From positions 1 to 33,573 of the forward strand of contig JAPYRR010000011.1 of NCBI GenBank assembly GCA_029936885.1: a stretch of 33,573 nucleotides of DNA, in the 5' to 3' direction. The notes beneath the pieces are model-generated. The model was not told where the DNA came from and did no database searches. It was given only the letters and a program-made list of their open reading frames with translations. Shown piece by piece: positions 1 through 33,573 of this stretch. The first letter of the stretch is position 1, and the number at the start of each line of letters is the position of its first letter. Source of the DNA: Fidelibacterota bacterium. Lineage in GTDB: Bacteria > Fidelibacterota > Marinisomatia > Marinisomatales > UBA1611. The translations under genes were made by a program, and so were the position numbers.

Positions 1-72
1 ATGAAATCAATAAATGAATCTTCAATTTTTATAGAAACAACCTGAGTCTCGTTTTAAATAAAGGAGTAAATC

Positions 73-171
73 ATGGATCTTATCCAAGTAATAAAAAAAG
101 TTGAAATTGCCATCTTGGGCGAGAAGAAGAAAAAGGACCCATTGAAGAAATCTCAGAAATCTAATTCTTGA
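73..171 (+). CDS. Possible 32-residue lysine-rich small protein
   Basis: A short reading frame starts at ATG 73 and ends with TGA at 169-171. It is preceded by AAAGGAG (60-66) at a spacing of 6 nt, one of the best Shine-Dalgarno matches in a window where most genes lack one. The predicted peptide begins MDLIQVIKKVEIAILG and then becomes very basic (KKKKD, PLKKSQK). That would suit an amphipathic helix with a charged tail. I recognise no family. It could be a genuine small protein, the tail of a regulatory leader, or chance. The strong ribosome-binding site is the only real support. Confidence 0.3.
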   Translation: MDLIQVIKKVEIAILGEKKKKDPLKKSQKSNS

Positions 172-188
172 GATAATATTTTCTATTA

Positions 189-272
189 ATCCGGCCCAAT
201 TTTCCCTTCCTTAAAAAGGAGGGGAAGAATTATCTTGATCAAAAGGAATAAGGAGATATAGGGGCGGTTTAA
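189..272 (+). repeat. Palindromic intergenic repeat, copy 1
   Basis: The inner hairpin pairs TTCCCTTCCTT (202-212) with AAGGAGGGGAA (216-226) across a 3-nt loop, with one T-G wobble. Outer GC-rich flanks are CCGGCCC (191-197) and GGGGCGGTTTAA (261-272). The layout matches copy 2 at 1231-1310 on the same strand: a C-rich outer arm, the CCTCCTT/AAGGAGG hairpin, about 35 nt of variable sequence, then GGGGyGGTTTAA. Similar elements are, from memory, common between genes in Bacteroidota-related genomes. Confidence 0.7.
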
Positions 273-358
273 AATAAATATTTTATTATTTTACAAATAA
301 ATTCCCATATTTTGTAGTGTTTCCTTTTGTAATTATTTGAATCAAATTCACCCCCGAT

Positions 359-1213
359 ATGCTAAGTAAGATTACTATTATCATTGCGGGATTCTCACTT
401 TCCGCCTGTTCATTCTTTCAGAACCCTGAAATAAATGTCACGCTCAATGAATGGTCAGGGAAAAAGGTCTATTTTGTTGACCTGGATCCCAAACTCCGCA
501 CATCCTTCAATTTCAATAAGGTCTGGTCGAAATTAACGAGATCACGCTTTAGGTATTATTTCCGTTTTCTAAAGTATCCCCACACCATTATTGGGCTATA
601 TGAAACATGGGACCACGATTTTCTGGTTATAGAAAACCGAAAGGGGAAACGGTTTAAAATGATCTTTGATCCCGTTCTGGATAACCCACCCGAACTCCCC
701 AGTTATTTGTTAACGGTGGATGTTTTAAACGATGCAAAAGCAATGATCGGAAAAACCATTTGGTTGAATGATACATGGGATGAAGCAGGTTTTACAACAA
801 CCTCGGAATATGGATTCCCCAGATTTGATCCTGTTGAAGTTGTGGATGTAATTCCATTCCAGAACCGTCATGAAGATTATCCAGTATGGTTAAAGGTTAA
901 ATCCCGGTTTGGAGATAGGGCGAAAGTAAGGTATAATGGGGAAGAAGGTCGTGTGGGGATTCAAGACCATTATTACACTTCAAATCCACTTCCGAAAAAG
1001 TGGGGAAAAACAATGATCAAAAAAGTCCTTCGGAATGAGGTGGAAATTGATATGACTGAGAGACAAATAAGGGTTTCTATTGGGAATCCAGATGAAGTAA
1101 ACCATACATCAAGTCGCCACGGGATGAGTGATCAATGGGTCTATGGAACCGAATTAGAGAAAAAGATTTATTATCAATTCGAATATGGGAAATTGACATT
1201 TATTAATCGATAG
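359..1213 (+). CDS. Predicted lipoprotein with BamE/SmpA-like C-terminal motif
   Basis: This 284-residue protein begins with a lipoprotein signal peptide. A hydrophobic stretch (ITIIIAGFSLSAC) ends in the lipobox LSAC, so Cys17 should be lipidated. The middle has two beta-rich segments starting GKKVYFVDLD and GKTIWLND, which could be small SH3-like barrels; this is inference. The last 60 or so residues, with MTERQIRVSIGNPDEVN then DQWVYG and a YYQFEYGKLTFI ending, resemble the SmpA/OmlA (BamE-like) pattern seen in many envelope proteins. The ATG at 359 has no clear ribosome-binding site, but the signal peptide supports it. The gene stands alone between two copies of the same intergenic repeat. 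Its exact function is unknown. It ends in TAG, which is rare in this window. Confidence 0.8.
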   Translation: MLSKITIIIAGFSLSACSFFQNPEINVTLNEWSGKKVYFVDLDPKLRTSFNFNKVWSKLTRSRFRYYFRFLKYPHTIIGLYETWDHDFLVIENRKGKRFKMIFDPVLDNPPELPSYLLTVDVLNDAKAMIGKTIWLNDTWDEAGFTTTSEYGFPRFDPVEVVDVIPFQNRHEDYPVWLKVKSRFGDRAKVRYNGEEGRVGIQDHYYTSNPLPKKWGKTMIKKVLRNEVEIDMTERQIRVSIGNPDEVNHTSSRHGMSDQWVYGTELEKKIYYQFEYGKLTFINR

Positions 1214-1230
1214 TTTCTTGATTATTTTCA

Positions 1231-1310
1231 ATCCACCCCATTTCCCCTCCTTGTGAAGGAGGGGAGTATATCCGGCTAATTATTTCAAAACGAAATCAGG
1301 GGTGGTTTAA
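1231..1310 (+). repeat. Palindromic intergenic repeat, copy 2
   Basis: The inner hairpin pairs TCCCCTCCTT (1243-1252) perfectly with AAGGAGGGGA (1256-1265) across a GTG loop. Outer arms CCACCCC (1233-1239) and GGGGTGG (1299-1305) are also complementary, which makes a nested two-level palindrome. It lies 17 nt after the lipoprotein stop. It is not a standard terminator because no T tract follows the inner stem directly, although the transcript would fold strongly. It has the same orientation and layout as copy 1 at 189-272. Confidence 0.75.
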
Positions 1311-1348
1311 CAAAGAAATACGGTAATCTCAATTGCGACCCTTTTTGC

Positions 1349-1377
1349 CACTCTGTTTGACCGCCCGAAACGGAGTG
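1349..1377 (+). repeat. GC-rich intergenic hairpin, likely dispersed repeat
   Basis: CACTCTGTTT (1349-1358) pairs with AAACGGAGTG (1368-1377) with one T-G wobble, around a 9-nt loop GACCGCCCG. The surrounding 1335-1410 is clearly more GC-rich than its AT-rich neighbours and contains a second possible pairing, CCGCC (1361-1365) with GGCGG (1380-1384). No T run follows, so it is a poor terminator. Its composition suggests a mobile or dispersed intergenic repeat, but only one copy is visible here. Confidence 0.45.
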
Positions 1378-1398
1378 TAGGCGGAAGCTTGATGAAGG

Positions 1399-1503
1399 GT
1401 GATCCGGAATGATATTATTTTTTTATTCACTCTTTTTATGCAATCCTGTAATAGTCAAAATTCAATGAAACCAATCGTTCCATCCATGAGTTATAGTCGA
1501 TAA
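1399..1503 (+). CDS. Doubtful micro-ORF resembling a lipoprotein leader
   Basis: A GTG at 1399 opens 34 codons ending in TAA (1501-1503). The peptide contains a hydrophobic stretch, IIFLFTLFMQSC, followed by NSQNS, which looks like a lipoprotein signal peptide with a lipobox of the FMQSC type and a very short mature part. GAAGG lies directly against the GTG with no spacing, which is unfavourable. It ends 7 nt before the earliest start of the next gene. It may be a tiny lipoprotein, a decayed remnant or chance. No family is recognised. Confidence 0.2.
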   Translation: MIRNDIIFLFTLFMQSCNSQNSMKPIVPSMSYSR

Positions 1504-1534
1504 TTTAGATATGGAAAAATTCCAAAAAACAAAC

Positions 1535-3379
1535 ATGCGATTTCTTAATCCTATAATTCTGATTCTGACATTAACTTTGCTCAAAGCAGACGGGTTCGAC
1601 ACCCTATCCTATTATAATAGGTTTGACTTAGCGGTTAATAATTACAAAGAAGGTCGGTTCCGACTTGCTGAAAACAAATTCTCTATTATTTTAAAAGAGA
1701 ATCGTAATTATCGAGATCCTGCTGCTCAGCTCATGATGGGAAAATCTCAATATCGCCAAGGAAAGTGGAATGAAGCGATCCATACTGGGAAATCAATCAT
1801 TTCAAATTATCATCTTTCACCCTATGATATACATGCCAGAATGCTTTTGGGAGATATAGCATTAACCCGTGGAAAACCAACCCAAGCATTTGAAGCATTT
1901 TTAAAAATTCGATCAAAAATAAAGGATCCTGAATTTCAATCTGAATTAGATAAACGTTTATTAAGTTGTGTTGGGATTGGTTTAAAAGAAGATCGGATAG
2001 AGGGAATATTATTTCGTGAAAATAATGATACCAATCGGAATATATTAAATTTGATTCGCGCTTATTTTGCATGGCAAAATGGAGATGGTTATGATCTAGC
2101 CATGGCCACTGAAGTCATTGATTCAACAAGGTTACCCATCCTTTTTCAAAAACCATATTCATCTTTAATAAAATATAAAAATGAGCATATTTTATCTCAA
2201 AACACACTAGCAGTATTATTACCTATTTCCGGTATAAATAAAGAAAAAGGCCAATCCTATCTTTTGGGTCTTTCAGAATATATTAAAAAGGCGACCCATA
2301 ACAATTCAATCCGATTCCTGGTTTATGATACAGGTGGAATTAGCGTAAATACATTAAATATTGTTAAATCATTAATCTCAAATCGATCTATTATAGGTGT
2401 ATTGGGTCCGTTGTTAAATGAAGAAGTATTGGCTGTTTCGGGGCTGGGTGGTGCACTCCCAATTCTTATTCCAAAATCAGGATCATCCGGGTTAGCAGCC
2501 ATGTCCAGCAATCTTTTCTTTCTTTCTCCTTCACATAAAACAATCGCACATCGAATGGCTCAATTGATGGTGAATGAAATGGGATTAGAAAATATTGCAA
2601 TTCTTTCTCCCAGAGATGCAAAATCCAAATTCATGACAGATCAATTCATTGATGAATTATTTCAATTAGGTGTTGACCCAGTTGCTCTTGAATGGTATCA
2701 CCAAAAACCGGAAAATATTTCCAGGCAATTTAAATCGATCCGAAAAGTGGCATGGGACCTTTTACCCGAAAAAGATTTAAATGAAAATGCCATGAATATG
2801 GTAATTGATAGTCTGGATGCTCTATTTGATGTAGATGTATCTGATTTTTTTGTATTACCCGAAGAAGATGATAAAATGGTAAAACGGGATTCTGTAAAAA
2901 TCATTCTTGAAACTATTCAAGCATTATATATTCCAATTCGTGAAAATGAATTGACATATGTGGGGACACAATTGCCAATTTATAATCTAAACACAATCCT
3001 TTTTGGAAATGAGAATTGGCTAAATATGGAAGAACTAAACCAGGATTTAATTGGCCCACATGTCCAAGGAATGCATATTGTGTCCGAAGTAAGTCAACCT
3101 AAATCACGATCTTCTGAAGATGTATTTTCAAATTATTTTGCATTGGCTGTGGATCATGCAGTGTTTATCGATTCAATTGTTGGCAATAGTGTAATGAAGA
3201 GGAGACTTTTTATTGAAAAATTGAGAAAGCATTCAAGGTTTAATGGAAAGCATACCTATATCCAATTTACAGGTGTCAATAAAAATGAAAATGGCGTGGC
3301 CCAAGTTTTGGAATATTCAGGAGAAATTTTGAAACATTTAGGTGTATTCGATGGCGATAGTCTGCATTTGGTACAATGA
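1535..3379 (+). CDS. LppC-like TPR plus periplasmic-binding-fold protein
   Basis: The frame is open from ATG 1511. I prefer ATG 1535, because the protein then begins MRFLNPIILILTLTLLKADG, a proper signal peptide; the earlier start adds eight polar residues and neither has a clear ribosome-binding site. About 200 residues of helical repeats follow, including FDLAVNNYKEGRFRLAENKF and further TPR-like units. The rest, from about residue 225 (TLAVLLPISG), matches the type 1 periplasmic-binding fold (Peripla_BP_6), with signature pieces VLGPLLNEEVLAVS and an AHRMAQLMVNEMG region. This architecture is that of LppC/LpoA-like penicillin-binding-protein activators and related amino-acid-binding proteins. 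It probably acts in the periplasm. It lacks a lipobox, unlike LpoA. It overlaps pgeF by ATGA, which fits a cell-wall role. The exact ligand is unknown. Confidence 0.75.
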   Translation: MRFLNPIILILTLTLLKADGFDTLSYYNRFDLAVNNYKEGRFRLAENKFSIILKENRNYRDPAAQLMMGKSQYRQGKWNEAIHTGKSIISNYHLSPYDIHARMLLGDIALTRGKPTQAFEAFLKIRSKIKDPEFQSELDKRLLSCVGIGLKEDRIEGILFRENNDTNRNILNLIRAYFAWQNGDGYDLAMATEVIDSTRLPILFQKPYSSLIKYKNEHILSQNTLAVLLPISGINKEKGQSYLLGLSEYIKKATHNNSIRFLVYDTGGISVNTLNIVKSLISNRSIIGVLGPLLNEEVLAVSGLGGALPILIPKSGSSGLAAMSSNLFFLSPSHKTIAHRMAQLMVNEMGLENIAILSPRDAKSKFMTDQFIDELFQLGVDPVALEWYHQKPENISRQFKSIRKVAWDLLPEKDLNENAMNMVIDSLDALFDVDVSDFFVLPEEDDKMVKRDSVKIILETIQALYIPIRENELTYVGTQLPIYNLNTILFGNENWLNMEELNQDLIGPHVQGMHIVSEVSQPKSRSSEDVFSNYFALAVDHAVFIDSIVGNSVMKRRLFIEKLRKHSRFNGKHTYIQFTGVNKNENGVAQVLEYSGEILKHLGVFDGDSLHLVQ

Positions 3380-4065
3380 CAATTAATCAGGATTGCTTAG
3401 ATCTGTCCCACCATTTCTCAAACCCAAATATTATATCAATATTTTCGTATAAAAGTTTTTTAGCAAACGGGATTGAAGGGCGAAAAAATTTAGCACACCA
3501 AACCGGTTTTAATCCAAATTCTCTTTTAAATCCAAAACAAACCCATTCTACGAATGTTGTGTTATGGGAAAAACCTGGAAGCGTTATGGACACAGATGGC
3601 ATTTTCACTTCCAATCCGAAATTAGTTTGCTCCATACAGGTGGCAGATTGTATGCCTGTTTATTTTGCCCATAAAAATAAACCTTTTTTCGGGTTGGTTC
3701 ATGCAGGGTGGCGAGGATTGGTTCATGGGATATTATTACAATCAGCAAAATGCATCAAAGAAAATGAAAAAGCATTATCTGATTTTGATGTTTTGATTGG
3801 GCCGTCAATTCAAAACTGTTGTTTCGAGGTGAGTGATGATGTGATTGATCAATTCGATTCAAGATTTGTTGAGAAAAAAGAAGATGGAAAGTATAGGATT
3901 GATCTTCAGAAAATGGCACTGTCTCAATTAGTCAAATCTGGCTTTCAATCTGAGAAAATTATTATTTTAAATGAATGTACTTTTTGTAACGAAGACAAAT
4001 ATCATTCCTACCGACGAAACGGTAATAAGGCTGGACGTATGATTGGATTATTAGGGATGAAATAA
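3376..4065 (+). CDS. pgeF: Peptidoglycan editing factor PgeF (YfiH/DUF152)
   Basis: This 229-residue protein carries the hallmark motifs of the DUF152/YfiH family, formerly called polyphenol oxidase or laccase-like: QTHSTNV with His57, ADCMPV with Cys92, and VHAGWRG with His109. These are the expected metal-binding residues. IGPSIQNCCFEV and the C-terminal ECTFCNEDKYHSYRRNG block are also typical. PgeF proteins keep wrongly built stem peptides, such as those with L-Ser in place of L-Ala, out of peptidoglycan precursors; other members act on purine nucleosides. The start overlaps the stop of the upstream gene as ATGA, so the two are probably translationally coupled. The length is slightly short for the family (about 240-250) but all motifs are intact. 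Confidence 0.93.
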   Translation: MTINQDCLDLSHHFSNPNIISIFSYKSFLANGIEGRKNLAHQTGFNPNSLLNPKQTHSTNVVLWEKPGSVMDTDGIFTSNPKLVCSIQVADCMPVYFAHKNKPFFGLVHAGWRGLVHGILLQSAKCIKENEKALSDFDVLIGPSIQNCCFEVSDDVIDQFDSRFVEKKEDGKYRIDLQKMALSQLVKSGFQSEKIIILNECTFCNEDKYHSYRRNGNKAGRMIGLLGMK

Positions 4066-4121
4066 TCCCTTATACACCTATCAATTCTCTCATTTAAATT
4101 CCCACAACAATTTTTTGACTT

Positions 4122-4880
4122 ATGACACTTATTGAAGCAACTATTCTTGGCATTATTCAAGGATTCACCGAATTTTTACCCATTAGCAGTTCAGGCCATT
4201 TGGTTTTGGGACAAGCGATTTTGGGGATCGATCAACCCGGAAATGAATTTGAGATTCTCGTTCATCTGGGAACTCTAGCCAGTGTATTGGTGGTCTTTTT
4301 TGATGATATTAAATCCTTACTTTTTTCGCTTACATCAAAAAAGACACAAACTTTTATATTATTTATTTTAATCGGAACTCTACCAGCCGTTTTTGTAGGT
4401 CTTGGATTCAAAGATTTGTTAAAATCTCTTTTTGAAAATGTAGCTGCTGTAGGCGGGGCTCTCATTTTTACAGGCGTGGTGCTTTATGGATCTTCATTTG
4501 CAAAACGCCAAAATAAGGATCATTCTTATTTCACAGCAATTTTAATTGGCTGTGCACAAGCCGTCGCAATAATTCCAGGGATTTCACGAAGCGGAATGAC
4601 CATTAGTGCAGCTCTTTTTTTAGGTCTATCATCCAAAGAAGCAGCACGATTTTCATTTTTATTGGCAATCCCAGCCATTTCGGGTGCAGGCATCCTAACT
4701 GCATTAGATGTTGGTGATGGATTTCAACTTCCTATCACGGTGGCCGTTGCTGGAATTCTCAGTTCATTCGTTGTAGGTGTGGTAGCTCTTAAATGGCTCT
4801 TAGGTTGGTTAGAGAAAGGGAAATTCCATTATTTTGGGATTTATTGTTTTGTGGTGGGACTTATTACATTAGTGCTCTAA
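4122..4880 (+). CDS. uppP: Undecaprenyl-diphosphatase UppP (BacA family)
   Basis: This is a 252-residue polytopic membrane protein. The N-terminal motif QGFTEFLPISSSGHLVLG (Glu17, Ser22-24, His26) and the second motif PGISRSGMTISAALFLGL (Arg156 region) are the two conserved active-site blocks of BacA/UppP. The enzyme dephosphorylates undecaprenyl diphosphate at the membrane and so returns the lipid carrier for peptidoglycan and surface glycan synthesis. The C-terminal hydrophobic helices are present and the length is close to the family norm of about 265. It lies 56 nt after pgeF on the same strand, so the two could share a transcript. Cell-wall neighbours upstream agree with the assignment. 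No ribosome-binding site is obvious. Confidence 0.95.
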   Translation: MTLIEATILGIIQGFTEFLPISSSGHLVLGQAILGIDQPGNEFEILVHLGTLASVLVVFFDDIKSLLFSLTSKKTQTFILFILIGTLPAVFVGLGFKDLLKSLFENVAAVGGALIFTGVVLYGSSFAKRQNKDHSYFTAILIGCAQAVAIIPGISRSGMTISAALFLGLSSKEAARFSFLLAIPAISGAGILTALDVGDGFQLPITVAVAGILSSFVVGVVALKWLLGWLEKGKFHYFGIYCFVVGLITLVL

Positions 4881-4954
4881 ATATTTGTGGTTTATCTTTG
4901 TGAGAAATTTTCGAAATTGGACATTAAAAACATTAATTAAATGATGATACTTTT

Positions 4955-6400
4955 ATGGACACGATTGGTTTAATATTTATTTTATATTTATGTTTCCTAC
5001 TTGGGGTCGGTGTTTGGACTTTTAAGTTTAATAAAACCCAGGAAGATTATTTGCTCGCAGGTCGAAAATTGGGGCCGTGGGTCACAGCATTTTCCGAACG
5101 AGCTTCAGGTGAATCTGCTTGGCTATTATTAGCGCTTCCGGGTGCAGCTATCACGGTGGGGCTCATTGAATCTTGGGCTGTTGTTGGCATTATTTTGGGG
5201 ATTATTGCATCTTGGTATTTGATTGCAGAAAGGCTGCGAGAAGAAACAGAAAAATACGATGCGCTTACAATTCCGCAATACCTTCACCGAAAATTCAATG
5301 ATAGCTCCAATATCATTCGGCTATTTTCTGCAGTCATAATTGCATTTTTCTTTTTGTTTTATGTTTCTGCACAATTCCACGCCAGCGGCAAAGTTCTGAA
5401 TTCACTTTTTGATTTGAATCCTATTACCGGAATTTCCATTGGCGCTGCTATTATAATCGTTTACACACTCATGGGCGGCTTTTACGCCGTTGCTTGGACG
5501 GACTTACTTCAAGGAATTCTCATGATTGGCACCTTGGTAATTCTTCCGATTGCAGGATATATCGAATTATCAGAATCTGGGATGACCATTGCCGATGGAT
5601 TAGCACGTGCAGATTCGGTCTTCCATAAGAATAACGGCTCCTTTTTCGGCGGAAAGGACGGCTTTGCAGCCGTGTTAGCTGCTTTAGGTGGACTTAGTTG
5701 GGGGCTCGGATATTTAGGCCAGCCACACCTTGTTATTCGATATATGGCCATTCGAAGTCCAAGAGATGTTCCCGTTGCCCGAAATATTGCCATTGCTTGG
5801 GCAATACCGGGAATTACAGGTGCATTTTTAGTAGGACTCGTAGCATTGCTCTATTTTGGACCTGAATATTTTCTAACAATGGATCCTGAACAAGCCATGC
5901 CTTTATTGGCCAGTAAATTGCTTCATCCTATTTTGGCAGGGCTTTTTATTTCTGGCGCTGTTGCAGCCATGATGTCTACGGCAGATTCACAATTATTGGT
6001 TTCAACTTCAGCAGTAACGGAAGATTTTTACCATCAGTATTTAGGAAAAAAAGTCACGCAAGAATCTCTTGTAAAAATGAGCAGAATTATGATTGTGGTT
6101 TTAGGACTCATAGCCTACGCGATTGCTATTTTTTCTGAATTACAGGGAAAGAAAATATTTGGTGTGGTCAGTTATGCCTGGAGTGGACTTGGCTCCGCAT
6201 TTGGTCCGGCACTCGTTATGACACTCTGGTGGAAAAAGACAACGCGAGAAGGTGTAATTGCCGGTTTAATGGTGGGATTTCTCACAACAATTATTTGGGC
6301 GAATGTACCCGAATTAAATGCTCTCGTTACAGAAAGGCTTTCAAGTTTTGTTTTTGCATTTATCGCTGTTTATGTGGTAAGCCTTCAAACGCAAAAATGA
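4955..6400 (+). CDS. Sodium:solute symporter, PutP-like (proline family)
   Basis: This 481-residue polytopic protein belongs to the sodium:solute symporter family. It starts with a membrane helix (GLIFILYLCFLLGVGVWTF), then QEDYLLAGRKLGPWVTAFSE, which matches the PutP pattern around helices 1-2, and ASGESAWLLLALPGA, the counterpart of the unwound helix that binds sodium and substrate. The late signature STADSQLLVSTSAVTEDFY is close to that of proline and pantothenate symporters. About 12-13 membrane helices can be drawn. Proline is the best guess for substrate, but other amino or organic acids are possible because substrate is hard to read from this family. The stop overlaps the holA start as ATGA. 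A 74-nt AT-rich gap separates it from uppP. Confidence 0.85.
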   Translation: MDTIGLIFILYLCFLLGVGVWTFKFNKTQEDYLLAGRKLGPWVTAFSERASGESAWLLLALPGAAITVGLIESWAVVGIILGIIASWYLIAERLREETEKYDALTIPQYLHRKFNDSSNIIRLFSAVIIAFFFLFYVSAQFHASGKVLNSLFDLNPITGISIGAAIIIVYTLMGGFYAVAWTDLLQGILMIGTLVILPIAGYIELSESGMTIADGLARADSVFHKNNGSFFGGKDGFAAVLAALGGLSWGLGYLGQPHLVIRYMAIRSPRDVPVARNIAIAWAIPGITGAFLVGLVALLYFGPEYFLTMDPEQAMPLLASKLLHPILAGLFISGAVAAMMSTADSQLLVSTSAVTEDFYHQYLGKKVTQESLVKMSRIMIVVLGLIAYAIAIFSELQGKKIFGVVSYAWSGLGSAFGPALVMTLWWKKTTREGVIAGLMVGFLTTIIWANVPELNALVTERLSSFVFAFIAVYVVSLQTQK

Positions 6401-7371
6401 TAATAAAAGATGCAATAAATGATCTGAAAACCGGATCAGTTTTTCCTATTTATTATTTAAAGGGTGGAGACCAATTTCTTCAATCCTTCTTTATCCAAAA
6501 AGTATCAGAAACTTTTTTTGGTGATTTACCGGAAGAAAAAACGCTTATGCTTCCGGATGATATGAAAGGGAAGGAAATCTTAGATCGACTAACCATGAGC
6601 GATCTGTTTGCCAGTAAAAAATTATTTATTTTAAGAGATCCACAACAAATCAAAGGAAAAGTTGGAGATGACCTTTTAGCGTATTGCCGAAAACCCATGT
6701 CAAACCATGTACTAGTTTTAATCAATGATGATTGGATGAAAAAGGCAGCATTTTTTACGCATCTTGAAAAAATTACAGATCCCATTAATACACAAACTCC
6801 TTTTTCTCCTGATATAAATAAATGGGCGAATTATTTTTTCAAAGAAAGGGGAAAAGGAGTTCATTCGAGTGTGGTCAATATTATGGTAGAAATGGCCGGT
6901 GATTCAGTGGCTCATTTAAATAATGAAATAGAAAAAGTTTGTTTATGGGCTGGAAACCGACCGACCATAGAAGCGAAAGATATTGAAATGTTTTCAGGAT
7001 GGAAACGAGAACGGCAGCGTTGGGAATTTTTATTCGCTTTGGGTAATAAGGATTTCCCAAAGGCAATCTCTTTAGGTAAAACCATCATTACTTCGAATGA
7101 TACCATGATAGCACTACTATATCCACTCACTACAATGTTCACAGAAATGTTATTTGTTAAAATGAAAAATGGAACTTTCACTGAACCACATGGTTATATG
7201 CCCATACCACCGTCAGTAAAAAAGCGGATTTCATACTTTTCACGTGGTTTTACAATAGCAGAACTGGAATCTGCATTAAATGAATTATCCAAAATTGATA
7301 AAAGACAAAAAACAACATTTAGTCATGATGAAACAGAACTCATCCAATTTATCGGCCATGTCATTGGATAA
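6397..7371 (+). CDS. holA: DNA polymerase III delta subunit (HolA)
   Basis: The reading frame is open from 6229, but the first 56 codons lie inside the symporter gene and look unlike HolA. The natural start is ATG 6397, which overlaps the symporter stop as ATGA and gives 324 residues beginning MIIKDAINDLKTGSVFPIYY. The N-terminal YYLKGGDQFLQSFFIQKV segment matches the Walker-A-like region of delta. MLVLINDDWMKK-type strands, the GDSVAHLNNEIEKVCLWAG block and the KRERQRWEFLFALGNKDFPKAI segment are characteristic. Delta opens the beta clamp in the clamp-loader complex. The C-terminal helical collar domain is present. The end overlaps the sigma factor gene by 14 nt, a tight arrangement of unrelated functions. 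Confidence 0.9.
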   Translation: MIIKDAINDLKTGSVFPIYYLKGGDQFLQSFFIQKVSETFFGDLPEEKTLMLPDDMKGKEILDRLTMSDLFASKKLFILRDPQQIKGKVGDDLLAYCRKPMSNHVLVLINDDWMKKAAFFTHLEKITDPINTQTPFSPDINKWANYFFKERGKGVHSSVVNIMVEMAGDSVAHLNNEIEKVCLWAGNRPTIEAKDIEMFSGWKRERQRWEFLFALGNKDFPKAISLGKTIITSNDTMIALLYPLTTMFTEMLFVKMKNGTFTEPHGYMPIPPSVKKRISYFSRGFTIAELESALNELSKIDKRQKTTFSHDETELIQFIGHVIG

Positions 7372-7945
7372 GCAAAATAAACCCTTTATTTACACAGACG
7401 AGCAATTAATTGCTCGATTTCAAAGTGGGGATGAACGTGCCTATGTAGAACTAGTAAATCGTTTTAGGGATCGGTTAATAAATTTTGTGTTCCAATTTCT
7501 TTGGGATAGGGAACAAGCAGAAGACGTGGTTCAGGATACCATGTTAAAATTATATGTTAAAAAACATTATTACAGAGAGATTGCCAAATTTTCTACTTGG
7601 ATCTATACCATTGCACGGAATCTTGCAAATACAGAATTAAGGAAAAGAAAAAGAAGAAAAACCACCTTATTGAGCCATATGTCGCGAGACGAAAGGGAAT
7701 ATGAATTACCTGCTATTCAACCCGATACCGGTTCAGAAGTGCAAAGTGAATTTGCAGAAAAACTGATTCAATCGGCAATCCATTCATTGCCGGAACATTT
7801 TAAAACGGTTATCATTTTGAGAGATATTCAGGAACTTTCATATGATGATATTAGTAGTATTGTAGGCGTGCCGCTGGGAACTGTAAAATCAAGAATTAAC
7901 AGAGCTCGGTTACAGTTGCAAGCCGAATTAAAAGACTTAAGATAA
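7358..7945 (+). CDS. ECF-type RNA polymerase sigma factor
   Basis: The frame opens at 7280 inside holA. I choose ATG 7358 because the conserved part starts right after it, giving 195 residues and a 14-nt overlap with holA; ATG 7325 is possible. Region 2 spans roughly residues 20-90, with YVELVNRFRDRLINFVFQFL, AEDVVQDTMLKLY and FSTWIYTIARNLANTELRKR. Region 4 spans about 140-195, with LPEHFKTVIILRDIQELSYD and VGVPLGTVKSRINRARLQL, a helix-turn-helix that reads the -35 box. Only sigma2 and sigma4 are seen, which defines an extracytoplasmic-function sigma factor. The next gene, 18 nt downstream, looks like its anti-sigma partner, so it is probably held at the membrane until an envelope signal arrives. 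Confidence 0.92.
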   Translation: MSLDKQNKPFIYTDEQLIARFQSGDERAYVELVNRFRDRLINFVFQFLWDREQAEDVVQDTMLKLYVKKHYYREIAKFSTWIYTIARNLANTELRKRKRRKTTLLSHMSRDEREYELPAIQPDTGSEVQSEFAEKLIQSAIHSLPEHFKTVIILRDIQELSYDDISSIVGVPLGTVKSRINRARLQLQAELKDLR

Positions 7946-7963
7946 ACAGGAGTAACCCTATTG

Positions 7964-8509
7964 ATGAACCGCTACCAGTTTGAAGATTTAATCTCTGAAT
8001 ACATCGAAAACGAATTATCCCTTTCCAAACGGAAAGAATTTGAAGCCTATCTGGAAGAAAACCCGGATGAAATGAAATTAGTGGAATCTGTCCGTTCGAA
8101 TATGTCACAAATGAAAGGTATCCCAAAAGTTAAGGCATCTTCAGATTTCAACGATCGTCTTTTCAATCGTATTCAAACCAATCGGGCACAATTGGATCGT
8201 CCGATTCCTTCTCAACGTACCTATTTTGGATTTTCTCCTATTCATGCATCTTTAATGACGGGACTTGTTATTGCAACTGTGTTCGTAAGTATGCAATTGT
8301 TTTCGCCGGAAGATGGCGGACTTCCATTGCAAACACAAAATTTTGCAAATGAATCGTTGCCAACATTATCAAATCCTTCTTTGCAAAAGGTGAATCATCC
8401 TCAACCGGATTTTGTGAAAGTTGATGAAGATTCAGTCATGGAAGATCAGAAATCAAAACCCAATCAGGACTTTTCTAAAAAAATGCATTTTGTGAATAAA
8501 AATGATTAA
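7964..8509 (+). CDS. Predicted single-pass anti-sigma factor lacking zinc residues
   Basis: This protein of about 181 residues lies directly after the ECF sigma gene. Its N-terminal helix pair, MNRYQFEDLISEYIENELS then KRKEFEAYLEENPDEM, follows the pattern of anti-sigma zinc-finger (zf-HC2/ASD) domains, but the usual His and Cys ligands are absent, so it would be a zinc-free version. One membrane helix follows (HASLMTGLVIATVFVSMQLF), then about 70 polar residues, probably periplasmic. AGGAG at 7948-7952 precedes two possible starts: TTG 7961 (spacing 8) and ATG 7964 (spacing 11). I list ATG; TTG would add one Met. The gene ends just before a strong terminator, which closes the operon. The anti-sigma role is inferred from position and helix pattern. 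Confidence 0.72.
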   Translation: MNRYQFEDLISEYIENELSLSKRKEFEAYLEENPDEMKLVESVRSNMSQMKGIPKVKASSDFNDRLFNRIQTNRAQLDRPIPSQRTYFGFSPIHASLMTGLVIATVFVSMQLFSPEDGGLPLQTQNFANESLPTLSNPSLQKVNHPQPDFVKVDEDSVMEDQKSKPNQDFSKKMHFVNKND

Positions 8510-8537
8510 ACTGTGACATTATGACCAAACCGGTTTT

Positions 8538-8579
8538 AATCCCCGTCTTTAAGAGTTAATTTTATCGACGGGGATTTTT
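8538..8579 (+). terminator. Rho-independent terminator
   Basis: A perfect 10-bp stem pairs AATCCCCGTC (8538-8547) with GACGGGGATT (8567-8576) around a 19-nt loop, and the stem runs into a T tract (8575-8579). It lies 28 nt after the anti-sigma stop and ends six bases before the next start codon. It should close the holA-sigma-anti-sigma transcript. The GGGGA of its 3' arm (8570-8574) also sits about 10 nt before the GGDEF start and might act as a weak ribosome-binding site. Confidence 0.85.
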
Positions 8580-8584
8580 ATAAT

Positions 8585-10306
8585 ATGTCATCTATGATCA
8601 ATTTCACATCTTTCACACGGGCTTTTACTTTGTTTTGTCTGGTTGTATTTTTTTATATTCTTGTACCAGAATCAACGGACACTCTGAAACAGGTTCTGAA
8701 GTTCAGTATCCTTATTGGCATTATTGGCATTTTAATATTTTATAATCAGTTGCTTAAACAGTCAGGATTGAATTCATTAGTTAGTGACGAAAAACCCAAA
8801 CAATCAGATGAAGACTCTTTTGCCCAAAGTTCAGATATTGCGAATGCCCTCTATGATAATTTAAAATCACTCATTCTATCAACAGCTACATCCGTTAACT
8901 CGAATGTTGAGCCTGCTATCTACATAATTGATCCAAAAGCTCAAGTTTATTCGCTGCAAGGCTCAACTTCCGATAGCTTTGTGGATGGAGTTCCTGTTTC
9001 AAATAAAATTGTTCAATCAATTTTGAGTGGGAAAAATAAGATTCATCAAAAAGACTATCCTGAAGCATGGAATGAATTATTTAATGCATCATCATGGCGA
9101 GGGAGCGAATGTGTAATTGGAAGCCCAATTAATCTCCATGGTTCTCCTGCAGGATTTGTTCTTGCAAAAGTAAACCATTTTAGCGATTTAACCGAAAAAG
9201 ATTCAATTGTCCTAAAATCATTGGGAAATTTTATTTCTCATGGATTGGTAAACCTTGAATCGCTAGAAAAATTCGTTTTGGGAGAAAATAGTAAATCTCA
9301 AATTTTAGAATTAATATCCGATTTAAATTATAAATCAGATGAAACTCAAATTCTGGGTCAATTTAAATATTTAATTCGTTCTTTTACTAATTATGATCGG
9401 TTAACCGTATCGTTAAACTGGGATGCTGGGAATAATGCCACAATAAAAATGGTCGATGGAATAAAAGATAAATTTGATGCTGAAACTGAATTTCCAACTC
9501 ATGGAACATTACATGGTTTACCCATTTCCAATGGTGAGACAGTTCAAAATAGAAATTGGAAGGAAACATACCAGAACCTTGCTCGATTCAACTCATCTGA
9601 AGAAGATTCAAAGTTTCAATCTGTATTAGGGGTTCCTATCATGGTGGACGGAACAAGTATTGGATCTTTATTTTTAGAACGAATTTCAGAAAATAGTTAT
9701 TCTAAATCAGATCAAAATAATATAGAATTAATTGGGCGTATTCTGGGAGCAGCTTTATCATGGATCTCCGAGTATGAGAAAATCTATAAAGATGCAACTC
9801 ATGATGGCTTATCGGGGTTATTGAATCATCAAACGTTCAAAAATAGATTCAGTGAAGAAATTCAACGTGCAAAACGATTCCAACACAATATGGCTGTTTT
9901 GATTTTTGATTTGGATAAATTTAAACGAATCAATGATACTTACGGGCACGTATATGGAGATTATGTGATTAAAACAGTCTCGGGAATTATGTCAGAAAAT
10001 GTTCGTACTATTGATGTAGTTGCTAGGTATGGTGGAGAAGAATTTGCAATTATTCTTGTGAATACGACTGCTGAAATGGGGTTGGTCGTGGCACAGAGAA
10101 TTGTTGATAATATTGCAAATTATGAATTTTCAATGGATGGTGAAAAAGTTCGAATGGCGATTTCGGCTGGCATGTCAGAATACCCCACACATTCTGATAA
10201 TATCAAAGATTTGATCGAATATGCAGATCAGTCAATGTACGAAACGAAACAAAATGGTGGAAATGGAGTTATCATATATCAGAAAAAGGAAACACCAAAA
10301 GATTAA
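8585..10306 (+). CDS. Membrane diguanylate cyclase with tandem GAF-like domains and GGDEF
   Basis: The 573-residue protein starts with two membrane helices (about 10-28 and 37-55). Two sensor segments follow: a GAF-like region at about 95-220 (PAIYIIDPKAQVYSLQG onward) and a clearer GAF domain at about 235-395 (ending FQSVLGVPIMVDG, IGSLFLERI). The C-terminal GGDEF domain (about 405-565) has DLDKFKRINDTYGHVYGD and an intact GGEEF signature at 483-487, so it should make cyclic di-GMP from two GTP. An RxxD inhibitory site (Arg474-Asp477) sits five residues before GGEEF, suggesting product inhibition. No EAL domain is present. ATG 8594 is an alternative start. It stands directly after the terminator, so a promoter must lie in or very near that hairpin or further upstream. 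Confidence 0.9.
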   Translation: MSSMINFTSFTRAFTLFCLVVFFYILVPESTDTLKQVLKFSILIGIIGILIFYNQLLKQSGLNSLVSDEKPKQSDEDSFAQSSDIANALYDNLKSLILSTATSVNSNVEPAIYIIDPKAQVYSLQGSTSDSFVDGVPVSNKIVQSILSGKNKIHQKDYPEAWNELFNASSWRGSECVIGSPINLHGSPAGFVLAKVNHFSDLTEKDSIVLKSLGNFISHGLVNLESLEKFVLGENSKSQILELISDLNYKSDETQILGQFKYLIRSFTNYDRLTVSLNWDAGNNATIKMVDGIKDKFDAETEFPTHGTLHGLPISNGETVQNRNWKETYQNLARFNSSEEDSKFQSVLGVPIMVDGTSIGSLFLERISENSYSKSDQNNIELIGRILGAALSWISEYEKIYKDATHDGLSGLLNHQTFKNRFSEEIQRAKRFQHNMAVLIFDLDKFKRINDTYGHVYGDYVIKTVSGIMSENVRTIDVVARYGGEEFAIILVNTTAEMGLVVAQRIVDNIANYEFSMDGEKVRMAISAGMSEYPTHSDNIKDLIEYADQSMYETKQNGGNGVIIYQKKETPKD

Positions 10307-10310
10307 TCCA

Positions 10311-11810
10311 ATGAAATCTAATATTTTAATCTTATTCCTACTTTCACTCATGACGTTTCTGTCAGCAAATACGAGCCAGGAAGAGGAATTAGCACTTCAT
10401 CATTTTATGCAGGGAGAATTCCTGATGAATCAGGGGAATTATGCATTGGCTGTTCTTGAATTCCAAGATGCGATTAACTTGGATCCAAATGCTTCTACTA
10501 TTCATGTTTCTATTGCTGATGCCTACCGACGAATCGGTAAAAACAGACATGCAGAAAACCATTTAAGAACTGCCCTTGAGCTCGATCCAGAAGATACAGA
10601 AGCTCGGGAAATGCTGGGCCAACTTTATATTTTAAAGAAAGATGCAGGTTCAGCAAAGTTAGAATTCATGAAACTTTTAGAGATAGATCCTGAAAATATT
10701 GATTATTATTTCATGCTGGCTGACCTTGCACGTTTACAAAAAAATTGGAATCAGGCCATTGATTATTATATAAAAGCATTTGAGATTAATTCAATGGCAA
10801 TCACTGGCTTGGAACAAGCTCTTCAAATTGCTTTAACAACAAATAATTTTGATCGAGCAGAAGAAGTTTGTCTTTTATTACTGGAAGATGATCCTGAAAA
10901 TGTCACTTATTTGGAATCCTTTCGAGATTTAACATTATTTAGTAAAAAATATGATATGGCACTTGATGCAGTTTCAAAAATGGAGAGTGTCTTAGGACCA
11001 TCCACAGAGTTTTTTCTCCAGAAAAGTGCTCTTTTTGAAGAATTAGGTAATATGGATCAAGCTTTACAATCTTTGGTTGATGCATTGGAACACGATAGTC
11101 CAAATGTGGATATATTACATCGACTTGTGACTCTTTTGTTGGGCAAAGATAATTATGAACAAGCCATCCTTTATAATCAACGAATTCTTGTAAATTTCCC
11201 AAATGACCCTAGAGGATTTATTAATAGTGCAGTCATTGCAATGAGTTTAAAAAAACCGGAAGATGCAATATTAGCACTTAGTCCTCATGTAGATAAATTT
11301 TCTAAAGATTTCACCATTCAGTATTTGTTAGGAACAGCATTCTACCAAGTGAAGGATTATGGAAATTCAGAATTGCATTTATCTCAGGCATTGGCCATTT
11401 TCCCCGAGTCAAAAAATACCAAACACAATTTAGCTTTAATCTATGATTCTAATGGTGATTGGACTAAATCCGATAAATTATATATGGAACTCATAGCTGC
11501 AGATAGCTCAGATGCCCAGGCTTTTAACAATTATGCATATAGTCTTGTGGAAAGAGGAATTGATATTGAATTTGCCTTAGAGTTGGCAAAAAATGCCATT
11601 CGGCTTACTCCAAATTCTGCACCTTACTTGGATACGATTGGATGGATATATTATAAACTAAATCTGTTTGATGAAGCACTGAGTTATATTTTTGAATCAT
11701 TAAGTATTGATGGTGAAAATGAAACAATACAGAACCATCTAGAAGAAGTAACAAAAGCAAAACAAGATCAGACTACCCCTATTATTCAACAGACTGAAAA
11801 ACAGGACTGA
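10311..11810 (+). CDS. Secreted tetratricopeptide-repeat protein
   Basis: The frame is open from 10221, but the signal peptide MKSNILILFLLSLMTFLSA at ATG 10311 marks the real start, 4 nt after the upstream stop. The resulting 499-residue protein is almost wholly made of TPR units, for example YALAVLEFQDAINLDPNAST and RHAENHLRTALELDPEDTEA, continuing to the C-terminal LFDEALSYIFESLSIDGENE. Such solenoids bind peptides or partner proteins and do not catalyse. Signal peptidase I cleavage after LSA is likely, so it acts in the periplasm or at the outer membrane. The stop is followed with no gap by the ATG of the next lipoprotein gene, which suggests joint expression and perhaps a joint role in envelope assembly. 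Its specific partner cannot be read from sequence. Confidence 0.88.
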   Translation: MKSNILILFLLSLMTFLSANTSQEEELALHHFMQGEFLMNQGNYALAVLEFQDAINLDPNASTIHVSIADAYRRIGKNRHAENHLRTALELDPEDTEAREMLGQLYILKKDAGSAKLEFMKLLEIDPENIDYYFMLADLARLQKNWNQAIDYYIKAFEINSMAITGLEQALQIALTTNNFDRAEEVCLLLLEDDPENVTYLESFRDLTLFSKKYDMALDAVSKMESVLGPSTEFFLQKSALFEELGNMDQALQSLVDALEHDSPNVDILHRLVTLLLGKDNYEQAILYNQRILVNFPNDPRGFINSAVIAMSLKKPEDAILALSPHVDKFSKDFTIQYLLGTAFYQVKDYGNSELHLSQALAIFPESKNTKHNLALIYDSNGDWTKSDKLYMELIAADSSDAQAFNNYAYSLVERGIDIEFALELAKNAIRLTPNSAPYLDTIGWIYYKLNLFDEALSYIFESLSIDGENETIQNHLEEVTKAKQDQTTPIIQQTEKQD

Positions 11811-12416
11811 ATGATTATTCGTTTTTTGGTTATTCTTCTCCTAATTGCAGGATGTGCAAAACGGATGCCACAGGTTTCTCCCTTAACACCTCAGAAATCA
11901 TATCCGGAATTGGTAGATGAATTTATTTCCTGTTCTGGCAAAGGGAAAATTGATTCTCGTGGTTTTTTTCATGGTGCGCTCTCATTCACGTTTATTTCAC
12001 AAAATGATAGCTCTTTTTTTCAGTTTAAGGATCCATTGGGTAGAAAGGTGCTTCTCATGTGGATAACTCCAATTAATGTGACAGCATGGAATTTGATAGA
12101 GAATAAACAATATGTTTATAATCAGATTCTTGATTTTTTCCCTTTTTTACAAGTTGTGGAACCCTTGGATATCACTAAATTTTTGTGGGGAGTACAACCT
12201 GATTATAAAAAATTAAATGGTGTAGATTCCAAGGTGTCTAGCCATATTGCTCTTCAATTTGGTAATGAGGAATTAGGCTCTGTCCAGAATGCGCTTGTAA
12301 CTGCATCTTTTAATGATAAAAAAATTAATCAATCTGTTAATATCCGTATTAAGGGCAGAACGCTTCAGCGCAATGAGATTAATCTTCAAAAAGTTTGGAA
12401 ACTAATACACAGCTAA
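11811..12416 (+). CDS. Lipoprotein with LolB/DUF4292-like features
   Basis: This 201-residue protein begins MIIRFLVILLLIAGC, with a lipobox (LIAGC), so Cys15 should carry lipid. The mature part has the beta-strand rhythm of LolA/LolB-like half-barrels: FISCSGKGKIDSRGFFHGAL, then SFFQFKDPLGRKVLLMWITP, then a C-terminal NIRIKGRTLQRNEINLQKVW. LolB-type proteins receive lipoproteins and insert them in the outer membrane, and DUF4292 members from Bacteroidota relatives look similar. Identity is therefore tentative. It starts at the base after the TPR gene's stop, with AGGA about 4 nt before the ATG, and ends 9 nt before a glycosyltransferase gene. The pairing of a TPR protein and a LolB-like lipoprotein suggests an outer-membrane assembly role. 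Confidence 0.65.
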   Translation: MIIRFLVILLLIAGCAKRMPQVSPLTPQKSYPELVDEFISCSGKGKIDSRGFFHGALSFTFISQNDSSFFQFKDPLGRKVLLMWITPINVTAWNLIENKQYVYNQILDFFPFLQVVEPLDITKFLWGVQPDYKKLNGVDSKVSSHIALQFGNEELGSVQNALVTASFNDKKINQSVNIRIKGRTLQRNEINLQKVWKLIHS

Positions 12417-12425
12417 TAAAATAAA

Positions 12426-13355
12426 ATGAATGTTTCTGTCATCATCCCGGTTTTTAATGAGAGAGGTTCCTTATCTGAATTGGTTAAGGAGCTAAATCAA
12501 TCTTTAAATTCAACTTCTGAGTGGGAAGTTATCTTTATTGATGATGGTTCATCTGATGGATCATCAGAATGGCTTGCAAACCAGTGTGAACAAAATCCCA
12601 ATTATAAATTAATCCAATTTTTTCGTAATTATGGGAAATCTGCAGCTCTTTCTGAAGGATTTAAAGCTGCCAATGGTGATTATATTATTACCATGGATGG
12701 TGATTTGCAGGATGATCCCGCTGAAATTCAAACCTTAATTTCAAAACTTGAAGAGGGTTGGGATCTTGTATCAGGGTGGAAAAAAACTCGGCATGACCCT
12801 TTAAGTAAAAGAATACCATCAAAATTATTTAATTTTGTAACTCGGTTAATGACGGGAGTGAAGATCCATGATTTTAATTGTGGATTGAAAGGATATAAAA
12901 AGGCTGTCGTTAAATCGATTGAAGTTTATGGAGGACGCCACCGTTATATACCAGCTCTCGCAGGACAGCGAAAATTTAAAGTAACAGAAATTGTCGTTAA
13001 CCATAGACCCCGACAGTTTGGTGAAACAAAATATGGTGGATCAAGAATATTTCACGGTTTCTTTGATTTGATTACCCTATTATTCTTGAACCGATATACC
13101 CAACAACCGCTTCATCTTTTTGGGTTTTTTGGGTTAGGGGCACTCAAACTTGGAATCATTGTGGAATGTATTGTTTTATATTATAAATATGGCCTCGGAG
13201 AACCTTTCGCTTTGCATATGGCTCTCCTGATGTTTGGGATTATGTTAATCGTAATCGGGATCCAATTTTTCTCTATTGGCCTTTTGGGAGAAATGATAGC
13301 ACGATCTACCCAAAGTCAGGAAGATAGGGTTCGTAAAGTCATAACGAAAGATTAA
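12426..13355 (+). CDS. Family 2 glycosyltransferase, DPM1/GtrB-like, membrane anchored
   Basis: The 309-residue protein has a GT-A domain at about 1-225. VIIPVFNERGSLSELV starts the nucleotide-binding fold, IFIDDGSSDGSSEW holds the first acidic cluster, FRNYGKSAALSEGFKAANGD follows, and ITMDGDLQDDPAEI carries the DxD-type metal site. DFNCGLKGYK and RHRYIPALAG are typical of the DPM1/GtrB group, which moves a sugar from a nucleotide onto polyprenyl phosphate. Two C-terminal membrane helices (about 233-258 and 268-300) match GtrB-like enzymes. It should act at the cytoplasmic face of the inner membrane. It is the first of three consecutive glycosyltransferase genes with 10-nt or shorter gaps. 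The sugar is unknown. Confidence 0.88.
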   Translation: MNVSVIIPVFNERGSLSELVKELNQSLNSTSEWEVIFIDDGSSDGSSEWLANQCEQNPNYKLIQFFRNYGKSAALSEGFKAANGDYIITMDGDLQDDPAEIQTLISKLEEGWDLVSGWKKTRHDPLSKRIPSKLFNFVTRLMTGVKIHDFNCGLKGYKKAVVKSIEVYGGRHRYIPALAGQRKFKVTEIVVNHRPRQFGETKYGGSRIFHGFFDLITLLFLNRYTQQPLHLFGFFGLGALKLGIIVECIVLYYKYGLGEPFALHMALLMFGIMLIVIGIQFFSIGLLGEMIARSTQSQEDRVRKVITKD

Positions 13356-13365
13356 TAGCCTCAAA

Positions 13366-14397
13366 ATGACCGGCGTATCACCGATCATCAGTATTGTTAC
13401 ACCCTCATTTAATCGGATTGATGAACTTCAATATTTGTATCAATCTCTTAAAGATCAATCCATTGATTTGACCCTCATTGAGTTCATTGTTTCAGATGAT
13501 GGTTCCACCGACTCAACTGAAACAACTGTTAAACAATGGCAAAATGATTCACCATTCACAATAAAATTTATAACTCAAGAAAATCAAGGTCCTGGTGCTG
13601 CTCGCAATCATGGATTGAAAAATTGTCATGGTGAATTAATCTTATTTATTGATTCTGACTGTGAAGCTCATCCCGATTGGATCAAAACTATTTATAATGA
13701 ATATTTAAAAGATTCTTTTGATGCGTGTGGTGGGCCAGATGGAGCAAAGGATGATTTTACTATATTACAAAAAGCAATTGATTTTGCTATGACATCTTTT
13801 TTTACAACGGGTGGCATGAGAGGCCATAGTGAAAAAATGATCGCTAAGTTTTTTCCACGCACCCATAATATGGGAATAAAAAGAACGGTATATGAAAAGG
13901 TGGGAGGATTTGGAGACTTACGTCATGGACAAGATATTGAATTCAGTAATCGAATTCGGAAATCGGGTGCACGAATCAAATTTATTCTGGATGCGATTGT
14001 TTATCATCGCCGCCGCACATCTTTAAAACAGTTTTTAAAACAAGTGTTCAATTGGGGTGTCGCACGAATCAATCTGGGGAAAATTGATTCATCTATGCTG
14101 GAACCCATTCACTTTTTACCTTCAGTCGCAACTCTAATAGGAATTTCTCTTCTCGGCTTGGTATTATTTTCAAAATTAGCATTGAATTATTTTCTCTTAT
14201 TGATTTTTATCCCATTAAGTTCACTTTCAATTTTTGGTGCAGTAAAAAAAAGCGATATACGAATACTACCACTTTTATTTATCGTTATTCCAGCTCAGAT
14301 TATTGGATATGCCACAGGATTTATTCTGAACTTTATTAATAGGTTTATATTTAAACGGGATAAATGGACCGGATTCACGAAAAAATATTATGACTAA
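13366..14397 (+). CDS. Family 2 glycosyltransferase with C-terminal membrane helices
   Basis: This 343-residue protein has a classic GT2 start: SIVTPSFNRIDELQYLYQSL, then FIVSDDGSTDSTE, then QGPGAARNHGLKNCHGELI and LFIDSDCEAHPDWI with the DSD metal-binding motif. A middle piece, HGQDIEFSNRIRKSGARIKF, corresponds to the acceptor-side ED motif region. After that come YHRRRTSLKQFLKQVFNWGV and two to three membrane helices near the C-terminus (about 245-325). Such enzymes usually add a sugar to a lipid-linked glycan at the inner membrane. It overlaps the next glycosyltransferase gene by 8 nt. No ribosome-binding site is visible. Donor and acceptor are unknown. Confidence 0.87.
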   Translation: MTGVSPIISIVTPSFNRIDELQYLYQSLKDQSIDLTLIEFIVSDDGSTDSTETTVKQWQNDSPFTIKFITQENQGPGAARNHGLKNCHGELILFIDSDCEAHPDWIKTIYNEYLKDSFDACGGPDGAKDDFTILQKAIDFAMTSFFTTGGMRGHSEKMIAKFFPRTHNMGIKRTVYEKVGGFGDLRHGQDIEFSNRIRKSGARIKFILDAIVYHRRRTSLKQFLKQVFNWGVARINLGKIDSSMLEPIHFLPSVATLIGISLLGLVLFSKLALNYFLLLIFIPLSSLSIFGAVKKSDIRILPLLFIVIPAQIIGYATGFILNFINRFIFKRDKWTGFTKKYYD

Positions 14398-15391
14398 TAA
14401 ACTGCCGTTAAATGATTCTGTATTTTTTGCTTGGACTCGAGTTTCAAGAAGGTCAGAACAATTGGCGAAATATTTTGAGTTGACTTATGTCCGATATAAT
14501 CGGTGGGGTCAATCGGACATTTCTTTAACATGTTCATTAATATTTAATTTTGTAAAAACATTATTCTGGGTGGTATTTCATCGTCCAAAATTTATTTTCA
14601 CTTTTCAAGCTCACCCATTTATATCTATTTCTGCAAAGTTGGGAACTTGGTTTACAGGAAAAGGTGTTGTAATACCGGATCTTCACACTGCAGCCTATAC
14701 AAACCATTTTACAGGTATACAGGGTGCCTTGGGAAAATGGATCATGGGAAAAAGCCCATTAATATTGGTTCATAATGATGAATCTAAAACATTTCTCGGG
14801 AATGCTATTGATGAATTAAAAGACAAACTGTTTGTACTGGAAGACGCACTTCCAGAATTCCCTTCTTTCAATTCTGAACTTGATTCAAATGAATTAAAAT
14901 GTGTTTTAATTTCCCGTTTTGCGCCAGACGAACCCATCCAAGAATTTCTGGATGCAGTTTCCAAAATCGATAATTGTCTGTTTTATATCACAGGAAATCA
15001 TCAAAAAGCCACATTTGATATTTCAAAATATCCTGAAGATAGAATCTTTTTTACAGGTTTTTTATCGGAGAATGATTATTTAAAACTTCTTCAATCTTCG
15101 GATATGATCTTGATTTTAACCACGCGGGAGATGACACTCCTTTCGGGGGGATATGAGGCACTTTCGCTCGAAAAACCTATAGTGTTATCCGACACTGAAA
15201 CCCTAAGAAATTATTTTAGAAATACAGCTATCTACACTCAAAATAATGCAAATGACATTCGTCAGGCTGTCATAAAGATGATGCCTGAAATCCATAATAG
15301 ACGTAAAACGATTTTGGATTTAAAAAAGCAAAAAATAGATGAATGGCAAGAAAAAGCAAGCAACCTGATTCAATTGATTAACCAACTATAA
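14390..15391 (+). CDS. GT-B fold glycosyltransferase (GT4-like)
   Basis: This is a 333-residue protein with two Rossmann-like halves. The C-terminal half contains LKCVLISRFAPDEPIQEFLD, RIFFTGFLSENDYLKLLQSS and GGYEALSLEKPIVLSD, the last being the nucleotide-sugar-binding E-loop typical of GT4/group 1 enzymes. The N-terminal half, SVFFAWTRVSRRSEQLAKYF, is the acceptor side, with a hydrophobic patch around FVKTLFWVVFHRPKFIF that could rest on the membrane. It overlaps the upstream GT2 gene by 8 nt and its stop lies only 6 nt from the stop of the convergent sulfotransferase. Its product is most likely a surface polysaccharide or lipid-linked glycan. Substrates are unknown. It is slightly short for the family. 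Confidence 0.8.
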   Translation: MTNKLPLNDSVFFAWTRVSRRSEQLAKYFELTYVRYNRWGQSDISLTCSLIFNFVKTLFWVVFHRPKFIFTFQAHPFISISAKLGTWFTGKGVVIPDLHTAAYTNHFTGIQGALGKWIMGKSPLILVHNDESKTFLGNAIDELKDKLFVLEDALPEFPSFNSELDSNELKCVLISRFAPDEPIQEFLDAVSKIDNCLFYITGNHQKATFDISKYPEDRIFFTGFLSENDYLKLLQSSDMILILTTREMTLLSGGYEALSLEKPIVLSDTETLRNYFRNTAIYTQNNANDIRQAVIKMMPEIHNRRKTILDLKKQKIDEWQEKASNLIQLINQL

Positions 15392-15397
15392 ATTTTA

Positions 15398-16228
15398 TTA
15401 TTTAAAACAGCTCAGATCAATTGGGTCAATTTTTGATTTGATAAGAGCTTGATCATCCAAAGAAAAAATCGATTCAAATTTATTAGATTCTTTTAATTCA
15501 TTTGAGGCATCCGGTTTCCAAACCTCTTCTGGGAATTTTAATTCTTTGGTTTTGTGGGAAAATAATTTCATCTCATTTAAATAATCCAATTCCAAGAAAT
15601 CACAAATCCGCTTCAGAGAGTCTTCTGTTTTGTAGATAAGGTCTTTATAAAAAATGAAATGGTGATTCTGTTTCCCAAGATGTTTTTTGTGGATTTGAAT
15701 ATCAAACTTCCAGCGGAGAATACACTTTTGGATTGATTGTTTTCCGTCGAATGCATTTGGATTATTTTTACTGGCATCGAATAAAGATGCCACAACATCC
15801 TTTCCATCTCGAATAATATGAATAAATTTTGTTTCCTGTCTTACATTCTCGATCAGAGATGCAAAATAAAGATGCATAGGCGTTTTTTCTACCCATATTT
15901 TCTCGATAGAATTATGAGAGAGTGAATCCAATAGATAGAGTAGACCTTTTATCCATTCTGTTGTGTTAAAAGTAGCTGACGGGATTTTGACATCTAATTC
16001 AATCTGATTAACCCGAATTAAAAATTTCCGAATAAATTCTTTTTCTTTTTCCCCATAAAATTTCAACCATCGTAAAAAAGAAAATTTTGGGATTGTTCCA
16101 CGAAAGAAATGTGTTTCTGGGAATGAATATACCTCGGGATGAGAAGCAAGCATGGATTGCAAAAGAGTAGTTCCAGATCTTGCAGACCCTACAATAAAAA
16201 CTGCTTTTTTAGATTCGGAATTCTTCAT
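15398..16228 (-). CDS. Sulfotransferase family protein
   Basis: This 276-residue protein opens with the PAPS-binding loop of sulfotransferases, VFIVGSARSGTTLLQSMLAS (about residues 10-29), followed by HPEVYSFPETHFF. The 3'-phosphate-binding motif is present as FIHIIRDGKDVVASLFDAS, with Arg, Asp and the final Ser conserved. HFIFYKDLIYKTEDSLKRIC is the usual helix before the C-terminal region, which ends soon after a DPIDLSCF segment. It would move sulfate from PAPS to a carbohydrate, lipid or peptide hydroxyl group. It is the second of two sulfotransferase genes on this strand and overlaps the first by 20 nt. It faces the glycosyltransferase genes tail to tail, with only 6 nt between stops. 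Confidence 0.86.
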   Translation of the reverse strand: MKNSESKKAVFIVGSARSGTTLLQSMLASHPEVYSFPETHFFRGTIPKFSFLRWLKFYGEKEKEFIRKFLIRVNQIELDVKIPSATFNTTEWIKGLLYLLDSLSHNSIEKIWVEKTPMHLYFASLIENVRQETKFIHIIRDGKDVVASLFDASKNNPNAFDGKQSIQKCILRWKFDIQIHKKHLGKQNHHFIFYKDLIYKTEDSLKRICDFLELDYLNEMKLFSHKTKELKFPEEVWKPDASNELKESNKFESIFSLDDQALIKSKIDPIDLSCFK

Positions 16229-17195
16229 AATGTTTTATGGGCAGGATGGAATATCCTTTTTGAATCTTAATTATTTGATCGGAGGTAAGGGCCGTTTTCC
16301 ATTTATCAATAAGATTTGATGTAATACGATTTGGTTTAAAACCAGTTCCAGGCTTATTCATATTTTTTATTTTAGTCTCAACAGATTGGGTCCACGGAAG
16401 CCCAATTGCTTCAAAAAGGGATTTATATTTCTTCTCCGGATTTATACATAATTCTTCATGTGTTATTTCATACCAATCGGAATTGGATTCTATTTGTTTC
16501 TCCCATAAATAGTAAAATATTCCAATCTGTAACCCCATGAAAGATAAAGGATCATTCAATGAATCTATTTGGGATTGGTATGGTTCTAATGTTTTCGATA
16601 ATTCTTTACGTTTATAAATATTTCGATTTCTATCAAAAATTCTTAATTCTAAACAACTGGATATAATATTTGCCGGATGACGATAAATTAAAACCGTTTT
16701 AGGTTGAAAATGATGGGTTATAAACGGAAGGCATAATCCGGAATGAACAGATTTGATAACCAATTGATTTTTTCTTAACCAGAAATCCTTCGTCAGTGTG
16801 TAAAGAATTGAAGTTAGAAGATTTGGTCTACCTGGAAGGATTTTTTCCTTTTCTAAAGTTAAATCCTTCATTCGAACAAATAATTCATTCCCCTTTTTAT
16901 CTCCCGTTGATATTTGATTCAATATATGATTGATATAGGATTGATTATTTGGGTAAGCCCCTTTTAATATTTGCTCGAAAAAATTGAAAAGTTGATCAGA
17001 TTCAGTCGCTGAATCTCCAAAGGGGAAACGATATAGTGACTTTTTCCATTGTTTGGCTAAATAGCTATATTTTTCATTATCCGGCTCAGTCAAAAGTCTT
17101 ATATCTTTCCCAGAACCTAAAACAGTAGCGACCCAGGTTGTACCACTTCGTGGAACACCTGAAATGAAAATTGGTTTATATGTGGACTCATTCAC
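16209..17195 (-). CDS. Sulfotransferase family protein
   Basis: The 328-residue protein has a PAPS-binding P-loop near the N-terminus, IFISGVPRSGTTWVATVLGS (about residues 9-28), and a 3'-phosphate-binding motif TVLIYRHPANIISSCLELRI with conserved Arg and Ser. ITHEELCINPEKKYKSLFEA and the short NKPGTGFKPNRI segment fit the C-terminal part of Sulfotransfer_3-type enzymes. It is the first gene of a two-gene minus-strand operon and overlaps the second by 20 nt. The 135-nt gap upstream is shared with the divergent YfhO gene. The two sulfotransferases are clearly different in sequence and so are not a recent duplication; they may sulfate different positions or substrates. The acceptor is unknown. 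Confidence 0.86.
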   Translation of the reverse strand: MNESTYKPIFISGVPRSGTTWVATVLGSGKDIRLLTEPDNEKYSYLAKQWKKSLYRFPFGDSATESDQLFNFFEQILKGAYPNNQSYINHILNQISTGDKKGNELFVRMKDLTLEKEKILPGRPNLLTSILYTLTKDFWLRKNQLVIKSVHSGLCLPFITHHFQPKTVLIYRHPANIISSCLELRIFDRNRNIYKRKELSKTLEPYQSQIDSLNDPLSFMGLQIGIFYYLWEKQIESNSDWYEITHEELCINPEKKYKSLFEAIGLPWTQSVETKIKNMNKPGTGFKPNRITSNLIDKWKTALTSDQIIKIQKGYSILPIKHYEEFRI

Positions 17196-17330
17196 TTAAA
17201 ATAGTCAAAATAAATTCTTGGGAAATTAAGTGTTTGAGAGAAATGAGTAATGCGTTTTATTTCTAAAAGCATCGAAAATATTTTGGTAAAATCCATCCCT
17301 TAATCAGGAAGAAATATTTTTAAGGTTGTT

Positions 17331-19682
17331 ATGAATCAAATATTGAATAAAAAGAATCAGATCGCCTTGGGTATAATGATGGTTGTACCCATGATTATGT
17401 TGTATAAAATGATATTCTTAGGAGAAATTGTTGGTGCTAACGATCAATTGGAGCGTCACCCTATCAACCAATGGCGTGATACCTACCTGAATAGTAACGA
17501 AGATTTTCCACAATGGTATCCAAATCTTTTTTCCGGTATGCCGTCTTATGGCGGCTATATTTATACGCCAGGAGACCCTACACGACCGATTCAGGATTTA
17601 GTATTTTTCAATAAGGGTATCAAAATTTGGTTTTATTTGGTCTTCTCTTGTCTTGGAATGTTTATTTTTCTTCGGAAGATTGGCGTCAGTTTGTATAGCT
17701 CTATTTTAGGAGGCCTTTTAACCGGTTTAACGCCTTATTCATTTGGACTCATTAATGCTGGCCATTTAAATAAAATATTTGCCATGTCCTTTACTCCGTG
17801 GATGTTAGCTTCGGTTTTTTGCTTAATTAAAAAACCCACACTTAAATCTATTTTAATATTATCTATTTTAACTGCTTTCCAACTTTGGGCAAATCATCCC
17901 CAGATTGTCTATTATACTTGGATGGTCATTGGATTTTATTGGGTTTGGGAATTGGGATTTTCTGTGAAAGAAAGATCATTTTCACCCCAAGTCAGCGGAA
18001 AACAGATCGGTTGTATTTTAGGTGGACTCTTCCTTGCATTGTTGATGGTGTCTGACCCTTATATCGATATTTATAAATTCCAAGATCATTCAAATCGTGG
18101 GGCAAAATCTGTTTTGGATCAATCAGGCCAAACAGAATCCGGGACAGATTGGAATTATGCAACACAATGGTCATTCCATCCGAAAGAATCAATCTCATTT
18201 TTATATCCCTATCATTATGGATTACAGAATTATTCTACTCGTGATTTGAAATCAGCTGCTTATTGGGGATATATGCCCTTTACACAATCAACCCATTATC
18301 TAGGATTAATTGCTATTATTTTTGCAATATTAGGTGCTCTTTTAAGAAAACCTGACAAATTGGAAATGTTTTTTTGGGTAACAACGTTCTTAGCATTAAT
18401 TACAGGATTTGGATCATTTTTCCCAATATTGTTTAAACCATTTTATTCTATTCTGCCTCTTTTCTCTAAATTCCGAATTCCGTCCATGATTTATGTTCTT
18501 TTAGCTATAACGCTTCCATTTCTAGCGGCGAAAGGTATTGATTCATATTTGGAGAAATCAGAAAAACATGAATCCTATAAAAAGGCACTTTATGTTGTTG
18601 GGGGTTTTGCAGGATTATCAATAATTCTCCTTCTTGTTGGCGAGACTATATTTGATTTTTCAAGTGTTAAAGATGGGAGGTTTAATCCTGCTGTCATATC
18701 CCAGCTTAAAACAGTTAGAATTGACCTTTTTCAAAAAGGTGTGCTTTTAGCTCTTGGAATAAGCCTAGGATCCTTAGGGTTACTGTGGGGATTAAATCAG
18801 AAAAAAATGAATCATAAAGTTTTCAGTTTGGCAATGATTGGCTTGATCGTTGTCGATTTGTGGATTGTGAATATGGAATTCCTAAACCTGCAGCCTTCTC
18901 GCAATATGGATCTTATGTTCCAAGCTAATCCTGTAATCAATTTTTTGAAAAATGATAAAGATCAATTCAGAATATTTCCGGCAGATGAATTATCATCTAA
19001 TAAATTCAGTTATTGGAATCTTGAAAGTATTGGCGGATATCGTCCCATCAAACTTCGGAATTACCAGGATCTCATGGATGCAAAAGGATTCAGTAAACCC
19101 CACATTTTGAATATGTTGAATGTGAAGTATATCCTGACTGGTAAAAAGATCAAAAATTCTAATTTTTTGCCTGTTGAGACTGTAAAAGGTGTATTCCAAA
19201 ATTTAAAGGTACTCCCAAAAGCATGGATCGTTGGAAATGTAAAATCAGTGGAAACGCAACGGGAATCATTAATGGAAACATTATTAAATGGATTTGATCC
19301 ATCAAATTCAGCTATCATTTATAAATATGGAGGTGAACCAATCATTGGAGTCTCATCGGGCCAAGCTGATGTTAAATCAAGAGTAGAAAATCGAATAGAA
19401 ATTAATTCTCAATCTGAAACTGGTGGCCTTCTGGTCCTTTCCGAAATATATTATAAACCCGGTTGGAAAGCATTCGTAAATGGAGAAGAAACACCTATCT
19501 ATCAAACGAATCATGTTTTGAGATCGGTAAGGGTACCCAAAGGAGACTCTAAAATAATTTTTGAGTATGACGACGGTCCTTGGCATAAAACTCGAATTGT
19601 ATCTAGGGTCTCTTTCCTAATTGTTCTTTTTGGATTAGGATTACTTTTTTGGCGAGATAAAGAGAAATCAAATAAAGTGTAA
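17331..19682 (+). CDS. YfhO-family polytopic membrane protein (GT-C-like)
   Basis: This 783-residue protein matches the YfhO family. It has a first membrane helix, an outward loop with DQLERHPINQWRDTYLNSNE and WYPNLFSGMPSYGGYIYTPG, about a dozen hydrophobic helices to residue 520 or so, and a soluble C-terminal part with GGYRPIKLRNYQDLM, NMLNVKYILTG and YYKPGWKAFVNGEETPIYQT, then a last membrane helix. YfhO proteins have a GT-C-like fold and in Gram-positive bacteria help glycosylate lipoteichoic acid from a polyprenyl-phosphate sugar. A related glycan-decoration role here is inference. AAGG at 17322-17325 lies 5 nt before the ATG. It is divergent from the sulfotransferase operon, and the histidine kinase starts one base after its stop. 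Confidence 0.85.
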   Translation: MNQILNKKNQIALGIMMVVPMIMLYKMIFLGEIVGANDQLERHPINQWRDTYLNSNEDFPQWYPNLFSGMPSYGGYIYTPGDPTRPIQDLVFFNKGIKIWFYLVFSCLGMFIFLRKIGVSLYSSILGGLLTGLTPYSFGLINAGHLNKIFAMSFTPWMLASVFCLIKKPTLKSILILSILTAFQLWANHPQIVYYTWMVIGFYWVWELGFSVKERSFSPQVSGKQIGCILGGLFLALLMVSDPYIDIYKFQDHSNRGAKSVLDQSGQTESGTDWNYATQWSFHPKESISFLYPYHYGLQNYSTRDLKSAAYWGYMPFTQSTHYLGLIAIIFAILGALLRKPDKLEMFFWVTTFLALITGFGSFFPILFKPFYSILPLFSKFRIPSMIYVLLAITLPFLAAKGIDSYLEKSEKHESYKKALYVVGGFAGLSIILLLVGETIFDFSSVKDGRFNPAVISQLKTVRIDLFQKGVLLALGISLGSLGLLWGLNQKKMNHKVFSLAMIGLIVVDLWIVNMEFLNLQPSRNMDLMFQANPVINFLKNDKDQFRIFPADELSSNKFSYWNLESIGGYRPIKLRNYQDLMDAKGFSKPHILNMLNVKYILTGKKIKNSNFLPVETVKGVFQNLKVLPKAWIVGNVKSVETQRESLMETLLNGFDPSNSAIIYKYGGEPIIGVSSGQADVKSRVENRIEINSQSETGGLLVLSEIYYKPGWKAFVNGEETPIYQTNHVLRSVRVPKGDSKIIFEYDDGPWHKTRIVSRVSFLIVLFGLGLLFWRDKEKSNKV

Positions 19683-19683
19683 T

Positions 19684-20847
19684 ATGAATCTTTATAAACA
19701 TACGGGAAATATTAAAGCAGGATTATTTATACTTGGTATCAGTTTAGTAATTGGGCTTTTGGCTTATACTCAATCATTGGTTAAAGAACTTCGAAATGAT
19801 AACCGAGAGATTGTTCGAATGTATGCTGAAATTATTGCAGGAACAGTTCAGGATGATAATGACACAAACCTTAATTTCGTTTTTGATAATATTATACGGA
19901 AAGTCAAATTCCCTTTAATTCAAACGGATCCAGATCACAAGCCCCAGATGTGGAAAAATTTACCAGAATCTGTCGATACGGAAAAAAAACGGATACGTTT
20001 CATGCGAGCAATGGATCAATTAAATGAATCGATTCCTTTAGTTTATAAAGATAGTTCTGTGGGGGAGATAACCTTTGGGTATTTGCATTATGGTGATTCA
20101 TCCATTGTTGAAAAATTGCAATGGTGGACTTATATCGAGATTGTTGCAATTGCATTATTCATTTTCTTGGGATTTACAGGTTTTTCTTTTATACGAAACA
20201 ATGAAAAAAGACATATTTGGGTTGGGATGGCTCGAGAGACGGCCCATCAACTTGGAACTCCCGTATCCGCTTTAATGGGATGGGTGGAGTGGCTCAAGGA
20301 ACATCCTGAAAAAACTGGTGAAATTATTCCTGAAATGGAAGCAGATCTTCAAAGATTAGAGCAAATCGGTCGACGGTTCAGTAAAATGGGCTCAAAAACA
20401 GATTTTGAAGCATTAGATTTGTCGGAACGGGTTCAGCGAGTCGTAGATTACCTTGCAAAAAGAATGCCATCTCTTGGAAAAAAAGTTGACTTGGTCAACG
20501 ATATTCAACCTGGGATCACGATTACAGCCAATGGCTCCCTTTTAGCGTGGTCGATTGAAAACCTGATTAGAAATGGAATAGATGCAATTGATCGTGATGA
20601 TGGAAAAGTTTCTGTCTCTCTTCGAAAAGAAAAAGATGAAATTCGTATTCGTATTCAGGATAATGGAAAAGGAATCCCTAAAAAAGATTGGCGGAACATT
20701 TTCCGGCCCGGGTTCAGCACGAAAAGAGCAGGATGGGGATTAGGTTTATCTCTATCAAGCAGGATTGTTGAAGATATCCATAATGGCCAATTGCAAGTTA
20801 TCGAATCATCCCCTGAAACAGGGACGATTATTGAGATCAAGCTTTAA
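19684..20847 (+). CDS. Membrane sensor histidine kinase, orphan
   Basis: The 387-residue protein has an N-terminal membrane helix (about 12-30), a periplasmic sensor segment (31-148) and a second helix (about 149-170). The dimerisation and phosphoacceptor region has His188 in ARETAHQLGTPVSALMGW. The ATP-binding domain has an N box (IENLIRNGIDAID, 291-303), a G1 box (IQDNGKGIP, Asp326) and a G2-like GWGLGLSLSSRIVEDI, so all core motifs are intact. The sensor part matches no domain I recognise. It starts one base after the YfhO stop, so it is cotranscribed with it. No response regulator lies in the window, so its partner must be elsewhere. The next gene is convergent, 32 nt away, with no terminator visible. 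Confidence 0.9.
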   Translation: MNLYKHTGNIKAGLFILGISLVIGLLAYTQSLVKELRNDNREIVRMYAEIIAGTVQDDNDTNLNFVFDNIIRKVKFPLIQTDPDHKPQMWKNLPESVDTEKKRIRFMRAMDQLNESIPLVYKDSSVGEITFGYLHYGDSSIVEKLQWWTYIEIVAIALFIFLGFTGFSFIRNNEKRHIWVGMARETAHQLGTPVSALMGWVEWLKEHPEKTGEIIPEMEADLQRLEQIGRRFSKMGSKTDFEALDLSERVQRVVDYLAKRMPSLGKKVDLVNDIQPGITITANGSLLAWSIENLIRNGIDAIDRDDGKVSVSLRKEKDEIRIRIQDNGKGIPKKDWRNIFRPGFSTKRAGWGLGLSLSSRIVEDIHNGQLQVIESSPETGTIIEIKL

Positions 20848-20879
20848 TAAATAAAAATCGTCATATTTTGAATGGGTGC

Positions 20880-21797
20880 TTATTCAACATCCAAAATGAA
20901 ATGGAGTATTGCGATGATATCCAATACATTGATCTCACCATCTAAAGTAACATCACCGCACCCAAAGAAAAATGGCTGTGGATCTCTCTCAAGAATAAAG
21001 TCCACTATTAATGGGAGATCAATCACATTCACTAATTCATCTCCATTCGCATCTCCCGGCAAATCACAGGATCCGAGGAAATTATCCTCGACGGTTGATG
21101 CGCCGCTTTGAAAAGTACCATTGTTTCCGTTTCCTGTTTGGTCTGTGGCTGTACCATCATCAACATTCCATAAAGCAACCAGTCCATTTTCATTTCCGGT
21201 CAGTGGGATATCCATAGTATATTGGATATCTTCCTGGGATCTTGGGAAGCCCCAAACCCTCACTTCATCGACCCAGCCATTAAACATTCCGCGTGTATAG
21301 CCATTGTATTTTAATCGACCGATTTCCGTGTACTCGATATTAGTATTATAATTTCCATCTTGGAGGTTTTCTAGCGTCCCAACCAGATTACCATCAATAT
21401 AGAAATAAAGGGATTCCGGTTTTACCACGCCTGCATAATGATGCTATTCGTTATAATTTCTGCTAGGTGAATAAATTATTTGAGTGGAATTATCCGACCC
21501 ACGAATTGTAAACCCGGTAGTTTGATTTGTATAAGCGTCCGTTTCGGACTTTAAACCTGTCATGGTATGGCCATCACCAGTGGTTTCCGTCCTTTGGATA
21601 AAAATGGGATTATTGTTTTGAGAACCGCCCCCAGCTGAATTCATATTTGCCCAAGCTTCGATCGTAAAAGTTGCGGTATTCACAACAGGCACCGCAATGC
21701 TTACAAAATCATTTTCTCCATCCAAAACCAATACTTGGTTTTGAGCAAATACTAATGATAAAATATATAAAAAAGATGAATTAACTATTTTTCTCAT
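20880..21797 (-). pseudogene. Secreted LamG-domain protein with C-terminal dockerin-like repeat, interrupted by in-frame TAG
   Basis: One 305-codon frame starts at ATG 21797, with GGAG at a spacing of 6 nt, and ends with TAA at 20882-20880. The signal peptide is MRKIVNSSFLYILSLVFA. A LamG/concanavalin-like lectin domain follows (VLVLDGENDFVSIAVPVVNT to GWVDEVRVWGFPRSQEDIQY), then NGLVALWNVDDGTATDQTGN. At codon 118 (21446-21444) there is TAG where this domain normally has Trp, in the context RNYNE-stop-HHYAGVV; the frame continues unchanged on both sides. The C-terminus has two dockerin-like calcium-binding halves, GDANGDELVNVIDLPLIV (248-265) and GDVTLDGEINVLDIIAI (281-297). Such tails are common on secreted proteins of Marinimicrobia-like genomes. 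A nonsense mutation is the simplest reading. A sequencing error or readthrough is possible. It is somewhat richer in GC than its neighbours. Confidence 0.82.
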
Positions 21798-21911
21798 AAG
21801 TAGCTCCGTATGAAAATGTAAGACGTAATTATTTATGAATCTAGGAATTGAACCCGTTGGGTTATTCTCATAGAAAGGGTAACTTTCGTCTCAATTAAAT
21901 AAGGAAAAACA

Positions 21912-22244
21912 GTGGACTTTTTATACGCAGCATCACAACCAGGTCAGGGCGGAGGCGGGCTTACCGCATTTTTACCATTTCTCCTAATCATATTCATAAT
22001 TTATTTTTTAATGATTCGCCCTCAAACAAAACGGCAAAAGGAAAAAGAATCCATGAGAGAATCCCTTAAAAAAGGGGATAAGATCATTACTATGGGTGGA
22101 ATTTATGGTACCGTTGCTGGATTTAAGGAAAAAGGTCGCCAGGCAGTGATCAAGGTGGACATTAATACAAATATTACAATGAATAAAACTGCCATAGCAG
22201 GTTTAGCAGGAAAAGTGAAAGATTCGGATTTAGAACAGGCCTAA
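21912..22244 (+). CDS. yajC: Preprotein translocase accessory subunit YajC
   Basis: The 110-residue protein starts with GTG at 21912, supported by AAGGA (21901-21905) at a spacing of 6 nt. One membrane helix (FLPFLLIIFIIYFLMIRP) is followed by the YajC hallmark RPQTKRQKEKESMRESLKKG, then GDKIITMGGIYGTVAGFKEK and a short beta-rich cytoplasmic part. YajC joins SecDF at the Sec translocon. A glycine-rich N-terminus (SQPGQGGGGLTAF) precedes the helix, as is usual. Its stop overlaps the def start by one base (TAATG). It leads a run of eight same-strand genes, so its upstream gap (21798-21911), shared with the divergent LamG gene, probably holds the operon promoter. Confidence 0.95.
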   Translation: MDFLYAASQPGQGGGGLTAFLPFLLIIFIIYFLMIRPQTKRQKEKESMRESLKKGDKIITMGGIYGTVAGFKEKGRQAVIKVDINTNITMNKTAIAGLAGKVKDSDLEQA

Positions 22245-22795
22245 TGGCTGTATTTGATATTGTTCATTATGGTGACCCAATTCTTCGTAAAAAATGTGGA
22301 TCATTTACGGATTTTTCCAGGATCGAAAAATTAAAGGTCGATTTATTCGATTCTATGTATGAAGCAGAGGGTATCGGACTTGCAGCAAATCAAATTGGAT
22401 TAGATTTAAATCTATTCATTGTTGATATATCTAATTTGGAAGATGGAGATGAACCTCATGTTTTTATCAATAGTGAAATTGTGAAAAAGCATGGTGAAAA
22501 AGGGATCTATCAGGAAGGTTGTTTGTCATTACCCGGAATCTCCTTAGATATATTACGTCCGGAAAAAGTGGTTTTAAAATATCAGTCGGAAGATGAAGAA
22601 TGGCACGAAGAAGAGTTTGATGGATTGCTCGGAAGAGCGATTCAACATGAGATGGATCACTTAAAGGGAGTATTTATTGTAGATCGAGTGAGTGAAGTTG
22701 AAAGAATTCAGTATAATACTGAATTAAAAGAATTAGAAAAAAATTCTAAAAAAAGGCTCAAGTCCCAATCTAACAAAATGGGGTTTGTTCTTTAA
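22244..22795 (+). CDS. def: Peptide deformylase
   Basis: This 183-residue enzyme removes the formyl group from the N-terminal methionine of new proteins. All three family motifs are present: GIGLAANQIG (motif 1, GxGxAAxQ), EGCLSLPG (motif 2, the metal-binding Cys) and QHEMDHLKG (motif 3, HExDH, two His ligands and the catalytic Glu). The length is normal for a type 1 deformylase, with a basic C-terminal tail (KNSKKRLKSQSNK). Its ATG overlaps the yajC stop by one base (TAATG). fmt follows after 33 nt, so the enzymes that remove and add the formyl group are neighbours, as in many bacteria. Confidence 0.97.
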   Translation: MAVFDIVHYGDPILRKKCGSFTDFSRIEKLKVDLFDSMYEAEGIGLAANQIGLDLNLFIVDISNLEDGDEPHVFINSEIVKKHGEKGIYQEGCLSLPGISLDILRPEKVVLKYQSEDEEWHEEEFDGLLGRAIQHEMDHLKGVFIVDRVSEVERIQYNTELKELEKNSKKRLKSQSNKMGFVL

Positions 22796-22828
22796 TATCT
22801 TATTAATATTCTATTCGGGAGTGTTCTG

Positions 22829-23755
22829 ATGCGCGTCATATTTATGGGGAATCCCGAATTTGCAATACCAACCCTAAAAGCCCTATTGACCAGTCACCAT
22901 CATGTTGTGGGTGTTGTGTCTAATCCGCCCAAACCCATGGGAAGAGGGCGTAATTTAAAATCAACTGCCGTTGGTCAATTTGCAAAAGAAAATAATCTGA
23001 ATCTTTTGGAACCTGCCATTCTAAAATCTGATGGATTTAATCACCAATTATCCGATTTGAATCCAGATGTTTTCGTGGTTGTGGCTTACCGAATCCTCCC
23101 AAAATCATTAATTGAACTTCCACGGTTTGGTGCAATAAATCTTCATGCATCCTTGTTACCCAAATATCGTGGTGCAGGCCCGATTCAATGGTCACTCATG
23201 AATGGAGATAAAAAAACAGGTGTGACCATATTCCAGATCAAACCAAAGGTGGATACAGGTGATATTTTAATGCAAAAGGAAATGGAGATTCAAACGGATG
23301 ATAATATGTTATCTCTTGGGATGAGATTATGTTATACGGGTGCTGAATTAATTAGTAAATCGTTAGATGGATTAGAACTCAATACTTTACAATTATTACC
23401 CCAAAATCATCTATTGGCAACACCTGCTCCAAAGATCACAAAAGAAATGACAATTATTGATTGGTCTTGGTCGGCAGAAAAAATACATAATTGGATTCGT
23501 GGACTTTCCCCACGACCCGGAATGTCCACAACGTTGAAAAAAGAAAGTTTCCGCATTTATAAAACTAAAGTTTTAGATATAGGTAAAAACATTCCAGGGG
23601 AAATTATTCGATTGGAAGAAAGTGAAATAATTGTTTCAACAGGAAAGGGTTCACTCTCGCTAATGGAAGTCCAATTAGAAGGGAAACGAAAAATGTCTGT
23701 TGCTGACTTTCTTCGAGGTTCAACCATCCAATCTGGAGATAGGTTGGGCATATGA
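22829..23755 (+). CDS. fmt: Methionyl-tRNA formyltransferase
   Basis: The 308-residue protein starts MRVIFMGNPEFAIPTLKALL, the classic Fmt start, and carries INLHASLLPKYRGAGPIQWS (the SLLPKYRGA signature of formyltransferases) and VDTGDILMQKEMEI. The Asn, His and Asp residues of the active site are in this region. The C-terminal OB-like domain that grips initiator tRNA (IHNWIRGLSPRPGMSTTL) is complete. It transfers a formyl group from 10-formyl-tetrahydrofolate to Met-tRNAfMet. GGGAG at 22817-22821 lies 7 nt before the ATG, one of the few good ribosome-binding sites here. Its stop overlaps rsmB as ATGA. Confidence 0.97.
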   Translation: MRVIFMGNPEFAIPTLKALLTSHHHVVGVVSNPPKPMGRGRNLKSTAVGQFAKENNLNLLEPAILKSDGFNHQLSDLNPDVFVVVAYRILPKSLIELPRFGAINLHASLLPKYRGAGPIQWSLMNGDKKTGVTIFQIKPKVDTGDILMQKEMEIQTDDNMLSLGMRLCYTGAELISKSLDGLELNTLQLLPQNHLLATPAPKITKEMTIIDWSWSAEKIHNWIRGLSPRPGMSTTLKKESFRIYKTKVLDIGKNIPGEIIRLEESEIIVSTGKGSLSLMEVQLEGKRKMSVADFLRGSTIQSGDRLGI

Positions 23756-25068
23756 AACAGGATGCCCGTTTTTTATCGGTGAAGGTTCTGAACCGATTTA
23801 CGAAAATGAATGAGCAATTAAGTTTGGTGCGAAATCAGATATTTTCAAGTTTCAAACCTGAACCCATGGTGAAATCAAGAACCATGGTTTTGACAAATGA
23901 AATTATAAGACTAAGAGATCGATTAGATCTAATGATTGAACATGTTTCAGGACGAAAAATAAAACGATTGGACCCGTCTCTGCTTTCCATATTACGAATT
24001 GGATTTTATGAAATTATTTATGATGACGCGATTCCAGATTATGCATCAGTGGATTCTGCAGTGAACTTAACAAAAGATATTTTAAATCGAAAAGCGTCTG
24101 GCTTAACCAATGCAGTATTAAGGAATTTGTTACGGTATAAAGAAAAGGGTGATAATTGGGATATTTCATTAAGAAAAAATCAAAAGTGGAATTCAATTCC
24201 TGGTTGGCTTCAAAAACGATGGAAGGACCAGTTTGGAGAGAGCGGGGCAACAGCATTAATGCAACGAATAAACCAAGTCCCAAAATCTTTCATTCGTGTG
24301 AATCTTTCTAGGGTCAGTTTGAATGAAGTCTATGAAGGCCTTTCTGCCTCTGAAATAGAGGTTGAAAATTATTCCGATAATTATTTAAATATTAAATTCG
24401 GAATTGGAAAAATATTCTCCCACGAACTTTTTCAATCCGGTCTGATTTCGGTCCAAGATCCTGCGGCAGGAGGCATTGTTGAATTCTTAGACCCGACCCA
24501 AGGAGAAACTGTTCTAGATGTTTGCGCTGCTCCGGGGACAAAATCTCTTTTTATCGCGGAAAGAGTGGGTGCAACAGGACGGGTCTTCTCATCAGATTCT
24601 GACCCCAAAAGAGTAAAACTTGGAAAAAATGATATTGAACGCCATCGTCAAACCCAAATTGAATGGTCAATAAAGGATGCTACCAAAGATGAATATCCCA
24701 TGGCAGATAAGATCTTAATAGATGTTCCTTGTACGGGGACAGGTGTTATCGGGCGAAAACCAGACATCCGCTGGAGACGGAAGCTAGAAGATATTAAGGA
24801 TATGGCGAACTTTCAGTTTCAAATCCTAAATCATATGTCTCAATTTTTAAATCCTGAGGGTATCTTGGTCTACGGAACATGTTCATTAGAGCCGGAAGAG
24901 AATTGGAAGGTGGTGGAACAGTTCCTTAAGTTAAAGTCTGATTTTCAGTTGGTCACAGGTTCATCTCGGCTACCTAATGAATGGATAAATAAATATGGGT
25001 ACCTCCAAACTTTGCCTCACGTACATGGCGTAGATGGTATGTTTGCTGCAAAACTCAAAAGAAAATGA
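23752..25068 (+). CDS. rsmB: 16S rRNA cytosine-5 methyltransferase RsmB
   Basis: The 438-residue protein has an N-terminal NusB-like helical RNA-binding domain (about 1-135, with YASVDSAVNLTKDI and GLTNAVLRNLLR). A class I methyltransferase domain follows: AAGGIVEFLDPTQGETVLDV then CAAPGTKSLFIAE (SAM motif I), DVPCTGTGVIGRKPDIRW (motif IV with Cys) and YGTCSLEPEEN (motif VI with the catalytic Cys). These two cysteines are those of RsmB/Fmu enzymes, which methylate C967 of 16S rRNA. It overlaps fmt by ATGA upstream and the PASTA gene by ATGA downstream. fmt next to rsmB (sun) is a very common order in bacteria, which strengthens the call. Confidence 0.96.
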   Translation: MKQDARFLSVKVLNRFTKMNEQLSLVRNQIFSSFKPEPMVKSRTMVLTNEIIRLRDRLDLMIEHVSGRKIKRLDPSLLSILRIGFYEIIYDDAIPDYASVDSAVNLTKDILNRKASGLTNAVLRNLLRYKEKGDNWDISLRKNQKWNSIPGWLQKRWKDQFGESGATALMQRINQVPKSFIRVNLSRVSLNEVYEGLSASEIEVENYSDNYLNIKFGIGKIFSHELFQSGLISVQDPAAGGIVEFLDPTQGETVLDVCAAPGTKSLFIAERVGATGRVFSSDSDPKRVKLGKNDIERHRQTQIEWSIKDATKDEYPMADKILIDVPCTGTGVIGRKPDIRWRRKLEDIKDMANFQFQILNHMSQFLNPEGILVYGTCSLEPEENWKVVEQFLKLKSDFQLVTGSSRLPNEWINKYGYLQTLPHVHGVDGMFAAKLKRK

Positions 25069-25823
25069 TTAAAAAATTCACCAGTTATATCGTCGTATTT
25101 GGGGTAATGACCCTGGGGATTATCCTTTTATTTGAAATGGTATTCATGCCAATTTATGTTCGAAAAGGTGATGGACGTTATATGGTGAATGTGAAGGGAA
25201 AAACGCTTCAACATGCAGAAAAGGTGTTAGACTCAGAGGGATATAAAAGTCTCGTGTCAGATACCTTATTTTCAGCAGCTTATGAATTTGGAACTATTGT
25301 AGATCAATATCCTGCGCCCAACACTCGCGTAAAGGAAGGTCGAACGGTTAGACTGAAAATTGCGCATCCCGAAAAAATGGTTTCAATACCTGATTTGATT
25401 GGACGATCTTTAAGAAGTGCAAAACTCATATTGAATCAGGAGGGATTAGAGATTGATACAGTTTATAAAGAGTATAACTCTGATGTACCTTCCGGAAATG
25501 TAACGTGGCAATATCCAAAAGGTGGCGATCTCCTGAATAAAGGGATGGGTCTTCATTTAACTATTAGTTTGGGTGTCCCGCCCAATTTCCACCAAGTACC
25601 TAATTTATTTGGGTTAAGTAAAAAGAAAGCTGTCGTTGATTTAGAAAAAGCCGGATTTCGCCTTGGGAAAATATTTTACCGACAAAACGAAGATTTGATT
25701 CCTTATACCGTTTTAGACCAATCCATTCCTGCAGAAACAGTTCTGGAAGAACCAACCACTATCGATTTGACCGTGAGTGTTTTAGATATGCAGGATATAT
25801 TTAATCAAATGATTAATCAGTGA
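25065..25823 (+). CDS. Single-pass membrane protein with three PASTA domains, no kinase
   Basis: This 252-residue protein has one N-terminal membrane helix (SYIVVFGVMTLGIILLFEMV, about 7-26) and three PASTA domains outside: about 39-102 (VNVKGKTLQHAEKVLDSEGY), 106-172 (VSIPDLIGRSLRSAKLILNQ) and 177-243 (HQVPNLFGLSKKKAVVDLEK). Each shows the pattern of a conserved Pro/Gly turn, an AxxxL helix and a later GxVxxQxP-like strand. PASTA domains bind peptidoglycan fragments or stem peptides, and in other bacteria are usually fused to a Ser/Thr kinase or a penicillin-binding protein; here there is neither. It may be an envelope sensor or tether. It is coupled by ATGA to rsmB and by GTGA to the next gene. 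Confidence 0.92.
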   Translation: MIKKFTSYIVVFGVMTLGIILLFEMVFMPIYVRKGDGRYMVNVKGKTLQHAEKVLDSEGYKSLVSDTLFSAAYEFGTIVDQYPAPNTRVKEGRTVRLKIAHPEKMVSIPDLIGRSLRSAKLILNQEGLEIDTVYKEYNSDVPSGNVTWQYPKGGDLLNKGMGLHLTISLGVPPNFHQVPNLFGLSKKKAVVDLEKAGFRLGKIFYRQNEDLIPYTVLDQSIPAETVLEEPTTIDLTVSVLDMQDIFNQMINQ

Positions 25824-26413
25824 ATTCTATTCCTCCCAACGAGTATTTTCGGAAATTCCTTCACCTATTTTCATCTATTATACCTTTGGGTTATTTTTGG
25901 TTTTTTCCAAAGAGAGGATCCATGGTATTGATTCTAGGTGGATTAAGTTTTTTAGCTGTTTTGATTGAATACAGTCGTAGAAATTGGAGTGCGATAGAAA
26001 CCTTATTTGAAAAGTATTTCAATTTCATGATGCGACAAAATGAATTTGAAGGTACGATCACAGGCGCAACATGGCTTTTCTTTGGATCCACTTTAACGAT
26101 CCTTTTATTTCCTATCCATATAGCTGTTCCTGCTTTATTATTTTTAACAGTGGGAGATACCTTTGCAGCTATTGTCGGAAAATCTATCCCTATCGGTAAG
26201 ATTGGAGAAAAATCATTATCGGGAACATTTGCAGGAATAGTGACATCAAGTGGAGTGGCCCTAATGATTAACCAAATAATACCTTCAGAGATTATCATTT
26301 TTGGCGCAGTGGTCGCCATGGTTGTGGAAATATTACCCATTCCAATGAATGATAATTTGACAATTCCTCTCGCGGGAGGGCTTACTATGCACTATGGGAT
26401 GATGACACTTTGA
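25820..26413 (+). CDS. Dolichol/polyprenol/diacylglycerol kinase-like CTP-dependent membrane protein
   Basis: The 197-residue polytopic membrane protein starts with GTG at 25820, overlapping the stop of the PASTA gene as GTGA. It carries the SEC59/DGK1/VTE5 signatures: FRKFLHLFSSIIPLGYF at the N-terminus, LTVGDTFAAIVGKSIPIGKI (the GD motif with downstream Lys), GEKSLSGTFAGIV, and IPMNDNLTIPLAGGL near the C-terminus. These enzymes phosphorylate dolichol, phytol, diacylglycerol or related lipid alcohols, often with CTP. In a bacterium, undecaprenol or another isoprenoid alcohol is a plausible substrate; this is inference. About 6 helices are seen and the length is normal for bacterial members. 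It is joined to the next gene by a TTGA overlap. Confidence 0.85.
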   Translation: MNSIPPNEYFRKFLHLFSSIIPLGYFWFFPKRGSMVLILGGLSFLAVLIEYSRRNWSAIETLFEKYFNFMMRQNEFEGTITGATWLFFGSTLTILLFPIHIAVPALLFLTVGDTFAAIVGKSIPIGKIGEKSLSGTFAGIVTSSGVALMINQIIPSEIIIFGAVVAMVVEILPIPMNDNLTIPLAGGLTMHYGMMTL

Positions 26414-28476
26414 CAGTTCTAACGCCATCTGTTCTGTGGTTATTGGGTGCCATATCTATACCACTCATAATCCATTTATTAAGCAAACTCCGAATTAAAA
26501 AAGTTGAATTCAGTACCGTTCGGTTTATCAAACAATTGGAAACGAGTTCAATCCGAAAAGTGAAAATTCAAGAGATCTTATTATTATTGATCAGGATGCT
26601 GGCAATAGCATCGTTAGTCCTGATGATGGCGCAGCCCGTTACTCAAGGTTTTATGCCTGGTTGGTTAGCAGCAGAACAAGATGCAAGGCTCGTCATTGTG
26701 ATTGATAATTCTGCAAGTATGACTGCTATGCAGGGAGATCGCTCTTTTCTAGACCAATCCAAACAGGAAGCTCTAAACCTTTTCCCTCTATTTAAAAAAG
26801 AGACTCAAATCACCTTGGTCCAAACATGTCCTCCAATAATTTTATTTGATGGAGAACCCAACGATCCTCTTTTACGAAATTCTATTCAATCGATCCAATC
26901 CACAGTTTCCTCAGATGATCTTTGGTATCAATTAAATACAATTCTTAGACTAGATTCTCATATTGAACCCATTAAAGAATGTGTGATTTTCAGTGATTTT
27001 ATGCATCCACCTGATTCTTTATTTTTGTCGGGGTTATCAAAAATTGATGATTGGAATTTCTATTTTATTCAACCCACTACTGTTTATGATAATTTATCCA
27101 TCCAATCCGTTGCATCGTTGAACCGAATTAAAACGGTGAGTCAATTAGTAAAGTTGAACACTCGTATCAAGAATTCGGGCGAACTTCAAAAATCTAATAT
27201 TCCATTGGAATTATTATTCAATGACCATCGTGTTGGTCAAGTGGTTTCCGATATTGAAGTGGGGAAAGAGAAAGAGTTTTTATTTCAAGCTTATCCCACC
27301 AATATGGGTATAATGCAAGGAAGAGTCACGCTTCCGAAAGATGACTACGAATTAGATAATACTTGGTATGTGTCTATGCCGATTATGGAACGAATTCGAT
27401 GTGGTATCATTGGTGCAAATAATGAAGAGGGTACTTTGATTGAAATGGTGCTTCGTTCTATTGATCCCCAAAACAAGTTTTTGTCGGTTGAATCAAGGAT
27501 TCAGCCTGAATTGAATCGGTTGTTTCTTGATGATATTGATGTAGCAATTATTCATAATCCTTCAAATATTTCAGAAGAAGGCGTAAGTGATCTTGGAAAA
27601 TTTCTCAAATCCGGTGGCGGTGTTATTTGGTTCCAGGGTGTGTCAGATAAAAACAATTTTCACTCGGATTTATATGAGAATCTTGGCTTTCCCATATCGA
27701 GTAAATTAGTGACTGCAGGGCAGGGATTTTTTACCACAACTATAGCCAATGAAAGTTCTGATCTATTAAATGATCTTCAAGTTCGGAATTTGGATCGTGA
27801 ACTACCTGAAGTATTTAAATATGTCAAAACAATCGTTCAAGCTAACCATAAGATTCATTGGAATCTGAATAATGGTGACCCGTTCCTAATAGAAATTTCA
27901 AAGGGAAGTGGTACCCTATTTTATTTTTCCACATTATTAGACCTTCGATGGAATGATTTGGCAATTCGTGGTATGGTCATTCCATTAATGTATAGATTGT
28001 TAGTGCTTACAGGAACAGATGAGATTAATACTTCATCCATCATTATAGATGAATCCAAATGGATCTCGATCGAAGAAAAGTCTCTTAGGAATAAATGGGA
28101 GGTGGTTTCGCCGTCGGGAAAAACAGAAATGATTGTTCCTGACTATGATAGGGAAGGTATTGAAGTTGTTAAAACCGGTGAATTGGGTATATATCATGTT
28201 TTATCTAATGGCGAATTATTTACATCATTCCCTACCCGTCTCCATGATAATGAATATATTGGTTCCCGTATTAACCAACGTAAAATTGAAACGATTATTC
28301 CTCATACTCAAACACGATGGTTAACACTTCAAGATGATTTTATTCAGGCATTTTCCGAAACTCGGCAAGGAAAATCACTTTGGAAAATATTTTTAGCTAT
28401 AGCGGTTGGATTCCTTATTGTAGAAACCATTATGGGACGGCCTGAGCCCATGAATATGAAATCAGAAGATCTGTAA
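26410..28476 (+). CDS. BatA/vWA-type membrane protein with amidotransferase-like domain
   Basis: The 688-residue protein starts with TTG at 26410 (TTGA overlap with the upstream stop). The next residues, TPSVLWLLGAISIPLIIHLL then KLRIKKVEFSTVRFIKQLE, match the conserved BatA N-terminal region, so this start is right though rare. A second membrane helix lies at about 55-75. A von Willebrand A domain (about 94-210) carries the MIDAS motif DNSAS (99-103). A middle part with SGGGVIWFQG looks like a class I glutamine-amidotransferase-like fold, as in other large Bat-like proteins. A final membrane helix is at about 655-675. Such proteins are known from Bacteroidota-type genomes, often near MoxR ATPases, but none is visible here. 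Role unknown; envelope stress or complex assembly is inferred. Confidence 0.85.
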   Translation: MTVLTPSVLWLLGAISIPLIIHLLSKLRIKKVEFSTVRFIKQLETSSIRKVKIQEILLLLIRMLAIASLVLMMAQPVTQGFMPGWLAAEQDARLVIVIDNSASMTAMQGDRSFLDQSKQEALNLFPLFKKETQITLVQTCPPIILFDGEPNDPLLRNSIQSIQSTVSSDDLWYQLNTILRLDSHIEPIKECVIFSDFMHPPDSLFLSGLSKIDDWNFYFIQPTTVYDNLSIQSVASLNRIKTVSQLVKLNTRIKNSGELQKSNIPLELLFNDHRVGQVVSDIEVGKEKEFLFQAYPTNMGIMQGRVTLPKDDYELDNTWYVSMPIMERIRCGIIGANNEEGTLIEMVLRSIDPQNKFLSVESRIQPELNRLFLDDIDVAIIHNPSNISEEGVSDLGKFLKSGGGVIWFQGVSDKNNFHSDLYENLGFPISSKLVTAGQGFFTTTIANESSDLLNDLQVRNLDRELPEVFKYVKTIVQANHKIHWNLNNGDPFLIEISKGSGTLFYFSTLLDLRWNDLAIRGMVIPLMYRLLVLTGTDEINTSSIIIDESKWISIEEKSLRNKWEVVSPSGKTEMIVPDYDREGIEVVKTGELGIYHVLSNGELFTSFPTRLHDNEYIGSRINQRKIETIIPHTQTRWLTLQDDFIQAFSETRQGKSLWKIFLAIAVGFLIVETIMGRPEPMNMKSEDL

Positions 28477-29738
28477 TGGATAGAAATCCAATCGTCCATG
28501 AAAAGGCAATTTTAGTTGGCGTGATTCAGTCGGGGATGTCTGAAGAATTGATTCATGAACATTTAGATGAGTTAGAGTTACTGGCAGAAACGGCCGGTGC
28601 TGAGGTTGTTGGGAGAATAACACAACGTGTTTCAAAGATTAATGCTGCCACCTTTATTGGAAAAGGGAAAGCAGATGAACTCTTAAGCCAAGCAGAAGAA
28701 TTAGGAGTTAAACTCATTTTATTCGATGATGAATTGAGCCCCGGTCAAATAAAGAATTACCATAAAATGTCTGAAAAGGTCAAAGTACTGGACCGAAGTG
28801 GCCTAATTCTGGATATCTTTAAAAAACATGCAAAAACAAAGGAAGCCCGCACCCAAGTTGATTTGGCCTATATGGAATATTTGCTTCCGAGACTAACTCG
28901 TCAATGGACACACCTGGAACGGCAAATGGGTGGCATTGGTACACGGGCAGGAATGGGAGAAACTCAGATTGAAATTGATCGTCGTTTAATTCGTAAGCGG
29001 ATTTCTAAATTAAAAAAAGAATTATCACGAATCGAAAAAGAAAGGGATATTCAAAGCTATCGTCGTAGGACAGAATTTCGAGTATCGCTTGTGGGTTACA
29101 CCAATGCAGGAAAATCCACTCTATTTAAAGCGTTGACAGGCACAGATGTTTATATACAGAATCAGTTATTTGCAACTCTGGACACCACAGTCCGACAATG
29201 GGAGATAGATGAATCTCACCCAATATTATTAAGTGATACTGTGGGATTCATTCGAAAACTTCCACACAATCTTGTGGCTTCATTTAAAAGCACATTAAAG
29301 GAAGTATTGGAAGCGGATCTAATTTTAGTGCTGTTGGATATTTCTTCAACTCAGATTGAAGATCACATTCAAACAATTAATGAAGTATTAAAAGAAATGG
29401 GGGCTAACGAAATTCCTGCAATTACAGTCTTGAATAAAGTAGATCTCATTTCTGATGCAAATATGATTGAGCAACGGCAAAGACTTTTTCCGGAGTCTGT
29501 AACAATTTCGGCACAACAGCATTTGCGATTATCTGAACTTCGTTCTCGGATTCTTAGAAAAATGGAAGAAAACTTTCAAACAGTTGATCTTGAATTCTCA
29601 TATGATCAGGGAAAAACAATTGCCCAGGCACAGGAAGGCGTTGAAGTACTCAACCGAGAATATGAAGAAACGAGTGTGAAATTAAAAATTCGGGGTAGCC
29701 GATCGCGGATTAGCCAGATTCTGGCCTCAGTGGATTAA
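28476..29738 (+). CDS. hflX: Ribosome-associated GTPase HflX
   Basis: This 420-residue protein has the HflX N-terminal domain (ATFIGKGKADELLSQAEELG; DDELSPGQIKNYHKMSE; VLDRSGLILDIF), then the linker signature ERQMGGIGTRAGMGETQIEI, and a GTPase domain with G1 GYTNAGKST (207-215), G2 TLDTTVRQWEI, G3 DTVGFIRKLPH and G4 NKVDL. HflX splits stalled 70S ribosomes under heat or antibiotic stress. The C-terminal tail to residue 420 (VEVLNREYEETSVKLKIRGS) is complete. Its ATG shares one base with the upstream stop (TAATG). It closes the long yajC operon. No terminator is clear after it, although a 16-bp inverted repeat lies about 200 nt downstream. Confidence 0.97.
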   Translation: MDRNPIVHEKAILVGVIQSGMSEELIHEHLDELELLAETAGAEVVGRITQRVSKINAATFIGKGKADELLSQAEELGVKLILFDDELSPGQIKNYHKMSEKVKVLDRSGLILDIFKKHAKTKEARTQVDLAYMEYLLPRLTRQWTHLERQMGGIGTRAGMGETQIEIDRRLIRKRISKLKKELSRIEKERDIQSYRRRTEFRVSLVGYTNAGKSTLFKALTGTDVYIQNQLFATLDTTVRQWEIDESHPILLSDTVGFIRKLPHNLVASFKSTLKEVLEADLILVLLDISSTQIEDHIQTINEVLKEMGANEIPAITVLNKVDLISDANMIEQRQRLFPESVTISAQQHLRLSELRSRILRKMEENFQTVDLEFSYDQGKTIAQAQEGVEVLNREYEETSVKLKIRGSRSRISQILASVD

Positions 29739-30127
29739 AGAAAACGGGCAGATTGTTTTTTTGGGACCATTCTTTGTTTAGTGAACGGAGGGAGCCTCTC
29801 AAGGACAGCAAACTTCCTTTACCCCACACATGCGGAGAAGGCCTGTTTTTTGACATCGAAGTACAGCACCCAATATTGAGTATCGATCCAAAAAATGCAG
29901 AACCCACCCGTTAAACTTTCAAAAATCTGGTAAAATTATATATCTTTTTTCGGAATAATAAAACTGATTTAATTACTTATTATTGCTCCGCGATCCTATT
30001 ATTCCGAAAAAAAACAGTCACCCAAGAAAATCCTTTGTCGCTTTGTGTCTCTGAATGACAATTTTACTGTTTGGATGATTACCTTATATTTTAATTTCTT
30101 AAAATGTCATACGGTAATTATTGTTTT
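29739..30127. other. Non-coding convergent gap
   Basis: The 389 nt between hflX and the symporter gene on the other strand hold no convincing gene. A minus-strand frame across 29710-29907 reads as low-complexity Ser/Arg/Leu and resembles translated intergenic repeat, not a protein. The clear structure is the perfect inverted repeat at 29945-30012. The stretch 29800-29860 is richer in G and C, with short imperfect palindromes around CCCCACACATGCGGAG. No T-tailed hairpin of terminator type is seen for either flanking gene. Confidence 0.7.
29945..30012. repeat. Perfect 16-bp inverted repeat around a 36-nt spacer
   Basis: TTTTTTCGGAATAATA (29945-29960) is exactly complementary to TATTATTCCGAAAAAA (29997-30012). 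The T run lies on the outside of the left arm and the A run on the outside of the right arm, the reverse of a terminator's A-stem-T layout. The element could be a very small MITE-like unit, a transcript-folding element between convergent genes, or a protein-binding palindrome. No flanking target-site duplication is seen. Confidence 0.8.
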
Positions 30128-31420
30128 CTAATGATTTGGAATATTCAATTGTCCTTCAGAGTTGGCCACAATGACTGCAACAGATGCATCGCCAGTTACA
30201 TTAATAACAGTTCGCATCATATCTAGGATTCGATCAACCCCTAAAATCAATGCAATTCCTGCAGTCGGTACACCCACAGCTTCTAAAATGATTACCAGCA
30301 TAATAATTCCAGCTCCAGGGACGGCTGCTGTACCAATGGAAGCAAGAACTGCAGTTAAAATAATGGTGAGCTGAGCGCCTATTCCAAGATCCATCCCTAA
30401 AGTTTGGGCAATAAAGACTGCTGCTACTGCTTGATACAAGGCTGTCCCATCCATATTGATTGTGGCACCTAAAGGAAGCACAAAAGATGAGACTTCCTCT
30501 GATACACCTAATTCTTCTTCGCAACATTCCATTGTAACAGGTAAAGTGGCCCCGCTTGAACTGGTAGAAAATGCCAAGAGTTGGGCTGGCGCAATTCCTA
30601 TGAAAAATGTTTTTAAAGGCATCTTTGTCAAAAGTTTCAAAAGTCCAGTATAGGTTATTATTGCGTGGACAATGAGCCCCAAAATAACAGCAATCATGTA
30701 GTAGCCCAAGGCTCCGAGTAACTCTAGAACTTGCGCCAAGTTATCACCGGCCACTTTATTGATGGTTTGAGCAATGAGAGCAAAAACACCAACGGGTGCC
30801 ATTAGCATAATAAAATCAACCAATTTTATGACCACTTCATTCAGACCTTCGAAGAAATCCAAAACAGGTTTCCCTTTATCTTTTGGAATTTGGATCAATC
30901 CAATTCCAACAAAAATGGCCACAAATACCACTTGAAGCATATTTCGATTACTGGATGCAGAAGAGAAAAAATTACTTGGGACTATATCAACAATGGGTTG
31001 AAGAGGTCCACGTCCTTTTACTTTTTGTGCAGATCCGGTACGGGAAGAAGCATCTTCCTCATAAGTTTGTTGGAGTTTCTCTTTCATTTGATCAGGAACT
31101 TTGTCTCCCGGTTTCAGCATATTGACAGAGATCAATCCAATCGTAACAGCCACTGCAGTAGTGCCTACATAAATACCGATTGTTTTTCCACCAATCCGAC
31201 TCAATTTTTTAAGATCAGATAAAGATGCTACGCCTGTGATGAGGGATGATAAAACCAATGGGACAGCAATTAATTTTAATAAATTCATGAAGATAGTTCC
31301 AAACGGTGCAACCCAGTTTGTCGTAAATACTCCCCAGCCATTGCTTGCTGCTACAATCCCATAGATTAAACCTAGAGCAAGGCCAATAATGATTTGCCAA
31401 TGAAGTGCTAATTTTTTCAT
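30128..31420 (-). CDS. Dicarboxylate/amino acid:cation symporter (DAACS, GltP/DctA-like)
   Basis: The 430-residue membrane protein belongs to the DAACS family of sodium- or proton-driven glutamate, aspartate and C4-dicarboxylate importers. The HP1 hairpin motif is AFSTSSSGATLPVTMECC. Helix 7 has LPLGATINMDGTALYQAVAA with the NMDGT sodium site. HP2 reads ASIGTAAVPGAGIIML. Helix 8 ends in DRILDMMRTVINVTGDASVA; its Arg and Asn-Val-x-Gly-Asp are conserved substrate and ion residues. This group includes GltP, GltT, DctA and SstT, and the substrate cannot be fixed; Arg in DRxxDMxRT favours an acidic substrate. A longer polar loop (about 117-150, with SRTGSAQKVKGRG) is notable. The start overlaps the upstream 64-residue gene as ATGA. 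It ends in TAG. Confidence 0.92.
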   Translation of the reverse strand: MKKLALHWQIIIGLALGLIYGIVAASNGWGVFTTNWVAPFGTIFMNLLKLIAVPLVLSSLITGVASLSDLKKLSRIGGKTIGIYVGTTAVAVTIGLISVNMLKPGDKVPDQMKEKLQQTYEEDASSRTGSAQKVKGRGPLQPIVDIVPSNFFSSASSNRNMLQVVFVAIFVGIGLIQIPKDKGKPVLDFFEGLNEVVIKLVDFIMLMAPVGVFALIAQTINKVAGDNLAQVLELLGALGYYMIAVILGLIVHAIITYTGLLKLLTKMPLKTFFIGIAPAQLLAFSTSSSGATLPVTMECCEEELGVSEEVSSFVLPLGATINMDGTALYQAVAAVFIAQTLGMDLGIGAQLTIILTAVLASIGTAAVPGAGIIMLVIILEAVGVPTAGIALILGVDRILDMMRTVINVTGDASVAVIVANSEGQLNIPNH

Positions 31421-31611
31421 TTTTTATCTTTTCCTTTTTTAATGTCTGTATACGTTTCATAATACGCGTTACCTGCATCCTGAATGGTTGAAATTACTTT
31501 ATTCTTCTTTTCATTTCTACCCGATTTGAGTAGTCCATGGAAAACAGTGTCAAAGAGATCTTGAATATGGGCCAGAGTGGATCCGAATTGTTTAGAAAAT
31601 GATTTATTCAT
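31417..31611 (-). CDS. Small protein of unknown function, coupled on both sides
   Basis: The 64-residue protein begins MNKSFSKQFGSTLAHIQDLF and ends in a very basic tail (DIKKGKDKK). It has no cysteine and no membrane helix. It looks mainly helical, with an amphipathic N-terminal half. I recognise no family. It is embedded in an operon: its ATG overlaps the stop of the upstream DUF255 gene by 8 nt, and its TGA overlaps the ATG of the symporter as ATGA. That placement, between two genes without any gap, is the main reason to believe it is real. A role in the stability or regulation of one neighbour is possible but speculative. The alternative is that it only links the translation of the other two. 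Confidence 0.6.
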   Translation of the reverse strand: MNKSFSKQFGSTLAHIQDLFDTVFHGLLKSGRNEKKNKVISTIQDAGNAYYETYTDIKKGKDKK

Positions 31612-33573
31612 TTAGATATTTTATTGCCCGATCAAGATTGGTAGTGGGTTGCTTGCAAGCGAAATTTTCACAAACATAAAATGTTGGTTTCCCATTCACC
31701 ATAACATGGTCTTTTGTCCAAGGCGCAATTTGGGACAACGCGTCCGGATTCGATGTATCCTTAAATAGAACAATTTTATTGGGTGAATAATTTTCATGAA
31801 GAGCTTGGATCATTTCATGGGTTTTGGGATCATTTGAATTTCCAACCAAAACGACTTCTTTCGGATCTTTGAGATCAAACATGAAAGCAGTGAGCATATG
31901 TGCGAATCCTGTGGGCGATTGTTTTGCCTGATCTGTGAATGCTTTTAATGTTTTTTGACCGAGATTCGTCCATTTTGTGTCTCCAGTTATTTTTCCAAGA
32001 CGAAATAAATTCATGGCTGCCACAGAATTACCCGAGGGAATTGCGCCATCATAACTATCCTTGGCACGGATCATGAGCTTTTCTGCATCCTTGCTGCCAA
32101 TAAAAAAACCACCATTCTCATCAACAAAATCATCAACCATAATGGTAGAGAGTTCCAGTGCCGATTTCAAATAAGATGGATCGAAAGTAGCTTCATATAA
32201 ATTGAGTAGACCAAAGACCATAAAGGAATAATCATCTAAATGGGGCTGTAAACCCGATTTACCCAAACGAGATCGTTTCATGAGTTTTCCATTCTTATCT
32301 CTTAAGGAATTCAATACAAACCGAGCTGCATTTTTTGCAGCATCAATATAGATCTCATCACCTAGTACTTGACCCCCTAATGAAAGTGCAGCTATCATGA
32401 GTCCATTCCAATCTGTAAGAATTTTATCATCCTTTAAGGGGTGGATCCGTTTTTCTCTAACAGCAAATAATTTTTGTCGGGATTTTTCAATAAATGCGTT
32501 GAAATCATTCAGGTTCATATCACTCTTTTTTGCCAGTATTTCCCTATCCTTGGGAAAGTAGGGAATATTATTACCGGTCGTATGTCCACTGGCTTCTTCC
32601 TGGAAATTCCCCACAAGTGTGAATCCAAATACCTTCGCAAGTTTTTGACCCTCATCTTCGCCCAGTATCTCTACCAATTCTTTCTCAGTCCAAATATAAA
32701 AAATGCCTTCTTCGCCTTCGCTATCTGCATCTTCGGCTGAATAAAATCCACCGTCCTTATCTGTCATATCCCGGAGAACATATGTAAAAATTTCCCGGGC
32801 CATGGTAGCATATTTTTCATTTTTTGTGAATTGGAATGCTTCAAGACAAGCCATGGAGATCATTGCTTGGTCGTAAAGCATTTTTTCGAAATGGGGAAGA
32901 AACCACCGTTTATCAGTTGAGTAACGATGAAACCCCAATCCGATATGATCGAATACGCCGCCGAGTCGCATATAATGAAGGGTTGTTTCTACCATCCCTG
33001 CACCAATAGTATCCCCGAAAAGTTTGCTGTAACGTAATAGAAAGATCATATTATGTGGAGACGGAAATTTTGGTGCTTTCCCAAAACCACCATAATCCGG
33101 GTCGAAGCGACTGGCATATTGACTGAAGGCAGCTTTCACCATGGACTCATCCCAATCATCTCCCTGAGAACTCGTGTTCACTTGAATGAGATAATTCTGG
33201 ATTTTATCAATGGATTTTCGAATTTCGTTTTGTTTGAGTTTCCACGCATTGGCGAGACTGGGAATCAATTGAAGCATGCCGGGTCGTTTTCCACGCCCCT
33301 GCTTTGGGAAATAGGTCCCGGCAAAGAAAGGTTCCTTATCGGGTGTCATTACAATGGTAAGGGGCCATCCGCCTCGGCCCGTCATGGCCTGGCATACGGA
33401 CATATAAAGATGATCCACTTCCGGCATTTCTTCCCGATCCACTTTGATGCTGACAAAATATTCATTCATTTGAGCGGCCACAGTAGAATCTTCAAAAGAC
33501 TCATGTTCCATGACGTGACACCAATGACAGGTGGAATATCCTATGGAAAGGAAAATTGGTTTATTCTCTTTTT
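31604..33573 (-). CDS. DUF255/YyaL thioredoxin-like protein, partial at the window edge
   Basis: The frame runs off the right end of the window, so the true start lies beyond it. The first Met inside is at 33511, but upstream codons to 33571 read in frame KENKPIFLSIGYSTCHWCHV, which is the conserved N-terminal thioredoxin-like motif of the DUF255/SPATA20 family (CHWC, two Cys). Met 33511 is therefore internal. After the thioredoxin-like part (RGGWPLTIVMTPDKEPFFAG, TYFPKQ) comes the large helical (alpha/alpha)6 region, with FGKAPKFPSPHNMIFLLRYS, HFEKMLYDQAMISMACLEAF and GGFYSAEDADSEGEEG, and a C-terminal domain ending FYVCENFACKQPTTNLDRAI. At least 655 residues are visible and the family is about 680-700. 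Its biochemical role is not settled; it is often called a thioredoxin-domain protein or wrongly an epimerase. Confidence 0.92.
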   Translation of the reverse strand, partial: KENKPIFLSIGYSTCHWCHVMEHESFEDSTVAAQMNEYFVSIKVDREEMPEVDHLYMSVCQAMTGRGGWPLTIVMTPDKEPFFAGTYFPKQGRGKRPGMLQLIPSLANAWKLKQNEIRKSIDKIQNYLIQVNTSSQGDDWDESMVKAAFSQYASRFDPDYGGFGKAPKFPSPHNMIFLLRYSKLFGDTIGAGMVETTLHYMRLGGVFDHIGLGFHRYSTDKRWFLPHFEKMLYDQAMISMACLEAFQFTKNEKYATMAREIFTYVLRDMTDKDGGFYSAEDADSEGEEGIFYIWTEKELVEILGEDEGQKLAKVFGFTLVGNFQEEASGHTTGNNIPYFPKDREILAKKSDMNLNDFNAFIEKSRQKLFAVREKRIHPLKDDKILTDWNGLMIAALSLGGQVLGDEIYIDAAKNAARFVLNSLRDKNGKLMKRSRLGKSGLQPHLDDYSFMVFGLLNLYEATFDPSYLKSALELSTIMVDDFVDENGGFFIGSKDAEKLMIRAKDSYDGAIPSGNSVAAMNLFRLGKITGDTKWTNLGQKTLKAFTDQAKQSPTGFAHMLTAFMFDLKDPKEVVLVGNSNDPKTHEMIQALHENYSPNKIVLFKDTSNPDALSQIAPWTKDHVMVNGKPTFYVCENFACKQPTTNLDRAIKYLNE

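Follow-up and report, generated by a model that had tools for sequence, protein, structure and literature searches.

A candidate fixed-position locus with exchangeable contents for making and sulfating an envelope glycan in Marinimicrobia

In a 33,573-nucleotide stretch of DNA (the window) from an uncultured oceanic Fidelibacterota bacterium, also Ca. Neomarinimicrobiota (Marinimicrobia), we found a locus that rather probably makes and sulfates an envelope glycan, with one step carried out by a YfhO-type protein and with an interior that is exchangeable among relatives. A sequence-only reading had proposed a sulfated surface glycan from three glycosyltransferase genes facing two sulfotransferase genes, the latter divergent from genes for YfhO and a sensor kinase. 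All seven open reading frames lie where that reading had placed them, Pfam confirmed their families and the ORF coordinates bear out their orientation (Table 1). The ST1 and ST2 frames overlap by 20 bases; the pair converges on GT1c across a 6-base gap and diverges from YfhO across 135 bases, in which the promoters are likely sited.

Table 1. Features of the locus (positions in the window)
Feature	Position	Strand	Length	Family or remark
TPR-repeat protein	10221..11810	+	529 aa	Pfam TPR families; 5' side of conserved frame
LolB-like lipoprotein	11811..12416	+	201 aa	conserved neighbour of GT2a
GT2a	12426..13355	+	309 aa	ArnC/GtrB/CsbB-like polyprenyl-phosphate sugar transferase; Glycos_transf_2 PF00535, 111 bits
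GT2b	13366..14397	+	343 aa	family 2 glycosyltransferase; PF00535 Glycos_transf_2, 111 bits
GT1c	14390..15391	+	333 aa	GT-B type glycosyltransferase; PF00534 Glycos_transf_1, 35.6 bits (cut-off 26.4)
ST1	15398..16228	-	276 aa	sulfotransferase; PF13469 Sulfotransfer_3, 97.6 bits (cut-off 27)
ST2	16209..17195	-	328 aa	sulfotransferase; PF13469 Sulfotransfer_3, 52.6 bits (cut-off 27)
ST2/YfhO divergent intergenic region	17196..17330	.	135 bases	from coordinates
YfhO	17331..19682	+	783 aa	YfhO-type membrane glycosyltransferase, predicted GT-C; PF09586, 30.4 bits (cut-off 28.5)
Sensor histidine kinase	19684..20847	+	387 aa	HisKA + HATPase_c; 3' edge of conserved frame

PAPS-dependent sulfotransferases are marked by a 5'-phosphosulfate-binding loop and a 3'-phosphate-binding Arg/Ser motif. 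Pattern scanning detected both in each protein, SARSGTT and IIRDGKDVVAS in ST1 (hallmarks ARSGTT and RDGKDVVAS) and VPRSGTTW and YRHPANIISS in ST2 (PRSGTTW and RHPANIISS), in agreement with the earlier claim that the PAPS motifs are intact, and the Pfam scores of both exceed the curated cut-off. Judged by score and motifs, ST1 and ST2 are putative PAPS-dependent sulfotransferases. Among PDB sequences ST1 matched protein-tyrosine sulfotransferase 2 (E 1.2e-10), with CurM also among its nearest solved relatives, and ST2 gave a weak match only, to TPST1 (E 3.6e-4). The labels ST1, ST2, STc17 and the like are best-profile names from our clustering, which includes some weak members. Motifs were scanned with simple patterns, to which several STc17 rows and one STc20 row gave no 3' match and no STc24 row a 5' match.

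The Pfam scan gave no match for the lipoprotein next to GT2a, and the top Foldseek matches of its AF2 model (pLDDT 84.7) were LolB (E 7e-7); its Cys15 is invariant across 21 sequences. The top PDB match of GT2a was ArnC (E 1.3e-55 over residues 2-299), with GtrB at about 1e-30, and its score against the ArnC equivalog NF007986 of NCBIfam was 196.8 bits, far under the cut-off of 529. The Pfam match of YfhO is confined to its C-terminal 61 residues and a profile search of PDB sequences gave no usable match, so we turned to fold comparison. The AF2 model (pLDDT 92.1) aligned with AftD, STT3, PglB and ArnT at VIA-align Z of about 12-20, the C-terminal beta-rich part being barely covered, and Asp38 is invariant across 52 sequences. 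Since YfhO is thus predicted to have a GT-C fold and GT2a resembles ArnC, the two probably act as an undecaprenyl-phosphate-sugar/GT-C pair. ArnC and ArnT form a lipid A modification system; ArnC is the solved protein closest to GT2a and the YfhO model has a GT-C fold like that of ArnT, but YfhO is larger, with its C-terminal beta-rich part, and Pfam scans of the window gave no Ara4N-pathway family. The window also holds both protein kinds of the Gram-positive CsbB-GtcA-YfhO multi-component transmembrane glycosylation, GT2a as the GT-A polyprenyl-phosphate sugar transferase and YfhO as the YfhO-domain GT-C enzyme; that system differs in having teichoic acid acceptors, and the accessible part of the paper reports no sulfotransferases (PMC8035078). 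Pfam scans detected no GtcA/GtrA-family flippase in the window.

Comparison of 61 genomes gave a YfhO match in 50 and none in 11; the 50 make up 51 locus pieces (G050 is in two), and counts of the 'complete locus' use 26 of the 51. The loci of relatives share a conserved frame, TPR - LolB-like lipoprotein - ArnC-like GT2 ... YfhO - kinase (clusters of 30 TPR proteins and 43 kinases), while the genes between GT2a and YfhO differ even inside one genus. Sulfotransferases are present at the locus in 32 of the 50 genomes, and their clustering near YfhO is far above chance: of 139 Sulfotransfer_3 matches in the 61 genomes, some of them single genes split into two, 47 lie within 10 kb of a YfhO orthologue and about 1.4 would be expected by random placement. 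A species of the same genus, G004, has the same arrangement as the window; in G050, from another family of the order, one contig carries GT2a-GT2b-GT1c-ST1-ST2-Wzx-YfhO and a second YfhO-Sat-CysC-kinase; the locus contents of the sister species G003 differ from the window's, and a sibling cassette encodes a polysaccharide pyruvyl transferase. The expectation that sulfotransferases would not move independently of glycosyltransferases held in part. GT1c, ST1 and ST2 stay together in all three loci of the GT1c cluster (the window's genome G000, G004 and G050), whereas sulfotransferases as a class are gained and lost against a constant GT2a, YfhO and kinase. Taken together, the gene orders point to a fixed-position glycan site with exchangeable contents. 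Neither this nor the lipid-linked-sugar pairing of GT2a with YfhO had been part of the sequence-only reading.

That reading had also found no Wzx/Wzy gene, and when 30 window ORFs were scanned with Pfam none likewise matched a Wzx, Wzy or GtrA family above cut-off; the TPR protein had a Wzy_C_2 match below cut-off (20.1 bits). By these scans the window lacks the flippase and polymerase that mark a Wzx/Wzy-dependent polysaccharide locus. Wzx-type flippases are encoded in 24 of the 51 locus pieces, and the window's own genome has a Wzx-type gene outside the window (G000:C115).

To follow the supply of PAPS, we searched for its synthesis genes. APS kinase (PF01583), ATP sulfurylase (PF01747) and CysD were not found in the window's own genome. 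We did not take this as plain refutation of a sulfated glycan, since the completeness of that assembly is 87% and in G004, whose cassette is the same, a Sat-CysC gene is present, truncated by a contig end. The earlier proposal is partly supported: the Sat/CysC and Wzx genes missing from the window occur at the loci of relatives, while PAPS genes were not found in the window's own genome. Of 34 ATP sulfurylase matches in the 61 genomes, 11 fall inside the 10-kb distance from YfhO, against 0.34 expected. These loci belong to 11 of the 50 genomes with YfhO, nine of which have APS kinase there too: in eight genomes Sat and CysC genes separate YfhO from the kinase, and in one a bifunctional gene directly follows the kinase. 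In two genomes a pyruvate-kinase/ATP-sulfurylase fusion, of a kind that did not appear among the matches listed in our literature search, lies upstream of YfhO without APS kinase at the locus. ATP sulfurylase and sulfotransferase were not significantly associated over all 61 genomes (Sat in 27/53 with and 3/8 without sulfotransferase, p 0.71); among the 24 with completeness of 90% or more and contamination of 5% or less, Sat occurred in 15 of 19 sulfotransferase-positive and one of five negative genomes (Fisher p 0.028). We rejected CysD/CysN as another route of sulfate activation: the CysD search gave no match in family f1 and sub-cut-off matches alone in G042, G053 and G060, and a CysN route would yield no PAPS where APS kinase is lacking. 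A gene beside the other sulfotransferase of the window's genome (L090) was rejected as a hidden APS kinase; its 198-aa product has a secreted-like start and no Pfam match.

Gene content, families, the predicted YfhO fold, the frame with its variable interior and the in-locus PAPS genes of relatives are supported directly, and from them we infer substrate, donor, step order and surface location as follows. In the cytoplasm GT2b and GT1c would extend a lipid-linked saccharide to which ST1 and ST2 would transfer sulfate from PAPS, while GT2a would load a sugar onto undecaprenyl phosphate. Flipping would be carried out by a Wzx-type protein, encoded in the locus in many relatives and elsewhere in this genome, after which YfhO would transfer the undecaprenyl-phosphate sugar to the glycan, once exported, or to some other acceptor in the envelope. 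The frame of TPR protein, LolB-like lipoprotein, GT2a, YfhO and kinase would stay fixed and the inner genes be swapped between lineages, so that glycan structure and sulfation would vary by species, much as in O-antigen loci, and this variation may serve escape from phage or grazers.

An alternative that we judge unlikely has a lipid or glycolipid (or a lipoprotein or protein) instead of a polysaccharide as the substrate of the sulfotransferases, and a short sulfated glycolipid as the product of the locus. The window lacks a Wzy polymerase and an ABC exporter by Pfam, the nearest solved relatives of ST1 are protein-tyrosine sulfotransferases and CurM, and a LolB-fold lipoprotein is the conserved neighbour, all of which suit this alternative; yet most cassettes have several glycosyltransferases, many relatives encode the flippases described above, a sibling cassette has the pyruvyl transferase and the site stays fixed while its contents are exchanged, features reminiscent of a polysaccharide locus. 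We consider it most improbable that the sulfotransferases are recent, non-functional passengers beside a housekeeping GT/YfhO operon. Their strand is opposite to that of the frame, PAPS genes were not found in the own genome and G003 has other contents, but their motifs are intact, the ST1-ST2-GT1c arrangement is kept in G004 and in G050 (identities of G000 to G050: ST1 48% and ST2 38%, against 44-50% for the two YfhO pieces), and ST1 has a dN/dS of 0.10 against G004, with dS near saturation.

The lineages without Sat and CysC raise another alternative, namely that they use a different 3'-phosphoadenosine donor, or remake PAPS from PAP and environmental sulfate esters, and that sulfate activated in the cell does not feed the locus. 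In nine related species with the cassette GT2a-ST-GT2b-ST-GT-YfhO (STc20/STc17), ATP sulfurylase and CysD were not found, and PF01583 gave no match or weak ones spanning at most roughly a third of the profile, which we take to be probably unrelated P-loops. This also counts against our preferred reading. The product of (1 - completeness) across the nine is 2e-6 and incompleteness alone does not explain the absence, although marker-gene completeness does not cover accessory genes and all the drafts may miss one. The donor-site motifs, where the pattern scan detected them, are identical in genomes with and without Sat, and sulfotransferase dN/dS in pairs lacking Sat is mostly 0.12-0.20; one close pair has an STc17 dN/dS of 0.37 at a very low dS that makes it uninformative. 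We know of no use of such a donor in the sulfotransferase family of ST1 and ST2, and regard this alternative as quite improbable. A broader statement, that species across the phylum swap sulfotransferase and glycosyltransferase genes at a fixed envelope-glycan site and that some surface-ocean Marinimicrobia keep motif-intact, selected sulfotransferases there after losing both PAPS-synthesis enzymes, and obtain PAPS or an equivalent in an undescribed way, e.g. by reverse sulfotransfer from environmental sulfate esters to PAP, is decidedly doubtful.

Synthesis and sulfation of an envelope glycan thus being our preferred reading, its bearing is on a phylum that is abundant in the ocean and has very few cultured members. 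Our literature search found nothing on sulfated surface glycans of Marinimicrobia; in the accessible parts of the papers a sulfotransferase received incidental mention only, and Marinimicrobia genome papers yielded nothing on sulfate or polysaccharides. Selection by phage and grazers would naturally act on a fixed, exchangeable locus whose sulfation varies, and such a locus would supply sulfated carbohydrate to sea water; sulfotransferases without detectable PAPS synthesis pose the question of sulfate-donor supply in streamlined marine bacteria. Sulfated capsules with solved structures come from Vibrio sp. KMM 8419 and Cobetia marina KMM 1449 (PMC11641403, PMC11766843), and PAPS synthesis genes with sulfotransferases inside a polysaccharide cluster are described as the hallmark of such clusters (PMC11641403). 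The window shares with them sulfotransferases among glycosyltransferases and differs in lacking the PAPS genes; as far as the accessible text goes, the capsule clusters combine all three, with Kps ABC-transporter export, CysN/CysD/CysC activation and no YfhO reported. The nearest precedent we found is the putative sulfated glycosaminoglycan cluster of Pontiella sulfatireligans F21, a marine anaerobe with a sulfated GAG-like exopolymer (PMC7356697). It belongs to another phylum and is a single cluster in one strain, not described in the available portion of the paper as a fixed, exchangeable site or as having an embedded Sat-CysC; it resembles our locus in its GT4 and GT2 genes, TuaB-type protein (tuaB), methyltransferase, stf, yfhO and undecaprenyl-phosphate mannosyltransferase (upmt).

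The seven ORFs read from sequence alone as glycosyltransferases, sulfotransferases, YfhO and a sensor kinase proved real at the coordinates tabulated, and Pfam assigned Glycos_transf_2 to two of them, Glycos_transf_1 to one, Sulfotransfer_3 to two, YfhO to one and histidine kinase to one. The sulfotransferase genes ST1 and ST2, both on the minus strand, overlap by 20 bases, face the glycosyltransferase gene GT1c across a gap of 6 bases and are divergent from YfhO at a spacing of 135 bases. A LolB fold is predicted for the lipoprotein adjoining the glycosyltransferase GT2a. The absence of Wzx and Wzy also held: neither family, nor GtrA, scored above cut-off among 30 window proteins. Two neighbouring ORFs each match one half of Laminin_G_3 (profile positions 1-62 and 92-151), and a dockerin domain follows the second half; they are probably one secreted LamG-dockerin gene split by a frameshift or stop, and the pair is missing from most relatives' loci.

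Features of the window, of other contigs of its genome (G000) and of relatives' loci
Feature	Location	Strand	Remark
TPR protein	10221-11810	+	upstream of GT2a
Lipoprotein, 201 aa	11811-12416	+	GT2a starts within 10 bases
GT2a	12426-13355	+	
GT2b	13366-14397	+	
GT1c	14390-15391	+	
ST1	15398-16228	-	
ST2	16209-17195	-	
YfhO	17331-19682	+	
Kinase	19684-20847	+	
LamG-dockerin ORF pair	20880-21797	-	
Second sulfotransferase type, ~360 aa	L090:8879-9961 (G000:C103)	-	near a FabH-like gene and two proteins that match no Pfam family
FemAB/GNAT-like gene, Wzx-type flippase, sulfotransferase cut by contig end	L091:7145-10071 (G000:C115)	+	
Pyruvate-kinase barrel + PUA/ATP-sulfurylase fusion, 723-726 aa	L046:10773-12953; L049:9626-11797	-	directly before YfhO

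Among named records, those with YfhO relatives at identities of at least 40% belong mostly to Ca. Neomarinimicrobiota (Marinimicrobia), a few carrying other or generic names. Comparison of the YfhO neighbourhoods of 50 genomes including the window's (51 pieces, ORFs clustered) revealed a recurrent order with local exceptions, ECF - anti-sigma - GGDEF - TPR - LolB-like - GT2a ... YfhO - kinase - YajC - def - fmt - rsmB, and an interval from GT2a to the kinase whose gene content differs between relatives. This interval holds five sulfotransferase clusters (ST1, ST2, STc17, STc20, STc24), several glycosyltransferase clusters, methyltransferases and a pyruvyl transferase; Wzx-type flippases occur in 24 of the 51 pieces, and 21 of the 26 loci with both GT2a and kinase bounds on one contig carry a sulfotransferase. 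Conservation of gene order among relatives applies to the frame, and to GT1c-ST1-ST2 in genomes G004, whose interior is the same as the window's, and G050, a member of another family, but not to the interior at large: G003 is the neighbour of the window's genome in a tree built from six proteins of the frame (49 genomes, drawn without support values), yet it carries STc24, two other genes and Wzx. Identities between window and G050 are 45% (GT1c), 48% (ST1) and 38% (ST2), with 50% and 44% for YfhO in its two pieces; the GT1c-ST1-ST2 set is therefore either old with repeated loss or exchanged long ago. The frame may predate the phylum, since L152 and L157 (bacterium USDV_maxbin.027; candidate division KSB1), records not labelled Marinimicrobia, have a similar order, TPR - GT2a - GT1 - Wzx - YfhO - kinase, with Wzx on the opposite strand. 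The reading as a sulfated surface-glycan locus is partly supported, and the comparison extends it to a locus with a fixed frame, exchangeable contents and an ArnC-like/YfhO pair.

Across 61 genomes, 47 of 139 Sulfotransfer_3 matches lay within 10 kb of YfhO (~1.4 expected), as did 11 of 34 ATP sulfurylase (Sat) matches (0.34 expected), and 32 of 50 genomes have a sulfotransferase near YfhO. In eight genomes ATP sulfurylase and APS kinase, each with a gene of its own, stand between YfhO and the kinase; in one a bifunctional gene follows the kinase, and in two YfhO is preceded by a pyruvate-kinase/ATP-sulfurylase fusion. Next to each fusion gene lies a protein of 424-426 aa; in the Pfam scan, which covered L046, the 426-aa copy had no match.

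This clustering favours the proposed sulfated surface glycan for the locus type; against it stands the window's own genome (1.71 Mb, 125 contigs, 87% complete), in which the expected PAPS synthesis genes (APS kinase, ATP sulfurylase, CysD) were all not found. Within the genus, Sat-CysC is present in G004 only (1/5 genomes), where the contig ends inside the gene. Of the 61 genomes, 30 have ATP sulfurylase, each together with a strong match to APS kinase. The cassette GT2a-STc20-GT2b-STc17-GT-YfhO is common to nine species of the same family (G016's piece begins within STc20, and the kinase of G008 and G012 is cut), and ATP sulfurylase was found in 0/9 (product of (1 - completeness), 2e-6). In these Sat-less species the sulfotransferases retain the donor-site motifs, as far as the pattern scan detected them, and dN/dS is mostly 0.12-0.20. 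Presence of sulfotransferase and of ATP sulfurylase was correlated in the 24 better genomes (p 0.028), with no correlation over all 61 (p 0.71). PAPS-dependent sulfation is thus well supported at this locus type and less so in the window's genome; the supply of sulfate donor in Sat-less species is the point worth most.

GT2a matched ArnC structures over almost its full length (E 1.3e-55) and GtrB at ~1e-30, its score lying far under the ArnC equivalog cut-off. The AlphaFold2 model of YfhO (pLDDT 92.1; alignment of 52 window and relative sequences) resembled the GT-C enzymes AftD, STT3, PglB, Pmt4, ArnT, AftA and Emb (Z ~12-20). Asp38, invariant in 52/52 sequences, follows the first predicted helix, at the position of the catalytic acid in GT-C enzymes. 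GT2a and YfhO would share the chemistry of the CsbB/YfhO type, whatever the sugar and acceptor may be. In Gram-positives that pair transfers GlcNAc from undecaprenyl phosphate onto teichoic acid (PMC8035078).

Of the published cases found, the closest comes from Pontiella sulfatireligans: a putative sulfated-GAG cluster with GT2/GT4 genes, TuaB, a methyltransferase, a sulfotransferase, yfhO and an undecaprenyl-phosphate mannosyltransferase, in a strain that produces a sulfated polymer of GAG-like type (PMC7356697). PAPS genes and sulfotransferases are paired in the capsule clusters of Vibrio sp. KMM 8419 and Cobetia marina (PMC11641403, PMC11766843). The window is like these clusters but has none of the PAPS genes that the published hallmark includes, and we therefore file it as probably working like published sulfated-glycan clusters, short of a full member. 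A literature search for Marinimicrobia with sulfotransferase or sulfated polysaccharide returned no paper on such a locus.

Elsewhere in the genome, the neighbourhood of the second sulfotransferase type (L090) has the same gene order in G001, and many relatives have matches of similar length, among them G046, which is small and has no ATP sulfurylase. The L091 gene group is possibly another glycan locus of this genome; it is repeated in G003 (L092).
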